Shown piece by piece: positions 1-64,000 of a DNA stretch of 64,000 nucleotides. A program made the translations under genes and the position numbers. The notes beneath the pieces are model-generated. The model was not told the origin of the DNA and ran no database searches. It saw only the letters and a list, made by a program, of their open reading frames with translations. The stretch is from Mumia sp. ZJ1417 (GTDB lineage: Bacteria; Actinomycetota; Actinomycetes; Propionibacteriales; Nocardioidaceae). The stretch covers positions 1,178,001 through 1,242,000 of the forward strand of contig NZ_CP059901.1 in NCBI RefSeq assembly GCF_014127285.1. Reading direction: 5' to 3'. Numbering within the stretch: position 1 is the stretch's first letter; every line of letters begins with the position of its first letter.

Positions 1-1
1 C

Positions 2-499
2 GTCGGGTTCGGCCCGTACGCCGAGGTCATGGACATCGACCAGCTCACCGCGCTCGACGCGAAGTGGGACAAGGGCACCAACCTGCACCACGCGCTTCTG
101 CTCGCGCACCGGCACTTCCGCAAGCACCCCTCCGCGCAGCCGGTGCTGCTCATCGTCACCGACGGCGAGCCGACGTCGCACCTCGAACCCGACGGCGAGG
201 TCTTCTTCACGTATCCGCCGTCGCCTCGTACGGTCGCGCACACCGTCCGTGCCCTCGACGACGTCGGGCGGCTCGGCGCGCAGACCACGTTCTTCCGCCT
301 CGGCGAGGACCCCGGGCTCGCGCGGTTCATCGAGCAGATGGCGCGGCGCGTCGATGGACGCGTGGTCGCGCCGGAGCTGGAGGACCTCGGCGTCGCCGTC
401 GTCGACAGCTATCTCGGGTCTCGTGACAGCGGCAGTGCGTACGGCGGCGGGTCGTACGGAGGGTGGTTCGGCGGTCGCGGATTCTGGGTGGACGAGTAG
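2..499 (+). CDS. VWA-domain protein, C-terminal part (5' end outside the window)
   Basis: The frame is open from the first base of the window, so the start lies upstream; an ATG at 29 is internal to conserved sequence. The visible 165 residues are the second half of a von Willebrand factor A domain: the segments KGTNLHHALLLAHRHF and VLLIVTDGEPTSHL hold the threonine and Asp-Gly-Glu loops that complete a MIDAS metal site. The end is a Gly/Tyr/Ser-rich tail. In actinobacteria such proteins usually sit beside a MoxR/Mg-chelatase-like AAA ATPase; that partner would be outside the window (inference). The substrate cannot be read from the sequence. Confidence 0.8.
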   Translation, partial: VGFGPYAEVMDIDQLTALDAKWDKGTNLHHALLLAHRHFRKHPSAQPVLLIVTDGEPTSHLEPDGEVFFTYPPSPRTVAHTVRALDDVGRLGAQTTFFRLGEDPGLARFIEQMARRVDGRVVAPELEDLGVAVVDSYLGSRDSGSAYGGGSYGGWFGGRGFWVDE

Positions 500-525
500 G
501 CGTCTGTGCCTGAGAGACTGCCGAG

Positions 526-1080
526 ATGAGCAGCGAACGGCAGTTCCCGGACATGTGGGTCGACCCCCAGGACGACCCGCGCGACTCCGACGCGCAGTCA
601 GTCGGCGAGCGCGAGACGCTCCTCGACTACCTGCGCGTGTACCGGCTCACGCTGCGGATGAAGTGCGACGGTCTCGACGCCGAGCAGATGGCGCGCCGCT
701 CGGTGCCGCCGTCGACGATGTCGCTGCTGGGCCTCGTACGGCACATGGCCGATGTCGAGCGGACCTGGTTCCGGCAGCGGATGGCGGGTGAGGACGCGCC
801 GCGCTACTACCGGACGGCGGAGGACCGCGACGCCGACTTCAACGGTGCGGTCGCCGACGACGAGGTCGTGGCCGACGCGTGGCGCCGCTGGGAGGACGAA
901 GTGGCGTACGCGGAGGCGTTCGTCGATGGCGTCTCGGACCTCGGCACGGTCGCGCGCGACACCGAGCGTGGCGAGATCCCGCTGCGCGACGTGCTGGTGC
1001 ACATGATCGAGGAGTACGCGCGCCACGCCGGTCACGCGGATCTCCTCCGCGAGTGCATCGACGGGCGTACGGGGCAGTAG
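526..1080 (+). CDS. DinB/DUF664-like protein (mycothiol-dependent enzyme superfamily)
   Basis: The 184-residue protein fits the four-helix DinB/DUF664 family. RHMADVE near residues 66-72 and EEYARHAGHADLLRE near 161-175 supply the histidines expected to bind a divalent metal in this fold. Family members in actinobacteria act as thiol S-transferases using mycothiol, or are of unknown function; the substrate cannot be told here. It starts at an ATG 27 bases after the VWA stop and ends 5 bases before the convergent IclR gene. The family call is firm; the enzymatic role is inference. Confidence 0.8.
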   Translation: MSSERQFPDMWVDPQDDPRDSDAQSVGERETLLDYLRVYRLTLRMKCDGLDAEQMARRSVPPSTMSLLGLVRHMADVERTWFRQRMAGEDAPRYYRTAEDRDADFNGAVADDEVVADAWRRWEDEVAYAEAFVDGVSDLGTVARDTERGEIPLRDVLVHMIEEYARHAGHADLLRECIDGRTGQ

Positions 1081-1084
1081 CCCG

Positions 1085-1834
1085 TCAGCGGGCGTGCAGG
1101 CGGCGGTCGAGCGTCGCGGCGGTGCTCCGTACGGCGGTGACGACCGCGTCGGCGGAGACGTCCGCCGACGACTCCCACGTGACGGCGACGGCAGCACGGA
1201 CCGCAGGCGCGCTGAGCGCGACCGCGACGGACCGGAACCCCGGCGTCACCTCGCCGTCCTCGGTGGCATGCCCGCGGCGCCGGGTCTCGCCGAGCAGGTC
1301 ACGCAGCTGGGTCGGCGTCGCAGGGCCGACGTCCGTACGGCTGACGAACGCGGCGGCGTCCGGATAGAGGGCGCGCACCTGCGGCCGGGCGAGCGTCGAC
1401 AAGATCGCGCGCCCGGATGCGGTCAGGTGCGCCGGAAGCCGTACACCCACGTCGGTGACCAGCGACGGGCGGCCGGGGGCCCGCTCCTCGAGGACGTAGA
1501 GCACGTCCGAGCCGTGGAGGACCGCCAGGTGTGCGGACTGGCCGAGCGTGTCGACGAGGCGGGCGAGCGGGACCCGGGCGAGGCGGGCGAGCGGTTCCTG
1601 CTGCGCGAAGGCGAGCCCCACCTCCCACGCGCCGACCCCGAGCCCCCAGGTGCGGTCCTCGGGGTAGTGGACGACGAAGTCCTCCTCGGCCATCGCCGCG
1701 AGCAGGTGGTACGTGGAGGAGCGGGGCAAACCGATCTCGCTCGCGATGCGGCTCGCGGGGACCGGGACGGGCTGGCCCGACAGGAACCGCAACGCGCGCA
1801 GCGTCGCGGTCGCGGCGGGGACAGCACGGGACAT
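1085..1834 (-). CDS. IclR-family transcriptional regulator, probable hut regulator
   Basis: This 249-residue protein has an N-terminal winged helix (ASRIASEIGLPRSSTYHLL, about residues 27-45) and a C-terminal IclR effector domain (LTASGRAILSTL and the TEDGEVTPGFRSVAVAL region). The start chosen is the ATG at 1834: the open frame runs further upstream, but residues before MSRAVPA are not IclR-like and would cover the intergenic dyads. It is divergent from hutH, which lies 172 bases away, so control of histidine utilisation by this protein is a context inference. The intergenic region has two matching dyads that could be its operators. Confidence 0.88.
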   Translation of the reverse strand: MSRAVPAATATLRALRFLSGQPVPVPASRIASEIGLPRSSTYHLLAAMAEEDFVVHYPEDRTWGLGVGAWEVGLAFAQQEPLARLARVPLARLVDTLGQSAHLAVLHGSDVLYVLEERAPGRPSLVTDVGVRLPAHLTASGRAILSTLARPQVRALYPDAAAFVSRTDVGPATPTQLRDLLGETRRRGHATEDGEVTPGFRSVAVALSAPAVRAAVAVTWESSADVSADAVVTAVRSTAATLDRRLHAR

Positions 1835-1844
1835 GGGGTCAGTG

Positions 1845-1858
1845 TCTCGGATCCGAGA
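1845..1858. promoter_or_regulatory. Candidate IclR operator, copy 1 (perfect 14-bp palindrome)
   Basis: TCTCGGATCCGAGA is a perfect palindrome 11 bases upstream of the IclR start codon. With its flank it matches the second dyad at 1935-1952 (pattern TGTCTCGGATSCGAGA). Its position against the regulator gene suggests autoregulation. Binding is inferred, not shown. Confidence 0.6.
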
Positions 1859-1934
1859 TTGCCGCGCCGTTCGGCGGCGCTCTGCGCGGTCGATCGGTGT
1901 CACATGGCGGCCCCGATCTGACCGCAATGGCCGC

Positions 1935-1952
1935 TGTCTCGGATGCGAGACA
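1935..1952. promoter_or_regulatory. Candidate IclR operator, copy 2 (7-4-7 inverted repeat)
   Basis: TGTCTCG-GATG-CGAGACA is an inverted repeat with 7-base arms, 55 bases before the hutH start and 92 bases (centre to centre) from the first copy. Two near-identical dyads in one divergent promoter region is the usual arrangement for IclR-type control. Confidence 0.6.
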
Positions 1953-2006
1953 CGAGCCAGCGCGGCGCCGTAGCGGTGCGGCACGCCCGCGCCGTGGAAT
2001 GGACCC

Positions 2007-3599
2007 ATGCACACCGTCATCGTCGGCCCCGGGCCGCTCGCCCCCGAGGACGTCGTCGCCGTCGCCCGCGACGGAGCCCGCGTGGCCCTGTCCGAGGAGG
2101 CACGCTCCGCGATCAAGACCGCCCGTACGCACGTCGAGGCGTTGGCCGCCTCCGACGAGCCGGTGTACGGCGTCTCGACGGGGTTCGGCGCGCTCGCGAC
2201 ACGGCACATCCCGGCCGAGCAGCGCACGCAGCTCCAACGCAGCCTGATCCGCTCCCACGCGGCCGGCACCGGCCCGCAGGTCGAGGACGAGGTCGTACGG
2301 GCGCTCATGCTGCTGCGCCTGTCGACCATGGCCAGCGGGCACACCGGCGTGCGGCTCGAGGTCGCCGAGGCGTACGCGGCGATGCTCAACGCGGGCCTGA
2401 CGCCCGTGGTGCGCGAGTACGGCAGCCTCGGCTGCTCCGGCGACCTCGCGCCACTGTCGCACTGCGCCCTCGCGGTGATGGGGGAGGGCGAGGTCAGCGA
2501 GGACGGTGTTGTACGCCCTGCGGCCGAGGCGCTCGCCGACCACGGGCTGACCCCCGTCGTCCTTGCCGAGAAGGAAGGCCTCGCGCTCATCAACGGCACC
2601 GACGGGATGCTCGGGATGCTCGTCCTCGCGCTTCACGACGTGCGGGCCCTGCTCGACGCCGCCGACCTCGCGGCCGCGATGAGCATCGAGGGCCAGCTCG
2701 GGACGGATCAGGTGTTCTCCGCGGAGCTGATGGCCCTGCGGCCGCACCCGGGGCAGGCCACGTCGGCCGCGCACCTGCGGACGCTGCTCGCCGGCTCGGA
2801 GATCGTGGCGAGCCACCGGCACGGCGACGGGGTGGTCCAGGACGCGTACTCGCTGCGCTGCACTCCTCAGGTCCACGGCGCCGCCCGCGACACGCTCGAC
2901 CATGCGGCCCTCGTCGCGGGGCGCGAGCTCGCCTCCGCGATCGACAACCCGTCGGTCCTCGCGGACGGGCGGGTCTCGTCCCACGGGAACTTCCACGGCG
3001 CCCCGCTGGCGTACGTCCTGGACTTCCTGGCGATCGCGGTCGCCGATGTCGCCGGCATCAGCGAGCGCCGTACGGACCGGTTCCTCGACGTCTCGCGCAA
3101 CCGCGGGCTGCCGCCGTTCCTCGCCGACGACCCAGGTGTGGACTCCGGCGCGATGATCGCGCAGTACACGCAGGCCGCCCTCGTCGCGGAGCTCAAGCGC
3201 CTCGCGGTGCCGGCCAGCGTCGACTCGATCCCGTCGAGCGCGATGCAGGAGGACCACGTCTCGCTCGGCTGGTCCGCGGCCCGCAAGCTCCGCAGGGCCG
3301 TGGACGCCCTCACCCGGGTGCTCGCGATCGAGATCATGGTCGCCGCGCGCGGGATCGATCTGCGCGCGCCGCTCGCGCCGTCGCCGATCACGGGCGCGGC
3401 GATCCGTACGCTCCGCGAGCACGTCCCCGGGCCCGGCCCGGACCGCTTCCTCGCCCCCGAGATCGATTCCACGGTCACCCTCGTCCGTACCGGCACGCTC
3501 CGTCCCCGATTTGGGCAGTTCCCCACCGAATCACCAGTGCGAATCGGTGGGGAAGTGCCCGAATCGGGGACGGGACCTGAGCAGGAGGCACCACGATGA
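2007..3599 (+). CDS. hutH: Histidine ammonia-lyase
   Basis: Deaminates L-histidine to urocanate, the first step of histidine catabolism in the cytoplasm. The 530-residue protein has the family signature around [14 protein letters not shown] (residues 140-152), where an internal tripeptide cyclises into the MIO electrophile. Here the tripeptide is Cys143-Ser144-Gly145, not the textbook Ala-Ser-Gly. The motif [11 protein letters not shown] (residues 54-64) and [13 protein letters not shown] are also typical. The last 30 or so residues are encoded by a long inverted repeat (3501-3572) and look added to the normal C-terminus. The stop overlaps the hutU start (ATGA), so the two are coupled. It heads the hut operon, divergent from the IclR gene. 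Confidence 0.96.
3501..3572. repeat. Long imperfect inverted repeat inside the 3' end of hutH
   Basis: The 32-base arms 3501-3532 and 3541-3572 pair with 3 mismatches around an 8-base loop. The whole element is translated as part of HutH. The word CGATTTG-N4-GTTCCCCACCGA of the left arm recurs in the element at 12291-12347, so the two appear to be members of one repeat family. The hairpin ends 23 bases before the hutU start and could affect hutH/hutU expression (inference). Confidence 0.8.
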
Positions 3600-5323
3600 G
3601 CCACGAACCCGTACGGGCGCCGCGGGGCACCCAGATCACCGCCCGCTCGTGGCAGACCGAAGCCCCGTTGCGGATGCTGATGAACAATCTGGATCCGGAG
3701 GTCGCCGAGCGCCCCGAGGACCTTGTCGTCTACGGCGGTACGGGACGCGCCGCGCGCAGCTGGGAGGCGTACGACGCGATCGTCCGCACGCTGCGCACCC
3801 TCGACGACGACGAGACCCTGCTCGTGCAGTCCGGCAAGCCGGTCGGCGTGTTCCGTACGCACGCGTGGGCGCCCCGCGTCCTCATCGCCAACTCCAACCT
3901 GGTCGGCGACTGGGCGACGTGGCCCGAGTTCCGGCGGCTCGAGGCCGAGGGGCTCACGATGTACGGCCAGATGACGGCCGGGTCGTGGATCTACATCGGC
4001 ACGCAGGGGATCCTCCAGGGCACGTACGAGACCTTCGGCGCCGTGGCGCGGAAGCTGTGGGGTCTCGACAGGCTCGACCGACGGGGTGACAGGCTCGACC
4101 GACGGGGTGACAGGCTCGACCGACCGACCCTCGCCGGCACCCTCACCCTCACGGCCGGCTGCGGCGGCATGGGCGGCGCGCAGCCGCTCGCGGTCACGAT
4201 GAACGAGGGCGTGGTCCTCGTCGTCGACGTGGACGAGACGCGGCTCGCGCGACGCGTCGAGCACGGCTACCTGGACGAGTACACCGCCGACCTCGACGAC
4301 GCCGTCGAGCGCGTCCTCGCCGCCAAGAAGGACCGCCGCCCGCTGTCGGTCGGGGTGGTCGGCAACGCGGCGACCGTGTTCCCCGAGCTGCTCGCGCGCG
4401 GCGTCGAGATCGACATCGTCACCGACCAGACGAGCGCGCACGACCCGCTGAGCTATCTCCCCGAGGGCATCGACGTCGCGGACTGGAAGGCCGAGGCGGC
4501 GCGCGACCCGGAGGGGTTCACCGCACGCGCCCGCGCGTCGATGGCCAAGCACGTCGAGGCGATGGTCGGGTTCATGGACGCCGGCGCGGAGGTGTTCGAC
4601 TACGGCAACTCGATCCGCGACGAGGCACGCCAGGGTGGGTACGCCCGCGCGTTCGCGTTCCCCGGCTTCGTCCCCGCCTACATCCGCCCGCTGTTCTGCG
4701 AGGGCAAAGGCCCGTTCCGGTGGGCGGCGCTGTCCGGTGATCCCGCCGACATCGCGGCCACCGACCGCGCGATCCTCGATCTGTTCCCCGAGGACGAGCA
4801 CCTGCGCCGCTGGATCACGCAGGCGGGGGAGAAGGTCCACTTCGAGGGGCTGCCGGCGCGCATCTGCTGGCTCGGGTACGGCGAACGGCACCGCGCCGGG
4901 CTGCGTTTCAACGAGATGGTCGCGTCGGGCGAGCTGAGCGCGCCGCTCGTCATCGGGCGCGACCACCTCGACTCCGGCTCGGTCGCGTCGCCGTACCGCG
5001 AGACCGAGGCGATGGCCGACGGCTCCGACGCGATCGCGGACTGGCCGTTGCTCAACGCGCTGCTCAACACCGCCTCCGGCGCGACGTGGGTGTCGCTCCA
5101 CCACGGCGGTGGCGTCGGGATCGGCCGCTCGCTCCACGCGGGGCAGGTGATCGTCGCCGACGGGACCCCGCTTGCCGCCGAGAAGATCGAGCGGGTCCTC
5201 ACGAACGACCCTGGGACGGGCGTGATGCGGCACGTCGACGCCGGGTACGACCGGGCGCGCGACGTCGCGCACGAGCGTGGCGTGCGCGTGCCGATGGAAG
5301 AAGCGCCGATGGAGGAGGCGTGA
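3596..5323 (+). CDS. hutU: Urocanate hydratase
   Basis: Converts urocanate to imidazolone propionate with tightly bound NAD+. The 575-residue protein shows the urocanase hallmarks: [18 protein letters not shown] (NAD-binding Gly-rich loop), [28 protein letters not shown] with Cys424, and [17 protein letters not shown]. It is longer than usual because residues about 156-176 (LDRLDRRGD repeats) come from a 21-base tandem repeat that replaces a short loop just before the NAD-binding segment. The end MEEAPMEEA carries the ribosome site of the next gene. It overlaps hutH by 4 bases and the next gene by 4 bases. Activity of the protein with the insertion cannot be judged from sequence. Confidence 0.95.
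4061..4125 (+). repeat. In-frame tandem repeat inside hutU (degenerate GACAGGCTCGACC units)
   Basis: Three units of GACAGGCTCGACCGACGG occur at 21-base spacing (starting near 4067, 4088 and 4109), in the hutU reading frame. The first is preceded by GGTCTC, which makes it a close variant of the GGTTTCGACAGGCTCAACC units found in hutI. The units encode GDRLDRR repeats. Confidence 0.85.
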
Positions 5324-6495
5324 AGCTTCTCGTCCCGATCGAGCGCGTCGGTCGCGATCCCCGTACGGGCGGCTATCGCCGCTTCGCGTGGAGCGACGCC
5401 GACATGGAGCTGCGCGAGTGGTTCGCCGGTGAGGCGGCCGCGCGCGGCATGGCGTACGAGGAGGACGGCAACGGCAACCAGGTGGCGTGGTGGGGGGAAG
5501 GATCCGACGCGCTGCTGCTCGGCTCGCACCTCGACTCCGTCCCGGACGGCGGCGCATACGACGGTCCGCTCGGCGTCGTCTCCGCCTTCGCGGCGCTCGA
5601 TCAGCTGCGCGCAGACGGCTTCACGCCCTCGCGTCCGATCGCGGTCGCGTGCTTCGCCGACGAGGAGGGGGCGCGCTTCGGGGTCGCGTGCGCCGGCTCG
5701 CGCCTCGCCGCCGGCACGCTCGACGCTGACCGTGCGCTCGCGCTCAAGGACCGCGACGGGCTCAGCCTCGCGGAGGTCCTGACCGCCCGCGGGCGAGACC
5801 TCCGTAGGGTCGGCCGGAGCGCGTGGCTCGGCCGCATCGGCGCGTTCGTCGAGCTGCACGTCGAGCAGGGCCGCGCGCTCGTCCACTCCGAAGACGCGGT
5901 CGGTGTCGCGACGGCGATCTGGCCGCACGGGCGGTGGCGGCTCGACTTCGAGGGACGTGCGGACCATGCCGGGACCACGCCGATGGAGGACCGGCGCGAC
6001 CCGATGCCCGCGTACGCCGCCACCGTGGTCGCGGCGACCCGGCGGGCGTACGAGGAGGGCGCGCGGGCGACGTTCGGGCGGATCACCGTCGAGCCGGGCG
6101 GTGCGAACGCCATCCCGTCGAGGGTCACCGGCTGGCTCGACGCCCGTGCGGACGACGAGGCCGCCCTAGCCCGGATGCTCGACGCGATCCTCATCGACGC
6201 ACGCGAGGCGGCCTCGGCGTCACGCGTGCGGGTCGAGGTCGCGGTCGAGTCGTCGAGCCCGGCGGTCGCGTTCGACCTCGACCTGCGTGAACGCCTCGCG
6301 CAGGTCCTCGATGCCCCGCTGCTGCCGACAGGGGCGGGTCACGACGCGGGCGTGCTCAGCGCCTTCGTACCGACGGCGATGCTGTTCGTCCGCAACCCGA
6401 CCGGCGTGTCCCACTCGCCGGAGGAGTACGCCGACGACGCGGACTGCGCCGCAGGCGTCGAGGCACTCGCACGCGTGGTGCGGGAGCTCGCATGA
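5320..6495 (+). CDS. M20-family amidohydrolase (allantoate/N-carbamoyl amino-acid hydrolase type) in the hut operon
   Basis: A 391-residue zinc peptidase-fold hydrolase. Visible signatures: [20 protein letters not shown] (the Glu-Glu pair), [18 protein letters not shown] and GVSHSPEEY, which together form the two-metal site and the dimerisation-domain substrate loop of the allantoate amidohydrolase/L-carbamoylase branch. The GTG start overlaps the hutU stop (GTGA) and has GGAGGAGG just upstream; a longer open frame upstream is only the hutU shadow. HutF makes N-formylglutamate, no HutG-type deformylase is seen here, and this gene lies in the operon between hutU and hutF. It is therefore the candidate N-formylglutamate hydrolase (inference). 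Confidence 0.9.
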
Positions 6496-7631
6496 GCGGC
6501 TTCCCCGGGCTCGCCAACTGTCACAGCCACGTCTTCCACCGGGCTCTGCGCGGGCGCAGCGTCGGCGGCGACACGTTCTGGGCCTGGCGGGACCAGATGT
6601 ACGCCGTCGCGGGCGTGCTCGACCCGGACCTCCTCCACGACCTTGCCGTGGCGACGTACGCGGAGATGCGGCTCGCGGGCATCGGCGTCGTCGGCGAGTT
6701 CCACTATCTGCACCACGGCCCGGACGGTGTCCCGTACGACGACCCGAACGCCACCGGCGAGGCGCTGATCGCTGCTGCGCGCGAGGTCGGGCTGCGGATC
6801 TGCCTGCTCGACACGTGCTATCTCGCGGCGGGGTTTGGGCGGCCTGTTGAGGGGGTCCAGCGGCGCTTCTCCGACGGTGACGCCGAGGCCTGGGCGCTGC
6901 GCGTGAGCGACCTCGCCGCCCGCCACGCCGGTGCGGACGACGTCGTGGTCGGCGCCGCGATCCACTCCGTACGGGCGGTGCCGCCGGGCCAGCTCGGCAC
7001 GGTCGCCACCGCACTCCCGGAGGCGCCGCTGCACGTCCACGTCTCCGAGCAGCCGCGGGAGAACGAGGACTGCCTCGCCGCCACCGGCCATACCCCGGTC
7101 GCTTTGCTCGCCGACGCCGGCGCCTGGACGCCCCGCACGACGGCGGTTCACGCCACGCATCTCACCGAGGCCGACATCGCGACGCTCGGCGACGCGCGGG
7201 CGTACGTGTGCTTCTGCCCGACCACCGAGGCCGAGCTTGCGGACGGCGTCGGACCGTCGACCCGGTTGCGCGACGCCGGGGCGCGGCTCACGCTCGGGTC
7301 GGACAGCAACACAGTGATCGACCTGTTCGCGGAGGCGAGGGCGGTGGAGATGCACGAACGGCTGGTCAGCGGCACGCGCGGGGCGTGGAGCGCGGCGGAG
7401 CTGACGGAGGCGGCGACGCGGACGGGCTACGCCTCGCTGGGGTTCGCACCGGATCTCGCCGGCGCCGACGCGTCGACGCTGCGCGACTCCGTACGGCTCG
7501 CTGGCGCGGTCGAGCCGCTGTGGGCCGCGACGGCCGCGGACGTGGAGCCGCCCAAGGACCTGCCGTACGAGGCCGACGAGATCGCCGAGCGGATGCGCCG
7601 CGCGGTCGCCGCGATCTGGGGGCGCGTGTGA
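6492..7631 (+). CDS. hutF: Formimidoylglutamate deiminase
   Basis: Converts N-formimino-L-glutamate to N-formyl-L-glutamate and ammonia. It belongs to the amidohydrolase superfamily: [13 protein letters not shown] (residues 9-21) has the metal-binding Hx[12 protein letters not shown] is characteristic of HutF, and later metal and catalytic residues lie in [17 protein letters not shown] and LGSDSN. At 379 residues it is shorter than the usual 450 or so. It begins almost at the first barrel strand and lacks most of the N-terminal beta-sandwich part. The ATG start is well supported because it overlaps the preceding stop (ATGA). Whether the short N-terminus is normal for this lineage should be checked by alignment. 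Confidence 0.92.
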
Positions 7632-8869
7632 GCGGGGTTTCGACAGGCTCAACCGGCGGGGCCGAGGTTTCGACAGGCTCAACCGGCGGTGGCGGGGTTT
7701 CGACAGGCTCAACCAGCGGTGGCGGGGGTGCGCGAGCGCTGCTCCTCACCCACATCGGCGAGCTCGTCACGTGGGAGAACGAGCGCCCGCTCCGCCAGGA
7801 CGCCGCGCTCGTCCTCGCCGACGGCGTCGTCGCGTGGGTCGGGGACGCGGCCGACGCGCCCGCCGCCGACGAGGTGCTGGACGTCGCCGGCGCCGCGGTC
7901 GTCCCGGGCTTCGTCGACTCCCACAGCCACCTCGTCTTCGCCGGGGACCGCGCGGCGGAGTTCGAGGCGCGGATGGCCGGGCGCCCGTACGCCGCCGGCG
8001 GCATCCGCACCACCGTTGCCGCCACCCGCACGGCCACCGACGCCGACCTCGACGCGAACGTCCGCCGACTCGTCGCCGAGATGCAGCGCCAGGGGACCAC
8101 CACGGTCGAGATCAAGAGCGGGTACGGCCTCACCGTCGACGACGAGGCGCGCTCGCTGGCGATCGCCGCGCAGCACACCGACGAGACCACCTACCTCGGC
8201 GCCCACATCGTCCCCGACGGCACCACCCCCGAGGCCTACGTCGACCTCGTCACCGGCCCGATGCTCGACGCCTGCGCCCCGTACGCGCGCTGGGTCGACG
8301 TCTTCTGCGAGGACGGTGCGTTCGGCGCCGACGCCGCCCGCACCGTCCTCACCGCCGGACGCGACGCGGGCCTCGGCATGCGCGTCCACGCCAACCAGCT
8401 GTCGTACGGCCCGGGGGTGCAGCTGGCCTGCGAGCTCGGCGCGGCCGCGGTGGACCACTGCACCTACCTCAGCGACGCCGACATCGAGGCGCTCGCTACC
8501 TCCGACACCGTCGCGGGGCTCCTTCCCGGCGTCGAGTTCTCGACCCGCCATCCGTACCCCGACGCGCGCCGGCTCCTCGACGCCGGCGTCACCGTGTCGC
8601 TCGCGAGCGACTGCAACCCGGGCAGCAGCTACACGTCGTCGATCCCGTTCTGCCTCGCGCTCGCCGTGCGCGAGATGGGCATGACCCCGTACGAGGCCCT
8701 CGGCGCGGCGACGCTCGGCGGGGCCGCGTCCCTGCGTCGCGACGACATCGGCCACCTGCGGGTCGGGGCGCGTGCCGACCTCGCGATCCTCGACGCTCCC
8801 TCGGCGGTGCACCTGGCGTACCGGCCCGGCGTCCCGCTGGTCGCCCGCACGCTCGTCGGCGGCCGCTGA
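7628..8869 (+). CDS. hutI: Imidazolonepropionase with a repeat-derived N-terminal extension
   Basis: Hydrolyses 4-imidazolone-5-propionate to N-formimino-glutamate. The body shows amidohydrolase motifs: [12 protein letters not shown] (metal HxH), [23 protein letters not shown] and [14 protein letters not shown]. The GTG start overlaps the hutF stop (GTGA). The first 34 residues are VSTGSTGG-type repeats encoded by three 30-base units, and normal HutI sequence begins only at [13 protein letters not shown]. No in-frame start follows the repeats before the conserved part, so the repeats are probably translated. Total length 413. It is the last gene of the hut operon. Confidence 0.93.
7636..7719 (+). 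repeat. Three GGTTTCGACAGGCTCAACC repeat units at 30-bp spacing, in frame in hutI
   Basis: Units at 7636-7659, 7666-7689 and 7696-7719 read GGTTTCGACAGGCTCAACCRGCGG with almost no divergence and exact 30-base phasing, so the hutI frame stays open. I recognise this word (reverse complement GGTTGAGCCTGTCGAAACC) as a dispersed repeat of many actinobacterial genomes; that is from memory, not from a search. The unit spacing of exactly 10 codons argues for selection for an open frame. Confidence 0.88.
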
Positions 8870-8895
8870 CCCGGGTCGGCCAGGCGTCCGGTCCC

Positions 8896-9171
8896 TCACG
8901 CGTGCAGCGACGCGCCCTTCACCGTCTTGTCCACCGCGTTGCGGGGCCCGTGCACCGCGACGGTCGCGAACAGCTCCCGCGTATAGATCGCCATCGGCAT
9001 CTCCCGCCGCAGCGCCGCCCCGTGGATCCCACGCAACCCCTCCGCGTCGGCGGTGAAGACGAGCATCGGCTGGCGCATCATCGGCAGGTAGCGCTGCCCG
9101 TCGGCGTCCTCGTACGGCTCGCGGACAGCGTCGCCGCAGCACCTGGACCGGGTCTTGTACGTTCTTTGCAT
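8896..9171 (-). pseudogene. Remnant of a DUF2000-family gene (C-terminal half only)
   Basis: The minus-strand frame ending at 8896 encodes GDAVREPYEDADGQRYLPMMRQ and later AIYTRELFAT, which match the C-terminal half of DUF2000 proteins (usually about 140 residues). The N-terminal half that should precede them is absent: upstream of this the sequence is the start of the AraC gene. An ATG at 9171 could yield 91 residues. A deletion that joined the truncated gene to the AraC promoter region explains the layout. Calling it a pseudogene is inference from truncation. Confidence 0.6.
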
Positions 9172-9967
9172 GGCTGATCGGGTCCGCGCGTGGCGACCCG
9201 ACGTGCCGCACCTGCGTGAGGTGCTGCACGCCGAGTTCACCGAGCACGCCTACCCGAGCCACACCCACGGCGACTGGACGCTGCTGCTCATCGACGCCGG
9301 CGCCGTCTCGTACGACCTCGACCGTCATCCCCACACCGCCGAGCCGACGACCCTCACGCTCCTCCCGCCGCACGTGCCGCACGACGGCCGTACGGCGCGC
9401 GAGGGGCGGCCGTTCCGCAAGCGCGTGCGCTATCTCGACGCGACCTGGCTGCCGCTCGGTGCCACCGGCCACAACGTCGACCAGCCGACGGTCGCGCGCC
9501 CCGACGTCACCGGCGGGGTGAGGCGTATCCATGCGGCGCTCGGCGGGGGCGACGCCTTCGAAGCGGAGTCAGAGCTGGTCCGGGTCCACGACCTGCTGCG
9601 GGAGCACCTCCACAGGCTCGCGCCGTCGACAGCCCCCGACGTGCCGCTGGCCCGCCGTCTGCGCGAGCTCCTCGACGAGGCGGTCGTCGCCGGCCTGACG
9701 CTCGATGAGGCCTCGCGGGTGCTCGGCGCACACCCGAGCCACCTCGTACGGTCGTTCTCAGCGGCGTACGGCCTCCCGCCCCACCGCTACCTCACGAGCC
9801 GCCGCGTGGACCTCGTCCGCCGGATGCTGCTGGACGGCCGTCCGGCCGCGGAGGCGGCGGTGGCCGCCGGATTTCACGACCAGGCACACCTCACGCGCCA
9901 CTTCCGGCGGGTCCTCGGGACGACGCCCGGCGCCTTCGTAGGTGCCCGACCCCGTCGTCTGAGGTAG
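9170..9967 (+). CDS. AraC-family transcriptional regulator
   Basis: 265 residues from the ATG at 9170 (a TTG at 9155 is in frame but less likely). The N-terminal part is an AraC-type cupin (HTHGDWTLLLIDAG, LTLLPPHVPHDG). The C-terminal part has two helix-turn-helices: LDEASRVLGAHPSHLVRSF and AAVAAGFHDQAHLTRHFRR with the PGAF ending. It stands back to back with the DUF2000 remnant, a pairing in which the regulator would normally control the neighbour (inference). Its stop codon lies inside the left arm of the dyad that precedes the first mini-protein gene. Confidence 0.88.
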   Translation: MADRVRAWRPDVPHLREVLHAEFTEHAYPSHTHGDWTLLLIDAGAVSYDLDRHPHTAEPTTLTLLPPHVPHDGRTAREGRPFRKRVRYLDATWLPLGATGHNVDQPTVARPDVTGGVRRIHAALGGGDAFEAESELVRVHDLLREHLHRLAPSTAPDVPLARRLRELLDEAVVAGLTLDEASRVLGAHPSHLVRSFSAAYGLPPHRYLTSRRVDLVRRMLLDGRPAAEAAVAAGFHDQAHLTRHFRRVLGTTPGAFVGARPRRLR

Positions 9968-10047
9968 CCCCGCCCACCAATCTGAGGCACCTGGTAAGCC
10001 AAACCTAGGGTGCGCACCCGATGTGAGCGCCTACCTCAGACGACGAG
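9953..10047 (+). promoter_or_regulatory. Upstream region of mini-protein A with 15-bp inverted arms
   Basis: CGTCGTCTGAGGTAG (9953-9967) is exactly reverse-complementary to CTACCTCAGACGACG (10031-10045). A partial third copy, TCTGAGGCAC, lies at 9981-9990. The stretch 9980-10047 aligns base for base at both ends with 14471-14537, upstream of mini-protein B. If TCTGAGG serves as -35, TAGGGT at 10006-10011 is a suitable -10 (17-base spacing). Either a promoter plus operator or a leader element could account for it. Confidence 0.6.
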
Positions 10048-10081
10048 AGTGAGGGCATCAGGACGAGCGAAGGAGACCCTG

Positions 10082-10219
10082 ATGTACATCGATCCCGAGC
10101 AGTCGGTCACGACCGAGATGAAGCACCGCATCGAGCGGCTCCCGATCCCTGGTGACGACCGTCGCGCCGACCTCGTTCGCGGGCCGCGCGCACGTCGTCG
10201 TCGGGGACTGCGACTCTGA
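10082..10219 (+). CDS. Arg-rich mini-protein A (45 residues), paralogue of the one at 14548
   Basis: An ATG with AAGGAG 7 bases upstream opens a 45-codon frame. Residues 1-18 (MYIDPEQSVTTEMKHRIE) align without gaps to mini-protein B, sharing P5, E6, V9, T11, E12, M13, R16, I17 and E18. The rest is basic, with 11 arginines in all and a run of four near the end. I do not recognise a family with a known function. The shared N-terminus plus the shared upstream DNA make it a real gene and not a chance frame. No signal peptide or membrane segment is visible. Confidence 0.65.
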   Translation: MYIDPEQSVTTEMKHRIERLPIPGDDRRADLVRGPRARRRRGLRL

Positions 10220-10270
10220 GCCGTCGTGTTGCGCCTACCCGACCGCGTCGTCCCGTGCGAGTATCCCCGC

Positions 10271-11224
10271 ATGGGCGACGCGGTCGAGATCGAGGTCGGG
10301 AACCGTGACGTCCGCGTGTCCAACCCCGACCGCGTCTACTTCCCCGAGCGGGGCGAGACCAAGCTCGACCTCGTCACCTACTACCTCTCCGTCGGCGACG
10401 GCATCGTCAACGCGCTGCGTGAGCGGCCCTGCATGCTCCACCGCTTCCCCAAGGGTGTCGCCTCGACGAAGGTCCACCAGAAGCGCGTCCCCGCGGGGGC
10501 GCCGCCGTGGCTGGAGACCGTACGCGTGGAGTTCCCGCGGTACGGCCGCCACGCGTACGAGCTGTGCGTCACCGAGCTCGCGAGCGTGATCTGGGCGGTG
10601 CAGATGTCGACCGTCGAGTTCCACCCGTGGAACTCACGCCGCGCCGACACCGAGAAGCCCGACGAGTGGCGCATCGACCTCGACCCGGGCCCGGAGTGCG
10701 ACTTCTCGACCGTACGGAGGGTGGCGCACGTCGCGCACGAGATCCTCGACGAGCTCGGGGCGGTCGGCTGGCCCAAGACCTCGGGTGGTTCCGGGATGCA
10801 CATCTATGTCCGTATCGCGCCCGAGCATGGCTTCCCCGACGTCCGTCGCGCCGCGCTCGCGTTCGCCCGCGAGGTCGAGCGCCGCGTCCCTGACGAGGTG
10901 ACGACGACCTGGTGGCGCAAGGACCGCGACCCGGCCAAGCTCTTCGTCGACTACAACCAGAACACCCGCGACCACACCATTGCCGCCGCCTACTCCGTAC
11001 GAGGCGTCCCTGACGCACGGGTCTCCGCGCCGATCCGGTGGGACGAGGTCGACGACGTCGAGCCCGCCGCACTGACGATCGCCACGATGCCCGCCCGCTA
11101 TGCCGAGCTGGGCGACCTGCACGCGGGCATCGACGAGGCCGTGTTCTCGATCGCGCCCCTGCTGGAGTGGGCGGCGCGCGACGAGGCCGAAGGGGCGCAG
11201 GTGCCGCCCGAAGAGGGTGGCTGA
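10271..11224 (+). CDS. LigD-type DNA polymerase/primase domain protein (stand-alone PolDom)
   Basis: 317 residues of the archaeo-eukaryotic primase family used in bacterial non-homologous end joining. Evidence: VSNPDRVYFPERGETKLDLV at the N-terminus, the metal-binding pair in RIDLDPGPECDF, and SGGSGMHIYVRI. No ligase or nuclease domain is fused, and no ku or ligD ligase gene is in the window. The ATG at 10271 is preferred over a GTG at 10226 because family members start just before the VEIEVG strand. It may fill in or add ribonucleotides at ends during repair, or act as a stationary-phase polymerase; the exact role is inference. Confidence 0.87.
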   Translation: MGDAVEIEVGNRDVRVSNPDRVYFPERGETKLDLVTYYLSVGDGIVNALRERPCMLHRFPKGVASTKVHQKRVPAGAPPWLETVRVEFPRYGRHAYELCVTELASVIWAVQMSTVEFHPWNSRRADTEKPDEWRIDLDPGPECDFSTVRRVAHVAHEILDELGAVGWPKTSGGSGMHIYVRIAPEHGFPDVRRAALAFAREVERRVPDEVTTTWWRKDRDPAKLFVDYNQNTRDHTIAAAYSVRGVPDARVSAPIRWDEVDDVEPAALTIATMPARYAELGDLHAGIDEAVFSIAPLLEWAARDEAEGAQVPPEEGG

Positions 11225-11276
11225 CGGGGCGCGGGCACGCTAGCGTCGAGGGGAACGCTCACCGAGAGGAGTCCTC

Positions 11277-11582
11277 ATGCGCAAGCTCTCCCTTCTCGTC
11301 GCTGCCGGCGTCGGATACGTCCTCGGGGCCAAGGCCGGACACGAGAGGTACGACCAGATCGTCACGCAGACCAAGAAGCTCCTCGGGAGCCAGCCGGTCC
11401 AGGACGGCTTCTCGAAGGCGACCGACACGGTCAAGGACCAGGCGCCCGTGGTCAAGGACAAGGTCACCGATGCTGCTCACAAGGTCGCAGACAAGGTGAC
11501 ACCGGGTTCGTCGAGCGACCATGTCGAGGTCGAGGAAGAGCTGGCCTGGACGACGTCCACCGACGACAAACCGAAGCCCTGA
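11277..11582 (+). CDS. YtxH-like small membrane-anchored protein
   Basis: 101 residues: a short N-terminal hydrophobic segment (LSLLVAAGVGYVLGAKAG) followed by a charged alpha-helical stretch with TDTVKDQAPVVKDKVTDAAHK repeats of the YtxH/late-embryogenesis type, and an acidic tail. GAGAGGAG precedes the ATG. The layout predicts a membrane-anchored cytoplasmic or envelope coiled helix. The function is unknown. It ends one base before the next gene's GTG, so the two probably form an operon. Confidence 0.72.
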   Translation: MRKLSLLVAAGVGYVLGAKAGHERYDQIVTQTKKLLGSQPVQDGFSKATDTVKDQAPVVKDKVTDAAHKVADKVTPGSSSDHVEVEEELAWTTSTDDKPKP

Positions 11583-11583
11583 G

Positions 11584-12297
11584 GTGGCGCCCGTACGCGA
11601 GGACGTTTCCGCGGCACAGTTCGTCGCGGCGCTGCTCCCGATGGCGACGGACGAGCAGCGGGTGAAGTACCAGCGGTTCTTCCCCGGTGACGACACCTTC
11701 GTCGGCGTACGGATGGGCGCGATCTTCGGCCTTGCCAAGGAGTTCCTTGCGATGCCCGTCGACGAGCTCGAGGTGCTCCTCGACCACGACGTGCGCGAGG
11801 TCCGGGTCGGCGCCTGCTCGATCATGGGCAAGGCGGCGGCCCGCAAGCGGGTGACCGAAGAGCGGCACGAGGAGCTGTACGACCTCTACGTGCGCCGCCA
11901 CGACCGGATCGACGGGTGGGACCTCGTCGACCTCGGGGCCTACCAGGTCGTCGGCAGCTGGCTCGTCGAGCGCCCGCGCGACCCGCTGTATGCGCTGGCG
12001 CGCTCGGACTTCTGGCCCGAGCGGCGTACGGCGATCGTGGCGACCGCGGCGTTCATCGGTCGCGAGGACGTGGCCGACACGTTCGCGATCAGCGCGCTGC
12101 TCCTCGACGACCCGGAGCCGCTGGTGCACAAGGGTGCCGGGTGGATGCTGCGCTACGCCGGCGACGTGGACCGGGACGCGTTGCGCGGGTTCCTCGACAC
12201 GCACGCGGTCACGATGCCCCGCGTGATGCTGCGGACCGCCCTCGAGAAGTTCGACAAGCCTGAACGCGCCGCCTACCTCGCCCGCCCCGCGATTTGA
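11584..12297 (+). CDS. DNA alkylation repair (AlkD-like) HEAT-repeat protein
   Basis: 237 residues of alpha-helical repeats. FFPGDDTFVGVRMGAIF, HDVREVRVGACSIMGKAA, DLVDLGAYQVVGSWL and PLVHKGAGWMLRYAGD match the AlkD/AlkC-type HEAT-like glycosylase fold, which wraps DNA and removes cationic N3/N7-alkyl purines. The GTG at 11584, next to the upstream stop, is the chosen start; the longer open frame upstream is the shadow of the previous gene. The fold is clear, while catalysis is inferred from family. The stop codon lies in the left arm of a terminator-like inverted repeat. Confidence 0.82.
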   Translation: MAPVREDVSAAQFVAALLPMATDEQRVKYQRFFPGDDTFVGVRMGAIFGLAKEFLAMPVDELEVLLDHDVREVRVGACSIMGKAAARKRVTEERHEELYDLYVRRHDRIDGWDLVDLGAYQVVGSWLVERPRDPLYALARSDFWPERRTAIVATAAFIGREDVADTFAISALLLDDPEPLVHKGAGWMLRYAGDVDRDALRGFLDTHAVTMPRVMLRTALEKFDKPERAAYLARPAI

Positions 12298-12347
12298 CGC
12301 GTTCCCCACCGAGTTGCGTCCGAGATGGGTGGGAAACGCGTCAAATC
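12291..12347. terminator. Bidirectional terminator-like inverted repeat between convergent genes
   Basis: 20-base arms 12291-12310 and 12328-12347 pair with one mismatch around a 17-base loop, overlapping the AlkD-like gene's stop and lying before the convergent glucosidase stop. There is no U-run, as is common for actinobacterial terminators. The arm shares GTTCCCCACCGA and CGATTTG with the element in hutH. Confidence 0.75.
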
Positions 12348-12366
12348 AGGGGGCGGGCCCTCAGGG

Positions 12367-14370
12367 TCAGCGCGTGCGTAGGCCGAACCCGTATGGGAAC
12401 AGCGGGTCGTAGTCCGCGTCCCCGACGTTGAGCGGCTGCTGCGCGACCGTACGAGGCCACGTCACCGGGAGCTTGCCGGTGAACCGCTTCTTGCCGAACA
12501 GCACGTCCGCCACGCCCGCACCCTCGCTGCCGGGCAGCCAGCCTGCGACGAGCCCGTCGATCTTGCTGAGCAGGTCCGGCGCGATCTCCAGCGGTCGGCC
12601 CGAGACCACGATCACGACGCACTCCGCGGCCTGCGTGCAGACGGTGTCCACGGCCTGCTGGTCGGCCTCGGACAGCTTCATGTCCTTGATCGGCCGCAGC
12701 ACCCCGTTGTCACCGGGGTCGAAGCCCCAGCGCGGGCCACCGACGTCGCCGAAGCCCTCCGCGTACGGCGTCTCGCCGACCACCACGACACCCGTCGCGT
12801 CGCTCGGCACCGGCGTGGACGCGGTCTCGCTCACCGTGACGTCACCGCGCGAGGCGTCCTCGATGCCCTCGAGGATCGTCGTGCCCGGGAACTGGTGGTA
12901 CGAGCCGCCCTGCCAGGTCAGCGTCCAGCCGCCGGCCTGGTTGCCGATGTTGTCGGCGTTGCTGCCCGCGACATAGAGCGACGAGCGCTTCGACAGCGGC
13001 AGGACGTCGCCACGGTTCTTCAGCAGCACCTGCGACTTCGCCACGGCCTCGCGCGCCACCTTGCGGTGCTGCGCGCTGCCGACCTCGTCGATGTTTCGAC
13101 GGTCGGTATACGGCTTCTCGAACAGGCCGAGCTCGAACTTCTGGGCCAGGATCCGGCTCACCGCGTCGTCGATCCGCGACATCGGGACGCGTCCCGCCTC
13201 GACCTCCTGGGTGAGTGCGGTGATGAACTGCCGGAACTGCGCCGGCTCCATCGCCATGTCGATGCCGGCGTTGATCGCCGTACGGACCTGCGTGTTCCAG
13301 TCGCCCGGGATCTGGTGGATCGCCTCCCAGTCGCTGATGACCAGGCCGTCGAAGCCCATCCGGCCCTTGAGGACGCCGGTGAGCAGCTCGGTGTGCGCGG
13401 TCATCTTGAGCGGGTTGCCGACCCCGTCCTCGGTCCAGTCGACCGACGAGAACGACGGCATGACCGACCCGGCGCCGTACTTCTTGATCGCGGGCCAGTA
13501 CGGGGCGAGGGCGAGGCGCGTGAACTCCTCACGGCTCACGATCGCGATGCCCTGGTCGATCGTGTAGTCGCCAGCGGACGTCCCGAAGGTCGTGAGGCCG
13601 TCTCCGGCGTAGTGCTTCGGCGTTGCGAGGACGCGGTCGGCGTTGTCGAGCTGGCCGGGTCGTCCCTGGAAGCCGCGGACGGCGACGGCCATCTCCGAGA
13701 CCAGCCGCGGTGACTCGCCGAAGCTCTCGTACGTACGGCCCCACCGGTCGTCCCGTGCGACGCACAGGCACGGCGCGAAGCTCCACTGCGGACCCGTCGC
13801 GCGGGTCTCCTCGGCGGTGACGTGGGAGATCTTCTCGACCAGCTTCGGGTCGCGGGTGGCACCGAGGCCGATGTTGTGCGGGAACACGGTCGCGCCGTAG
13901 AGGTTCCCGTGTCCGTGCACGGAGTCGACCCCGTACAGGACGGGGATCTTCAGGCGCGTCGCGAGCGCGCCGTCCTGGAAGCCGTCGACCATGTCGGCCC
14001 AACCCTCGGGGGAGTTGTCGGCCGGTACGGAGCCGCCGCCGGACAGGATGCTGCCGAGACCGAGGGCGGTCACGTCGGCGGGCGTCGCGTTGCCCCGCTC
14101 GGCCTGAGTCATCTGGCCGATCTTCTCGGCCAGGGTCATGCGTGAGAGCAGGTCCTTCACCCGCTTCTCGGTAGGCAGCCGCGGGTTGAGGTAGGGCAGG
14201 GTGCCCCGGTCCTTGCCCGTGCTCGCCCCGCTCGGGGTCGTGGCCGGCGCCGAGGCCGCGCCGACGCCGACGGTGCCGGCGACCAGTGCCGTTACGGCAC
14301 CGAGCACCAGCGTGGTGCGTCGGAATCGGGAACGAGGTGCTGCGTCGGTGCTTCGAGGTCTGGCATCCAT
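12367..14370 (-). CDS. Secreted glycoside hydrolase family 3 beta-glucosidase
   Basis: Cleaves terminal beta-linked glucose from oligosaccharides. The 667-residue protein has an Arg-rich N-region and hydrophobic core (TTLVLGAVTALVAGTVGVGAASA), so export is expected. The GH3 N-domain has VLYGVDSVHGHGN, TPKHYAGDG and the nucleophile Asp in GLVISDWEAI. The GH3 C-domain follows with SQVLLKNRGDVLPL, GWLPGSEGAGVADVLFG and KLPVTWPR. Start: the ATG at 14370 has GGAGGA upstream and begins the signal peptide; the longer frame to 14457 lacks these. Probably used for cellodextrin or glucoside use. A perfect 12-base palindrome lies 20 bases upstream. Confidence 0.93.
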   Translation of the reverse strand: MDARPRSTDAAPRSRFRRTTLVLGAVTALVAGTVGVGAASAPATTPSGASTGKDRGTLPYLNPRLPTEKRVKDLLSRMTLAEKIGQMTQAERGNATPADVTALGLGSILSGGGSVPADNSPEGWADMVDGFQDGALATRLKIPVLYGVDSVHGHGNLYGATVFPHNIGLGATRDPKLVEKISHVTAEETRATGPQWSFAPCLCVARDDRWGRTYESFGESPRLVSEMAVAVRGFQGRPGQLDNADRVLATPKHYAGDGLTTFGTSAGDYTIDQGIAIVSREEFTRLALAPYWPAIKKYGAGSVMPSFSSVDWTEDGVGNPLKMTAHTELLTGVLKGRMGFDGLVISDWEAIHQIPGDWNTQVRTAINAGIDMAMEPAQFRQFITALTQEVEAGRVPMSRIDDAVSRILAQKFELGLFEKPYTDRRNIDEVGSAQHRKVAREAVAKSQVLLKNRGDVLPLSKRSSLYVAGSNADNIGNQAGGWTLTWQGGSYHQFPGTTILEGIEDASRGDVTVSETASTPVPSDATGVVVVGETPYAEGFGDVGGPRWGFDPGDNGVLRPIKDMKLSEADQQAVDTVCTQAAECVVIVVSGRPLEIAPDLLSKIDGLVAGWLPGSEGAGVADVLFGKKRFTGKLPVTWPRTVAQQPLNVGDADYDPLFPYGFGLRTR

Positions 14371-14389
14371 GAGGTCCTCCACTCGAATG

Positions 14390-14401
14390 TGACGTACGTC
14401 A
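14390..14401. promoter_or_regulatory. Palindrome TGACGTACGTCA upstream of the GH3 gene
   Basis: A perfect 12-base palindrome 20 bases upstream of the glucosidase start. It is a candidate operator for a sugar-responsive (LacI- or GntR-type) repressor. The CGTACG core is very common in this window, which lowers the weight of this call. Confidence 0.4.
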
Positions 14402-14471
14402 TACTCAGGCCTCCGAATATTGCGTAACCAACAACAAATGGCAAGACCTGGGTTCACGGATACGTCCCGGA

Positions 14472-14537
14472 TCTGAGGTAGTCGTGGACCCTTACTAAGG
14501 AACTCGTCCGATGCCTGCGGCTACCTCAGACGACGAG
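14472..14537 (+). promoter_or_regulatory. Upstream region of mini-protein B, matching that of mini-protein A
   Basis: TCTGAGGTAG (14472-14481) and CTACCTCAGA (14521-14530) form a 10-base inverted repeat 39 bases apart. The 17-base word CTACCTCAGACGACGAG (14521-14537) is identical to 10031-10047, and the spacing from TCTGAGG to this word differs by one base between the two loci. A -35 TGAGGT and -10 TAAGGA at 14496-14501 can be drawn in the same place as at locus A. Confidence 0.6.
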
Positions 14538-14547
14538 CATTGACGTC

Positions 14548-14664
14548 ATGATCCTGAATCCGGAGTACTACGTGGAGACCGAGATGCAGCGCCGTATCGA
14601 GGACGCCCACCCGCGCCCTCGTCGCCGTACCGTCCGGCGTCGCACGCGCCGGGCTCGGCGGTGA
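14548..14664 (+). CDS. Arg-rich mini-protein B (38 residues), paralogue of the one at 10082
   Basis: The frame starts MILNPEYYVETEMQRRIE and ends in an Arg-rich tail; 13 of 38 residues are arginine. It aligns without gaps to mini-protein A over the first 18 residues (PE..V.TEM..RIE). No strong Shine-Dalgarno is seen. The TGA overlaps a GTG (14661) that is in frame with the large LuxR-type regulator, so it could be translationally coupled to it. The function is unknown. A short amphipathic helix followed by polycationic residues would suit nucleic-acid or membrane-surface binding (speculative). Confidence 0.62.
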   Translation: MILNPEYYVETEMQRRIEDAHPRPRRRTVRRRTRRARR

Positions 14665-14732
14665 CCCAGGGCGCGGTGTCGGCCCACGAATCTGAGTCGA
14701 ATCCTGTCGGTGTCTTGGGCGATCATGGGTTC

Positions 14733-17612
14733 ATGTCCGCCGAGTGGAGACCGACCGAGCCCCTGGTCGGGCGTGAGACCGAGCTCTCGCGCCTGCTCGC
14801 CGCAACCGGCGTCGCTGACCCGGAGGCCCGCGGGGGTGTCCTCCTCAGCGGCGACGCCGGCATCGGCAAGACTCGCCTGCTTCGCGAGCTCGCGGTCCTT
14901 GCCGCCGACGGAGGCCACCGCGTCATGGTGGGCCACTGCGTCGATCTCGGCGACAGCGCGATCCCCTTCCAGCCCTTCGCCGAGATGCTGGCGGGGTTGG
15001 ACGACGCCACCCGCACGTCCATGTCCGACGCGATGCCCCCGCTCGGTCCGCTCATGTGGGGTGCCGCGGACGGCGCGGGCGTGGACCGCGGCGAGCTCTT
15101 CTCGTCGGTCGTGACCGCGCTCGAGCTGCTCGGCGCGAGCCGTCCCGTCCTTCTCATCGTCGAGGACGCCCACTGGGCAGACGCCTCCACACGGCACCTG
15201 ATCCGCTACGTGCTCTCCCAGCGGTACGAGGGCGACGTCCGGGTGGTCGTCTCCTACCGTAGCGACGACCTGCACCGCCGCCACCCGTTGCGCGCCGACG
15301 TCGCGGAGTGGAGCCGGTTGCCCGGTGTCCAGCGTCTCGACCTCGGCCCGCTCGCCGACGACGAGGTTCGGGCGCTCGTGCGTTCGCGCGACGCCGGCGC
15401 GATCGGTGCGAGCGGGCTGGCCGCGATCCTCCGCCGCGCGGAGGGCAACGCGTTCATCGTCGAGGAGCTGCTCGACGTCGACGACAAGAACGGCCCGCTG
15501 CCTCCGACCTTGGCCGATCTGCTCCTCGTGCGGCTTGACCGCCTTGACGACGCTGGGCGACACGTCGTGCGTGCGCTCGCCTGTGCAGTCGGTGAGGTGA
15601 GCGACGAGCTGTTGTCCGCCGTCGTGGACCTGCCACCGAGCACGATCGAGGACGGTGTCCGCGCCGCACTCGACCACCGCATCCTCTCCCGGACCCGCAG
15701 CGACGGCTACGTCTTCCGACATGCCTTGCTCGCCGAGGTCGTACGAGACGACCTGCTGCCGGCCGAGCGACGTCGGATCCACGCGGCATACGTCAAGGTG
15801 CTGAGCGGCCGTGGCGACTCGGCCGACGTCGCGCGGCACGCGTTCGAGGCAGGTCTCGACGAGGTCGCGTTCACGGCCAGTGTCCGCGCTGCCGAGCGGG
15901 CGACCCGCGTCGCGGGCCACGACGAGGCCGCGGACCACTACGAGCGGGCGTTCTCGGTGGTGTCCGCTGCCCCTGAGGGCACCGACGTCGTCGGTCTGGT
16001 GATCGCCGCGAGCGAGGCCAAGACAGCAGCCGGATACGTACGCCGAGCCTGGGTGCTCGTCGGCGACTTCCTCGAGCAGGCCGACGACCTGCCTGTGGAG
16101 GACCGGGCGCGGCTCCTCGTCGCGTACGGCACGGCGGCGCTGATGGCCGATCGGATCGTCGAGCCGCGCCAGGCGCTCGAGGAGCTCTTCGTGCTCGTTC
16201 CCGAGCAGCCGACTGCGCTGCGGGCCTCCGTCGAGGAGCTCGCTGCCCGTGCCGCGTCCAACGAGAGGCACTTCGACGAGGCGATCCGCTGGGCGACCCA
16301 GGCGATGACACTAGGGCAGCGGCTGGGTCTCAACCGGCTCGTGGCCGACGCTGCCGCAACCAAGGCTAGGGCGCGTGCTCGGATCGGTGACGACCCCGAG
16401 GGCGACGAGCGCCGCTTCCTCGAGGTCGCAAAGATTGCGGCGACCGAGGGCGACGTCGTGGCAGAGCTGAGGGCTCGCCACCACCTCGCCTTCTACTACC
16501 ACGAACGCGGCATGCTCGACCGCGCTGAGGCCGAGTTCCTCCGGACGATGAAGACGGCCGTGCAGGCCGGTCGCCAATGGGCTCCGTACGGTTTCGACGG
16601 CCGCTTCTTCGCGTCGGTCACGGCCTATCTCCTCGGTCATTGGGACCTTGTCCTCGAGCTCTGCGACGTCGGCATGCTGCAGCCGCCCAAGGTCCCCGCA
16701 GCTGATCTCGAGGCCGTCGGTCTGCTCGTCTCGGCAGGCCGGGGCGACGGCGCGGCGCTGCGCACGGCCGAGCGACTGCGCGCCCTCTGGCACAAGGACA
16801 TTGTCCTCGCCATCCACTGTGCGACGGCCGCCATCGACCTGGCCCGCGATGCGGGTGAGGCGACACGCTGGCACGACGACCTGGTCATGACACTGACCCA
16901 GGACTGGGACGGTGAGTTCGTCCCGGCTCGCCTGCGGATGGGGGGCCTGCTCGTGGGACGCCTCGCCGACGAGGCGGGCCACGCGTCGACCGCCGAGCGC
17001 AGCGAGTGGCTCACGCGCGCAGAGCAGCTGCGGGCCGTCGCCGACCACGTCATCGAGCAGCGCGGCCCGTTCGGTCCCGAGGGAGCCGCGTGGTCATTGC
17101 GCCTGGACGCCGAGATCCTGCGTCTGCGCTGGATCGTCGGGGGTGAGGTTGCGCTCCCCGCGCTGCTCACCGCATGGCGCGAGACCACGCAGGCGTTCGC
17201 CGAGCTCGGACAGGTCTACGAGGAGGCCCGCTCCGCGTCCCGGCTCGCGGCAGTCCTGCAGGCCAGCGGCGACGTGGCAGGCGCCAAGGAGGTCGCGAGC
17301 AGCGCGCACGAGCAGGCCGTCGCGTTGGGCGCAGCACCGCTCACCCGCGTGCTCGAGCAGCTCGCGGGCTCGACCACGGCAGCGGCCACCTCGGCCGCTT
17401 CGAAGCCCCACGTCGCCGGCGAGAAGCCGCTGACTGCTCGTGAACGTGAGGTCCTCGAGCACCTCGTCGAGGGCCGTACCAACGGCGAGATCGCGACGCT
17501 GCTGTTCATCAGCACCAAGACGGTCTCGGTCCACGTCTCCAACATCCTCGCCAAGCTCGGGGCGTCGACCCGCACGGAGGCGGCAGCGATCGCGCGACGC
17601 CAGCGCGCCTGA
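14733..17612 (+). CDS. Large ATP-binding LuxR-family regulator (LAL/MalT-like)
   Basis: A 959-residue STAND-type regulator. An AAA domain at the N-terminus has Walker A GDAGIGKT (about residues 41-48) and Walker B VLLIVEDAHWAD (about 138-149). A long TPR-like helical middle follows, and a GerE-type HTH at the end: LTAREREVLEHLVEGRTNGEIA, then ISTKTVSVHVSNILAKLG. Such proteins switch on genes when ATP and an inducer bind. Start: the ATG at 14733 is taken, just before the conserved LVGRETELSRL; a GTG at 14661 in frame overlaps the mini-protein B stop and would add 24 residues. Neither has a clear ribosome site. Its targets are unknown; the mini-protein promoters are nearby candidates. Confidence 0.88.
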   Translation: MSAEWRPTEPLVGRETELSRLLAATGVADPEARGGVLLSGDAGIGKTRLLRELAVLAADGGHRVMVGHCVDLGDSAIPFQPFAEMLAGLDDATRTSMSDAMPPLGPLMWGAADGAGVDRGELFSSVVTALELLGASRPVLLIVEDAHWADASTRHLIRYVLSQRYEGDVRVVVSYRSDDLHRRHPLRADVAEWSRLPGVQRLDLGPLADDEVRALVRSRDAGAIGASGLAAILRRAEGNAFIVEELLDVDDKNGPLPPTLADLLLVRLDRLDDAGRHVVRALACAVGEVSDELLSAVVDLPPSTIEDGVRAALDHRILSRTRSDGYVFRHALLAEVVRDDLLPAERRRIHAAYVKVLSGRGDSADVARHAFEAGLDEVAFTASVRAAERATRVAGHDEAADHYERAFSVVSAAPEGTDVVGLVIAASEAKTAAGYVRRAWVLVGDFLEQADDLPVEDRARLLVAYGTAALMADRIVEPRQALEELFVLVPEQPTALRASVEELAARAASNERHFDEAIRWATQAMTLGQRLGLNRLVADAAATKARARARIGDDPEGDERRFLEVAKIAATEGDVVAELRARHHLAFYYHERGMLDRAEAEFLRTMKTAVQAGRQWAPYGFDGRFFASVTAYLLGHWDLVLELCDVGMLQPPKVPAADLEAVGLLVSAGRGDGAALRTAERLRALWHKDIVLAIHCATAAIDLARDAGEATRWHDDLVMTLTQDWDGEFVPARLRMGGLLVGRLADEAGHASTAERSEWLTRAEQLRAVADHVIEQRGPFGPEGAAWSLRLDAEILRLRWIVGGEVALPALLTAWRETTQAFAELGQVYEEARSASRLAAVLQASGDVAGAKEVASSAHEQAVALGAAPLTRVLEQLAGSTTAAATSAASKPHVAGEKPLTAREREVLEHLVEGRTNGEIATLLFISTKTVSVHVSNILAKLGASTRTEAAAIARRQRA

Positions 17613-17675
17613 GCGCAGGCGTCCGTAGGGCCCGCGTGACGAGCGGGATCGCCCGAGCGCTGAGACGCTGAGGGC

Positions 17676-18539
17676 ATGTGCCGCTTGTTCGGTCTGCAGT
17701 GCGGTCGTCATCCGATGACCGCGACCTTCTGGCTGCTCGACGCCCCCGACAGTCTGCGGTCGCAGGGCCGTCGCAACCCGGACGGGACGGGCATCGGCGT
17801 CTTCGAGCCCGATGGTGCCGCGCGGATCGACAAGCAGCCGATCGATGCATGGGACGACACGGCCTTCGCGCGCGACGCGAAGACCATGCACGGGACGACG
17901 TTCGTCGCGCACGTCCGGTATGCCAGCACGGGTGCGCACACCGTCGCCAACACGCACCCGTTCGAGCTCGACAACCGGCTGTTCGCCCACAACGGCGTCG
18001 TCGGCGGGCTCGAGTCGCTCGACGCCCGTCTGGCCGACGTCGGTGCCAGCGCGCTGGTCGAGGGCCAGACGGACAGTGAGCGGGTCTTCGCGCTGATCAC
18101 GGCGGAGATCCGCCGCAACAGCGGCGACGTGGCAGACGGCGTGCACGACGCGATCAGCTGGATCGCCGAGAACCTGCCCGTGCTGGCCCTGAACTTCGTC
18201 CTGACCACCGCGACGGACCTCTGGGCGCTGCGCTACCCGGACGTGCACCCCCTGCGGTTCCTCGAGCGGGCCGAGCGCGTCCCGGGCACCGAGGGGTGGG
18301 ACGGCGCCAGCGACCGCATCCATGCCCGTGTGGATCCTGCCGACGACGACCACCGGACCGTGGTCGTGGCGACCGAGGAGATGGACGACGAGCCCGGCTG
18401 GACGGCGCTGGAGTCCGGCGAGCTGCTGCACGTCGACCGCGACCTCACCCTCACCCGTACCCATCCGTTCGGCCCGCTGCGACATCCGCTTGCGCTCGCC
18501 GACCTCGAGCCGACCGCGGCCGCGTCGCAGCGCTCCTAG
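17676..18539 (+). CDS. Class II glutamine amidotransferase
   Basis: 287 residues beginning MCRLFGLQ, so the mature enzyme would expose Cys2 as the N-terminal nucleophile after Met removal. THFVAHVRYASTGAHTVANTHPF-type sequence and LFAHNGVVGG are the Ntn-amidotransferase glutamine site. It belongs to the YafJ/EgtC-like stand-alone group and not to purF or asnB, since no synthase domain follows. The partner and amide acceptor are not evident; no ergothioneine genes are in the window. It stands alone between the LuxR gene and gnd. Confidence 0.85.
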   Translation: MCRLFGLQCGRHPMTATFWLLDAPDSLRSQGRRNPDGTGIGVFEPDGAARIDKQPIDAWDDTAFARDAKTMHGTTFVAHVRYASTGAHTVANTHPFELDNRLFAHNGVVGGLESLDARLADVGASALVEGQTDSERVFALITAEIRRNSGDVADGVHDAISWIAENLPVLALNFVLTTATDLWALRYPDVHPLRFLERAERVPGTEGWDGASDRIHARVDPADDDHRTVVVATEEMDDEPGWTALESGELLHVDRDLTLTRTHPFGPLRHPLALADLEPTAAASQRS

Positions 18540-18566
18540 CCCGAGCCCCGACTACGAGGAGGACGC

Positions 18567-20018
18567 GTGAACGACGTCCCGAACGCCCGTATCGGCGTCA
18601 CCGGCCTGGCCGTGATGGGCCGCAACCTCGCCCGCAACCTGGCCCGCCACGGCTTCCCGGTTGCGCTGCACAACCGCACCTATGCCCGTACGGAGTCGCT
18701 GGTCGCCGACCACGGAGACGAGGGCACCTTCGTCCCGTCCGAGTCGCTGGAGGACTTCGTGGCGTCGATAGCGAAGCCACGCCCGATCATCGTGATGGTC
18801 AAGGCGGGCGAGCCCACCGACGCGGTCATCGACGAGCTCGTCCCGCTGCTCGACGAGGGCGACGTGGTCATCGACTGCGGCAACGCGCACTTCCTCGACA
18901 CCCGGCGGCGCGAGGCTGCGCTGCGCGAGAAGGGACTCCACTTCGTCGGCGCGGGCGTCTCCGGCGGAGAAGAGGGCGCGCTCAACGGCCCGAGCATCAT
19001 GCCGGGCGGTTCCGCTGAGTCGTACGAGACGCTCGGGCCGATGTTCGAGACCATCGCCGCCCAGGTCGACGGCACCCCGTGCTGCACCCACGTCGGCCCG
19101 GACGGCGCCGGGCACTTCGTCAAGATGGTCCACAACGGGATCGAGTACGCCGACATGCAGCTGATCGCCGAGGCGTACGACCTGCTGCGGCACGGGCTCG
19201 GCGCGGAGCCGGCGCGGATCGCGGAGATCTTCGCGCAGTGGAACGAGGGCGACCTCGAGTCCTACCTCATCGAGATCACCGCCGACGTGCTCGCCCACAC
19301 CGACGCCGCCACCGGGCGACCGTTCATCGACGTCGTGCGGGACGAGGCGGAGCAGAAGGGCACCGGACGCTGGACGGTCCAGACCGCGCTGGACCTCGGC
19401 GTCCCGGTCACGGGCATCGCCGAGGCGACGTTCGCGCGCTCGGTCTCGGGGCACACCGAGCAGCGCGAGCCGGCCCGTACGGCCTATCCCGACGCGCACG
19501 CGGACACCGGGTGGCGGCCGGACGACGACGACACGTTCGTCGACGACGTCCGCCGGGCCCTGTACGCGTCGAAGGTCGTCGCGTACGCCCAGGGCTTCGA
19601 CGAGATCCTGGCCGGGAGGCGCGCGTACGACTGGGGGATCGATCCGGGGGCGATGGCGACGATCTGGCGTGGCGGCTGCATCATTCGGGCGCGGTTCCTC
19701 GACCGCATCCGCGAGGCGTACGACGGCGATCCGGACCTGCCGTCGCTGCTCGTCGCCCCGTACTTCGTCGACGCCGTGCAAGCGGGCCTAGAGTCCTGGC
19801 GCCGCGTCGTCGCGATCGCCGCCCGTACCAGCATCCCGGCACCGGCGTTCGCCTCGTCGCTTGCATACTTCGACGCCCTGCGGGCCGAGCGACTGCCGGC
19901 CGCGCTAATCCAGGCCCTCCGCGACGACTTCGGCGCTCACACCTACCGGCGCGTCGACAAACCCGGCACGTTCCACACGCTCTGGGCCGGTGAGCGGTCC
20001 GAGGAGCAGCGGGGCTGA
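18567..20018 (+). CDS. gnd: 6-phosphogluconate dehydrogenase, decarboxylating
   Basis: Oxidises 6-phosphogluconate to ribulose 5-phosphate with NADP+ and CO2 release in the pentose phosphate pathway. The 483-residue length matches the long form. The Rossmann motif GVTGLAVMGRNLARNLA with the following HNRT arginine fits NADP+. GAGVSGGEEGALNGPSIMPGG, GHFVKMVHNGIEYADMQ and the C-terminal YFDALRAERLPAALIQA segment are diagnostic. The GTG start has GAGGAGG upstream. No zwf or other pentose phosphate gene is adjacent. Confidence 0.96.
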   Translation: MNDVPNARIGVTGLAVMGRNLARNLARHGFPVALHNRTYARTESLVADHGDEGTFVPSESLEDFVASIAKPRPIIVMVKAGEPTDAVIDELVPLLDEGDVVIDCGNAHFLDTRRREAALREKGLHFVGAGVSGGEEGALNGPSIMPGGSAESYETLGPMFETIAAQVDGTPCCTHVGPDGAGHFVKMVHNGIEYADMQLIAEAYDLLRHGLGAEPARIAEIFAQWNEGDLESYLIEITADVLAHTDAATGRPFIDVVRDEAEQKGTGRWTVQTALDLGVPVTGIAEATFARSVSGHTEQREPARTAYPDAHADTGWRPDDDDTFVDDVRRALYASKVVAYAQGFDEILAGRRAYDWGIDPGAMATIWRGGCIIRARFLDRIREAYDGDPDLPSLLVAPYFVDAVQAGLESWRRVVAIAARTSIPAPAFASSLAYFDALRAERLPAALIQALRDDFGAHTYRRVDKPGTFHTLWAGERSEEQRG

Positions 20019-20091
20019 GCCTCGTGTCCCCTTCACGGGGTCGACACCGCAATTCTGAGGGGCCCCTCGGCCCGGCACCGCCGTCTCTGTC

Positions 20092-20403
20092 CTGCCTGCG
20101 GGCCAAGGCAACCCGATGATCGCCGAGGGCATCGCGATCGGTGCCAACACGCGGAGGCGCAGGGCATCAACGCGCTGCGCCGCCTCGGCGAGAACCTCGC
20201 GAAGCGGGTCTCTCGTACGACGACGTGATCACGATGCGGGTGTCCTCCAGAACCCGTCAGGCGCGGCCGCGGCGGACTTCGCCGGGTGGAACCGTGCGTA
20301 CCGGCAATACTTCGCCAACACGAGCCTGTCCATCGGCACGCCGGTGCTGGTGCCGCTCGGGACGGCAGCGCCCGGCCATGGCAAGGGGAAGGGCGGGCAC
20401 TAG
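20092..20403 (+). pseudogene. Decayed RidA/YjgF-family gene
   Basis: RidA-like pieces occur in order in different frames: MIAEGIAIGANT (from 20116), AQGINALRRLGENL, LSYDDVITMRV, then NPSGAAAADFAGWNRAYRQYFANT to a TAG at 20403. At least three frame changes separate them, and the region between the first two pieces is shortened. The pieces resemble the Asp-Phe-Ala-x-Trp-Asn-x-x-Tyr core of RidA proteins. The ending shares a CTAG with the convergent PPOX gene's stop. No intact product is possible. Confidence 0.72.
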
Positions 20404-21074
20404 TCCGACGGTTCCGCGTCCGTACGGTGCCTTGCCTCGGCGAGGCCCCGTACGGACGGCGGCACCGTGATCCCCGTGCGCAGGTCGGGCGCGGGGACCG
20501 GAGCACCGGCGACCTCGCGCAGCGGGACCACTCCCGCCCAGGCCTCGCCAGCGATGTCGTCGTCCTCGTCCTCCGGCCACCCGTCGGACACCTTGAGCGA
20601 CCAGCGCTCGATCGGCAGCCCGAGCACGAGCGTGGCAGCCAGCTCGCGGCGTGTCGACGGCCGCACCTCCGCCGCGCGGCCCGGGATCAGCGCATCGGTC
20701 AGCCGGTCCAACGCCGCGACCTGCTCATCGTCCGGCAGCACCGAAGCGGCGCCGAACAGCACCGCGCTTCGGTAGTGCAGCGACGACTCGAACGTCGACC
20801 GCGCCACCACGATCCCGTCGAGCGCCGTCACGGCCACGGAGACCGGCGCCCCTGCGGCCACCACGCGCATCCAGGGCGACCCTGTGGACCCGTGGAGGAG
20901 CAGCCGGTCGCCCTCGCGCGCGAACGCGGTCGGGACCACGAGCGGTGCACCGTCGACGACCACGCCGAGGTGGCAGACGCGCACGGAGTCGAGGAGCCGG
21001 TCTAGGGCGGCTCGGTCGCGGCGCTGCTTGCCCGGCAGACGGGTGACGTCGGTGCGCGGCGGATCGGGCGACAC
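20400..21074 (-). CDS. Pyridoxamine 5'-phosphate oxidase-family (FMN-binding) protein
   Basis: 224 residues with the split-barrel flavin-binding fold: CHLGVVVDGAPLVVPTAF, LLLHGSTGSPWMR and FESSLHYRSAVLFG match the nitroimidazole-reductase-like/PPOX group seen in actinobacteria, and IERWSLKVSDGWPEDEDDD is the usual C-terminal part. The likely cofactor is FMN or F420; the substrate is unknown. The GTG start lies 4 bases after the CBS gene's stop, so the two are co-transcribed. The stop overlaps the RidA remnant's stop. Confidence 0.8.
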   Translation of the reverse strand: MSPDPPRTDVTRLPGKQRRDRAALDRLLDSVRVCHLGVVVDGAPLVVPTAFAREGDRLLLHGSTGSPWMRVVAAGAPVSVAVTALDGIVVARSTFESSLHYRSAVLFGAASVLPDDEQVAALDRLTDALIPGRAAEVRPSTRRELAATLVLGLPIERWSLKVSDGWPEDEDDDIAGEAWAGVVPLREVAGAPVPAPDLRTGITVPPSVRGLAEARHRTDAEPSD

Positions 21075-21078
21075 CGGG

Positions 21079-21516
21079 TCAGCGTGCGGACGCGACGTAC
21101 TGGTTGAGCTGGTCGCGCTCGAACTGCAGCTGCTGCATCCGGAACTTCACCGCGTCGCCGATCGACAAGATCGCGACCAGCGCCTCGTCCTCGTCGACGA
21201 CCGGCACGTGGCGGATGCGCTCGTTGGTCATGATCTCGAGGAGCGCACCGATGGAGTCATCCGGCCCGCAGGTGTGGACCTCGGACGTCATGATCGACGA
21301 CACCGGCTGTGTCAAAGGGTCGCTCGTGCTGCGCAGCTTGCGCACGATGTCGCGCTCCGACACGATCCCGGCGACGTGGATGCCGTCCTCGCTCACGACC
21401 AGGGCACCGATGTTGCGTGCGTCGAGCTCGTCGAGCAGCGCGGAGACCGCTGCGTCGGGGGCGATGGTGAACACGTCGGTGCTGCCCTTCGACGTGACGA
21501 CGTCACTGACCTTCAT
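21079..21516 (-). CDS. CBS-domain pair protein
   Basis: 145 residues with two CBS motifs (a Bateman module): NIGALVVSEDGIHVAGIVSERDIVRKL and RIRHVPVVDEDEALVAILSIGDAV. The length and layout match small stand-alone actinobacterial CBS proteins such as hypoxic-response protein 1 of mycobacteria. They sense adenine nucleotides or act as regulatory subunits; the ligand here is unknown. It is the first gene of a two-gene operon with the PPOX protein. AGGGGGAAGCG lies upstream of the ATG. Confidence 0.85.
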   Translation of the reverse strand: MKVSDVVTSKGSTDVFTIAPDAAVSALLDELDARNIGALVVSEDGIHVAGIVSERDIVRKLRSTSDPLTQPVSSIMTSEVHTCGPDDSIGALLEIMTNERIRHVPVVDEDEALVAILSIGDAVKFRMQQLQFERDQLNQYVASAR

Positions 21517-21576
21517 CGCTTCCCCCTGGGTTCACACGTGGCCGATGCGCTCAACCTAGCGTGATCCGGGCCACTC

Positions 21577-22326
21577 TCACCAGCCCGCGGGAGGCCCTTG
21601 CTGCCCGTACGTGCTCCCCTGCTGCCCGTACGAGGGGTAGCCGCCGCCTCCGCCGTACGGGGAATCCCACCGCGGACCGGAGCGCGAGAACCACTCGTTG
21701 GCACCCCCGCTGAACAGCAGGACGATCACGGCGATCCCCGCCACGAGCCACAGCACGGAGACGAACGACAAGATCATCACCAGACTCGTGATGATTGTCA
21801 GCGACGCCAGCACGACCAGGGCGATCCGAGCCCACGCCTGACGACGCAGCACGAAGACGCTGACCACGAGGGAGACCACCGAGGCCACCACGAACACCGC
21901 CACCATCGCGTAGACCGCGGGACGGTTGTCCTGGACGGACTGCACGTCGGAGGGGCTCAGGTCGAAGTCGGTCGGGTTCTCGGCCATCTCGTCGAGCATC
22001 CACCCGAGCGCCACCGCGACCAGGATCCAGCCGAGGGCCGTCAGCACCGACAGCGCGATCGTGATCCAGGCGGCCAGCGTCACCGTGACAGGACGGGCGT
22101 CGGGGTCGCGGGGGATCGGAAAGCTCGACTGCGGCAGCCCGCTCGCGTATGGGTCGTACCCGCCGTACTGCTGCTGCCCGTACGAGGGCTGTTGCGGATA
22201 CTGCGGACCGTACGGAGGTTGCTGCGGGCCCTGCTGGCCGTACGGAGGGTGTCCTTGGCCGTACGGCGACGGGCCCTGGCCCGGTGGTGGGCCGGGGTCG
22301 GACGGTGGCGGAGTCGGCGTGGACAT
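21577..22326 (-). CDS. Membrane protein with a Pro/Tyr/Gln/Gly-rich N-terminal tail
   Basis: 249 residues: an 85-residue low-complexity N-terminus built of PYGQ/PQQPP units, then four predicted membrane helices (VTLAAWITIALSVLTALGWILV, AVYAMVAVFVVASVVSLVVSVFVL, and a long ARIALVVLASLTIITS...LLF pair), and a short Gly/Tyr/Gln tail that repeats the N-terminal style. The start ATG at 22326 begins the low-complexity tail; the longer open frame upstream overlaps hisN. Proteins of this build are common in actinobacteria without known function. The CCGTACGG word is frequent in its repeats. Confidence 0.72.
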   Translation of the reverse strand: MSTPTPPPSDPGPPPGQGPSPYGQGHPPYGQQGPQQPPYGPQYPQQPSYGQQQYGGYDPYASGLPQSSFPIPRDPDARPVTVTLAAWITIALSVLTALGWILVAVALGWMLDEMAENPTDFDLSPSDVQSVQDNRPAVYAMVAVFVVASVVSLVVSVFVLRRQAWARIALVVLASLTIITSLVMILSFVSVLWLVAGIAVIVLLFSGGANEWFSRSGPRWDSPYGGGGGYPSYGQQGSTYGQQGPPAGW

Positions 22327-22364
22327 GCGGCTGATCCTACGGCTGGAGAAGTCCGCGCGGTCGC

Positions 22365-23267
22365 TCAACCGTCCGAGCGACGGTGCGAGGCGAGGTCGGT
22401 GACGTTCGTGCGGACGGGCTCGGTCGGCGGGGTGCGCTCGTCCTCGGGCTCGTGCGGCTCGGTGTCGGGGAAGTAGCCGAGGTAGGCCATCGCCGCCTCG
22501 TGGAGCAGCGAGTTGGTCGCGAGCGCGTTGCCGTGCCACGGGCCGGGCTGGCCGTTGAGCGCGGTGAACGTGCCGCCGGCCTCCCGCACGATCGGGTCGA
22601 GCGCGGCCATGTCCCACAGCGCGAGCTCAGGCTCGGCGGCGATGTCCACGGCGCCCTCGGCGAGCAGCATGTACGACCAGAAGTCGCCGTAGCCACGCGT
22701 GCGCCAGCAGCGCCGCGTCAGTGCGAGGAAGCTCTCGAGCTTGCCGATCTCCTCCCAGCCGCCGAGCGAGGCGTACGACAGCGACGCGTCGTCCATCCGG
22801 TCGACCTTGGAGACCTGGAGGCGTGTCGCGGACATCAGCGACTTGCCGGTGTAGGCGCCGCCGCCCTTCGACGCCCACCAGCGGCGCCCGAGCGCGGGTG
22901 CCGACACGCAGGACGCGACGACCTCGTCCTCGATGGCGATCGCGATCAGCGTCGCCCACACGGGCACGCCGCGCACGTAGTTGGAGGTGCCGTCGATCGG
23001 GTCGATGATCCAGCGGCGGGTGGCGTCCTCCACGGTGCCGACCTGCTCGCCGTTCTCCTCGCCGAGCACGATGTCGCGGGTGCGGGCGCTGCGCAGCGTG
23101 CGTCGGATCGTCCGCTCGACGGCCTGGTCAGCCTCGGTCACCCACGTCATGTCGGGCTTCGTCGAGACCTTGAGATCGCCGGCGCGGAACTTCTCCATCG
23201 AGATCGAGTCGGCGTTGTCGGCGAGCACGTGGCACAGCCGAAGATCGTCGTGGTGGGAGTGCGCCAT
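22365..23267 (-). CDS. hisN: Histidinol-phosphatase, inositol-monophosphatase fold
   Basis: Dephosphorylates L-histidinol phosphate in histidine synthesis. 300 residues with the IMPase metal motifs: the GEENGE glutamate, IDPIDGTSNYVRGVPVW and ALWDMAALDPIVREAGG. The start DLRLCHVLADNADS and the RGVPVWATLI stretch resemble actinobacterial HisN rather than inositol phosphatases. A family relative also occurs near aroA/rsgA in streptomycetes, which supports the call. Start: ATG 23267; the frame upstream is not conserved. The C-terminal 40 residues are unique to this lineage. Confidence 0.85.
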   Translation of the reverse strand: MAHSHHDDLRLCHVLADNADSISMEKFRAGDLKVSTKPDMTWVTEADQAVERTIRRTLRSARTRDIVLGEENGEQVGTVEDATRRWIIDPIDGTSNYVRGVPVWATLIAIAIEDEVVASCVSAPALGRRWWASKGGGAYTGKSLMSATRLQVSKVDRMDDASLSYASLGGWEEIGKLESFLALTRRCWRTRGYGDFWSYMLLAEGAVDIAAEPELALWDMAALDPIVREAGGTFTALNGQPGPWHGNALATNSLLHEAAMAYLGYFPDTEPHEPEDERTPPTEPVRTNVTDLASHRRSDG

Positions 23268-23323
23268 GGCCCCACAGTAGAGGTTCGCGCCCCTACGATG
23301 GAGGCCGTCCACGAGGAGGGCTG

Positions 23324-23818
23324 ATGTTCGACATCATCGACGGAGTTCCGCTGCACCCGTTGTTCCTGCACGTGCCGATCGTTCTCATCCCTCTGACGAC
23401 GTTGCTGACCCTCGCGTTCCTCGTCCCACGGTGGCGCTGGGCGCTGCGGTGGCCGCTCGCGATCGTCGCCGTGGCCGCGGCAGCGGGGACGTACGCGACG
23501 GTGCAGTCCGGCGAGGAGCTCAAGGCGCGCATCGGTGCGTCCGGCGAGATTGGCGCGGCGATCGACCTGCACCAGACCTGGGGCGACAGGTTGCTCTACG
23601 CGGCGATCGTGCTCGCGGTGCTGGCCGTGATCGCGGCCATCGTCGTCACCCGTACGGCCGGGACCGCGGCGACCGTGGTCGCCGTCCTGCTGGCGGTCGC
23701 CGGCGTCACCGCCGGGTGGATCACGTACGAGACAGGCGACCGCGGCTCGCGAGCGGTCTGGTGCGCGACGACCGTGTCGTCCGACGGCGGGTCGCTCGAG
23801 GAGTGCCTCCGCACCTGA
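23324..23818 (+). CDS. DUF2231-family membrane protein
   Basis: 164 residues, four membrane helices. The N-terminal GVPLHPLFLHVPIVLIPLTTL is the conserved His-containing start of DUF2231; its histidines could bind a metal or haem (family speculation). It is divergent from hisN with 56 bases between starts. The function is unknown. Confidence 0.8.
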   Translation: MFDIIDGVPLHPLFLHVPIVLIPLTTLLTLAFLVPRWRWALRWPLAIVAVAAAAGTYATVQSGEELKARIGASGEIGAAIDLHQTWGDRLLYAAIVLAVLAVIAAIVVTRTAGTAATVVAVLLAVAGVTAGWITYETGDRGSRAVWCATTVSSDGGSLEECLRT

Positions 23819-23820
23819 CG

Positions 23821-23903
23821 GACGTACGACCCGACATCACGTCCCGACATCGCACCTCTGATATCGGGGTCCAATGTCGGGACGTGATGTCGGGTCGTAC
23901 GTC
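23821..23903. terminator. Perfect 30-bp inverted repeat between convergent genes
   Basis: Arms 23821-23850 and 23874-23903 are exactly complementary over 30 bases, with a 23-base centre. The element lies between the DUF2231 stop and the rsgA stop, so it can terminate both. The arm contains the word CCCGACATC twice, and its outer end is GACGTACGAC. A perfect 30-base stem is longer than most terminators. Confidence 0.75.
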
Positions 23904-23907
23904 AACG

Positions 23908-24900
23908 TCAGTCGGCGCTGTCGCGCGAGGCGAGGAGGCGGCGGAACGAGTCGACGCGCGCGGCGTCCAGCGTCCCAGCAGCGACTGCGTCGTCCAGCGC
24001 GCACTCAGGGTCGGCCTCCGTGTGCTGACAGCCGCGGGGGCAGTCGACTGCCGCGTCGGCGAGGTCCGGGAACGCCGCGAGCAGCCGCTCCACCGACACG
24101 TGCGCGAGCCCGAAGCTGCGGATGCCCGGCGTGTCCACGATCCACCCGCCGAACGGCAGCGCGAGCACACGCGTCGAGGTCGAGGTGTGGCGCCCACGAC
24201 GGCTCACCTCGTTGATGACGCCGGTCGTCAGCTCCGCCTCGGGGACGAGCGCGTTGACCAGCGTGGACTTGCCCACGCCGGAGTGGCCGACGAGCACGCT
24301 CGTACGACCGCGCAGCCGCTCGCGCACCATCTCGAGGTCGCCGCCGCGCTCGGTGACGACGACGTCGACTTCCAGCGGCAGCAGGGACGCGACCAGAGGC
24401 GCGGGGTCGCCGATGTCGGCCTTGGTGAGGCACACCAGCGGCGTCATCCCGGCGTCGAACGCGGCGACGAGGCACCGGTCGATGAGACGCGGACGTGGGG
24501 GAGGGTCGGCGAGCGCGGCAACCACGACCATCTGGTCAGCGTTGGCGACGATCACCCGCTCGATCGGGTCGTTGTCGTCTGCCGTGCGTCGCAGCAGGGT
24601 CGTACGGTCCTCGACCTCGACGATCCGCGCCAGCGTGTCGGGCGTCCCGGAGGTGTCGCCGACGACGCGGACCCGGTCGCCCACGACGACGGCCTTGCGC
24701 CCGAGGGGGCGCGACTTCATCGCCGTCACCACGCGCTCGTCCTGGCCGACGAGCAGCGTGTAGCGGCCGCGGTCGATGCCCACGACCCAGCCGTCGTCGG
24801 CGTCGTCGTACGAGGGGCGCTCCTTGGTCCGGGGACGCGTATGGCGACGCGGACGATCGAACTGCTCGTGCGGCCGGTCGGCGTCGTAGCGCTGCGTCAC
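23908..24900 (-). CDS. rsgA: Ribosome small-subunit biogenesis GTPase RsgA
   Basis: A circularly permuted GTPase that checks late 30S maturation. 330 residues: an N-terminal OB-fold (GWVVGIDRGRYTLLVGQDERVV), then the permuted G motifs, with TKAD (G4) before GHSGVGKSTLVNAL (G1) and DTPGIRSFGL (G3), and a C-terminal zinc knuckle CPRGCQHTEADPEC. The GTG start overlaps the aroA stop (GTGA). The aroA-rsgA order is the same as in mycobacteria and streptomycetes. Confidence 0.95.
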   Translation of the reverse strand: MTQRYDADRPHEQFDRPRRHTRPRTKERPSYDDADDGWVVGIDRGRYTLLVGQDERVVTAMKSRPLGRKAVVVGDRVRVVGDTSGTPDTLARIVEVEDRTTLLRRTADDNDPIERVIVANADQMVVVAALADPPPRPRLIDRCLVAAFDAGMTPLVCLTKADIGDPAPLVASLLPLEVDVVVTERGGDLEMVRERLRGRTSVLVGHSGVGKSTLVNALVPEAELTTGVINEVSRRGRHTSTSTRVLALPFGGWIVDTPGIRSFGLAHVSVERLLAAFPDLADAAVDCPRGCQHTEADPECALDDAVAAGTLDAARVDSFRRLLASRDSAD

Positions 24901-26168
24901 GACGCGAACCGCTCCCAGACCTGCGCGAACCCCGGGTACGTCTTGGCGGTGGTCGCCACGTCGTGCACCTGGGTGTCCTTCACCGCGAGTCCGAGCACCG
25001 CCGCCGCGTGAGCCATGCGGTGGTCCGCGTACGTCTCCAGCGCCGCGCCGTGCAGCGGGCGGGGCGTGATCGCAAGTCCGTCGTCGAGCTGCTCGACCTC
25101 GCCGCCCATGCGGGTGATCTCGGTCGCAAGCGCGGCGAGCCGGTCGGTCTCGTGGCCGCGCAGGTGCGCGATGCCGGTGAGTCGTGAGGGGCCGTCGGCG
25201 AGCGCGGCCACGGCCGCGACGACGGGGGTCAGCTCGCCTTCGTCGCGCAGGTCGAGGGTGACTCCGCTCAGCCGTCGCGGTGCGGTCACGACGAAGTCGT
25301 CGTCGTCGAACGCCACCTCGGCGCCGAACGCGGTCGCGATCTCGCGCCACCGGTCACCCGCCTGGTCGGTCGTACGGGGCCAGTGCCGGACCCGCACACG
25401 CCCACCGGTCACCAGCGCTCCGGCGATGAATGCCCCTGCGTTGGACAGGTCGGGCTCGATCGCGGCGTCGTACGCGGCGACCGGCCCGGGCGCGACGCTC
25501 CAGCGGCCCGGGACGGAATCGTCCACGTGCACCCCGCGGCGGCGCAGCTCGGTCAGGGTCATCGCGACGTGCGGCATCGAGGGGACGGGCGGCCCGTCGT
25601 GGTGGATGTCGACGCCCTCGTCGTACCGGGCGCCGGCCAGCAGGAGCGCCGACAGGAACTGGCTGGAAGCGGACGCGTCGACCGTGACCGCGCCACCGGC
25701 GACGTGACCGGCCCCCACGACGGTGAACGGCATCGTCGCCCGCCCGCCGTCGTCGACCTGCACACCGAGCGCGCGCAGGCTCGTGATCGTCGTCGCCATC
25801 GGACGTTCCCGAGCACGCTCGTCACCGTCGAACGTCACCGCGCCGTCGACGAGCGCGGCGACCGGCGGGACGAAGCGCATGACCGTCCCGGCCAGCCCGA
25901 CGTCGACGGTCACCGCCTCGCGCGCGGCGCTGGTGAGCGGCTCGACCGTCCACCCATCGCTGTCAGCAGTCACCGTGGCGCCGAGCGCGCGCAGGGCGTC
26001 TGCCATCAGGGCGGTGTCGCGCGACTCCAGGGGCCGCGACAGCCGTGACGGGCCGTCCGCGAGCGCCGACAGGATCAGCGCGCGGTTGGTCTGCGACTTC
26101 GACCCGGGCAACGCCACCGTGGCGTCGACGGGGTCGGTCCGGAACGGGGCGGCCCACAGCGTTGACAT
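24897..26168 (-). CDS. aroA: 3-phosphoshikimate 1-carboxyvinyltransferase (EPSP synthase)
   Basis: Joins shikimate 3-phosphate and phosphoenolpyruvate in the shikimate pathway. 423 residues; PGSKSQTNRALILSALADGPSRLSRPL is the N-terminal S3P/PEP-binding segment, and DLRDEGELTPVVAAVAAL, AHLRGHETDRLAAL and DHRMAHAAAVLGL are the C-terminal signatures. Residues around LAGTVMRFVPPVAAL take the place of the usual GTxxR loop. The start MSTLWAAP (ATG 26168) is preferred; the open frame continues far upstream only because of a GC-rich shadow. It overlaps rsgA by 4 bases. Confidence 0.95.
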   Translation of the reverse strand: MSTLWAAPFRTDPVDATVALPGSKSQTNRALILSALADGPSRLSRPLESRDTALMADALRALGATVTADSDGWTVEPLTSAAREAVTVDVGLAGTVMRFVPPVAALVDGAVTFDGDERARERPMATTITSLRALGVQVDDGGRATMPFTVVGAGHVAGGAVTVDASASSQFLSALLLAGARYDEGVDIHHDGPPVPSMPHVAMTLTELRRRGVHVDDSVPGRWSVAPGPVAAYDAAIEPDLSNAGAFIAGALVTGGRVRVRHWPRTTDQAGDRWREIATAFGAEVAFDDDDFVVTAPRRLSGVTLDLRDEGELTPVVAAVAALADGPSRLTGIAHLRGHETDRLAALATEITRMGGEVEQLDDGLAITPRPLHGAALETYADHRMAHAAAVLGLAVKDTQVHDVATTAKTYPGFAQVWERFAS

Positions 26169-26212
26169 CGGTGCGAGCCTATCCGACCCCCACCGACCCG
26201 CGACCCATCTGC

Positions 26213-26743
26213 TCAGTGGTGCTGCAGCGTCCGCTTCACCTGGTGGGCGGTGTCGTGCAGCGACTCCTGCACCGACTCGCTCGCCTCCACGACCTTGTCC
26301 TTCGCGCGCCGGGGCAGAATCTTCTTGTGGGGGTCGGGATCGAGCGTCGCCATCAGCAGGCCGCCGAGGATCGAGGCGTTCTTGACGAACTGTTTGCGGT
26401 GGCCGGCGGCCGCCTCGGGCTCGGTCTCCTTCCAGAACGGGTGGCCGATCACGGTGGTCGGTGCGAGGGTGCCGGCCAGAACGAGGGCCGACAGCCGCGG
26501 GAAGCGGCCCAGCGCGAGCGCTGTCCCAAAGGTCACCTGAACGGCCGCATTGATCCGCACCAACGTCACGGGGTCGGTCGGCAGGCGGGTGCCGGGTGCG
26601 ACCGATTCGGCGAGCGCGGCGAGCCTGTCGGAGACGGGCTTGACTTTGACGGCGAGCGCAGGGGAGTTGCGGAGGGCGTTCACCCCACCGGACACGAACA
26701 TCGAGGCGAGCATCGGACGGGCGGCGGTACGCAGGAGGGTCAT
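26213..26743 (-). CDS. DoxX-family membrane protein
   Basis: 176 residues with RTAARPMLASMFVSGGVNALRN, VTFGTALALGRFPRLSALVLAG and a third helix KNASILGGLLMATLDPDP, which match DoxX. The family includes membrane subunits linked to quinone redox and oxidative-stress complexes. A charged C-terminal helix follows. It lies 45 bases before the aroA start on the same strand, possibly in the same transcript. Confidence 0.85.
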   Translation of the reverse strand: MTLLRTAARPMLASMFVSGGVNALRNSPALAVKVKPVSDRLAALAESVAPGTRLPTDPVTLVRINAAVQVTFGTALALGRFPRLSALVLAGTLAPTTVIGHPFWKETEPEAAAGHRKQFVKNASILGGLLMATLDPDPHKKILPRRAKDKVVEASESVQESLHDTAHQVKRTLQHH

Positions 26744-26772
26744 GGCTCTTTACTACCCCGGCGCGGGCACCG

Positions 26773-28008
26773 CTACACCCCGACGGCGTCGAGCGGCACC
26801 GACGGGTCCGCGAGCCGGGCGGCGTCCACGCGCCTGCCGACCAGTGCCTCGAGCGGCGCGATGCCGGAGTCCCAGAGGTTCGCGTGCATCGCCGCCTCGA
26901 CCACCCCGTCGCGCAGCCAGAACGCCTGGAACGCGAGCTCGCCGGTGGCGTCGGTGTCTCCTCGCAGCACGACCTCGGTCTGCGTGACGTCGGGGACGTG
27001 CCCCACGTACTCCATGCCGAGGTCGTACTGGTCGGTGTAGAAGAACGGCAGCTTGTCGAAGACGACGTCCTGGCCGAGCATCGCGCGGGCCGCGACGGGC
27101 CCGGAGTCGTTGGCCATCGCCCAGTGCTCGACGCGGACCCGGCGGCCCAGCGCCGGGTTGTCGACTGCAGCGATGTCACCGGCTGCCCAGATGGACGGGT
27201 CGGAGGTACGCAGGCTCGCATCCGTGTCGACGCCGTTCTCGCCACGCAGGCCGCTGGCGAGGATCCAGTCGACCTGCGGCGCAGCGCCGATTCCGACCAC
27301 GACCGCAGTGGCCGGGAGCACGTCGCCCTCGCTGGTGACCACGGAGGACACGGCTGCGCCGTCGCCCCTGATCTCGGCAATGCCCGTACCGAGGCGAAGG
27401 TCGACGCCGTGGTGGCGGTGCAGGTCGGCGAAGATCGTGGCGACCTCGTCACCGAGCACGCGTTGCAGCGGCAACGACGCCGTCTCGAGCACCGTGACGG
27501 CGACGCCGTGGCTGCGGGCGGCCGCGGCGATCTCGAGACCGATCCACCCGGCGCCGACGATGACCAGAGGACCGCCGGCGTCGAGCACAGCCTTGATCCG
27601 CTCGGCCTCGGGCATGTCCCGCAGGTACAGCACGCCGTCGAGGTCCGCTCCGGGGATGTCGAGCCGACGCGGCCATGAGCCCGTCGCGAGCGCGAGCCTG
27701 TCGTACGACAGCGTGCTGCCGTCCTCGAGGTCGAGCGCATGGTCCGCGGGACGCAACCCGGTCACCATCGTCTCGGTACGGACGTCGATGTCATGGTCGG
27801 CCCACCACGTCGCGTCGTGCAGGTAGGCGGCGGTCTCCGGCTCGGTCCCGAGCATGTAGCCCTTTGACAGGACCGGGCGCTCGTACGGAGGACGGTCCTC
27901 GACCGTCACCAGGACGACGTCGCCGGCGAACCCCTCCTCCCGCAGCGTCTCGGCCACTCGGCCGCCAGCCAGTCCGCCGCCCACGACGACATAGGTCTCT
28001 TCACTCAT
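26773..28008 (-). CDS. FAD-dependent ferredoxin/rubredoxin reductase-type oxidoreductase
   Basis: 411 residues of the pyridine-nucleotide disulphide oxidoreductase class I fold without redox cysteines. YVVVGGGLAGGRVAETLR binds FAD, PLVIVGAGWIGLEIAAAA binds NAD(P)H, and SIWAAGDIAAV is the second FAD motif. The C-terminal reductase domain (FFYTDQYDLGMEYVGH, AFQAFWLRDGVV) is that of ferredoxin reductases serving P450s or dioxygenases. No such partner lies next to it, so the acceptor is unknown. Start ATG 28008; the longer frame upstream overlaps the sigma-factor gene. Confidence 0.88.
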   Translation of the reverse strand: MSEETYVVVGGGLAGGRVAETLREEGFAGDVVLVTVEDRPPYERPVLSKGYMLGTEPETAAYLHDATWWADHDIDVRTETMVTGLRPADHALDLEDGSTLSYDRLALATGSWPRRLDIPGADLDGVLYLRDMPEAERIKAVLDAGGPLVIVGAGWIGLEIAAAARSHGVAVTVLETASLPLQRVLGDEVATIFADLHRHHGVDLRLGTGIAEIRGDGAAVSSVVTSEGDVLPATAVVVGIGAAPQVDWILASGLRGENGVDTDASLRTSDPSIWAAGDIAAVDNPALGRRVRVEHWAMANDSGPVAARAMLGQDVVFDKLPFFYTDQYDLGMEYVGHVPDVTQTEVVLRGDTDATGELAFQAFWLRDGVVEAAMHANLWDSGIAPLEALVGRRVDAARLADPSVPLDAVGV

Positions 28009-28057
28009 GCCCAGACCGTAGGCCGTTCCCGCGTAGATCGCCAGGGTGCTCCGGACG

Positions 28058-30169
28058 TCAGCTCGCTGGACCGCTCTCGAGGCCGACGGAGAAGGTGAAG
28101 CGCTGGTTGCGGTCGAGGTCGTCGTCGCCGATGCGGGGCGCGGTGAGCAGCGGGCCACCGACGCTCGCCACCGTCGCGTCGAGCACCTGACCTGGTCGCG
28201 CTCTGGCCGCGACCTGCTGAGCCGTGTCGTCGGTGGGGTCGAGGTCCCACTCCTGGCGTGCGTCGCCGGCCGCGCACTCGGTCATCGTGACGGTCGAGAT
28301 CAGCGGCGTGGCCGCGGACGCGAGGCACGACCCGGTGAAGGGTCCAGAGACGGCCTTCAGGCCGACCCAGCCGTCAGCCTTGAGCCCGTCCCAGACCCGC
28401 CACGACGTCCCGGAGGAGCAGTCGGCCGTCAGGCGCACGGTCGCGGCGCCCGGGCGACCACGGACGTCGAGACAGCGGATGCCGAACCCGATCGGGCGTA
28501 CGGAGAGCTGCCCCGTGCTCGGCAGGGTCAACGGGCCGATGGTCGCCGTCTCGGATCGGCCGCCACGTCCGACCGCGACGACCTCGTACAGGACCCGGCC
28601 GCCGTTCGGCGCGTCGACGTCGACGTACGACAGTGCGGTGAGCGGCTCGGGGCCGGAGATCAGCTCACCAGTGATGGCGGCGGCCAGTGAGAAGCGGCCG
28701 GCCCCGGCGCCGGTGTCAGCCGCGCGGTAGACCTCGTAGCCGGTCGCGCGGGGGACCTCGTCCCAGCGCAGGGTGACCCCGTCGGACTCATCGCTGAGCG
28801 CGACGCCGGTCGGCGGCGACGGGGGATCCTCGGTCGGTGTGGGCTCGGTGGGCGTCGGCTCGGTCGGTGTCGGCTCCGTGGGCGTCGGCTCGGTCGGCTC
28901 CGGCGCGGTGGGAGTCGGCTCGTTCGGCGCCGGGTCCTCGCCGTCGCGCGGGCCGTCCGGCGTCTCGTCGGGAGCGGGCTCGTCGGGATCGGGCAGAGCC
29001 GTGTCGGGCTCATCGGTGCCGGGGTCCGTGACGGGGATGCTCGGGGCCGTCGGCAGCGGCCCGGGCAGGGTCAGACCCGGCGGAATCACGCCTGTGGGAT
29101 CCGCGGGGTCGGCGGGAGCCGGCCGCGGAGCGGGAGTGCCACCTGTCGAGGGGGCAGGGAGCTGCAGCTGCGGGCCGTCGGAGGCCTCGTCGGACGTCGG
29201 TCCGGTCTGCATGTCCAGCGTCATCGCCAGGAGCGTGCCGGCCACGGCGGCGCCGATGATGCCGACGGTGACGCCGGCGGCGGCGATGCCGTGCGACGGA
29301 GCGGCCATCACCCAGTCGCGGGCGCGTCCGACCGCCGTGCCTGCGGTGCTGCCGCTCGCTGCCGTGCCCGCTGCGGTCTCGCCGCGGGTCGCCGCGACGT
29401 AGCCGGAGCCGGCGGCGCCGAGCAGGATCGGGGCGAGCAGGCCGCGCAGTCCCGAGTTGACCTCGACCAGCTCGAGATAGACGGCCGTGCACCGAGGGCA
29501 CTCTTCGAGGTGCTCGCGGACCCGGGTGGTCTCGCGCTTGCCGAGGCCCTGGCGCACGTACGCGCCGAGGCGCTCGGTGGTCCAGCGGCACTGCTCCTCG
29601 GCGGTGTCGGCGAGGTGGAGCTGGAGATACGACTGACGCAGACCCTCGCGCGCCCGGTAGGCGAGCGCCGAGACCCCGTTGGCGGTCATGCCGAGCATCG
29701 GCGCGATGTCGGCAGGCTTGGCGCCCTCGACGTCGAGGTGCCACAGCACGAGCTGCCAGCGCTCGGGGAGCGAGGCGAATGCCCGGGCCGCCGCTGAGTT
29801 CTCGAAGGCGGCGACGGCCGTGTCGTCGAACTCGACACCCCCGTCGTACTTCTCGAGGTCGTCGGTGGGCTGGACCCGCCGCTCGGCGCGGATCCGGTCG
29901 ACGTGCAGGCGGCGGATCGCCGTCAGGAGGTATGCGCGGAACGCCACGTCGGGGCCCGCTCCCGCGCGGAGCTGACCGAGGACCTTGATGAACGCCTCAG
30001 AGACCAGGTCGTCGCCGTCGGGGCCCGGGACCAGCTGAGCGGCCATCCTGCGTGCCGCGTCGCGGTGACGCTCGAAGAGCGCCCCGTACGCGTCGTTGTC
30101 TCCCGCGCGGACCGCCGAGATCAGCTCAGCGTCGCTCGGGACCGTGGGGTCGGCAGGAATGTCGGTCAT
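28058..30169 (-). CDS. ECF sigma factor fused to zinc finger, membrane segment, FN3 and lectin-like domain
   Basis: 703 residues in order: sigma-2 (about 25-95, GDDLVSEAFIKVL), sigma-4 (about 125-185, LPERWQLVLWHLD and GMTANGVSALAYRAREGL), an anti-sigma-type zinc motif H220-x3-C224-x2-C227, a membrane helix near 294-318, a Pro/Thr/Glu linker (about 325-440, with repeated EPTPT), a fibronectin type III domain (about 445-545) and a C-terminal Cys-containing domain with CLDVRG and a QEWDL motif like ricin-B lectins. The ATG at 30169 has GGGAGG 5 bases upstream. It predicts a membrane-tethered sigma factor with an outside sugar-binding end; release would need proteolysis (inference). Such C-terminally extended ECF groups are known in actinobacteria. 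Confidence 0.85.
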   Translation of the reverse strand: MTDIPADPTVPSDAELISAVRAGDNDAYGALFERHRDAARRMAAQLVPGPDGDDLVSEAFIKVLGQLRAGAGPDVAFRAYLLTAIRRLHVDRIRAERRVQPTDDLEKYDGGVEFDDTAVAAFENSAAARAFASLPERWQLVLWHLDVEGAKPADIAPMLGMTANGVSALAYRAREGLRQSYLQLHLADTAEEQCRWTTERLGAYVRQGLGKRETTRVREHLEECPRCTAVYLELVEVNSGLRGLLAPILLGAAGSGYVAATRGETAAGTAASGSTAGTAVGRARDWVMAAPSHGIAAAGVTVGIIGAAVAGTLLAMTLDMQTGPTSDEASDGPQLQLPAPSTGGTPAPRPAPADPADPTGVIPPGLTLPGPLPTAPSIPVTDPGTDEPDTALPDPDEPAPDETPDGPRDGEDPAPNEPTPTAPEPTEPTPTEPTPTEPTPTEPTPTEDPPSPPTGVALSDESDGVTLRWDEVPRATGYEVYRAADTGAGAGRFSLAAAITGELISGPEPLTALSYVDVDAPNGGRVLYEVVAVGRGGRSETATIGPLTLPSTGQLSVRPIGFGIRCLDVRGRPGAATVRLTADCSSGTSWRVWDGLKADGWVGLKAVSGPFTGSCLASAATPLISTVTMTECAAGDARQEWDLDPTDDTAQQVAARARPGQVLDATVASVGGPLLTAPRIGDDDLDRNQRFTFSVGLESGPAS

Positions 30170-30270
30170 TTCGCCTCCCACCGTAGGCGAGAACGCGTGG
30201 CCGAGGGCAGTCCGGAGAAAAAGATTGTCGAACCGGCGTCATGGTTCGTGGCGACCGTCGTCTCACCACC

Positions 30271-31008
30271 ATGAAGCACAACGAGACAGCCTCCACCTCG
30301 GCGTACCGGGTTTCGACCGAGACGTTGTTCTTGGTCCCGATGCGCCACCTGGACGCGCTGCGCGACGTGCTTCGTCGAGGAGGGGACCCCGAAGGTGCTG
30401 CCGTCGAGCTGGGGACGGCGGCGGCGGCCGAGGGGATCGGGTGGAGCGAGCTGTTGCGCGACGTCGAAGACGTGAGCCGCAGCGTCTCGGGCTCGCTCCC
30501 ACCGTACGAGATGGTCCGCGCGATGAGCATCGCGTGGACCGAGACCGCCCTCCAAGACGCGTACGCGATGTCGTGCGAGGACCCTCTGACCGGTCTGACG
30601 ACGCCCGAGCACCTGCGAACCCGGCTCGACGATGCCTATCGCCTCGCCGAGCGCAACGGTGCGGCTGCCTCGGACCAGTGGGCCTTCGTGGTCGTCGAGC
30701 TGACGTCCACCGGGGGCCCCGAGATCGGACTGCTGCGATCGCTGTCGATGATCGCCGTGTCGGACCTCCTGAGGACCTGCTTCGACGGCGACGAGACCAT
30801 CGCACGGCTCGGCGAGCGCCGCGCCGTGGCGCTGGTCCGCCGGTCGGACGCGACACGTGGGTACACGGCTCTGCGCGATCTCATCGCGCAGTCGCCCGAC
30901 GTCCCTTCGACCCGGGTGTGGGTCGAGGGTGTCCCGGCGAGCTCGCAGGCAGCGAGCCGCCTGCTCGGTGAGCTCGGTCGCGGTTCTTCCGCGGACGAGC
31001 TCGGCTGA
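30271..31008 (+). CDS. Degenerate GGDEF-like protein
   Basis: 245 residues. EDPLTGLTTPEHLRTRLDDAYRLAE (about 110-134) is the typical start of a GGDEF domain, and the spacing to ETIARLGERRAVALVRR fits the active-site hairpin, but the GGDEF motif itself reads GERRA. It therefore should not make cyclic di-GMP and may bind a nucleotide or partner instead. An N-terminal helical region precedes it. Start: the ATG at 30271 is chosen; an in-frame ATG at 30241 is possible and neither has a good ribosome site. It is divergent from the membrane-tethered sigma factor, 101 bases apart. Confidence 0.6.
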   Translation: MKHNETASTSAYRVSTETLFLVPMRHLDALRDVLRRGGDPEGAAVELGTAAAAEGIGWSELLRDVEDVSRSVSGSLPPYEMVRAMSIAWTETALQDAYAMSCEDPLTGLTTPEHLRTRLDDAYRLAERNGAAASDQWAFVVVELTSTGGPEIGLLRSLSMIAVSDLLRTCFDGDETIARLGERRAVALVRRSDATRGYTALRDLIAQSPDVPSTRVWVEGVPASSQAASRLLGELGRGSSADELG

Positions 31009-31109
31009 CCGCACCGGCGTCCGCTCGCTCTCGGGTCGAGCGGACGTCGGTGCGTGACGCGTCAACAGGCGTCCTGCCCCGTGGCGGGCCGATGTGGAAC
31101 GCTGGTCCC

Positions 31110-31898
31110 ATGTGCGGCCGCTACGCCACCACCCGATCCACCGCCGACCTGAGCGCCGAGTTCGAGGCCGAGCCCGCCGAGGACCTGCCTGACCTGCGCC
31201 CCGACTACAACGTCGCGCCGACCAAGGTCGTGCCGCTGATCCTCGAACGACGTTCGTCAGAGGACCCCGACACCACACACCGGCTGGTCAAGGCCCTGAC
31301 CTGGGGACTGGTCCCGAGCTGGGCCAAGGACCGCGCGATCGGCAACCGCCTCATCAACGCGCGCTCGGAGACGCTCGGCGAGAAGCCGTCGTTCCGCGCC
31401 GCGTTCGCCAAGCGGCGCGCGCTCGTGCCCGCCGACGGGTTCTACGAGTGGTACGAGACCGACCGGCTCAACGCCAAGGGCAAGCCGATCAAGCAGCCGT
31501 ACTTCATCCACGCCCCCGACGGTGGCACCCTCGCGATGGCCGGCCTGTACGAGATCTGGCACGACAAGTCGCGTCCTGAGGACGACGAGGCCTCGTGGCT
31601 GTGGACCTTCACGATCATCACGACCACGGCGACCGACGAGCTCGGCCGCATCCACGACCGGGCGCCGATGCTCGTCCCCCACGACCAGTGGACGACGTGG
31701 CTCGACCCCGAGATGGACGACAAGGACCGGCTCGGAGAGCTCCTCGTCCCTGCGGCGCCTGGTGCGCTCGAGGCGTACCCCGTGTCCACGTCCGTCAACA
31801 ACGTCCGCAACAACGGCCCCGAGCTGATGGAGCCGATCGCAGCCGACGGGGAGCCGGAGCCCGACGACGGGGGACAGCCCCGCCTCGGTGACCTCTGA
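31110..31898 (+). CDS. SRAP-domain protein (YedK/HMCES type, abasic-site crosslinking)
   Basis: Forms a thiazolidine crosslink with abasic sites in single-stranded DNA through Cys2. The sequence begins MCGRYATT, which fixes the start at the ATG 31110 and exposes Cys2. PDYNVAPTKVVPLI, WGLVPSWAKD, NARSETLGEKPSFR, RALVPADGFYEW and HDRAPMLVP are SRAP motifs with the catalytic Asn, Glu and His. 262 residues. An SRAP gene near sigH/aroA is also the arrangement in Mycobacterium tuberculosis. The next gene overlaps the stop by one base. Confidence 0.93.
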   Translation: MCGRYATTRSTADLSAEFEAEPAEDLPDLRPDYNVAPTKVVPLILERRSSEDPDTTHRLVKALTWGLVPSWAKDRAIGNRLINARSETLGEKPSFRAAFAKRRALVPADGFYEWYETDRLNAKGKPIKQPYFIHAPDGGTLAMAGLYEIWHDKSRPEDDEASWLWTFTIITTTATDELGRIHDRAPMLVPHDQWTTWLDPEMDDKDRLGELLVPAAPGALEAYPVSTSVNNVRNNGPELMEPIAADGEPEPDDGGQPRLGDL

Positions 31899-32554
31899 TG
31901 ACGACGCTGTCCGAGGCCACGTACGACACCCCGTACGGGCCGGGTCGGATCGTGGCGCGACGTTCGGACCGCCCGTGGGCCGTGCTGGTCCTCACGCACG
32001 GCGCCGGCGGCGGGATCGAGAGCCACGACCTGGAGGTCCTCACCGCGGGCCTCCCGAAGCTGGGCGTCGGTGTCGTGCGGATCGAGATGCCGTGGCGGAC
32101 CGCCGGCAAGCGCATCGCTTCTGCACCGAGCGTCCTCGATGCGTCCTTCACGTCGCTGGTCGACCACCTGCGGCCGCGGGTGCCGTTGTTCATCGGCGGG
32201 CGCAGCGCCGGTGCGCGGGTGGCCTGCCGGCGCGGGCGCGCGCTCGGTGCGGTCGGCGTCGTCGCGCTGGCGTTCCCCCTGCACCCGCCAGGCAGGCCCG
32301 AGCGCAGCCGCGCGGACGAGCTTCTCGGCGCCGGGGTCCCGACGCTCGTCGTCCAGGGCGAGCGGGACACCTTCGGCACCCCCGCGGAGTTTCCCCTCGG
32401 CACGTCGATGGTCGTGCTCCCCGGGGCCGACCACTCGCTCAAGGTCGCCAAGCGGGCAGAGCCCGACCAGGCAGCCGTCGACGCGCTGCTCGTCGAGGGC
32501 GTGCACGAGTTCCTCCATCATCGCGTCGGTCGCTCGGGCACTGCCGGGGAATGA
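31898..32554 (+). CDS. Alpha/beta-hydrolase (KANL3/Tex30-like)
   Basis: 218 residues with VLVLTHGAGGGIESHDL (oxyanion segment), FIGGRSAGARVACR (nucleophile elbow GxSxG form GRSAG), LVVQGERDTFGTP (acid) and VLPGADHSLKV (His). This is the small dienelactone-hydrolase-like family; the substrate is unknown. The start overlaps the SRAP stop (TGATG), so the two form an operon. Its last codons overlap the -35 region of the sigR promoter. Confidence 0.82.
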   Translation: MTTLSEATYDTPYGPGRIVARRSDRPWAVLVLTHGAGGGIESHDLEVLTAGLPKLGVGVVRIEMPWRTAGKRIASAPSVLDASFTSLVDHLRPRVPLFIGGRSAGARVACRRGRALGAVGVVALAFPLHPPGRPERSRADELLGAGVPTLVVQGERDTFGTPAEFPLGTSMVVLPGADHSLKVAKRAEPDQAAVDALLVEGVHEFLHHRVGRSGTAGE

Positions 32555-32573
32555 CGTTCCGCCGGACTGCGTT
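32548..32573 (+). promoter_or_regulatory. SigR-type promoter (GGAAT-N18-GTT) upstream of sigR
   Basis: GGAAT at 32548-32552 and GTT at 32571-32573 are separated by exactly 18 bases, the published consensus for SigR/SigH-group promoters. It lies 54 bases before the GTG start of sigR and implies autoregulation. The same pattern occurs upstream of rpmE in this window. Confidence 0.82.
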
Positions 32574-32626
32574 GACACCTGTCGTGCCGCCATCCGCGCG
32601 GCCTGGCAGCAACCGGAGGAGGATGC

Positions 32627-33358
32627 GTGCTCGCGACCCTGACTCGCCCCGCTGACACCGGCCCCGTCGAGCCGGACCGGACCGTGGCTCCGGAGGTAGG
32701 CTGGGCGGTGATGACCGAACCCACCGAAGCCCCTGTCGCGGCCGACTCCGAGGAGTCGACCGAGCGGGTCGAGGCGAGCGAGACCCCGGAGGAGCGCACC
32801 GCGCGCTTCGAGCGTGACGCGCTGCCGTTCCTCGACCAGCTCTACTCCGCTGCGCTGCGCATGACGCGCAGCCCGCACGATGCCGAGGACCTCGTCCAGG
32901 AGACGTTCGCCAAGGCGTACCAGTCGTTCCACCAGTTCCGGCCCGGCACCAACCTCAAGGCCTGGCTCTACCGGATCCTCACCAACACCTACATCAACTC
33001 GTACCGCAAGAAGCAGCGCCAGCCGCAGCAGCAGATGACGGACGAGATCGAGGACTGGCAGCTCGCCCGCTCCGCTGCGCACACCTCGAGCGGCCTCAAG
33101 TCCGCCGAGATGGAGGCGCTGGAGCACCTCCCTGACAGTGACGTCAAGCGGGCGCTGCAGCAGCTGCCCGAGGACTTCCGGTACGCGGTCTACCTGGCCG
33201 ACGTCGAAGGCTTCCCGTACAAGGAGATCGCCGAGATCATGGAGACCCCCATCGGCACCGTGATGTCGCGGCTCCACCGTGGACGCAAGCAGCTGCGCGA
33301 GCTGCTCACCGACTACGCCCGCGAACGCGGCATGGTTTCGGCAGGTGACAAGGCATGA
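32627..33358 (+). CDS. sigR: Thiol-stress ECF sigma factor SigR/SigH
   Basis: Directs transcription of thioredoxin, mycothiol and protein-quality genes under disulphide stress. Sigma-2 is [29 protein letters not shown]-like, with the linker [17 protein letters not shown]; sigma-4 is [44 protein letters not shown]. The long form (GTG 32627, 243 residues) has GGAGGAGG upstream; an in-frame ATG at 32711 would give 215 residues. Both may be used, as Streptomyces sigR makes a long unstable and a short stable form. It is overlapped by rsrA (ATGA) and preceded by its own promoter. Confidence 0.93.
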
Positions 33359-33657
33359 GTGACGAGATCAACCTCGGGCCGGACTGCCAGAGTGCCCTCG
33401 AGAACCTCTACCTCTTCCTCGACCACGAGATGGCCGAGGGCGACTGGGACGCGGTCCACGCCCACATCGCCGACTGCGCGCCGTGCCTCACGCAGTTCGA
33501 CGTGGAGCGCATCGTCAAGGAGCTCGTGTCGCGCTCGTGCCGCGAGAAGGCTCCGGAGGTCCTCCGCGCGAAGGTCCTGACCTCGATCCGGACCACGGTC
33601 ACCTACACCCGTACCGACGTCGTCGGCACCGACGCCCGCGGCGAGACGGACGCGTGA
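33355..33657 (+). CDS. rsrA: Zinc-binding anti-sigma factor RsrA
   Basis: Binds and holds SigR in reduced cells; oxidation of its cysteines expels zinc and frees the sigma factor. 100 residues with C11, H37, C41 and C44 (HIADCAPC), plus C62 in RSCREK: the same spacing and numbering as described for Streptomyces RsrA. The start overlaps the sigR stop, giving 1:1 coupling. The next gene's GTG overlaps its stop (GTGA). Confidence 0.95.
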
Positions 33658-34040
33658 GCGGGCTCGAGAAGGGCCTGACCGCGTCGCTCACCAAGCACGT
33701 CACCGAGGCTGACACCGCGCGCGCCGTCGGCAGCGGCTCGCTCGAGGTGCTCGGGACGCCGCGGGTGCTCGCCTGGTGCGAGGAGGCGACGTGCGAGGCC
33801 CTCGCGCCCGTCCTCGAGGCCGGCGCCACCTCCGTCGGCACGCGCGTACGCCTCGACCACCTCGCCGCGAGCCCGGTGGGCTCCGTCGTCGCGGTCGTGG
33901 CGACCGTGAAGGCCGTCGACGGACGCATGGTGACGTTTGAGGTCGTCGTGACCGACGCGGACGGCCGGATGCTCGCCGAGGGCGAGGTGCGCCGGGTCGT
34001 CGTCGACGTCGACCGGTTCCTCGCCCGCGTCGGCGCATGA
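33654..34040 (+). CDS. Hotdog-fold thioesterase (FlK-like)
   Basis: 128 residues: VTEADTARAVGSGSLEVLGTP, VLAWCEEATCEALAP, SVGTRVRLDHLAASPVG and VTFEVVVTDADGRMLAEGEVRR match the fluoroacetyl-CoA-thioesterase-like hotdog family, with the Thr/Glu/His catalytic set present in TPRVLAWCEEAT and LDHLA. It hydrolyses acyl-CoA thioesters; the natural substrate is unknown. It is translationally coupled to rsrA and to the GNAT gene, so it belongs to the SigR operon, suggesting a link with thiol metabolism (inference). Confidence 0.85.
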   Translation: MSGLEKGLTASLTKHVTEADTARAVGSGSLEVLGTPRVLAWCEEATCEALAPVLEAGATSVGTRVRLDHLAASPVGSVVAVVATVKAVDGRMVTFEVVVTDADGRMLAEGEVRRVVVDVDRFLARVGA

Positions 34041-34546
34041 CGACGGTCCTGGTCCGTCCGGCCGCACCCGCCGAGCACGCGCTGGCGGGTGAGATCGTCG
34101 TGGCCGCCTACAGTGCCGAGGGCTACCTCGTCCGCGCCGACGGCTCGTACGACGTGGACTACGCGGCGAAGCTCGCTGACGTCGCGCATCGCGCGGAGGA
34201 CTCGGACGTCCTCGTCGCCGAGCTCGACGGCGAGGTCGTAGGCACCTTCACGTGGTGCGGCCCCGGCTCGTCGATGCGTGAGCTCGCGACGCGCGACGAC
34301 CAGGGGGAGTTCCGGATGCTCGGCGTCCGGCCGGACGCCGCGGGGCGCGGCGTCGCGTCCGCGATGGTGCGCTGGTGCCTCGAGCGCGCGGCCGTCGACG
34401 GCCTTCGGGAGATCGTGATCAGCTCGCTGCCCGAGATGGTGCCCGCGCACCAGGTGTACGAGCGGCACGGCTTCGTCCGTCACCCGGACCTCGACTGGTC
34501 TCCCGTGCCCGGCACCGAGCTGGTCGCCTTCACGCGCTCCGTCTGA
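34037..34546 (+). CDS. GNAT-family N-acetyltransferase
   Basis: 169 residues of the GNAT fold: EFRMLGVRPDAAGRGVASAMVRWCLERA is motif A with the acetyl-CoA pyrophosphate loop (R/Q-x-x-G-x-G/A as RGVASA), followed by GLREIVISS and YERHGFVRHPDLDW. The acceptor is unknown. Its ATG overlaps the thioesterase stop (ATGA); it is the last gene of the sigR-rsrA operon. Confidence 0.85.
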   Translation: MTTVLVRPAAPAEHALAGEIVVAAYSAEGYLVRADGSYDVDYAAKLADVAHRAEDSDVLVAELDGEVVGTFTWCGPGSSMRELATRDDQGEFRMLGVRPDAAGRGVASAMVRWCLERAAVDGLREIVISSLPEMVPAHQVYERHGFVRHPDLDWSPVPGTELVAFTRSV

Positions 34547-34556
34547 CCGCCTTCAC

Positions 34557-34640
34557 TCTCCGTGGGGCCCCACGGAGACGTGCTGCCCCACCGGAAGCTT
34601 TCAGTGGGGCAGCGACTTTCGGTGGGGCCCCACGGAAAGT
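34557..34640. repeat. Cluster of GC-rich palindromes after the sigR operon
   Basis: Two copies of CNGTGGGGCCCCACGG (near 34561-34576 and 34620-34635) flank an inner hairpin CTGCCCCAC...GTGGGGCAG. All three share the word GTGGGGC. The stretch follows the GNAT stop and probably ends the operon. The doubled palindrome is unusual for a simple terminator. Confidence 0.65.
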
Positions 34641-34672
34641 GGCGACGGCTGATCGGCGAAGCGCGCAGACAA

Positions 34673-34707
34673 AAAGAGCCTCGTACCGGTCTGGTACGAG
34701 GCTCTTT
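34673..34707 (-). terminator. Rho-independent terminator of the bL37 gene
   Basis: 15-base arms AAAGAGCCTCGTACC (34673-34687) and their exact complement (34693-34707) with a 5-base loop. On the minus strand the stem is followed by TTTTT, so it is a canonical intrinsic terminator just after the bL37 stop. Confidence 0.9.
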
Positions 34708-34716
34708 GGGTGCTGC

Positions 34717-34791
34717 TCAAGCGTTGGGACGCTTGCCGTGGTTCGCGCCCTTCTTGCGACGCGCCCGGCGCTTGCGGCCAGTCTTGCCCAT
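34717..34791 (-). CDS. 50S ribosomal protein bL37
   Basis: A 24-residue protein, MGKTGRKRRARRKKGANHG-type with the ending KRPNA. This matches the very small actinobacterial large-subunit protein bL37 described in mycobacterial ribosome structures (recognised from memory). AGGAGG lies 4 bases before the ATG, and a strong intrinsic terminator follows. It is easily missed because of its size; a longer open frame upstream is antisense shadow. It is expected to fold into the 23S rRNA. Confidence 0.85.
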   Translation of the reverse strand: MGKTGRKRRARRKKGANHGKRPNA

Positions 34792-34856
34792 GGGTCCTCC
34801 TCGAAAATGTGCTCGTTCCATGGTCGCATGCGTGGGCAACTGCCCCGTACGCGACC

Positions 34857-36551
34857 TCAGACGCCGGTGGTGCTGCGCGGGTACTGCGCGTTGACGTCCG
34901 TCATCACGTTGACGAGGTAGGGGATGCCCGAGGCGAACGCGCGGTCGAGAGCGGGGCCGATGTCTTTCGGGTCGGTCACGGTCTCGCCGCCGCCCCCGAG
35001 GGCGGTGACGACCTGGTCGTACCGCGTGTGGGGGGCGAGGTCGGCGGCCACGTCGTAGCCGTACAGGAATTGCATCGGTGCCTTCTCGAGGCCCCAGGCG
35101 GAGTTGTTGCCGACGACCATGACGACCGGCAGGTTGTGGCGGACGAGCGTGTCGACGTCGATGAGCGACATGCCCGCTGCCCCGTCGCCGAACAGCACGA
35201 CGACCTGGCTGTCGGGCCGTGCGATCCGCGCCGCCATCGCCGCGCCGAGACCCGCACCCAGGCACCCGTACGGGCCGGGGTCGAGCCAGCAGCCGGGGCG
35301 TGCCGGCTCGAGGAACTTGCCGGCGAACGAGACGAAGTCGCCGCCGTCACCGATCACGACGGCGTCGTCGGCGAGGCGGGGGATGAGCTCGCCGTAGATC
35401 CGTGCGGGGTGGATCGGGTCGGCCTCGGCTCCGAGCAGTGCGGCGTCACGGGTGGCAGCCGCCGCGACCGCTTCGCGCAGCTGCTGGGTCCAGTCGGTCC
35501 ACGACGGGCGGGAGCCGGACGTCGAGAGCAGCGCGTGCAGGACCTGGTCGAAGCACGTCGTGAGGTCACCGGCCAGCGACGCCGCGAGGTCGGCACGGGA
35601 CGAGACCTGGCTCGGGCTGTCGGCGACGTGCACGACCTTCGCGTGCGGGGCACCGTCCTTGCCGCCGAAGACGCCGTAGCCGAGTCGGAAGTCGAGCGGG
35701 GTGCCGACGACCACGACGAGGTCGGCCTTGCCGAGCGCCTGCGAGCGGGCCTTGGTGACGAGCAGCGGGTGGCCGCCGGGGATCACACCGCGGCCCATGC
35801 CGTTGGCGATCGCGGGGATCCCCGACTCGTCGACGAAGCGCAGCGCCGCCTGCTCGGCGCGATCGGCCCACACGTCGGTGCCGAGGACGAGCACGGGACG
35901 CTGGGCCTCTGCGAGGAGCCGGGCGACCTGGGCGACCTGGTCACCGTCGGGCTCGAGCGCGTCGGGCAGCACGCCGTAGGCGGCGCCGGTGGCCGTCGTC
36001 CGGCTGAAGAGCTGGTCCATCGGCACGTCGAGGAACGTCGGCCCACGGTGCGAGGAGCCGGCCAGCGCGAACGCGTGGTCAACCATCGGCCCGACCTCGT
36101 CGACCGTCGGTGCCGTGCCGGCCCACTTGGAGACCGTGGAGATGATCGGCGGGTGGTCGAGCTCCTGGAGACTCCCCATGCCCCACGTGTGAGTGGCCGC
36201 GCGGCCACCGATCGTCACGAGCGGCGAGCCTGCGAAGTGCGCCTGCGCGATCGGGCTCACGCCGTTGGTGATGCCCGGGCCCGCGGTGAGGACGGCCAGG
36301 CCCGGCGTACGGCTGAGCTTGCCGGTGGCCTCTGCGGCGAAGACCGCCGAAGGCTCGTGGCGGACGTCGACGATGCGCATCGGCGTCTCGGCCTTGACGG
36401 CGGCGTCGTACAGCGGGAAGACGTGCGCACCCGAGAGCGTGAACATGGTCTCGACGCCGTGGGCCTTCGCGGCATCGACGGCGTGGTCACCGCCGTGTCC
36501 CTCGCGGCCCTCGGGAGCGGCATCGGTGGCAGTGGGGGTCTCTGCGGTCAT
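34857..36551 (-). CDS. Thiamine pyrophosphate-dependent enzyme, acetolactate-synthase-like
   Basis: 564 residues with the three domains of the POX/AHAS group: an N-terminal Pyr domain containing VRHEPSAVFAAEATGKLSRTPGLAVLTAGPG (the activating Glu in HEPSA), a central domain, and a C-terminal TPP domain where GDGAAGMSLIDVDTLVRHNLPVVMVVGNNSAWG is the GDG-N metal/TPP motif. It lacks a clear small regulatory subunit gene nearby and is not next to ilvN/ilvC, so true acetolactate synthesis is unproven; oxalyl-CoA decarboxylase-like roles are possible. Start ATG 36551; upstream frame not conserved. Confidence 0.85.
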   Translation of the reverse strand: MTAETPTATDAAPEGREGHGGDHAVDAAKAHGVETMFTLSGAHVFPLYDAAVKAETPMRIVDVRHEPSAVFAAEATGKLSRTPGLAVLTAGPGITNGVSPIAQAHFAGSPLVTIGGRAATHTWGMGSLQELDHPPIISTVSKWAGTAPTVDEVGPMVDHAFALAGSSHRGPTFLDVPMDQLFSRTTATGAAYGVLPDALEPDGDQVAQVARLLAEAQRPVLVLGTDVWADRAEQAALRFVDESGIPAIANGMGRGVIPGGHPLLVTKARSQALGKADLVVVVGTPLDFRLGYGVFGGKDGAPHAKVVHVADSPSQVSSRADLAASLAGDLTTCFDQVLHALLSTSGSRPSWTDWTQQLREAVAAAATRDAALLGAEADPIHPARIYGELIPRLADDAVVIGDGGDFVSFAGKFLEPARPGCWLDPGPYGCLGAGLGAAMAARIARPDSQVVVLFGDGAAGMSLIDVDTLVRHNLPVVMVVGNNSAWGLEKAPMQFLYGYDVAADLAPHTRYDQVVTALGGGGETVTDPKDIGPALDRAFASGIPYLVNVMTDVNAQYPRSTTGV

Positions 36552-36620
36552 GTGACCCAGGTTACCCAGCGGTAGGTGACCCGTACAGAGGAACCTGGAC
36601 ACCCGCCCAGTCGGAACGGG

Positions 36621-37547
36621 TCAGCGCGACGACGGGACGGGACGCCGGACGTTCGGGGTGGTGAACAGCCAGGGGCTCTCCGCGCGGATCTGCTCGATCG
36701 CCGCGAGGAGGAGGTCGGCGCGGTGCGGCGAGGGCCCCGCGAAGAGCGTGTCGTCGCCTGCCACCCCCGAGCGTCCCTTCACGCCGAGTGCCAGCTGGAG
36801 GTGGAGCGCACGCAGGAAGCGCGAGGTGTTGTAAGCGGTGGGGGACGGCCACTGGCCAGAGGACTTGCCCCGGGTCCGAGGGCGCCGCGTCCCCGCTCCC
36901 AGGCGGGCGATCCAGGGCTCGACGACGTTGGGCGCGACCGCGTCGCGGTGCAGCACCGCCATCGCGGCGTACGCGAGCCGGTCGTCCTCACCGTGGTAGA
37001 GCACGTGGTCGGTCGGGGCGAGGAGCCGGTCGGCGATGACGTCGAGCAGCACCATCAGCTCGAGCTTGTCGAAGTGGGGGGAGCGGGCCAGCGCGCCGAG
37101 GAGATCGGCCCCGTTGGCGACCGCGTGCGCCCAGCCCACGTCCGGGATCCAGCCGCGGAGGTCCTTCTCGCGGATCAGCCAGGACGTCGCCTGGTCGCCC
37201 CAGCCCATCACGGTCCCGGCGGGAAGCAGCTGCATCTCGTTGTCGCGCGTGACGATCTCGGTGAGCACGAGCGCGGTGTACGAGCGTCGGAGCACGGTGA
37301 GGTCTCCGGAGTTGCCGAGGCCGTTGCTCAGACCGGTGACGACCCCGTTGCCGAATCCGCGCAGCAGGGTGTCGTACTCGCCGGAGTGAATCCACGTGGC
37401 GAGCAGCGGGAAGGCGATGCCGTCGCGCTGCTCCGGATCGGGGCTCGCGAGCATGTCGATGAGCTCGAGCGTCAGGTCGTTGAGCGACCGATCGCTCGGC
37501 ACCTGCATCCCGGCGCCGATCACGGACTGCCAGTACGACTCGGACAC
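36621..37547 (-). CDS. DUF2785-family protein
   Basis: 308 residues, mostly alpha-helical. The segments RDGIAFPLLATWIHSGEYD, VLTEIVTRDNEM, WLIREKDLRGWIPDVGWAHAVANGADLLGAL and HVLYHGEDDRLAYAAMAVL match DUF2785, a family found in Firmicutes and actinobacteria without known activity. The GTG at 37547 is the likely start; no good ribosome site is visible. It is divergent from the histidine kinase gene, about 100 bases apart. Confidence 0.8.
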   Translation of the reverse strand: MSESYWQSVIGAGMQVPSDRSLNDLTLELIDMLASPDPEQRDGIAFPLLATWIHSGEYDTLLRGFGNGVVTGLSNGLGNSGDLTVLRRSYTALVLTEIVTRDNEMQLLPAGTVMGWGDQATSWLIREKDLRGWIPDVGWAHAVANGADLLGALARSPHFDKLELMVLLDVIADRLLAPTDHVLYHGEDDRLAYAAMAVLHRDAVAPNVVEPWIARLGAGTRRPRTRGKSSGQWPSPTAYNTSRFLRALHLQLALGVKGRSGVAGDDTLFAGPSPHRADLLLAAIEQIRAESPWLFTTPNVRRPVPSSR

Positions 37548-37648
37548 GGGCCTATGGTCGCACGTACCACGTCCGCAGGGAGACCCACCCCACACCCTTT
37601 TCCGCCGGGGCGTGCTGGAGGGCGATCCGGGCTGGATACGCTGGCCGC

Positions 37649-39130
37649 GTGCCCTCCCTCGACGACGTCGCCAGTCACCAGACGAGCCTGTCGCGCGAGG
37701 ACATGGAGTGGCTCCACCAGCTCGTCGCCGACTGGCAGATCCTGGCCGACCTCTCGTTCGCCGATCTCGTGCTCTGGCTGCCCGACGCCGAGGGCAAGGG
37801 CTTCTGGGCCGGCGCGCAGATGCGCCCGACGACGGGCGTGACGGCACACCTCGACGACATCGTCGGCGACTTCGTCCCGCGCAACCGCCGCCCGACGATC
37901 GACGCGGCGTTCCGCGAGGGTCGTGTGGTGCGCGAGGGCGACCCGGAGTGGCGCGACGACATCCCCGTACGCCTCGAGACGATCCCCGTACGCCGTGACG
38001 GCGCGGTGATCGCGGTGATCGCACGCAGCACCAACCTCCTGGGCGTCCGTACGCCGAGCCGCCTCGAGCTGTCGTACCTGGCGATGGCCGACGACCTCAC
38101 CGAGATGATCAGCGAGGGCGATTTCCCGCTTCCCGGCGAGCAGTCCGACCTGTCGCACTCGCCGCGCGTCGGTGACGGTCTGGTCCGAACCGACGCCGAC
38201 GGCAGGGTCACGTACGCCAGCCCGAACGGCGTCTCGGCGTTCCGGCGGCTCGGCGTGACCGGCGACCTCGAGGGCACCGATCTCCCTGAGGTCACGCGCG
38301 CGCTCATCGCCGCGCCCCACCGCCCGACCGACCAGGCGATGCAGCCGGCGCTCACCGGTCGTACGGGGTCGCAGGCGGAGCTGGAGAACGGCGACGCCTC
38401 GCTCAGCATGCGGGCGATCCCGCTGCGTTCGTCGGGCAAGCCGTCAGGCGCGCTCGTGCTCCTGCGCGACGTCACCGAGCTGCGCCGACGCGAGCGCGAG
38501 CTGATGAGCAAGGAGGCGACGATCCGGGAGATCCACCACCGGGTCAAGAACAACCTCCAGACCGTGCAGGCCCTCCTGCGCCTGCAGGCCCGCCGGATGG
38601 ACACCGGCGCCGGCCGCGAGGCGCTAGAAGAGGCCGTACGCCGGATCGGCTCGATCGCCGTGGTCCACGAGACGCTCAGCCAGGCCTTCGATGAGATGGT
38701 GCAGTTCGACGAGGTCGCGGACCGGCTCCGCACGATGGTTGCCGAGGTGGCGTCGCCGGCGCGCAGCGTGAGCACCGAGCGGATCGGCTCGTTCGGCGAG
38801 CTGCCCGCCGAGGTCGCGACGCCGCTCGCGATGGTGCTGACCGAGCTCATCCAGAACGCCGCCGAGCACGCGTTTGGCGAGGAGGAGAGCGGGCACGTCG
38901 TGCTGGAGGTCCGGCGTCGTGACGACCGCCTGGAGCTAGCGGTGCTTGACGACGGTGTGGGGCTGCCGAGCGGGTTCGACCCGCGCGCGACGACGAGCCT
39001 GGGGGTCTCGATCGTCGCGACGCTCGTCGAGTCCGAGCTCGGGGGGACGCTGGCCTTCGGGCCCCGTCACCCGGCAACCGGGGGCGGCGGCACGCGGGTG
39101 CGCATCGAGGTCCCGCTGGAGCGTCGGTGA
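37649..39130 (+). CDS. pdtaS: PdtaS-like sensor histidine kinase
   Basis: 493 residues: an N-terminal GAF-like region (LADLSFADLVLWLPDAEGKGFW), a PAS domain (GLVRTDADGRVTYASPNGVSAFRRLG), a HisKA_2 dimer/phosphoacceptor segment EIHHRVKNNLQTVQALLRLQ with the His near residue 297, and an HATPase with ELIQNAAEHAF and DDGVGLPSGF. This is the soluble PdtaS/HWE-like kinase of actinobacteria whose partner is the ANTAR regulator PdtaR, not in this window. Next to whiB1, as in Mycobacterium tuberculosis. GTG start. Confidence 0.9.
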   Translation: MPSLDDVASHQTSLSREDMEWLHQLVADWQILADLSFADLVLWLPDAEGKGFWAGAQMRPTTGVTAHLDDIVGDFVPRNRRPTIDAAFREGRVVREGDPEWRDDIPVRLETIPVRRDGAVIAVIARSTNLLGVRTPSRLELSYLAMADDLTEMISEGDFPLPGEQSDLSHSPRVGDGLVRTDADGRVTYASPNGVSAFRRLGVTGDLEGTDLPEVTRALIAAPHRPTDQAMQPALTGRTGSQAELENGDASLSMRAIPLRSSGKPSGALVLLRDVTELRRRERELMSKEATIREIHHRVKNNLQTVQALLRLQARRMDTGAGREALEEAVRRIGSIAVVHETLSQAFDEMVQFDEVADRLRTMVAEVASPARSVSTERIGSFGELPAEVATPLAMVLTELIQNAAEHAFGEEESGHVVLEVRRRDDRLELAVLDDGVGLPSGFDPRATTSLGVSIVATLVESELGGTLAFGPRHPATGGGGTRVRIEVPLERR

Positions 39131-39158
39131 CGCCTTGAGGGACGGGCAGGACGTACGA

Positions 39159-39191
39159 AGGTCCCGCCCCCGCGATGCGGAGACGGGACCT
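39159..39191. terminator. Terminator hairpin between pdtaS and whiB1
   Basis: AGGTCCCG (39159-39166) pairs with CGGGACCT (39184-39191), with an inner CCGC/GCGG pairing. It lies between the convergent genes and can serve both strands. Confidence 0.65.
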
Positions 39192-39215
39192 GGGTGTGCG
39201 TCGTTGCGAGACCGC

Positions 39216-39467
39216 TCAGGCGGTGCGGATGCGGGCGCGGGCGGTGCGGCGCTTGAGTGCGCGGCGCTCGTCCTCGCTCATTCCGCCCCAGACACCGTGG
39301 TCCTGTCCGGACTCCAGAGCCCACGTGAGACACTGGTCACGGACGTCGCAGCGGCGGCACACCATCTTCGCTTCCTCGACCTGAGAGATCGCCGGTCCCG
39401 TGCTCCCGATCGGGAAGAACAGTTCCGGGTCCTCGTCGAGGCAGGCAGCGTGGTGACGCCAGTCCAT
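39216..39467 (-). CDS. whiB1: WhiB1-type iron-sulphur transcription regulator
   Basis: 83 residues beginning MDWRHHAAC. Cys9, Cys37, Cys40 and Cys46 coordinate the [4Fe-4S] cluster; GVWGG at 59-63 is the beta-turn used in sigma-factor binding, followed by the basic tail LKRRTARARIR for DNA. This is the essential NO-sensitive WhiB1 group. Ribosome site AAAGGATG. A CRP-like site lies 52 bases upstream. It is convergent with pdtaS. Confidence 0.95.
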   Translation of the reverse strand: MDWRHHAACLDEDPELFFPIGSTGPAISQVEEAKMVCRRCDVRDQCLTWALESGQDHGVWGGMSEDERRALKRRTARARIRTA

Positions 39468-39518
39468 GGCGAAACATCCTTTCATCTGGTCGCTGAGGGG
39501 GGTGCGACCTTCGGCAGT

Positions 39519-39534
39519 TGTGAATCTCTTCACG
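39519..39534 (-). promoter_or_regulatory. CRP-like binding site upstream of whiB1
   Basis: On the minus strand it reads CGTGA-AGAGAT-TCACA, matching TGTGA-N6-TCACA except at the first base. It lies 52 bases before the whiB1 start. M. tuberculosis whiB1 is a known CRP target, which supports the call; the CRP gene is not in the window. Confidence 0.65.
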
Positions 39535-39716
39535 AGCATGGGCGGAGGCATACGGATCCCGTACCGTTGAGGTGGGACTCGAACGTTCCGATCTGCCGCC
39601 CGTCGCCTGGAATCACAGCGATCTCTCGCCCATGAATCAGCGCCACACAGCAGACTATGATCGTCGCAAGAAACGCTGGTTAACACAAGGGCAATACGCC
39701 GGAAGGAGCCTGTTTC

Positions 39717-40121
39717 GTGGGTCACACCGCACCTGCGCCGACACTCAGGATCAAGGTAGCGGTGGTCATCGTCGCCGTCGAGGCCCTCGCCCTGATCGCC
39801 TTCGGCGTCCTCGATCTCCTGGACCTGCACGCCGACCGGGTGGTGCTCGCGATCGGGACGTCGCTGTTCTTCTTCGGGTACGCCGGCCTCCAGCTGGTCG
39901 CGGCACGCGCGCTGTGGCACCTAGCAGGGTGGGGGCGCGGCGCACTGGCGTTCACCCAGCTCATCCAACTCGGCCTCGCGTGGAACCTTCGCGAGGCCAA
40001 CCCGCCCGTGGCGCTCGTCTTCGCGATCGCGGCCGGCGCGGTGATGTGGTGCATGTTCTCGCGGTCGACGCACCGGCTGTTCTCCGAGCTCGACGCGCAG
40101 GCGCGGGCCTCGCAGCAGTAG
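39717..40121 (+). CDS. Four-helix integral membrane protein of unknown function
   Basis: 134 residues, four predicted membrane helices (VVIVAVEALALIAFGVLDLL, VVLAIGTSLFFFGYAGLQLV, a third around GALAFTQLIQLGLAW, and VALVFAIAAGAVMWCMF), ending LDAQARASQQ. The GTG start has GGAAGGAG upstream. The build is shared by small actinobacterial membrane proteins without known role. It precedes the malic enzyme gene by 169 bases. Confidence 0.75.
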   Translation: MGHTAPAPTLRIKVAVVIVAVEALALIAFGVLDLLDLHADRVVLAIGTSLFFFGYAGLQLVAARALWHLAGWGRGALAFTQLIQLGLAWNLREANPPVALVFAIAAGAVMWCMFSRSTHRLFSELDAQARASQQ

Positions 40122-40290
40122 CCCGTGTGGTTGAATAGCCTGCGGGTCACCCCCTCTTGTGCGCTCCCGCGGCCAGACCGGCCGTGTGTGGGGCTCCGGT
40201 CACCGGTCCCGTTCTCGATCGGTACGCAGACGACGTCGCTCCACGCGACCGTTCGTCCCGTTCACCCTTTCGCTCAACAGTGAGGTTCTC

Positions 40291-41487
40291 GTGGTTGCCG
40301 AGTCAGTCGACCGTGTCCCGTTCTCGTCGCAGTTCGCGGGGGACCCGGTATTCGACGTACACCGCGGCGGCAAGATGCAGATCGCCAGCACCGCACCGCT
40401 GCGCGACGCCGACGACCTCTCCCTGTCGTACACGCCTGGTGTCGCCCGCGTCTGCGAGGCGATCGCCGCCGACCCGTCGGTCGCCGACGACTACACCTGG
40501 GTCCCTAACACGGTCGCCGTGATCACCGACGGCTCGGCCGTCCTCGGGCTCGGCGACATCGGTCCGACGGCGTCGCTGCCGGTGATGGAGGGCAAGGCGG
40601 TCCTGTTCAAGCAGTTCGGTGGCGTCGACGCGATCCCGCTGGCGCTGGACGTCCGTGACCCCGACACTTTCGTCGACACCGTCGCGCACCTCGCGCCGAG
40701 CTTTGGGGGCATCAACCTCGAGGACATCGCCGCGCCGCGCTGCTTCGAGATCGAGCGCGCGCTGCAGGCGCGCGTCGACATCCCGGTGTTCCACGACGAC
40801 CAGCACGGGACGGCGATCGTCACGCTGGCCGCGCTGCTCAACGCGCTGGCGCTGACGGGCCGGTCGGTCGAGGACACCAAGGTCGTCATCTCCGGCGCAG
40901 GTGCGGCCGGGGTCGCCATCGCCCGCATCCTGCAGGCGAGCGGCATCCGCAAGCTTGCCGTCGTGGACCGTGGTGGCGTGATCCACCCGTCCCGTGCGGA
41001 CCTCACGCCGATCAAGGCCGAGCTCGCGTACGAGACCAGCGAGTGGGGTCGTACGGGCCAGCTCTCCGACGCGCTCGTCGGCGCCGACGTGTTCATCGGC
41101 GTGTCCGGCGGCACGGTGGGGGAGTCGGCGGTCGAGCGGATGGCCGACGACGCGATCGTGTTCGCGCTGGCCAACCCGACGCCCGAGGTGCACCCCGACA
41201 TCGCGCGCCGCCACGCCAGGGTGGTGGCGACCGGGCGGTCCGACTACCCCAACCAGATCAACAATGTGCTGGCGTTCCCCGGCCTTTTCCGCGGCGCGCT
41301 CGACGTGCGGGCGTCGCGGGTGACCGAGGGCATGAAGGTCGCCGCCGCACGGGCCCTGTCGGACCTGGTGGGCGACCGGCTCAGCGAGTCGTACGTCATC
41401 CCGTCGCCGTTCGACGAGCGGGTCGCGCCGGCGGTGGCGGGGGCGGTGATGGCGGCAGCGCGTCGCGACGGTGTCGCGCGTCGGTAG
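40291..41487 (+). CDS. NAD(P)-dependent malic enzyme
   Basis: Oxidatively decarboxylates malate to pyruvate. 398 residues: [30 protein letters not shown] (N-terminal catalytic part with the conserved Tyr), [38 protein letters not shown] (metal site) and the Rossmann motif [16 protein letters not shown]. This is the short bacterial ME type without a phosphotransacetylase domain. The GTG at 40291, with TGAGG upstream, is preferred; a much longer frame from 40159 begins with an Arg-rich stretch that is not enzyme. Its last bases are duplicated at 41489-41511. Confidence 0.93.
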
Positions 41488-41511
41488 GGCGACGGTGTCG
41501 CGCGTCGGTAG
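41465..41511 (+). repeat. Tandem 23-bp duplication of the malic-enzyme 3' end
   Basis: GCGACGGTGTCGCGCGTCGGTAG occurs at 41465-41487 and again at 41489-41511. The first copy contains the TAG stop of the malic enzyme gene; the second is non-coding. Confidence 0.85.
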
Positions 41512-41539
41512 ACCGACGACCCGTGGATAGGGTGCGGTC

Positions 41540-42508
41540 ATGTTTGCCGTGTACGCCGAATCCTTCAGCAACGACGACCCGCTCTCCGGCTTGGTTGTGG
41601 GCGAGCGCCCCGACCCTGAGGTTCCTGAGGGCTGGACGACCGTCACCGTCAAGGCTGCCTCGCTGAACCACCACGACATCTGGTCCCTGAGGGGGGTCGG
41701 CCTTCGTGAGGAGCAGCTTCCGATGATCCTGGGCTGCGACGCGGCCGGGCTAGACGTGGACGGCAACGAGGTCGTCGTCCACGCGGTGATCAGCGACCCG
41801 TCGTGGACCGGTGACGAGACCCACGACCCGAAGCGCTCGCTGCTCTCGGAGCGCTACCAGGGCACATTTGCGGACAAGGTCGTCGTCCCCAGGCGCAACG
41901 TCGTCCCCAAGCCGGCGGGTCTCTCGTTCGAGGAGGCGGCCTGCCTGCCGACGGCATGGCTCACCGCGTACCGGATGCTGTTCACGCAGTCGGGTCTCAA
42001 GCCGGGCGACTCGGTCCTCGTCCAGGGCGCCGGAGGTGGCGTCGCGACGGCGCTCATCACCCTGGCACGGGCCGCGGGCATCCGCGTGTACGCGACGAGC
42101 CGTGACGAGGCGAAGCGCTCGCGTGCGCTGGAGATCGGCGCCAACGAGGTCTTCGAGTCGGGTGCGCGGCTGCCCGCCCGCGTCGACGCCGTGATGGAGA
42201 CCGTCGGTGCGGCGACCTGGTCGCACTCGGTCAAGTCACTCAAGCCGGGCGGCACGATCGTCATCGCCGGCGCCACCTCCGGCAACAACCCGTCGCAGGC
42301 CGAGCTGACCCGCATCTTCTTTCTCCAGCTGCGCATCCAGGGCTCCACGATGGGCACGCGCACGGAGCTGGCTCAGCTGGTCGAGTTCCTCGACGTGACC
42401 GGCGCCCGCCCGCTCATCGATCACGTGATCCCGATGACGCAGGCCCGTGAGGGCTTCGCGGCGGTCGCCGCAGGCGACGTGTTCGGCAAGATCGTCCTCA
42501 CCCGCTGA
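41540..42508 (+). CDS. Zinc-type alcohol dehydrogenase-like (MDR) oxidoreductase
   Basis: 322 residues of the medium-chain dehydrogenase/reductase superfamily: the N-terminal GroES-like domain ([26 protein letters not shown]) and the Rossmann motif [22 protein letters not shown]. The usual structural-zinc cysteines are absent, and the sequence resembles the quinone oxidoreductase/crotonyl-CoA-reductase-like subset, so NADPH-dependent enone reduction is likelier than alcohol oxidation. The substrate is unknown. It lies 53 bases after the malic enzyme gene on the same strand. Confidence 0.87.
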
Positions 42509-42522
42509 CACCCGCTGACGCG

Positions 42523-42559
42523 GAAGGCCCGCCGCTCCGGTACGGAACGGCGGGCCTTC
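42523..42559. terminator. Terminator between the MDR gene and DUF6104
   Basis: Perfect 12-base arms GAAGGCCCGCCG (42523-42534) and CGGCGGGCCTTC (42548-42559), loop 13 bases, followed by TCTCG. It lies between convergent genes and can serve both. Confidence 0.85.
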
Positions 42560-42577
42560 TCGGGTCGCGCGTGTGGC

Positions 42578-42754
42578 TCAGTCGTCCTCGTCGTCGAGGC
42601 GCGCCAGCCAGGTGGCGAGCCGCTCGACCGGCACCTCGAACTCAGGATTGAGGTCGACGAACTCCTGCAGCCGCTCCGAGAGCCACGCGAAGGTGACCTC
42701 CTCGTCGCCGCGACGCGAGTCCAGCTCCTCGATCCCTCTGTCGGTGAAGTACAC
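42578..42754 (-). CDS. DUF6104-family small acidic protein
   Basis: 58 residues: YFTDRGIEELDSRRGDEEV, FAWLSERLQEFVDLNPEFEV and ERLATWLARLDDEDD are the conserved blocks of the actinobacterial DUF6104 family, which sits beside kgd in streptomycetes as well. The GTG at 42754 is preferred (AAGGG 8 bases upstream), although a TTG at 42760 is in frame. It starts 10 bases after the kgd stop, so it is in the same transcript; a role with the 2-oxoglutarate complex is a context inference only. Confidence 0.85.
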   Translation of the reverse strand: MYFTDRGIEELDSRRGDEEVTFAWLSERLQEFVDLNPEFEVPVERLATWLARLDDEDD

Positions 42755-42763
42755 GAGCAACCC

Positions 42764-45700
42764 TTAGGCGAACGCGCGCTCCATGAGCGCCTTGTTCTCC
42801 TCGAGGTGCCGCTTGTGGTTGCCGACCGACGGAGCGGCCGACGCGTCACGCGACACGGGTACGAGGGGCAGGGCGAGCTCAGGAGCCAGGTTGAGCGCCA
42901 TGAACGGCCACGGACCTTGGTTGGCCGGCTCGTCCTGGACCCAGCGGACCTCGGTGGCGTTCGGATACTTCGCGAGCTCCGCCTTGATCTCCTCGAGGGG
43001 CAGCGGGTAGAGCTGCTCGACGCGGATGACAGCCGTCCGAGAGGCATCTGCCTCGACCTTGTCGCGCGTCGCGAGGACGTCGTACGAGACACGGCCGGAC
43101 GCGAGGAGCACCCGCTCGACCTTATTCGTGTCCAGCGACGACTCCGCCGGGTCGGCGAGCACCGGCTCGAACGTCCCGGTGGTGAAGTCCTCCGGCCGCG
43201 ACATCGCGGCCTTCAGGCGCAGCAGCTGCTTGGGCGTGAACACGATGAGCGGGCGGTGCTCGCTCTCGAGGTTCTGGCGGCGCAGCAGGTGGAAGTACGA
43301 CGCGGGCGTCGACGGTTGTGCGACCGTCATGGCGTCCTCGGCGGCGAGCTGGAGGAACCGCTCGATGCGTGCCGAGGAGTGGTCCGGCCCCTGGCCCTCG
43401 TAGCCGTGCGGCAGCAGCAGCACGACACCGGACTTCTGGCCCCACTTCGCCTCACCGGCCGAGATGTACTCGTCGATGACCGACTGGGCGCCGTTGACGA
43501 AGTCGCCGAACTGCGCCTCCCACAGCGTCAGAGCCTCGGGACGCGCCACCGAGTAACCGTACTCGAAGCCGAGCGCGGCGTACTCGCTGAGCAGCGAGTC
43601 ATAGATGTAGAACGTGCCCTGGTCCGGCGTCATCCGTGCCAGCGGCGTCCACTCGGCGCCGGTGTGGCGGTCGATGATCGTCGCGAACCGCTGCGAGAAC
43701 GTGCCGCGGCGCGAGTCCTGACCGGCGAGTCGCACCGGGCGCCCGTCGAGCAGCAGCGAGCCGAACGCGATGATCTCGCCCGTGCCCCAGTCGATCGGGC
43801 CGGCCGTGATCGACGCGGCGCGGCGCTGCAGCTGGGGGAGCACCTTCGGGTGGACAGTGAAGCTGTCCGGGACGCTGGTGTATGCCTCCGCGATCGCCTT
43901 GAGGGTCTCGGGGGTCACCGCCGTCTCGACCTTGGCGAGCTCGGGCTTCTCCGGGTACTCCGGTGCGGTCTGGTAGTCGTCGTCGGCGGCCGTGCCGGCC
44001 TCGGCGAAGACCCGCTGGAGCTGGTCCTGGTAGTCCTTGAGCGCGCTCTCGGCCTCCTCCATCGTGATGTCGCCACGACCGACAAGAGCCGACGTGTAGA
44101 GCACACGGACCGACTTCTTCTTCTCGATGACGTCGTACATCAGCGGCTGGGTGAAGCTCGGGTCGTCGCCCTCGTTGTGGCCGCGCTTGCGGTACGTGAT
44201 GAGGTCGATGACGACGTCGCTCTTGAACGCCTTGCGGTACTCGTAGGCGAGCTGGGCGATGCGGATGCACGCCTCGGGGTCGTCGCCGTTGACGTGGAAG
44301 ATCGGCGCCTGGATCATCCGGGCGACGTCCGTCGCGTACGTCGAGGAGCGCGACGAGCTCGGCGAGGTGGTGAAGCCGACCTGGTTGTTGACGATCACGT
44401 GGATCGTGCCGCCGGTGCGGTAGCCGCGCAGCTGCGAGAGGTTGAGCGTCTCCGCGACCACGCCCTGGCCGGCGAAGGCCGCGTCACCGTGGATGAGCAG
44501 CGGGAGGACAGGGAACTCCTCGCCGCGGTTGAGGCGGTCCTGCTTGGCACGCGCGATGCCCTCGAGCACGGGGTCGACGACCTCGAGGTGCGAGGGGTTC
44601 GCCGCGACCGAGACCTTGATGGTGTCACCGCTGGCGGCGGTGAACTCGCCCTCGACGCCGAGGTGGTACTTCACGTCGCCCGAGCCCTGGACCGTGCGCG
44701 GGTCGATGTTGCCCTCGAACTCGCGGAACACGAAGCCGGGGTTCTTGCCGGCGATGTTGACCAGGAGGTTGAGGCGTCCGCGGTGCGCCATGCCGATGCA
44801 GACCTCGTCCAGCGAGTCGGCTGCGGCGGCCTCGCAGATCTCGTCGACGAGCGGGATCGTCGTCTCCGAGCCCTCGAGGCTGAAGCGCTTCTGGCCGACG
44901 AACTTCGTCTGCAGGAACGTCTCGAAGGCCTCGGCCTGGTTGAGCTTGTGGAGGATCCGCAGCTGCTCCTCGCGGGGCGGCTTGGAGTGCTCGCGCTCGA
45001 CGCGCTCCTGGATCCAGAGGCGCTGCTCGGGGTCCTGGATGTGCATGTACTCGATGCCCGAGGTGCGGGCGTACGAGTCACGCAGGATGCCGAGGATCTC
45101 TCGCAGCTTCATGAAGCGGCGCTCACGTCCGCCGAACGAGCCGGTCGCGAACTCGCGCTCCAGGTCCCACAGCGTCAGACCGTGCGAGGAGATCTCAAGG
45201 TCCGGGTGGCTGCGGGGGGAGTGGTCGAGCGGGTTGGTGTCGGCCATGAGGTGGCCGCGCACGCGGAAGGCGTGGATCAGCTCGAGCACGCGTGCCTGGC
45301 GGTGGACCTCGTCGTCGTGGCTGACGGCGATGTCGCGTGCCCAGCGGATCGGCTCGTACGGGATCTTGAGTGCGCGGAAGATCTCGTCGTAGAAGCCCTC
45401 CTCGCCGAGCAGCAGCGCGCTGACCCGACGCAGGAAGTCGCCCGACTGCGCGCCCTGGATGATGCGGTGGTCATACGTCGACGTCAGCGTCATCATCTTG
45501 GAGATGGCCTGGGTGGCGATCGTGTGGTCCGACGCGCCCAGGAACTCCGGCGGGAAGTCCATCGAGCCGACGCCGATGATGGCGCCCTGGCCCTTCATCA
45601 GACGCGGCACGGAGTGGTTGGTGCCGATCGTGCCCGGGTTGGTGAGACTGATCGTCGTGCCCTGGAAGTCGGCCACGGTCAGCTTGTTGTTGCGGGCCTT

Positions 45701-46444
45701 GTCGACGACGGCCTCGTACGCGGCCCAGAAGCCGGCGAAGTCCATCGTGTCGGCCTGCTTGATCGACGGCACGAGGAGTTGACGGGTGCCGTCGGGCTTC
45801 TTCTGGTCGATCGCGAGGCCCAGGTTGACGTGGGCCGGCCGCAGCAGCGTCGGCTTGCCGTCGACGACGTCGAAGCCGGCGTTCATCTCCGGCATCGCCT
45901 TGAGCGCCTTGACCAGCGCGAAGCCGATCAGGTGCGTGAAGGACACCTTGCCGCCACGCGCCCGGGCGAGATGGTTGTTGATGACGATGCGGTTGTCGAT
46001 CAACAGCTTGACCGGGACCGAGCGGACGCTGGTCGCGGTCGGGACGCTCAGGCTGTCGTCCATGTTGGCGGCCGTACGGGCGGCGGCGCCGCGCAGCACG
46101 GTCTGCTCGACATCGGTCGGGACAGGCTTCGTGGCGGCGGCCTTCGCCACGGGCGTCGCTGCCTTAGCGGTGTCTGGCTTCGCTGCCGGCCTGGCCGCCG
46201 CGGGCTTGGCCGCGGGCTTTGCCGGAGCGGCCGACGCCGGGGCTGACGGCTTCGATGCGGACGCTGCTGGAGCCTTCGCGGGTGCGGGCGTCGGTGGACT
46301 GCTCGGCGTCGTTCCACCTCCCTCGAAGAGGCGGGACCACGACGCGTCAACTGACGCCGGGTCCGACTTGTAGCGCTCGTACATCTCTTCGACGAGCCAC
46401 TGATTGGTGCCAAAATCTGGCAGGGGGCTGTCGCTCTCGGCCAC
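42764..46444 (-). CDS. kgd: Multifunctional 2-oxoglutarate metabolism enzyme (2-oxoglutarate dehydrogenase E1/decarboxylase with E2 domain)
   Basis: Decarboxylates 2-oxoglutarate in the TCA cycle and, with E2/E3 partners, feeds succinyl-CoA. 1226 residues: an N-terminal flexible segment [25 protein letters not shown], an Ala/Pro/Lys linker, an E2-like acyltransferase domain ([39 protein letters not shown] with the His-Asp catalytic pair), then the thiamine E1 domains ([33 protein letters not shown] and [15 protein letters not shown]). Length and order match the actinobacterial Kgd/OdhA type, which lacks a lipoyl domain. The GTG start fits the family N-terminus. Confidence 0.96.
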
Positions 46445-46641
46445 GGCCTCGATCGCCTCTTCCGGATTGTCCGTTGTCTCCCACGCCCGTCAGGGCATAC
46501 GCGTACCAGGGTAGACCCCATACGAAGGGTCGCCAGCGACGGGACCAGGGGGTGTCGTCCGTCACCTCGGCAGCGACGACGGGGGGCTGCTCAGGGTGGT
46601 CCCCGATCCCGCTGCCCTCGGTCGCGGTGCAGGCTGGGGGC

Positions 46642-46923
46642 ATGCTCCTTCCGCTCGTCTCGGTGTCGCTGATCGGACTGCTGGTCGGCGTGGTGGTGCG
46701 GCCCCTCACGACGGCCGGGCGTCCGCTCGCGCCGAGGGTCGTCGTCGCGCTCGTGGGCGCGTGGGCGGGATTCGCCGTCCTCGGGCTGACCGGCGTGACG
46801 GTCGACGTCATCGCGGGAACCGGCGTGTGGGTGGCGGCGCTCGGCCACGCGGGGGCGGCGCTCGGGGCGGTCCTGGCGGCGAGGGGCGACGGGGTGCCGG
46901 GGCGTCGTCGCGGACGCGCCTGA
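46642..46923 (+). CDS. Small integral membrane protein
   Basis: 93 residues, three predicted helices separated by short Gly-rich turns (LPLVSVSLIGLLVGVVVRPL, VVVALVGAWAGFAVLGL, VAALGHAGAALGAVLAA). The build is like the GlsB/YeaQ family, but its characteristic motifs are only partly visible, so the family is left open. The ATG at 46642 follows GGCTGGGGG. An open frame extends upstream antisense to kgd but is not conserved. It is convergent with the next gene, 4 bases apart. Confidence 0.6.
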   Translation: MLLPLVSVSLIGLLVGVVVRPLTTAGRPLAPRVVVALVGAWAGFAVLGLTGVTVDVIAGTGVWVAALGHAGAALGAVLAARGDGVPGRRRGRA

Positions 46924-46927
46924 GCGC

Positions 46928-47530
46928 TCAGGCGCGCTGCTGGTCGCGGGAGCCGAACCGGCTCTCGGCGGCGCTCCACGCAGCGCGTGCGGCCGCCTGG
47001 ACGACCGGGACCAGCGGGGCGAGCGCCGCGGTGGCGCCGTCCGGCAGCCGGTCGAGGCCCCAGCGTCGCGCGTCGTCGAGGGCGTCCGCGCCGCGTGCAC
47101 GGCGTTCGAGGCGGCGCCAGCTCTGCTCGAGCGCGAGGACGGCGTCGTCGTACGAGGCGACGCTCGGGTGGTCCCCAGGGCGTACGGCCGACCGCGCGTC
47201 GACGGCGTCGGCGGCGACGGAGACGAACTGGGCCGTCGGCTTCTTGGTCACGTCGTCGACGAGGCGTGCGGACGGTCGGGTCGCCGCCTCCTCGCGCATG
47301 TCCATCCAGCGGTCGAGGACGGTGTCGTGGCGACGCAGCGCAGAGCGGTGCAGGCGCGCGAAGTAGACCCGCGCACGGCGGCGGTAGCCGATCTCCTCGG
47401 CGCCCAGGCCGAACGCGCAGGCACCGACGAGGACGAGGATCATCACGGGTCCGACGGTGGCTCCGACCAGGCCCGCGACCGCGAGCCACACGAGCCACGA
47501 CATGACTCGGTGCTCACGCTGGGCCTTCAT
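46928..47530 (-). CDS. Membrane-anchored protein of unknown function
   Basis: 200 residues: two hydrophobic segments near the N-terminus (WLVWLAVAGLVGATVGPVMILVLVGACAFGLGA), then a charged, helical cytoplasmic part rich in Arg and Ala. I do not recognise the family. The open frame, typical codon use and the convergent partner at 46923 support a real gene. Confidence 0.65.
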   Translation of the reverse strand: MKAQREHRVMSWLVWLAVAGLVGATVGPVMILVLVGACAFGLGAEEIGYRRRARVYFARLHRSALRRHDTVLDRWMDMREEAATRPSARLVDDVTKKPTAQFVSVAADAVDARSAVRPGDHPSVASYDDAVLALEQSWRRLERRARGADALDDARRWGLDRLPDGATAALAPLVPVVQAAARAAWSAAESRFGSRDQQRA

Positions 47531-47649
47531 GCCGTCCAGGGTACGACGGGAAAGGGTGCGCGGGTCCGCCTTCGGGCGGGTTTCCCGGAATGCGGAGCGG
47601 CCTCATCCGTGACCACGATGCTGATCGGATGCTCGAAAGGAGCGACGTC

Positions 47650-48510
47650 ATGACCGACATCAGAAGCGTGACCGTGCTGGGGACCGGGGTCCTGGGGTCC
47701 CAGATCGCCTACGCCACCGCGTACGCCGGCTTCGCCGTGACCGCGTACGACATCGACGACGCTGCCCTCGAGGCCGGCAAAGCACGGTTCGAGGGTCTGG
47801 CGAAGACGTACGAGGCCGAGGTCGAGGGCGCAGCAGGAGGCAGGGCTGTCGCGGCTCTCGAACGGATCACGTACTCGTCCGACCTCGCCGACGCGGTCGC
47901 GGACGCCGACCTCGTCATCGAGGCCGTCCCGGAGAGCCTCGAGATCAAGCGGTCCACCTGGCAGAAGGTCGGCGAGGCCGCGCCGGAGCGCGCGATCTTC
48001 GCGACCAACTCCTCGACCTTGCTGCCGAGCGACTTCAAGGACGCCACCGGTCGCCCGGCCCGCTTCCTCGCGCTGCACTTCGCCAACCGCGTGTGGGTCC
48101 AGAACACGGCCGAGGTGATGGGGACCGCGGACACCGATCCCGCGGTGTTCGCGGCGGTCGTGGAGTTCGCGAAGGACATCAACATGGTCCCGATCGCGCT
48201 CAAGAAGGAGCAGCCCGGCTACGTCCTGAACTCGCTGCTCGTCCCGTTCCTCAATGCCGGCGCGGCGCTGTGGGTCAACGGGGTCGCCGACGTGGAGACG
48301 ATCGACAAGACCTGGCGGATCGCCACCGGCGCCCCGATGGGCCCGTTCCAGATCTTCGACGTCATCGGCATGGTCACCCCGTACAACATCGCGAAGGCCT
48401 CGGACGACCCGACGCAGCAGAAGTTCGCCGAGATCCTCAAGAGGGGCTTCATCGACGAGGGCAAGCTCGGCGTCGCGTCGGGGGAGGGCTTCTACCGGTA
48501 CGGCGCGTGA
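47650..48510 (+). CDS. 3-hydroxyacyl-CoA dehydrogenase
   Basis: 286 residues: Rossmann motif VTVLGTGVLGSQIAYATAYAGF with a following Asp in YDIDD (NAD+ preference), ADLVIEAVPESLEIK, IFATNSSTLLPS (catalytic Ser region), LALHFANRVW (catalytic His) and PGYVLNSLL. It oxidises 3-hydroxyacyl-CoA in fatty-acid or butanoate-type pathways. The ATG at 47650 has AAAGGAG 9 bases upstream. It stands alone, without thiolase or crotonase neighbours. Confidence 0.92.
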   Translation: MTDIRSVTVLGTGVLGSQIAYATAYAGFAVTAYDIDDAALEAGKARFEGLAKTYEAEVEGAAGGRAVAALERITYSSDLADAVADADLVIEAVPESLEIKRSTWQKVGEAAPERAIFATNSSTLLPSDFKDATGRPARFLALHFANRVWVQNTAEVMGTADTDPAVFAAVVEFAKDINMVPIALKKEQPGYVLNSLLVPFLNAGAALWVNGVADVETIDKTWRIATGAPMGPFQIFDVIGMVTPYNIAKASDDPTQQKFAEILKRGFIDEGKLGVASGEGFYRYGA

Positions 48511-48535
48511 GCCGCGGCGGTGAGATCCTCGCCAC

Positions 48536-48838
48536 ATGCGCAGCAGGGGAACGCCGAGGGCCGGCTGGTATCCCGACCCGAAGGACGAGGCGCTCTTCCG
48601 CTACTGGGACGGCGCGAGCTGGACGACACGCACGTCGTCCGAGCCGCGGGACCCGCACGCGCCACGGCGGCGCCCGGCCGCGCTGGTCGCCGCGGCACTG
48701 CTTGCGCTCTTTGCCCTCGGTGTCCTGGGGGCAGGGATCAAGAGCGGTCAGCTGCTCGATCTCGCTGTCGCGGCGGCGCTGCTCGGCGCGGCCGCGTGGC
48801 TGCTGCGGCAAGGAATCGGCAACCCCGCAGACTCGTGA
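48536..48838 (+). CDS. DUF2510-domain membrane protein
   Basis: 100 residues: an N-terminal AGWYPDPKDEALFRYWDGASWT is the DUF2510 motif common at the cytoplasmic ends of actinobacterial membrane proteins, followed by two helices (LVAAALLALFALGVLGAG and LLDLAVAAALLGAAAWLL). Function unknown. Confidence 0.8.
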   Translation: MRSRGTPRAGWYPDPKDEALFRYWDGASWTTRTSSEPRDPHAPRRRPAALVAAALLALFALGVLGAGIKSGQLLDLAVAAALLGAAAWLLRQGIGNPADS

Positions 48839-48853
48839 GCGCGGCACGCAAAA

Positions 48854-48878
48854 GCCCCGACCTGTGACAGGTCGGGGC
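48854..48878 (-). terminator. Intrinsic terminator downstream of tRNA-Arg
   Basis: GCCCCGACCTG (48854-48864) pairs perfectly with CAGGTCGGGGC (48868-48878), loop of three. On the minus strand the stem is followed by TTTTG, so it ends the tRNA transcript. Confidence 0.85.
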
Positions 48879-48890
48879 CCTCGTCTTGAG

Positions 48891-48965
48891 TGGTGCCCCC
48901 GGTAGGATTCGAACCTACGCTCCCGCCTCCGGAGGGCGGTGCTCTATCCCCTGAGCTACGGGGGC
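48891..48965 (-). tRNA. tRNA-Arg (anticodon CCG), CCA encoded
   Basis: On the minus strand the cloverleaf reads acceptor GCCCCCG/CGGGGGC, D-arm GCTCAGGGGATAGAGC, anticodon stem CCGCC/GGCGG with loop CTCCGGA (anticodon CCG for CGG codons), and T-arm GTAGGTTCGAATCCTAC, followed by ACCA. All stems pair. argS lies 500 bases away on the other strand. Confidence 0.96.
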
Positions 48966-49011
48966 GAACGCCTCTCGGCGCCGCCTCGCTCGCGTTCCTG
49001 AACGAGCCGGA

Positions 49012-49039
49012 CAACGGTACCGCACCCCAAGTACCGTTG
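49012..49039. promoter_or_regulatory. 9-bp inverted repeat just upstream of the response-regulator gene
   Basis: CAACGGTAC (49012-49020) is exactly complementary to GTACCGTTG (49031-49039) with a 10-base centre. It ends 5 bases before the ATG of the response regulator and lies upstream of the divergent tRNA gene. An operator or a leader hairpin are both possible. Confidence 0.5.
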
Positions 49040-49044
49040 CGCAC

Positions 49045-49458
49045 ATGCCCTTCCCGTCCGGCCGTCCGCCGCGCGTCCTCGTGGTGGACGACACCGACTC
49101 CATCCGCCTGCTGCTCCGGACCAACTTCGAGCTGGAGGGCTGGACCGTCCTCGAGGCGGCAGACGGCCTGGAGTGTCTCGACGTCGTGGTCGACACACAT
49201 CCGGACGTCGTCACGATCGACGTGGTCATGCCCCGTATGGACGGGCTCGAGACGGTGCGCGCGCTACGCCGGTCGCCGAGCACGCGCGACATCCCGGTCG
49301 TGATGGTGACGACGCAGGCGCAGTCGCACGACCTGTTGCGTGGGCAGGAGGCCGGTGTGGAGGCGTACGTCACGAAGCCGTTCGACCCCGCTGTGCTGGT
49401 ACGGACGGTGCGCGAGGTGCTCGAGGGCTCGGCGAGCCCGCAGGCCGGGCGGGGTTAA
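49045..49458 (+). CDS. CheY-like single-domain response regulator
   Basis: 137 residues: RVLVVDDTDSIRLLLRTNFE has the acidic pair, VVTIDVVMPRMDGLE the phospho-acceptor Asp, VVMVTTQAQ the Thr, and AYVTKPFDPAVLV the Lys. No output domain is attached. No kinase gene is adjacent, so its partner is unknown. The ATG lies directly after the inverted repeat at 49012-49039. Confidence 0.88.
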   Translation: MPFPSGRPPRVLVVDDTDSIRLLLRTNFELEGWTVLEAADGLECLDVVVDTHPDVVTIDVVMPRMDGLETVRALRRSPSTRDIPVVMVTTQAQSHDLLRGQEAGVEAYVTKPFDPAVLVRTVREVLEGSASPQAGRG

Positions 49459-49488
49459 GTCGTTGACCGGCCTCGATACGATTCGTAG

Positions 49489-51150
49489 GTGACTCCCGAA
49501 CAGCTGTCCGACGCGATCGTCGACGCCCTGAACGCCCTGGTGGCGGCGGGGACCGTCTCCCTGCCCGAGGTCCCGACCCGCGTGGTCGTCGAGCGACCGA
49601 AGGTCAAGGACCACGGCGACTATGCGACGAACGTGGCGCTGCAGCTCGGGAAGAAGGCGGGCATGGCCCCGCGCGACCTCGCCACCGCTCTCGCCGAGCA
49701 GCTCGCCCAGGCCGCCGGCGTCGGAGCCGTCGAGGTTGCCGGCCCCGGCTTCCTCAACGTCCGTGTCGACACGGGCGCCCAGGGGGTTCTCGCGGGCGAG
49801 GTCGTCCGCGCCGGGAGTGCGTACGGGCGCTCCGACGTCCTCGCCGGCCGCGCGATCAACCTCGAGTTCATCTCTGCCAACCCCACTGGTCCGCTGCATC
49901 TCGGCCACACCCGCTGGGCGGTCGTCGGCGACGCGATCGCGCGGGTGCTCACGGCGGCGGGGGCACGGGTCTCGACCGAGTTCTACGTCAACGACCGCGG
50001 CAGCCAGATGGACAAGTTCGGCGCGTCCCTCATGGCGGTGGCCAACGGCGAGGCCGTCCCCGAGGACGGCTACCACGGCGCGTACGTCGCCGACCTGGCC
50101 GCCGAGGTCGTCGAGGCCGTCCCCGGCATCCGTGATCTCCCGACCGACGAGCAGCTCGTCGCGTTCCGCGAGAAGGGCTACGAGCTCCAGCTCGCCCACC
50201 AGAAGGCCGACCTCGCGCGGTTCCGGACGATCTTCGACCTCTGGTTCTCCGAGCGCACACTCGTCGCATCCGGGGCGGTCAACCGCGCCCTCGGCGTCAT
50301 CGACAAGGAAGGCCACCTGTACGAGGCCGACGGTGCCACCTGGATGCGGACCACCGACTTCGGTGACGACAAGGACCGCGTCCTGATCCGCTCCAACGGC
50401 GACATGACCTACTTCGCGTCGGACACCGCCTACTACCTCGACAAGCGCGCCCGCGGCTTCGAGCAGTGCCTCTATCTCCTCGGCGCCGACCACCACGGCT
50501 ACGTCGGCCGGCTCCAGGCGATGGCGGCGTGCGCGGGCGACGACCCTTCGTACAACCTGCAGGTGCTCATCGGCCAGCTCGTGAAGATCCTGGCCGACGG
50601 AGAGGAGCTCAAGCTCTCCAAGCGGGCGGGCACGCTCGTGACCCTCACCGAGCTCGTTGACCTCATCGGCGTCGACGCCCTGCGCTACACGCTCGCGCGC
50701 CACCCGGTCGACTCGCCGCTGACGATCGACGTCGCCGAGGTGACGCGCCAGAGCGCCGAGAACCCTGTCTACTACGTCCAGTACGCCCACGCGCGGCTGT
50801 CGAGCATCCTGCGCAACGCCAGCGACCTCGGGCTCGCCCCGGCGCCCGACGCGGCCGACCTCTCGCTCCTGTCGACCTCGCGCGAGGGCGACCTGCTGCG
50901 GGCCCTCGCGGAGTTCCCGCGGGTCGTCGCGCGGGCTGCCGAGCTGCACGAGCCGCACCGCGTCGCCCGCTACCTCGAGGACACCGCCTCGGCATTCCAC
51001 AAGTTCTACGACGTGTGCCGGGTGCTCCCGCAAGGAGACGAGGAGCCCGGGCCGATCCACGCCGCGCGCCTCGTCCTCGTCGACGCCAGCCGTACGGTGC
51101 TCGCCAACGGGCTCGAGCTGCTCGGCGTCTCGGCGCCCGAGCGGATGTGA
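49489..51150 (+). CDS. argS: Arginyl-tRNA synthetase
   Basis: Class I synthetase, 553 residues. FISANPTGPLHLGHTRWAVVGDA holds the HIGH-type motif as HLGH, and LKLSKRAG is the KMSKS-type loop. The DALRYTLARHPVDSPLTIDV segment and the C-terminal anticodon domain with YVQYAHARLSSI are typical of ArgRS. GTG start. It heads a group with lysA, hom, thrC and thrB; the gap to lysA is 3 bases. Confidence 0.96.
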   Translation: MTPEQLSDAIVDALNALVAAGTVSLPEVPTRVVVERPKVKDHGDYATNVALQLGKKAGMAPRDLATALAEQLAQAAGVGAVEVAGPGFLNVRVDTGAQGVLAGEVVRAGSAYGRSDVLAGRAINLEFISANPTGPLHLGHTRWAVVGDAIARVLTAAGARVSTEFYVNDRGSQMDKFGASLMAVANGEAVPEDGYHGAYVADLAAEVVEAVPGIRDLPTDEQLVAFREKGYELQLAHQKADLARFRTIFDLWFSERTLVASGAVNRALGVIDKEGHLYEADGATWMRTTDFGDDKDRVLIRSNGDMTYFASDTAYYLDKRARGFEQCLYLLGADHHGYVGRLQAMAACAGDDPSYNLQVLIGQLVKILADGEELKLSKRAGTLVTLTELVDLIGVDALRYTLARHPVDSPLTIDVAEVTRQSAENPVYYVQYAHARLSSILRNASDLGLAPAPDAADLSLLSTSREGDLLRALAEFPRVVARAAELHEPHRVARYLEDTASAFHKFYDVCRVLPQGDEEPGPIHAARLVLVDASRTVLANGLELLGVSAPERM

Positions 51151-51153
51151 CCC

Positions 51154-52551
51154 GTGCGCGCGCACGAGGCCGGCGCCCTCCACGGGCAGGCCGGCAGCCG
51201 CGGACCCGCATGGCTCCGCGAGCCTGAGGACACCAACGCCCTGGTCGAGCACCTCTGGTCGGCCCACGTCGCCCGACGTGACGACGGGGAGCTCGAGGTC
51301 GCGGGCGTCTGCGCCACCGCGCTCGCGGCCGAGTTCGGCACGCCGCTCTACGTCGTCGACGAGGACGACCTGCGCGCTCGCGCACGGGCGTTCCGCGACG
51401 CCTTCGACGGCTGGGACGTCTACTACGCCGCCAAGGCCTTCTTATGCACGGCGGTGGCTCGCTGGATCACCGAGGAGGGCCTGCGGATGGACGTCTGCAC
51501 CGGCGGCGAGCTGGCCGTCGCGCTGCGGGCCGGTGTCCCGGCAGCCAACCTGGGCCTGCACGGCAACAACAAGAGCGTCTCCGAGATCCGCCGCGCCCTC
51601 GAGGCGGGAGTCGGCAAGATCATCGTCGACTCGTACGTCGAGGTCGAGAGGGTCGCCGCCGTCGCCGACGAGCTCGGGGTGACCGCACACGTGATGGTGC
51701 GCGTGACCGCTGGCGTCGAGGCCCACACCCACGAATACATCGCGACCGCGCACGAGGATCAGAAGTTCGGCCTCTCGATCACCGAGGGCGATGCCTTCGA
51801 GGCCGTACGCCGGGTGCTGGCTCAGCCGTCGCTCCACCTCCTCGGGCTGCACTCGCACATCGGCTCGCAGATCTTCGACACGTCGGGGTTCGAGGTGGCG
51901 GCCCACCGGGTCGTGACCCTGCACGCCCGGATCGCCGAGGAGCTCGGCTACGCCGCCCCGGAGCTCGACCTGGGAGGCGGGTACGGCATCGCGTACACGA
52001 CCCAGGACGACCCGGCGACGCCGCAGCAGCTCGCCGACGGCATGCGCGAGATCGTCGAGCGCGAGTGCCGCGGCCTGGGGATCGAGGTGCCGCGCCTGTC
52101 GATCGAGCCCGGTCGCGCGATCTCCGGGCCCTCGACGTTCACCCTGTACGAGGTCGGCACCACCAAGGACGTCGCGCTCGACGGTGGCGCGACCCGTCGC
52201 TATGTCGCCGTGGACGGCGGGATGAGCGACAACGTCCGTACGGCCCTGTACGACGCCGACTACTCCTGCACCCTCGCGTCGCGGGCGTCGTCGGCCGACG
52301 CGGTGCTGAGCCGGATCGTCGGCAAGCACTGCGAGTCCGGCGACATCGTGGTCAAGGACGAGTTCCTGCCGTCCGACATCGGGCCGGGCGACCTGGTCGC
52401 CGTTCCAGGGACAGGGGCGTACTGCCGCTCGCTGGCGTCCAACTACAACCACGTCCCGCGGCCTGCGGTCGTGGCGGTGAGGGCGGGCGAGGCGCTGCTG
52501 ATCGTCCGGCGCGAGACCGAGGACGACCTCCTGCGGCTCGACGTCGGCTGA
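51154..52551 (+). CDS. lysA: Diaminopimelate decarboxylase
   Basis: PLP-dependent last step of lysine synthesis. 465 residues: YYAAKAFLCTAVARWI contains the PLP-binding Lys, GLHSHIGSQIFDTSGFEVA the His/Ser for phosphate, LDLGGGYGIAYT the Gly-rich loop and EPGRAISGPSTFTLYEVG the substrate Arg region. The longer N-terminus of about 40 residues (QAGSRGPAWLREPEDTN) is typical of actinobacterial LysA. The GTG start follows argS closely. Confidence 0.95.
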   Translation: MRAHEAGALHGQAGSRGPAWLREPEDTNALVEHLWSAHVARRDDGELEVAGVCATALAAEFGTPLYVVDEDDLRARARAFRDAFDGWDVYYAAKAFLCTAVARWITEEGLRMDVCTGGELAVALRAGVPAANLGLHGNNKSVSEIRRALEAGVGKIIVDSYVEVERVAAVADELGVTAHVMVRVTAGVEAHTHEYIATAHEDQKFGLSITEGDAFEAVRRVLAQPSLHLLGLHSHIGSQIFDTSGFEVAAHRVVTLHARIAEELGYAAPELDLGGGYGIAYTTQDDPATPQQLADGMREIVERECRGLGIEVPRLSIEPGRAISGPSTFTLYEVGTTKDVALDGGATRRYVAVDGGMSDNVRTALYDADYSCTLASRASSADAVLSRIVGKHCESGDIVVKDEFLPSDIGPGDLVAVPGTGAYCRSLASNYNHVPRPAVVAVRAGEALLIVRRETEDDLLRLDVG

Positions 52552-52625
52552 CGGGCGCGTTCTGCCGCCTGCCCGACCTCCGAACACGCTGACCTGACCG
52601 CCGACGTGACGACTAGGCTGGACCG

Positions 52626-53939
52626 GTGACCTCCACCCAGCACGAGACCCGGACGCTCCGCGTCGCCCTGCTCGGCCACGGCGCCGTCGGCAGCGAGGTG
52701 GCGCGGCTTCTCACGCGCGACGCCGACGAGCTGGCCCAGCGTGTCGGCGCGCGGTTCGAGCTGGTCGGCGTGGCGGTCCACCGTGCCCGGGCCGACCGTG
52801 AGACGTCCTTCGACCCGGCGCTGCTCACCACCGACGCGATGGGCTTGGTGACCCGCGGCGACGTCGACGTCGTGATCGAGCTGATCGGCGGCATCGAGCC
52901 CGCGCGCTCGCTGGTCCTCGCCGCGCTCGACGCCGGTGCTTCGGTCGTCACCGGCAACAAGGCGCTGCTCGCCGAGGACGGCGAGACGCTCTTCGCGGCG
53001 GCCGAGAAGGCCGGCCGCGACCTCTACTACGAGGCAGCCGTCGCCGGGGCGATCCCGATCGTGCGCCCGCTGCGCGAGTCGCTGGTCGGTGACCACGTAC
53101 GCCGTGTGCTGGGGATCGTCAACGGCACCACCAACTTCATCCTCGACGCCATGACCACCACCGGCCAGGGCTTCGACGAGGCCCTCGAGGAGGCGCAGCG
53201 GCTCGGCTTCGCCGAGGCCGACCCGACCGCCGATGTCGAGGGCTTCGACGCGGCGGCCAAGGCGGCGATCCTCGCAAGCCTGGCGTTCCACACACGGGTG
53301 ACCATCGAGGACGTCCACCGTGAGGGCATCACCGAGGTGACCGCGGCCGACATCCGCTCCGCCGACGACATGGGCTGCGTGGTCAAGCTCCTCGCGATCT
53401 GCGACCAGAGCGCGGACGGCTCCTCTGTCGCGGCGCGTGTCCACCCCGTGATGATCCCCAAGGACCACCCGCTCGCGAGCGTCCGCGGCGCCTACAACGC
53501 CGTCTTCGTGGAGAGCGAGTCGGCCGGTCAGCTGATGTTCTACGGACCCGGTGCCGGTGGCGCGCCCACGGCGAGCGCTGTCCTCGGAGACGTGGTCAGC
53601 GTTGCCCGCAACCGTCTGCTCGGCGTCAGCGGCCCGCCCGAGCGGACGCACGCCCGGCGCGAGGTGCTCGGCATCGGCGACGCCCGTACCCGCTACCACA
53701 TCGCCCTCGACGTGGACGACAAGGCCGGCGTGCTCGCGTCGGTCGCGCTGGCGTTCGCGGAGAACGAGGTCTCGATCTCGGCCGTCCGCCAGGAAGGCCA
53801 CGGCGACGACGCCCAGCTCGTCGTCATCACCCACACCGCATCCGACGCGGCGCTCTCGCGCACCGTCCGGCAGCTGCGCGACCTCCCGATGGTCCGCGAC
53901 GTCTCGTCGGTCATGCGGGTCGAAGGAGAAGGACTGTGA
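52626..53939 (+). CDS. hom: Homoserine dehydrogenase
   Basis: Reduces aspartate semialdehyde to homoserine. 437 residues: [19 protein letters not shown] (NAD(P) loop), [27 protein letters not shown]-like [11 protein letters not shown], and the catalytic region [22 protein letters not shown] with [11 protein letters not shown]-terminal ACT domain ([28 protein letters not shown]) suggests threonine feedback. GTG start; the stop overlaps thrC. Confidence 0.95.
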
Positions 53940-55015
53940 CCCAGCTGCATGGCGCCCGCCCGTGGCGCGGCGTGATCGACGAGTACCGTGACTGGCTCCC
54001 CATGGTCGGTGACACGCCCGCCGTGTCGCTGGGGGAGGGCGGCACGCCGCTCGTCCGGTCCGGTTGGCTGTCGGAGCTCACCGGGAGCGACGTCCGGCTG
54101 AAGGTCGAGGGCAGCAACCCGACCGGGTCGTTCAAGGACCGGGGCATGACGGCGGCGATCACCGTCGCCCTGGCCGAGGGCGCCGAGGCCGTCGTCTGTG
54201 CGTCCACCGGCAACACCTCGGCCTCGATGGCGGCGTACGCGGTCCGGGCGGGGCTGCGGCCGATCGTGCTCGTGCCGCAGGGCAAGATCGCGGCCGGCAA
54301 GATGGCGCAGGCGTTGATGTTCGACTCACTCGTCGTGCAGGTGCGCGGCAACTTCGACGACTGCCTCGACATCGCGCGCGGCCTCGCCGACTCGTACCCC
54401 GTTGCGCTCGTCAACTCCGTCAACCCCGTCCGGCTCCAGGGCCAGAAGACGGGCGCGTTCGAGGTCGTCGACGTCTTCGGTGACGCCCCGGACGTGCACG
54501 TGATGCCGGTCGGCAACGCGGGCAACATCTCGGCGTACTGGTTGGGCTACCGCGAGTACGCCGAGGCCGACCTCGCCACCCGTACCCCGAGGATGTGGGG
54601 CTTCCAGGCCGAGGGCGCCGCCCCGCTCGTCACGGGCTCGCCCGTGCCGGACCCGGAGACCGTTGCCAGCGCCATCCGCATCGGCAACCCGGCGTCGTGG
54701 CACCTCGCGGTCGAGGCGCGCGACACCTCCGGCGGCCGCATCAGCGCCGTGTCGGACCAGGAGATCCTCGACGCCCAGCGCGAGCTCGCGCGGCGCGACG
54801 GCGTCTTCGTCGAGCCGGCCTCGGCCGCGGGAGTCGCCGGGCTGGTGAAGGCGCACGCCGCAGGCGAGGTGCCGACGGGCGCCACCATCGCGGTCGTCGT
54901 CACCGGCAACGGCCTCAAGGACATCGACACGCCACTTCAGCACCTCGGTGCGATCGCAGACCACGTCGTCGATGCGGACGTCCGCAAGGCGGCCGAGCTC
55001 GCCGGCCTGGCATGA
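53936..55015 (+). CDS. thrC: Threonine synthase
   Basis: PLP enzyme turning O-phosphohomoserine into threonine. 359 residues of the short bacterial type: [22 protein letters not shown] contains the PLP Lys in [24 protein letters not shown] the phosphate loop, and [10 protein letters not shown] the C-terminal Gly loop. The GTG start overlaps the hom stop (GTGA) and its own stop overlaps thrB (ATGA). Confidence 0.96.
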
Positions 55016-55932
55016 GCCCGTTCGTCGAGGGCCCGGTCACCGTCCGTACGCCTGCGTCGTCGGCCAACCTCGGGCCCGGTTATGACGCGCTCGGCCTCGG
55101 ACTCAGCCTGTACGACGAGGTGACGGCGGAGGTCGTCGACGACGGCGGGCTGACCGTCACCGTGGACGGTGTCGGCGCGGCCGACGTCCCGCGCGACGAG
55201 TCGCACCTGGTCGTCCGCTCCTTGCGTGCGGTCTTCGACGAGCTGGGGATGACCCAGCCCGGGCTGCGCGTGCACTGCGTCAACCGGATCCCGCACGCCC
55301 GTGGGCTCGGCTCGAGCTCGGCGGCGATCGTCGGTGGGATCACGGTCGCGCGGGCACTGCTGTCCGGGTCCGCCTCGATCGCGCCGCTCGGCGAGGCTCG
55401 GTTCGACGACGCCGCGGCTCTGCGCCTTGCGACGCGCCTGGAAGGCCACCCCGACAACGTCGCCGCCGCGCTGCTCGGCGGGCTGACGATCGCCTGGATG
55501 GACGGCGTCGAGGCTCGGGCGGTCCGCCTCGACGTCGAGGCGGAGGTCGTCGTGTACGTGCCTGAGGACGGGGTCAGCACAGAGGTCGCGCGCGGACTCC
55601 TGCCCGCGCATGTCCCGCACGCCGACGCCGCGCTCAACGCCGGCCGTGCCGCCCTGCTCGTCGCCGCGCTCGATGGCCGTCCCGAGCTGCTCTTCGACGC
55701 CACCGAGGATGCCTTGCACCAGGCGTACCGCGCGCCGGCGATGCCCGCCTCGTACGCGCTGGTCGAGGCGCTGCGCGCTGACGGTATCCCGGCGATCATC
55801 TCCGGCGCCGGCCCGACGGTGCTCGCGTTCGCGACCGATGCGTTCGACGCGGCCCCGCTGGTCGGCCGCGCGCCCGGGGGCTGGGCCGTGCTTTCGCTGC
55901 CGGTCGACCGTGCCGGGGCGCGCCAGGTCTGA
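55012..55932 (+). CDS. thrB: Homoserine kinase
   Basis: GHMP-family kinase phosphorylating homoserine. 306 residues: [25 protein letters not shown] (N-terminal motif), [18 protein letters not shown] (P-loop) and [16 protein letters not shown] (motif 3). The ATG overlaps the thrC stop; the longer open frame upstream is the thrC shadow. It closes the hom-thrC-thrB operon. Confidence 0.95.
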
Positions 55933-56082
55933 GTCGCCCGTACGCCCGTTCCCTCCGTCGGTGCCTGGGCGTCCATGGCGCGCGGGCGCGTGGACGGTGA
56001 GTCACCGATGGGAGGGTCGGGGGGCAGAAGGTCTGTGCTGAACGTCGAAAGGTCACGATTGTATGACTCGCGGCACCAGCGG

Positions 56083-56344
56083 GGAACAGGTGGTCCGACG
56101 GGGGTGTTAGAGTCGCTGACAGGTGATCCGAGAGGGTCCGATCGATCGAACCCCTCTCGATCCCGTCTCTTCCCCGCATCCTCCTGAGTCGTGTACGCGC
56201 TCAGAAGTTCCAGGACCCGCGGCGGAAATCGCAATGCTTCGTCCGTTCGCACTGTATGCGGTCGGGCTTGGCGGTTCGCGACATCGTACGAACCGCTGAC
56301 AACGAGCGGCGCCCGCGCGTCGCCTGACGTGGGAAGGACCTCAC
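56083..56344 (+). promoter_or_regulatory. rho promoter and long leader region
   Basis: The 412 bases between thrB and rho hold no supported gene. TAGAGT at 56108-56113 is a good actinobacterial -10, with GGAACA at 56083-56088 as a weak -35. This would give a leader of about 225 bases. Inside it GAGAGGG (56130-56136) pairs with CCCTCTC (56152-56158). Long leaders precede rho genes in other bacteria, where Rho controls its own synthesis; the same is likely here. Two short frames (55975-56187, 56191-56460) are not convincing. Confidence 0.5.
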
Positions 56345-58297
56345 GTGACCGAAACACCCACTCTGCTCGACGAATCCGGCGAGCGCTCCACCGAGTCCGC
56401 ACCCGCGAAGGCCCCGCGCCGTCGCAGCGGCACGGGACTCAACGCGATGGTGCTGCCTGAGCTGCAGCAGATCGCCTCCGGCCTCGGTATCAAGGGCTTC
56501 GGCAAGATGCGCAAGGGTGCCCTCATCGAGGCCATCCAGGCCGCGCAGGGCGGCGGCTCGTCCGCCCCCGCGCCCGCCGCGCAGACCAGCACCCCCCAGG
56601 CGTCGTCGGCCCCGGTCGCCGACAAGCCCCGCAACGAAGCTCCCGCGAAGCAGGACAAGCCCCGCGACGAGAAGCGCAACGACGCTCCCGCGCGGCAGGA
56701 CAAGCCCCGCAAGGAGAAGCGCAACGACGACCGTGGCGAGAAGGCTCGCGACCGTGGTGACAAGCCGCGTGACGAGAAGCCGCGCGAGGACAAGTCGCGT
56801 GACGAGAAGGCGCGCGAGGACAAGTCGCGTGACGAGATGCCGCGTGACGAGAAGCCGCGCGAGGAGAAGTCGCGTGACGAGAAGCCGCGCGAGGACAAGT
56901 CGCGTGAGGACAACCGTGACCGTGCCGAGCGCAACAACCGCGACATCCGGGACGGCCGCGACCGTAGCGATCGTGGCGATCGGGGAGATCAGAAGAACGA
57001 CGCCGAGAGCGACAACCGTGGCGACCGCGACCGCGACGGCGAGAGCGGCGGCCGTCGTCGCAACCGCAACCGCAACCGCAACCGCAACCGTGACCGCCCG
57101 GAGCGCACCGGGCGCGAGGTCGAGCCGATGGTGAACGAGGACGACGTCCTCATCCCGGCCGCCGGCATCCTCGACGTGCTCGACAACTACGCCTTCGTCC
57201 GGACGAGCGGCTACCTCCCCGGCGAGAACGACGTCTACGTCTCCCTGTCGATGGTCCGCAAGTGGGGCCTTCGCAAGGGCGACGCGATCGTCGGCCAGGT
57301 GCGCCAGCCCCGCGACGGCGAGCGCAAGGAGAAGTTCAACCCGCTCGTCAAGATCGAGTCGGTCAACGGCATGACGATCGACGAGGCCAAGCAGCGCGTT
57401 GAGTTCTCCAAGCTGACGCCGCTGTACCCCTCTGAGCGTCTGCGCCTCGAGATCGACCCGGCCCAGCTGTCCGGCCGCATCATCGACATCGTGTCGCCGA
57501 TCGGCAAGGGCCAGCGCGGCCTGATCGTCTCGCCTCCCAAGGCCGGCAAGACGATGATCATGCAGCAGATCGCCAACGCGATCACGACCAACAACCCTGA
57601 GTGCCACCTGATGGTCGTCCTCGTCGACGAGCGTCCGGAGGAGGTCACCGACTTCCAGCGCACCGTCAAGGGCGAGGTCATCGCCTCGACCTTCGACCGT
57701 CCGGCCACCGACCACACCACGGTCGCCGAGCTGGCGATCGAGCGCGCGAAGCGGCTGGTCGAGCTCGGCCACGACGTGGTCGTCCTCCTCGACGGCATCA
57801 CGCGCCTCGGCCGCGCCTACAACCTGGCGGCCCCCGCCAGCGGCCGCATCCTGTCCGGCGGTGTCGACTCCTCGGCGCTCTACCCGCCCAAGAAGTTCTT
57901 CGGCGCGGCCCGCAACATCGAGGACGGTGGCTCGCTGACGATCCTCGCCACCGCGCTCGTCGAGACCGGCTCGCGGATGGACGAGGTGATCTTCGAGGAG
58001 TTCAAGGGCACCGGCAACATGGAGCTGCGTCTGCGCCGCGAGTTCGCGGACAAGCGCATCTTCCCGGCGATCGACGTCGAGGCCTCGGGCACCCGCCGCG
58101 AGGAGCTCCTGATGAGCCGCGAAGAGCTCGCGATCGTCTGGAAGCTGCGCCGCGTCCTCTCGGCCCTCGACGGCCAGCAGGCCCTCGAGCTGATGATCGA
58201 CAAGCTCAAGAGCACCAAGAGCAACGTCGAGTTCCTGATGCAGATCAACCAGAGCACCCCGTCGACGGGCCGCCGCGGCGGCGGGGACGACGACTGA
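56345..58297 (+). CDS. rho: Transcription termination factor Rho with a repetitive N-terminal insertion
   Basis: RNA-dependent ATPase/helicase that ends transcription. 650 residues: the N-terminal helical bundle ([28 protein letters not shown]), then a low-complexity Arg/Asp/Glu/Lys insertion of about 200 residues, the RNA-binding cold-shock-like domain ([24 protein letters not shown]), and the ATPase with [14 protein letters not shown] (Walker A), [15 protein letters not shown] and [13 protein letters not shown]. Residues about 142-186 are 4.5 copies of a 10-residue repeat. Actinobacterial Rho often carries such an insertion, which aids RNA binding. GTG start with GGAAGG. The stop overlaps the next ATG. 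Confidence 0.96.
56768..56902 (+). repeat. 30-bp tandem repeats inside rho
   Basis: CGTGACGAGAAGCCGCGCG-type units start at 56768, 56798, 56843 and 56873 with a half unit at 56828. Each 30-base unit encodes [10 protein letters not shown]; variation is limited to a few codons, so the array is recent or gene-converted. Confidence 0.9.
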
Positions 58298-58776
58298 TGA
58301 CGAACGCGTACGAGTTCCGGGCCGTCGACATCGACGGGACGGAGCGAGGGCTCGACGAGTACCGCGGCAAAGCCGTCCTCGTCGTCAACACCGCCAGCAA
58401 GTGCGGCTTCACCCCGCAGTACGAGGGGTTGGAGGAGCTCTATCGCAAGTACCAGGACGAGGGGCTCGTCGTCCTCGGCTTCCCGTGCGACCAGTTCCGC
58501 AACCAGGAGCCGGGCGACGAGGCCGAGATCAAGGAGTTCTGCTCCCTGACGTACGACGTCACGTTCCCGATGTTCTCCAAGGTCGACGTCAACGGCCCGG
58601 ACGCGCACCCGCTCTACAAGTGGCTGCGCGACCAGAAGTCGGGCGTTCTCGGTGACCGGATCAAGTGGAACTTCACCAAGTTCCTGATCAACTCCGACGG
58701 CGACGTCGTGGACCGCTACGCGCCCACGACCAAGCCCGAGGACATCGCCGACGACATCGAGAAGCTCCTGCGGTGA
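58297..58776 (+). CDS. Glutathione-peroxidase-family thiol peroxidase
   Basis: 159 residues: [26 protein letters not shown] contains the peroxidatic Cys36, [12 protein letters not shown] includes Cys64 and a conserved Gln, and [10 protein letters not shown] the conserved Trp. Cys82 (EFCSLTY) is the likely resolving cysteine of the thioredoxin-dependent type. Reduces hydroperoxides. The start overlaps the rho stop by one base, so it is co-transcribed with rho. Confidence 0.93.
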
Positions 58777-58952
58777 GTCCACTGCTGGTCGCGGTGGTGC
58801 TGCTCAACGCACTCGCCGCGGCCTCGGTGCTGTTCGCGCTTACCGAGGCCAACAAGGGCGTCGCGATCTCGGAGCTCGCGGTCTTCCTGACGGCGGCGGT
58901 GGCGATGATCGCGATCTCGATCCTGCTGGTGACCGGGTCCATGATCTCGTGA
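58773..58952 (+). CDS. Small two-helix membrane protein
   Basis: 59 residues from a GTG that overlaps the peroxidase stop (GTGA): two hydrophobic segments ([20 protein letters not shown] and [21 protein letters not shown]). Family not recognised. The overlap and the membrane pattern support a real small gene. Confidence 0.65.
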
Positions 58953-58981
58953 GCCGCGTCACGCCTGCGTGAGCGAGCGCG

Positions 58982-59007
58982 GGAATGCTCCACCCGCGAT
59001 TCGTGTT
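58982..59007 (+). promoter_or_regulatory. SigR-type promoter (GGAAT-N18-GTT) upstream of rpmE
   Basis: GGAAT at 58982-58986 and GTT at 59005-59007 are 18 bases apart, the same pattern and spacing as upstream of sigR (32548). It lies about 86 bases before the rpmE start. rpmE is a published SigR target in Streptomyces coelicolor, which supports the call. Confidence 0.78.
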
Positions 59008-59092
59008 TCACGGAGCGACGGTGGCACAATGCCTGAGGCACTGGTTCACGGCCCGACCGGCGGGCCGACCCAGAGTCGAGCGAGAGGACAAC

Positions 59093-59299
59093 ATGAAGAA
59101 GGACATTCACCCCACGTACGTGTCGACCGAGGTCTCGTGCACCTGTGGCAACACGTTCACCACGCGCAGCACCGCGACCGACGGCGTCATCCGCGTCGAG
59201 ACCTGCGCCGCCTGCCACCCGTTCTACACGGGCAAGCAGCGCATCCTGGACACGGGCGGCCGCGTCGCTCGCTTCGAGAAGCGCTACGGCAAGAAGTAA
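59093..59299 (+). CDS. rpmE: 50S ribosomal protein bL31, zinc-binding form
   Basis: 68 residues: [20 protein letters not shown] and [20 protein letters not shown]16, C18, C38 and C41 form the zinc site (the C+ form). AGAGGA precedes the ATG at 59093; the longer open frame upstream is not conserved. Together with the SigR-type promoter this suggests raised expression in thiol stress, when zinc is released from proteins. Confidence 0.97.
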
Positions 59300-59392
59300 C
59301 GACGTCACGGCGCCGGCCACGCTCGATGCGTGTGCCGGCGCCGTTGTCGTGCCGGGTCCCGATCGGGTGGACCCGCGAACGAGGAGGAGCCG

Positions 59393-60478
59393 ATGAGCAG
59401 GTTCGACGCGGTGGAGACGCTCGTACGCGAGCACTCCGACCTCGAGACCCAGATGGCCGACCCCTCGGTCCACAGCGACCCCGCGAAGGCGAAGCGGCTG
59501 GGCCAGCGCTACGCCGAGCTCAGCGGCATCGTCCGCACCTTCCGCGAGTGGCAGCGGGTCGTCGACGACGTCGAGGCTGCTCGCGAGCTCGCTGACGAGG
59601 ATCCTGGCTTCGCTGCGGAGGTCGAGACCCTGACCGTCCGCGAGCATGAGCTCGCCGAGCGCCTCGAGCACCTGCTCGTCCCGCGCGACCCCGCCGACTC
59701 CAAGGACGCGATCCTCGAGATCAAGGCGGGGGAGGGCGGTGAGGAGTCCGCCCTCTTCGCCGGCGACCTGCTCCGGATGTACCTGCGTTGGGCGGAGTCC
59801 CGAGGCTGGAAGACCGAGCTCATCGATGAGAACGCCTCCGACCTGGGCGGCTACAAGTCCGTGACGGTCGGCGTCAAGGCGAAGGGCACCCTGGAGCCGG
59901 GGGAGGCCCCGTACGCCAAGCTGAAGTTCGAGGGTGGCGTGCACCGTGTCCAGCGGGTCCCTGTGACCGAGTCGCAAGGGCGCGTCCACACCTCCGCAGC
60001 GGGCGTCATGGTGTTCCCCGAGGCCGAGTCCGTCGACGTCGAGGTCAACGACAACGACCTGCGGATCGACGTGTTCCGGTCATCCGGTCCTGGCGGACAG
60101 AGCGTCAACACCACCGACTCCGCGGTGCGCATCACCCACCTGCCGACCGGCATCGTCGTGAGCTGTCAGAACGAGAAGAGCCAGCTCCAGAACAAGGAGC
60201 AGGCGCTGCGCATCCTGCGCTCACGGCTGCTGCAGGCCGCGCAGGACGCGGCGGACGCCGAGGCGTCGGACGCGCGGCGCTCGCAGGTCCGTACGGTTGA
60301 CCGCTCTGAGCGGATCCGTACGTACAACTTCCCCGAGAACCGCATCTCCGACCACCGCGTCGGGTTCAAGGCGTACAACCTCGACCAGGTGATGGACGGC
60401 GCCCTCGACGACGTTGTGAACGCCTGCGTCGAGGCCGATCTCGCGGCGCGCCTCGCGTCGGTCGAGGCCGGTCGGTGA
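59393..60478 (+). CDS. prfA: Peptide chain release factor 1
   Basis: Recognises UAA/UAG and releases the peptide. 361 residues: [21 protein letters not shown] holds the GGQ loop near residue 233, and [22 protein letters not shown] is the domain-2 region. The ATG has GAGGAGGAG upstream. The stop overlaps prmC, whose product methylates the GGQ glutamine. Confidence 0.97.
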
Positions 60479-61326
60479 CAGACCTGCGAGCCTTGCTCGC
60501 CGACGCCACCCGCCAGCTCGCAGAGGCGGGAGTGGCCTCGCCGCGCAACGACGCGGAGCTGCTGCTCGCGCATGTCCTCGGCACGGGGCGGGCGGGCCTG
60601 CTGCTGGTCGACGACCTCGACGGCGCTCAGGCGAGCGCGTACGAGGTCCTCGTCGCCCGGCGCGCCACGCGTGAGCCGCTCCAGCACCTCACCACCACGG
60701 CGGCGTTCCGCTACCGCGACCTCGCGGTCGGGCCTGGCGTGTTCGTCCCGCGGCCCGAGACCGAGTCCCTGGTCGAGTGGGGGCTCACCGTCCTCGACGG
60801 CGTCGAGGCCAAGCACCCCGTCGTGGTCGACCTCGGTACGGGATCGGGCGCGATCGCGGGGGCAGTGGCGTCCGAGCGCCCTCACGCCCGCGTGCATGCG
60901 GTGGAGCTCAGCGACGACGCGTTCGCGTACGCCGAGCGCAACCTGGCCGGGCTGGAGGTCGACCTGCGGCACGGCGACCTGGCCGACGCGTTCGCCGACC
61001 TCGACGGCACGGTGGACCTCGTGCTCGCCAACCCTCCGTACATCCCGCTGACCGCGTGGGAGTCGGTGGCCGTGGAGGCGCGCGACCACGACCCCGCGCT
61101 GGCGCTCTGGTCCGGCGAGGACGGGTTGGACGCGATGCGCGACGTCGCCGCGACCGCCGCGCGCCTGCTGCGTGACGGCGCGATGGTCGGCGCGGAGCAC
61201 GCCGACGTGCAGGGGGAGTCTGCTCCGGCGGTGTTCGTCGCGCACGGCGGGTTCGTCGACATGCAGGACCGTACGGACCTGGCCGGCCGGCCGCGGTTCG
61301 TGACCGCGCGGCGCGTCCGGCGCTGA
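60475..61326 (+). CDS. prmC: Release-factor glutamine N5-methyltransferase
   Basis: Methylates the Gln of the GGQ motif in release factors. 283 residues: an N-terminal helical domain, the SAM-binding [16 protein letters not shown] and the catalytic [11 protein letters not shown]. The GTG start overlaps the prfA stop (GTGA). The pairing with prfA is the conserved arrangement. Confidence 0.95.
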
Positions 61327-61377
61327 CACGGCCTCCCAGGCGAGGGCGCAGACGAGCGTGGGAGGCGGACTGGCACC

Positions 61378-62028
61378 ATGGCCCTTGTGAGCGAACGGTT
61401 CTCTTGCGTCGGTGACGACGATGAGCGTGAGGCAGGCCTGGAGGCCGCCAAGGCGGCCCTCCAGAGCCAGAAGTTGGTCGTGACGCCGACCGACACGGTG
61501 TACGGCATCGCAGCGGACGCGTTCGACGCCGACGCCGTCGCCGCGCTCCTGGCGGCGAAGGGTCGTGGACGGCACATGCCGCCACCGGTCCTCGTGGGGT
61601 CGACGATGACGCTGGACGCCTTGGCGACGGGCGTCGAGCCGTACGTCTACACGATGGTCGAGGCGCTCTGGCCGGGGCCGTTGACGGTCATCTGCCACCA
61701 GCAGGACTCTCTCGCCTGGGACCTGGGCGAGACCCGGGGCACGGTCGCTGTCCGGATGCCAGATGATGCCACCACGCTCGCCCTGCTTCAGCGCACCGGC
61801 CCACTCGCGGTCTCGAGCGCGAACCTCACCGGCCACCCTGCCGCGACGACGGTCGTCGAGGCCGAGGAGCAGCTCGGCGACTCGGTCGCGGTCTATCTGG
61901 ACGGCGGGCCCTCGGGCAGCGGCGTCCCGTCGACGATCGTGGACTGTACGGGGGAGCGCCCGCGGATCGTCCGTCCCGGCGCCGTCACCGCCGAGCGGTT
62001 GGCCGAGCTGGGGCTCGAGGTCGCCTGA
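61378..62028 (+). CDS. sua5: L-threonylcarbamoyladenylate synthase (Sua5/YrdC family)
   Basis: Makes threonylcarbamoyl-AMP for the t6A37 tRNA modification. 216 residues of a YrdC domain: TPTDTVYGIAADAFDADAVAALLAAKGRG, ALWPGPLTVICHQQ, RGTVAVRMPDD and GPLAVSSANLTGHPAATT. A C-terminal Sua5 domain is absent, so it is the short form. It lies 52 bases after prmC; wecA follows 3 bases later. Confidence 0.92.
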   Translation: MALVSERFSCVGDDDEREAGLEAAKAALQSQKLVVTPTDTVYGIAADAFDADAVAALLAAKGRGRHMPPPVLVGSTMTLDALATGVEPYVYTMVEALWPGPLTVICHQQDSLAWDLGETRGTVAVRMPDDATTLALLQRTGPLAVSSANLTGHPAATTVVEAEEQLGDSVAVYLDGGPSGSGVPSTIVDCTGERPRIVRPGAVTAERLAELGLEVA

Positions 62029-62031
62029 GCC

Positions 62032-63153
62032 ATGCGCGAGTATCTCGTCGTCTTCCTGGTCGCTGTGGCGGTGACCTATCTGCTCGCCGTGCTGGCACGG
62101 GAGGGTGCGATGAAGGTCGGGGCGTACGCGCGCGTGCGCGACCGCGACGTCCACGCGGTGCCCATCCCCTACTTCGGCGGCGTGGCGATGCTGTTCGGCC
62201 TGCTGGCGGCCTATCTCGTCGCGGCGCGGATGCCGTTCTTGTCCAGCTCGGAGGACGCGGTCCTCGCGGACGCGGGCGCCGTCATGGTCGGGGCGACGGT
62301 GATCACGCTGGTCGGGGTCATCGACGACGTGTACGAGCTCGACGCGCTCACGAAGTTCGCCGGACAGCTCCTGGCGGCGGTGATCACCGTCTCCATGGGC
62401 GTGCAGCTCGTCTACCTCCCGCTGCCCGGCAACACCTGGGCGATCGACCCGCTGCAGTCGATCCTCTTCTCCGTCCTGACGATCGTGATCTGCGTCAACG
62501 CGGTCAACTTCGTCGACGGTCTGGACGGGCTGGCAGCGGGAGTGGTCGGGATCGGCGCGGTCGCGTTCTTCATCTTCGCCTTCGTCCTGGTCGCCGAGAA
62601 CCGGCAGACCAACGCCATCGCGGCCGCGATGCTGTGTGCCGCGCTCGCGGGCGTGTGCGTGGGGATCTTGCCGCACAACTTCAACCCGGCGCGGATGTTC
62701 ATCGGCGACGCCGGAGCGATGCTCATCGGCTTCGTGCTGGCCTGCTCGGCCGTCTCGCTGTCGGGGCGGTTCTCGGCGGCCGAGGCGATCCAAGGCCTCG
62801 GCGGCGCGCAGGCGTCGCTGGTCCCCGCCCTGCTGCCGCTGTTGCTGCCGTTCGCGGTGCTGCTCGTGCCGTTCGTCGACCTGCTGATGGCGGTCGTGCG
62901 CCGGACCCGCGCGGGGCGCTCGCCGTTCGCGCCCGACAAGCTGCACCTGCACCACCGGCTGCTCGAGATCGGCCACTCCCACCGGCGGGCCGTGCTCGCG
63001 ATGTACATGATCGCCGGCGTGGTCGCCTTCGGCGCTGTCGCGCTAGGCCTCGTCGGCGGCTGGCGGGCGAGCGCAGGGGTGGTGGTGATGGTGGTCGTGA
63101 CGGCGTTCGTGGTGTTCTGGCTGCCCCGGGTCGGGCGTACGGGCCGAGCCTGA
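62032..63153 (+). CDS. wecA: Undecaprenyl-phosphate N-acetylglucosaminyl-1-phosphate transferase (WecA/MraY family)
   Basis: Integral membrane enzyme (about eleven helices, 373 residues) that transfers a sugar-1-phosphate to the lipid carrier for arabinogalactan-, teichoic-acid- or polysaccharide-type wall polymers. VPIPYFGGVAMLFGLLAAYLVA, GVIDDVYELDALTKFAGQLL (DDxxD-like), FVDGLDGLAAGVVGI, NFNPARMFIGDAGAML and the cytoplasmic HLHHRLLEIGHSHRR are the family signatures. The order prfA-prmC-sua5-wecA before the ATP synthase genes is the usual actinobacterial one. Confidence 0.94.
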   Translation: MREYLVVFLVAVAVTYLLAVLAREGAMKVGAYARVRDRDVHAVPIPYFGGVAMLFGLLAAYLVAARMPFLSSSEDAVLADAGAVMVGATVITLVGVIDDVYELDALTKFAGQLLAAVITVSMGVQLVYLPLPGNTWAIDPLQSILFSVLTIVICVNAVNFVDGLDGLAAGVVGIGAVAFFIFAFVLVAENRQTNAIAAAMLCAALAGVCVGILPHNFNPARMFIGDAGAMLIGFVLACSAVSLSGRFSAAEAIQGLGGAQASLVPALLPLLLPFAVLLVPFVDLLMAVVRRTRAGRSPFAPDKLHLHHRLLEIGHSHRRAVLAMYMIAGVVAFGAVALGLVGGWRASAGVVVMVVVTAFVVFWLPRVGRTGRA

Positions 63154-63157
63154 GAAG

Positions 63158-63202
63158 GCCCCGGGTTTGGGGCCCGTGAAGCGCTTGTGCTAGTTTTCAC
63201 AA
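63158..63202 (+). promoter_or_regulatory. Terminator-like stem, promoter and CRP-like dyad before the ATP synthase genes
   Basis: GGCCCC-GGGTTT-GGGGCC (63158-63175) can end the wecA transcript. TTGGGG (63167-63172) and TAGTTT (63191-63196) make a promoter with 18-base spacing. TTGTG-N8-CACAA (63185-63202) is a perfect dyad that resembles a CRP-family site with one deviation in the TGTGA half. Confidence 0.5.
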
Positions 63203-63234
63203 ACACCCACCCGCACGTTTGGACGGCCGCCCCC

Positions 63235-63669
63235 ATGACGACCACCCAGAGCTCGACCCGACGCCCCGTACGCGTGACCCGCGTGCTCGGTGGGGTCGTT
63301 CTCGCGGCGGCAGTGTCGTGCATGGCCGGCAGTGCGCTCGCGGCCGGTGGGCCAGGTGTCGTCGGGTCCTTGATCGGGGTCGCGCTCGTCGCGTTCCTGC
63401 TCGGGTTCACCGCCGTCGCTCTCAAGGTCCTCGCCAAGCCGGCGAACGGCGCGTCGCTCCTCATCGCGCTCCTGCTCTACTCGACCAACGTGCTCTTCGT
63501 TGCCGCCCTCGCTCTCGTGCTCACGCAGTCGGGTGCGCTCGGCGATGTCGTGCACGGCGGAGCCCTCGGGATCACCCTTCTCGTGGGTGCTCTCGTGAGC
63601 ACCGCACTGTTCGTCGTTGCCGCCGTGACGAGCCGCCAGCCGCTGTACGACCTGGGGGTCGAGTCGTGA
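63235..63669 (+). CDS. AtpI-like membrane protein at the head of the ATP synthase operon
   Basis: 144 residues, four predicted helices (VVLAAAVSCMAGSALAAGG, VGSLIGVALVAFLLGFTAVAL, ASLLIALLLYSTNVLFVAALAL, ITLLVGALVSTALFVVAAVTS). Position and build match the ATP synthase subunit I seen between wecA and atpB in other actinobacteria. Sequence alone is weak for this family, so the name is a context call. The ATG at 63235 is preferred to a longer frame beginning at 63187 that runs over the dyad. Confidence 0.65.
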   Translation: MTTTQSSTRRPVRVTRVLGGVVLAAAVSCMAGSALAAGGPGVVGSLIGVALVAFLLGFTAVALKVLAKPANGASLLIALLLYSTNVLFVAALALVLTQSGALGDVVHGGALGITLLVGALVSTALFVVAAVTSRQPLYDLGVES

Positions 63670-63696
63670 GCCGGGCATGCTACCGTTCCGTTGGCA

Positions 63697-63897
63697 ATGA
63701 GCGAATCCTCCCGACGTCCTCGACGCAGCCTGAGCCAGGCGATCAGCCGGATCGTCGGAGGGATCGTGGTCTACGGAGCCATCGGCTTCGGACTGGATCG
63801 CTGGTGGGGGACCTCGTTCATGGTGTTCGCCGGCGCAGCCCTCGGGGCAGCGCTCGGGATCTTCACCGTGTACGCGGCCACGCCGCACAAGTCCTGA
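63697..63897 (+). CDS. AtpZ/AtpI-family small membrane protein
   Basis: 66 residues from the ATG at 63697: a basic N-terminus, then IVGGIVVYGAIGFGLDRWWGTSFMVFAGAALGAALGIFTVYAATPHKS with two helices around the AtpZ-type GFGLDRWWG turn. Such proteins lie just before atpB and help assemble or support the F1Fo ATP synthase. It begins 28 bases after the previous gene. Confidence 0.78.
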   Translation: MSESSRRPRRSLSQAISRIVGGIVVYGAIGFGLDRWWGTSFMVFAGAALGAALGIFTVYAATPHKS

Positions 63898-63973
63898 CCG
63901 TTCATCTGCTACCCGACGTACCCATGACGCCCGTGGAACCGCGGCGCGACCGTGCCATAGATGAGGTGATCGA

Positions 63974-64000
63974 GTGACCACCGAAGGACGGACTGTCCTC
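63974..64000 (+). CDS. Start of the next gene, probably the ATP synthase subunit a gene (truncated by the window end)
   Basis: GTG ACC ACC GAA GGA opens a frame that runs to the window end (VTTEGRTVL). Its place after the AtpZ-like gene suggests atpB, but nine residues cannot prove this. A 17-codon frame (63924-63977) just upstream ends in a TGA that overlaps this GTG; it has no ribosome site and is probably chance. Confidence 0.35.

Follow-up and report, generated by a model that had tools for sequence, protein, structure and literature searches.

A composite DNA element that is nearly base-exact across several actinobacterial families, and that usually stands with a tiny basic ORF before a large ATPase regulator, occurs twice in the 64,000-nucleotide stretch of the Mumia sp. 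ZJ1417 genome analysed here (the window). The element is rigid and reads TARGG-N7-CCGATGT-N6-CTACCTCAG-AnGACGAG, with CTGAGGTA boxes upstream. The explanation that we favor, with modest confidence and from sequence comparison, is that it is a control element from which a small arginine-rich protein and an AAA/LuxR regulator are expressed as an operon, under the control of that same regulator. With a candidate promoter, a regulator, and a candidate partner named, it becomes possible to test what regulators of this kind sense and what helps them.

The first-pass annotation of the window had described two arginine-rich mini-genes at separate loci, here sites A and B (Table 1), which share a 17-base leader word and an upstream dyad. 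Both mini-protein ORFs exist as it described them, and the word is identical at the two sites. Beyond what was then noted, TARGG-N7-CCGATGT-N6 lies directly before the 17-mer, with rigid spacing at both loci. The TCTGAGG sequence is found at positions 9958, 9981, and 14472 of the window, and the equal spacing to the word that had been claimed holds for the inner half-copy at A (50 bases from 9981 to 10031, and 49 from 14472 to 14521 at B) but not for the outer copy at A, which is 73 bases away. The 15-base dyad arms at A are likewise real; the long dyad is nevertheless incidental and not the conserved part, because its outer arm runs into the stop codon of the AraC-type ORF that ends at 9967 and a box near that place is found in just two of the five Mumia A loci (at -59 in L001 and at -56 in L032).

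Table 1. Positions in the window of sites A and B and of the genes that follow them
Feature	Positions	Strand	Remarks
Outer TCTGAGGTAG box at A	9958..9967	.	box start -59; overlaps stop of AraC-type ORF
Inner TCTGAGGCA box at A	9981..9989	+	box start -36
Core element A	10005..10052	+	53.5 bits
Part of core A, TAGGG	10006..10010		
Part of core A, CCGATGT	10018..10024		
Part of core A, CTACCTCAGACGACGAG	10031..10047		exact 17-mer
Mini-protein A	10082..10219	+	45 aa, 11 Arg, pI 11.4
LigD-type primase-polymerase domain protein	10226..11224	+	GTG start, ATG at 10271; next gene after A
TCTGAGGTAG box at B	14472..14481	+	box start -35
Core element B	14495..14542	+	56.6 bits
Part of core B, TAAGG	14496..14500		
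Part of core B, CCGATGC	14508..14514		
Part of core B, CTACCTCAGACGACGAG	14521..14537		exact 17-mer
Mini-protein B	14548..14664	+	38 aa, 13 Arg, pI 11.8
AAA/LuxR regulator	14661..17612	+	N-terminal AAA_16, C-terminal GerE HTH

With up to three mismatches the 17-mer has three matches in the window versus 0.37 expected, a number reached by 0 of 100 shuffles, and its reverse complement is present with one mismatch at 9951-9967. Searched for alone in the whole genome at three mismatches, it gives 9+9 matches and its reversed control 9+3; what stands out is just the pair of exact copies and the inverted copy with one mismatch. For the full element, the next-best plus-strand place in the window scores -17.2 bits, while the best minus-strand place scores -1.1 bits, at 9980, and the next -16.8 bits. 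The partial minus-strand element near 9951-9967 is perhaps the remnant of a divergent copy. Throughout the 4.19-Mb genome, a 34-base core pattern with up to three mismatches matches just sites A and B, and a third place found with a 30-base pattern at three mismatches (genome position 1593816) is without TARGG and was taken as a chance match. A long, terminator-like inverted repeat (12285-12352 of the window) lies where two genes converge (11521-12297 and 12367-14457) and gives a weak match to a microRNA model on both strands. An imidazolonepropionase-like gene lies upstream of site A (7208-8869), and such a gene is often upstream of the element in other genera (L027, L036, and L039).

Conservation is visible in columns that lay outside the search patterns. 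Columns 0 to 6 and most of 13 to 29 are biased because they were searched for; columns -12 to -8, 7 to 12, 23, and 30 onward were unsearched, and among 82 non-redundant sites they include T-12 (95%), A-11 (85%), G-9 (98%), and T+32 (99%). The score matrix was made from 82 sites, with L084, L122, and L130 dropped and one spurious site (L036 at 930) kept in. The sigma-A -10 consensus is TANNNT, of which T-12 and A-11 are present at the frequencies just given and T-7 in 5% of the 82 sites, a poor -10 match. We rejected a coding explanation of the conserved stretch, in which the ATG of CCG-ATG opens a frame that in some loci reads MWGPTS.., since the third codon positions +14, +17, +20, and +32 are fixed at 90-100% whereas codon positions 1 and 2 at +22, +25, +30, and +31 are variable, and the spacing to the small ORF is not constant among loci.

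Both the common control region and the mini-protein family are real, and their conservation extends well past the genome in which they were noticed. When relatives were searched for further copies, as the first-pass annotation had proposed, the element proved widespread: with up to two mismatches it is present in 58 of 120 genomes of the same family, in 72 copies, a count that leaves out matches with exactly three mismatches, many of which are one coding sequence. The 17-mer with up to one mismatch occurs in 42 of 294 own-family genomes, and 26 of 29 further 17-mer loci have the full element at 20 bits or more, the exceptions being L020, L022, and L028. At order level, a 30-base pattern with up to three mismatches matched 88 of 391 genomes and its reversed control matched once; a search of the phylum with up to two mismatches found the element in 3 of 396 genomes, our own among them. 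Scanned for exact matches, the collection of named genomes gave at least 117 stretches. The genera among the matches listed are Nocardioides, Kribbella, Aeromicrobium, Mumia, Pimelobacter, Terrabacter, Terracoccus, Intrasporangium, Janibacter, Ornithinimicrobium, Arsenicicoccus, and Austwickia, together with MAGs named Micropruina, Nostocoides, Marmoricola, and Frankiales. Outside the class, genome G630 has a 49.7-bit site followed by a small ORF without the signature described below and then by a LuxR-like gene.

The link to a LuxR/MalT-type regulator is stronger than had been claimed. Of the 72 family copies, 59 are upstream of a regulator match on the same strand, at 116-858 bases (median 287), and the other 13 comprise eight before WhiB7-like paralogues (in G060, G070, G103, G080, G109, G053, G077, and G088) and the five Mumia mini-A loci (in G000, G021, G038, G057, and G064). 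A regulator match (E 1e-60) is found in 83 of the 120 genomes, 58 of which hold an element copy, and no copy was found in the 37 family genomes without a regulator match. The proposal of a regulon of mini-proteins was too narrow: the commonest layout is a small ORF plus the regulator, and there are copies that stand before a WhiB7-like paralogue and have no small ORF. Among all loci gathered, 210 sites score at least 20 bits, with 185 before an AAA/LuxR gene, 10 before a WhiB gene, 12 before others, and three near a contig end; this set is biased by the manner in which loci were fetched, and the count in 120 family genomes is the fairer one. The 12 others include the five Mumia A loci, one Kribbella fusion, one degenerate remnant, and a few single cases. 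In L056, after position 1500, a frame starts like a Kribbella small ORF (MFTTDSVKAEV) and continues into a long unrelated protein. Kribbella-type loci L051, L061, L063, and L064 have two elements in tandem ahead of a single regulator, each followed by a small ORF, the two ORFs differing in type, and a Nocardioides MAG has two elements as well. Single elements in L123, L207, and L169 stand before other small ORFs (one hydrophobic, one poly-arginine, and one longer).

Regulators are also found without the element. There are 25 regulator-positive family genomes with no copy at up to two mismatches, and of the 20 examined, a site scoring more than 10 bits is present in 10 and one of 4.5 bits in another, with the small-ORF signature in nine of these 11. 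The remaining nine have no site; eight are without the signature, and the signature match in G004 looks unrelated. Among the best 30 regulator relatives of a longer list from the class search, 23 have a site of at least 20 bits, one has a degenerate site with a small ORF, and six (families f102 and f6) have neither a site nor the strict small-ORF signature upstream. The element and the small ORF thus tend to be lost together with the regulator retained, which favors the element being the promoter of the small ORF and argues against it being indispensable to the regulator.

The ORF that follows the element has an arginine-rich tail and, close to its start, [AST]E..[YF]R. This strict signature is present at 126 of 185 regulator loci, and reading those stretches on the reverse strand gives none; a looser form, [ASTV]E(2-3)[RH], is present at 162 of 185, versus six on the reverse strand, and is matched by both mini-proteins A and B. 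As called, the 126 strict-signature ORFs encode 29-81 aa (median 49), and the shortest may be mis-started. Mini-protein A is kept in five Mumia genomes, with 45 aa in each. Pfam has no family for mini-proteins A or B, and NCBIfam none for seven small proteins. Median Ka/Ks is 0.43 for Mumia A (five sequences), 0.36 for a 50-aa Nocardioides type (16), 0.61 for the Terrabacter type (seven), and 0.89 for Kribbella (12), and in four of five groups substitutions fall most often at codon position 3, with no such excess in Kribbella. Together these patterns support protein constraint in most groups tested, though not in Kribbella; the check on codon substitution that had been set for the small ORFs came out accordingly. 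The element brings with it a small-protein family missed by the Pfam and NCBIfam models tested, as well as a possible new link to WhiB7-like factors.

In the regulator, which we class with the MalT-like, STAND-type LuxR proteins, the domain search found an N-terminal P-loop ATPase (AAA_16, E 6.1e-23), a C-terminal HTH (GerE, E 2.5e-19), TPR_12 as the sole, weak TPR match in the middle (E 0.33), and no receiver domain. The HTH matches the structures of DevR, VraR, GerE, and NarL; an HTH pattern search found none in nine of 28 loci. The protein is not MalT itself, scoring 27.1 bits with the MalT model versus a cut-off of 537.

Upstream of the core there are 160 CTRAGG boxes in 168 non-redundant sites, whereas Markov shuffles give 8.1 (maximum 13). 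Most numerous at -34 to -36, the boxes also cluster at about -25, -45, and -57, and for the 72 that fall outside the main peak the best period is 10.7 bp, in phase with that peak; CTGAGGTA boxes at one mismatch behave similarly (52 boxes, period 10.9). Oppositely oriented boxes exceed the shuffles too (35 versus 3.6), with unclear phasing, and downstream, at a fixed place (+13 to +21), lies a box that is the upstream ones in reverse complement. Of 84 sites, 26 have no CTGAGGTA/TACCTCAG box at one mismatch within -75 to -19. TARGG itself may be an additional box, roughly a turn closer in. A comparison of 114 leaders found no shared RNA fold, with 50 of 50 column shuffles scoring as low or lower, and Rfam gave no match at gathering score and six weak matches with E up to 10; a viral snoRNA model match overlapping site B (14493-14557, minus strand, E 2.2) was below gathering and was dismissed. 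As the boxes are helically phased and a common RNA fold was not found, we read the element as double-stranded DNA.

In the favored explanation, the regulator would bind CTGAGGTA/TACCTCAG through its GerE domain, and its oligomers, arrayed along one face of the DNA, would control its own operon. TARGG would be the -10 region or overlap it, with transcription starting near CCGATGT, and the small protein would be produced and would tune the regulator. A duplication in Mumia would have put a second element and small ORF ahead of the primase-polymerase gene, and some Nocardioides-type genomes would have gained the element before a second WhiB7-like gene, which would thereby join the regulon. That the regulator is the binder is suggested mainly by adjacency, and the 13 distant copies, few as they are, support it.

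A different regulator, or a dedicated sigma factor for which CTGAGG is the -35, could instead read the element and have the LuxR operon as its main target; we regard this as unlikely, if the most credible of the alternatives. At the main position CTGAGG is 17 bp from TARGG, as suits the sigma factor proposed in the first-pass annotation, there is strong conservation of CCGATGT and TARGG outside the boxes, and nine of the 20 examined genomes hold the regulator without the element. However, CTGAGG is also present roughly a helical turn closer in and, on the far side, at distances of one and two turns, positions that suit a regulator box better than a -35, and the absence of copies from all 37 regulator-negative genomes also speaks against another reader. 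It is less plausible still that the stretch after CCGATGT is an RNA leader in which the small ORF senses translation and controls the regulator, after the manner of known WhiB7 leaders. Given a start near CCGATGT, the conserved stretch would be part of the transcript, and the small ORF precedes the regulator, its stop having a 4-base overlap with the nearest regulator-frame start at 32 of 184 loci, as at B (GTG at 14661; an alternative ATG is at 14733). Against an RNA leader stand the lack of a common fold, the recurrence of the box further upstream in reverse complement and with helical phasing, the WhiB7-like copies, mostly without a small ORF (signature at one of 10), and the pairing to a downstream CTGAGG/TGAGGTA, possible at just 39 of 210 sites. 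Recently duplicated DNA or a mobile repeat without control function might account for the tandem Kribbella elements with two small ORFs, the two in the Nocardioides MAG, and the second Mumia copy, but it is highly improbable given the few copies per genome, their fixed place and orientation before start codons, and the column conservation outside the searched letters.

A bolder proposal, which we advance tentatively and on balance doubt, is that these loci form a new actinobacterial switch in which arginine-rich proteins are anti- or co-activators of STAND/LuxR regulators, with one strictly conserved autoregulated promoter, and that the switch has captured a second WhiB7-like factor in some Nocardioides-type genomes and a repair primase-polymerase in Mumia. 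If so, a stress signal would be tied to both outputs. A literature search, which covered few subscription papers, found no paper on the element or the small proteins.

Known systems offer partial parallels. WhiB7 has a known uORF-containing leader, and the gene behind eight of the 72 copies is WhiB7-like, with an AT-hook-like tail (RGRGRPRK). Unlike WhiB7, the element-bearing gene (L292-L298 and L305) is a second paralogue, mostly in genomes that have the usual WhiB7-type gene too, and mostly lacks the signature ORF. Among the best 30 WhiB7-type loci of a longer list, of which G112 was unscored, eight score at least 39 bits and G100 19.8, whereas 20 are without the element, their best upstream score being -18.3. 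NarL/DevR-type response regulators have the same HTH class, and TACCTC agrees with the NarL heptamer consensus, TACYYMT, over its first six letters; unlike them, the regulator here is without a receiver domain, as far as the domain search found, and its boxes sit in a longer rigid context. MalT is similarly a large ATPase with a C-terminal GerE HTH, and its multimers bind cooperatively to MalT boxes (PMC4381067). According to PMC7567727, the E. coli MalT box is GGGGA(T/G)GAGG, MalT boxes overlap the -35 region, and the Actinoplanes MalT motif is TCATCC-5nt-GGATGA. TGAGG is common to the E. coli box and CTGAGGTA, but the arrangement here, CTGAGGTA boxes with a fixed inverted box downstream, is neither of the MalT box forms given there. 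What further sets the present loci apart from MalT is the TARGG..CCGATGT core and the small basic ORF before the regulator.
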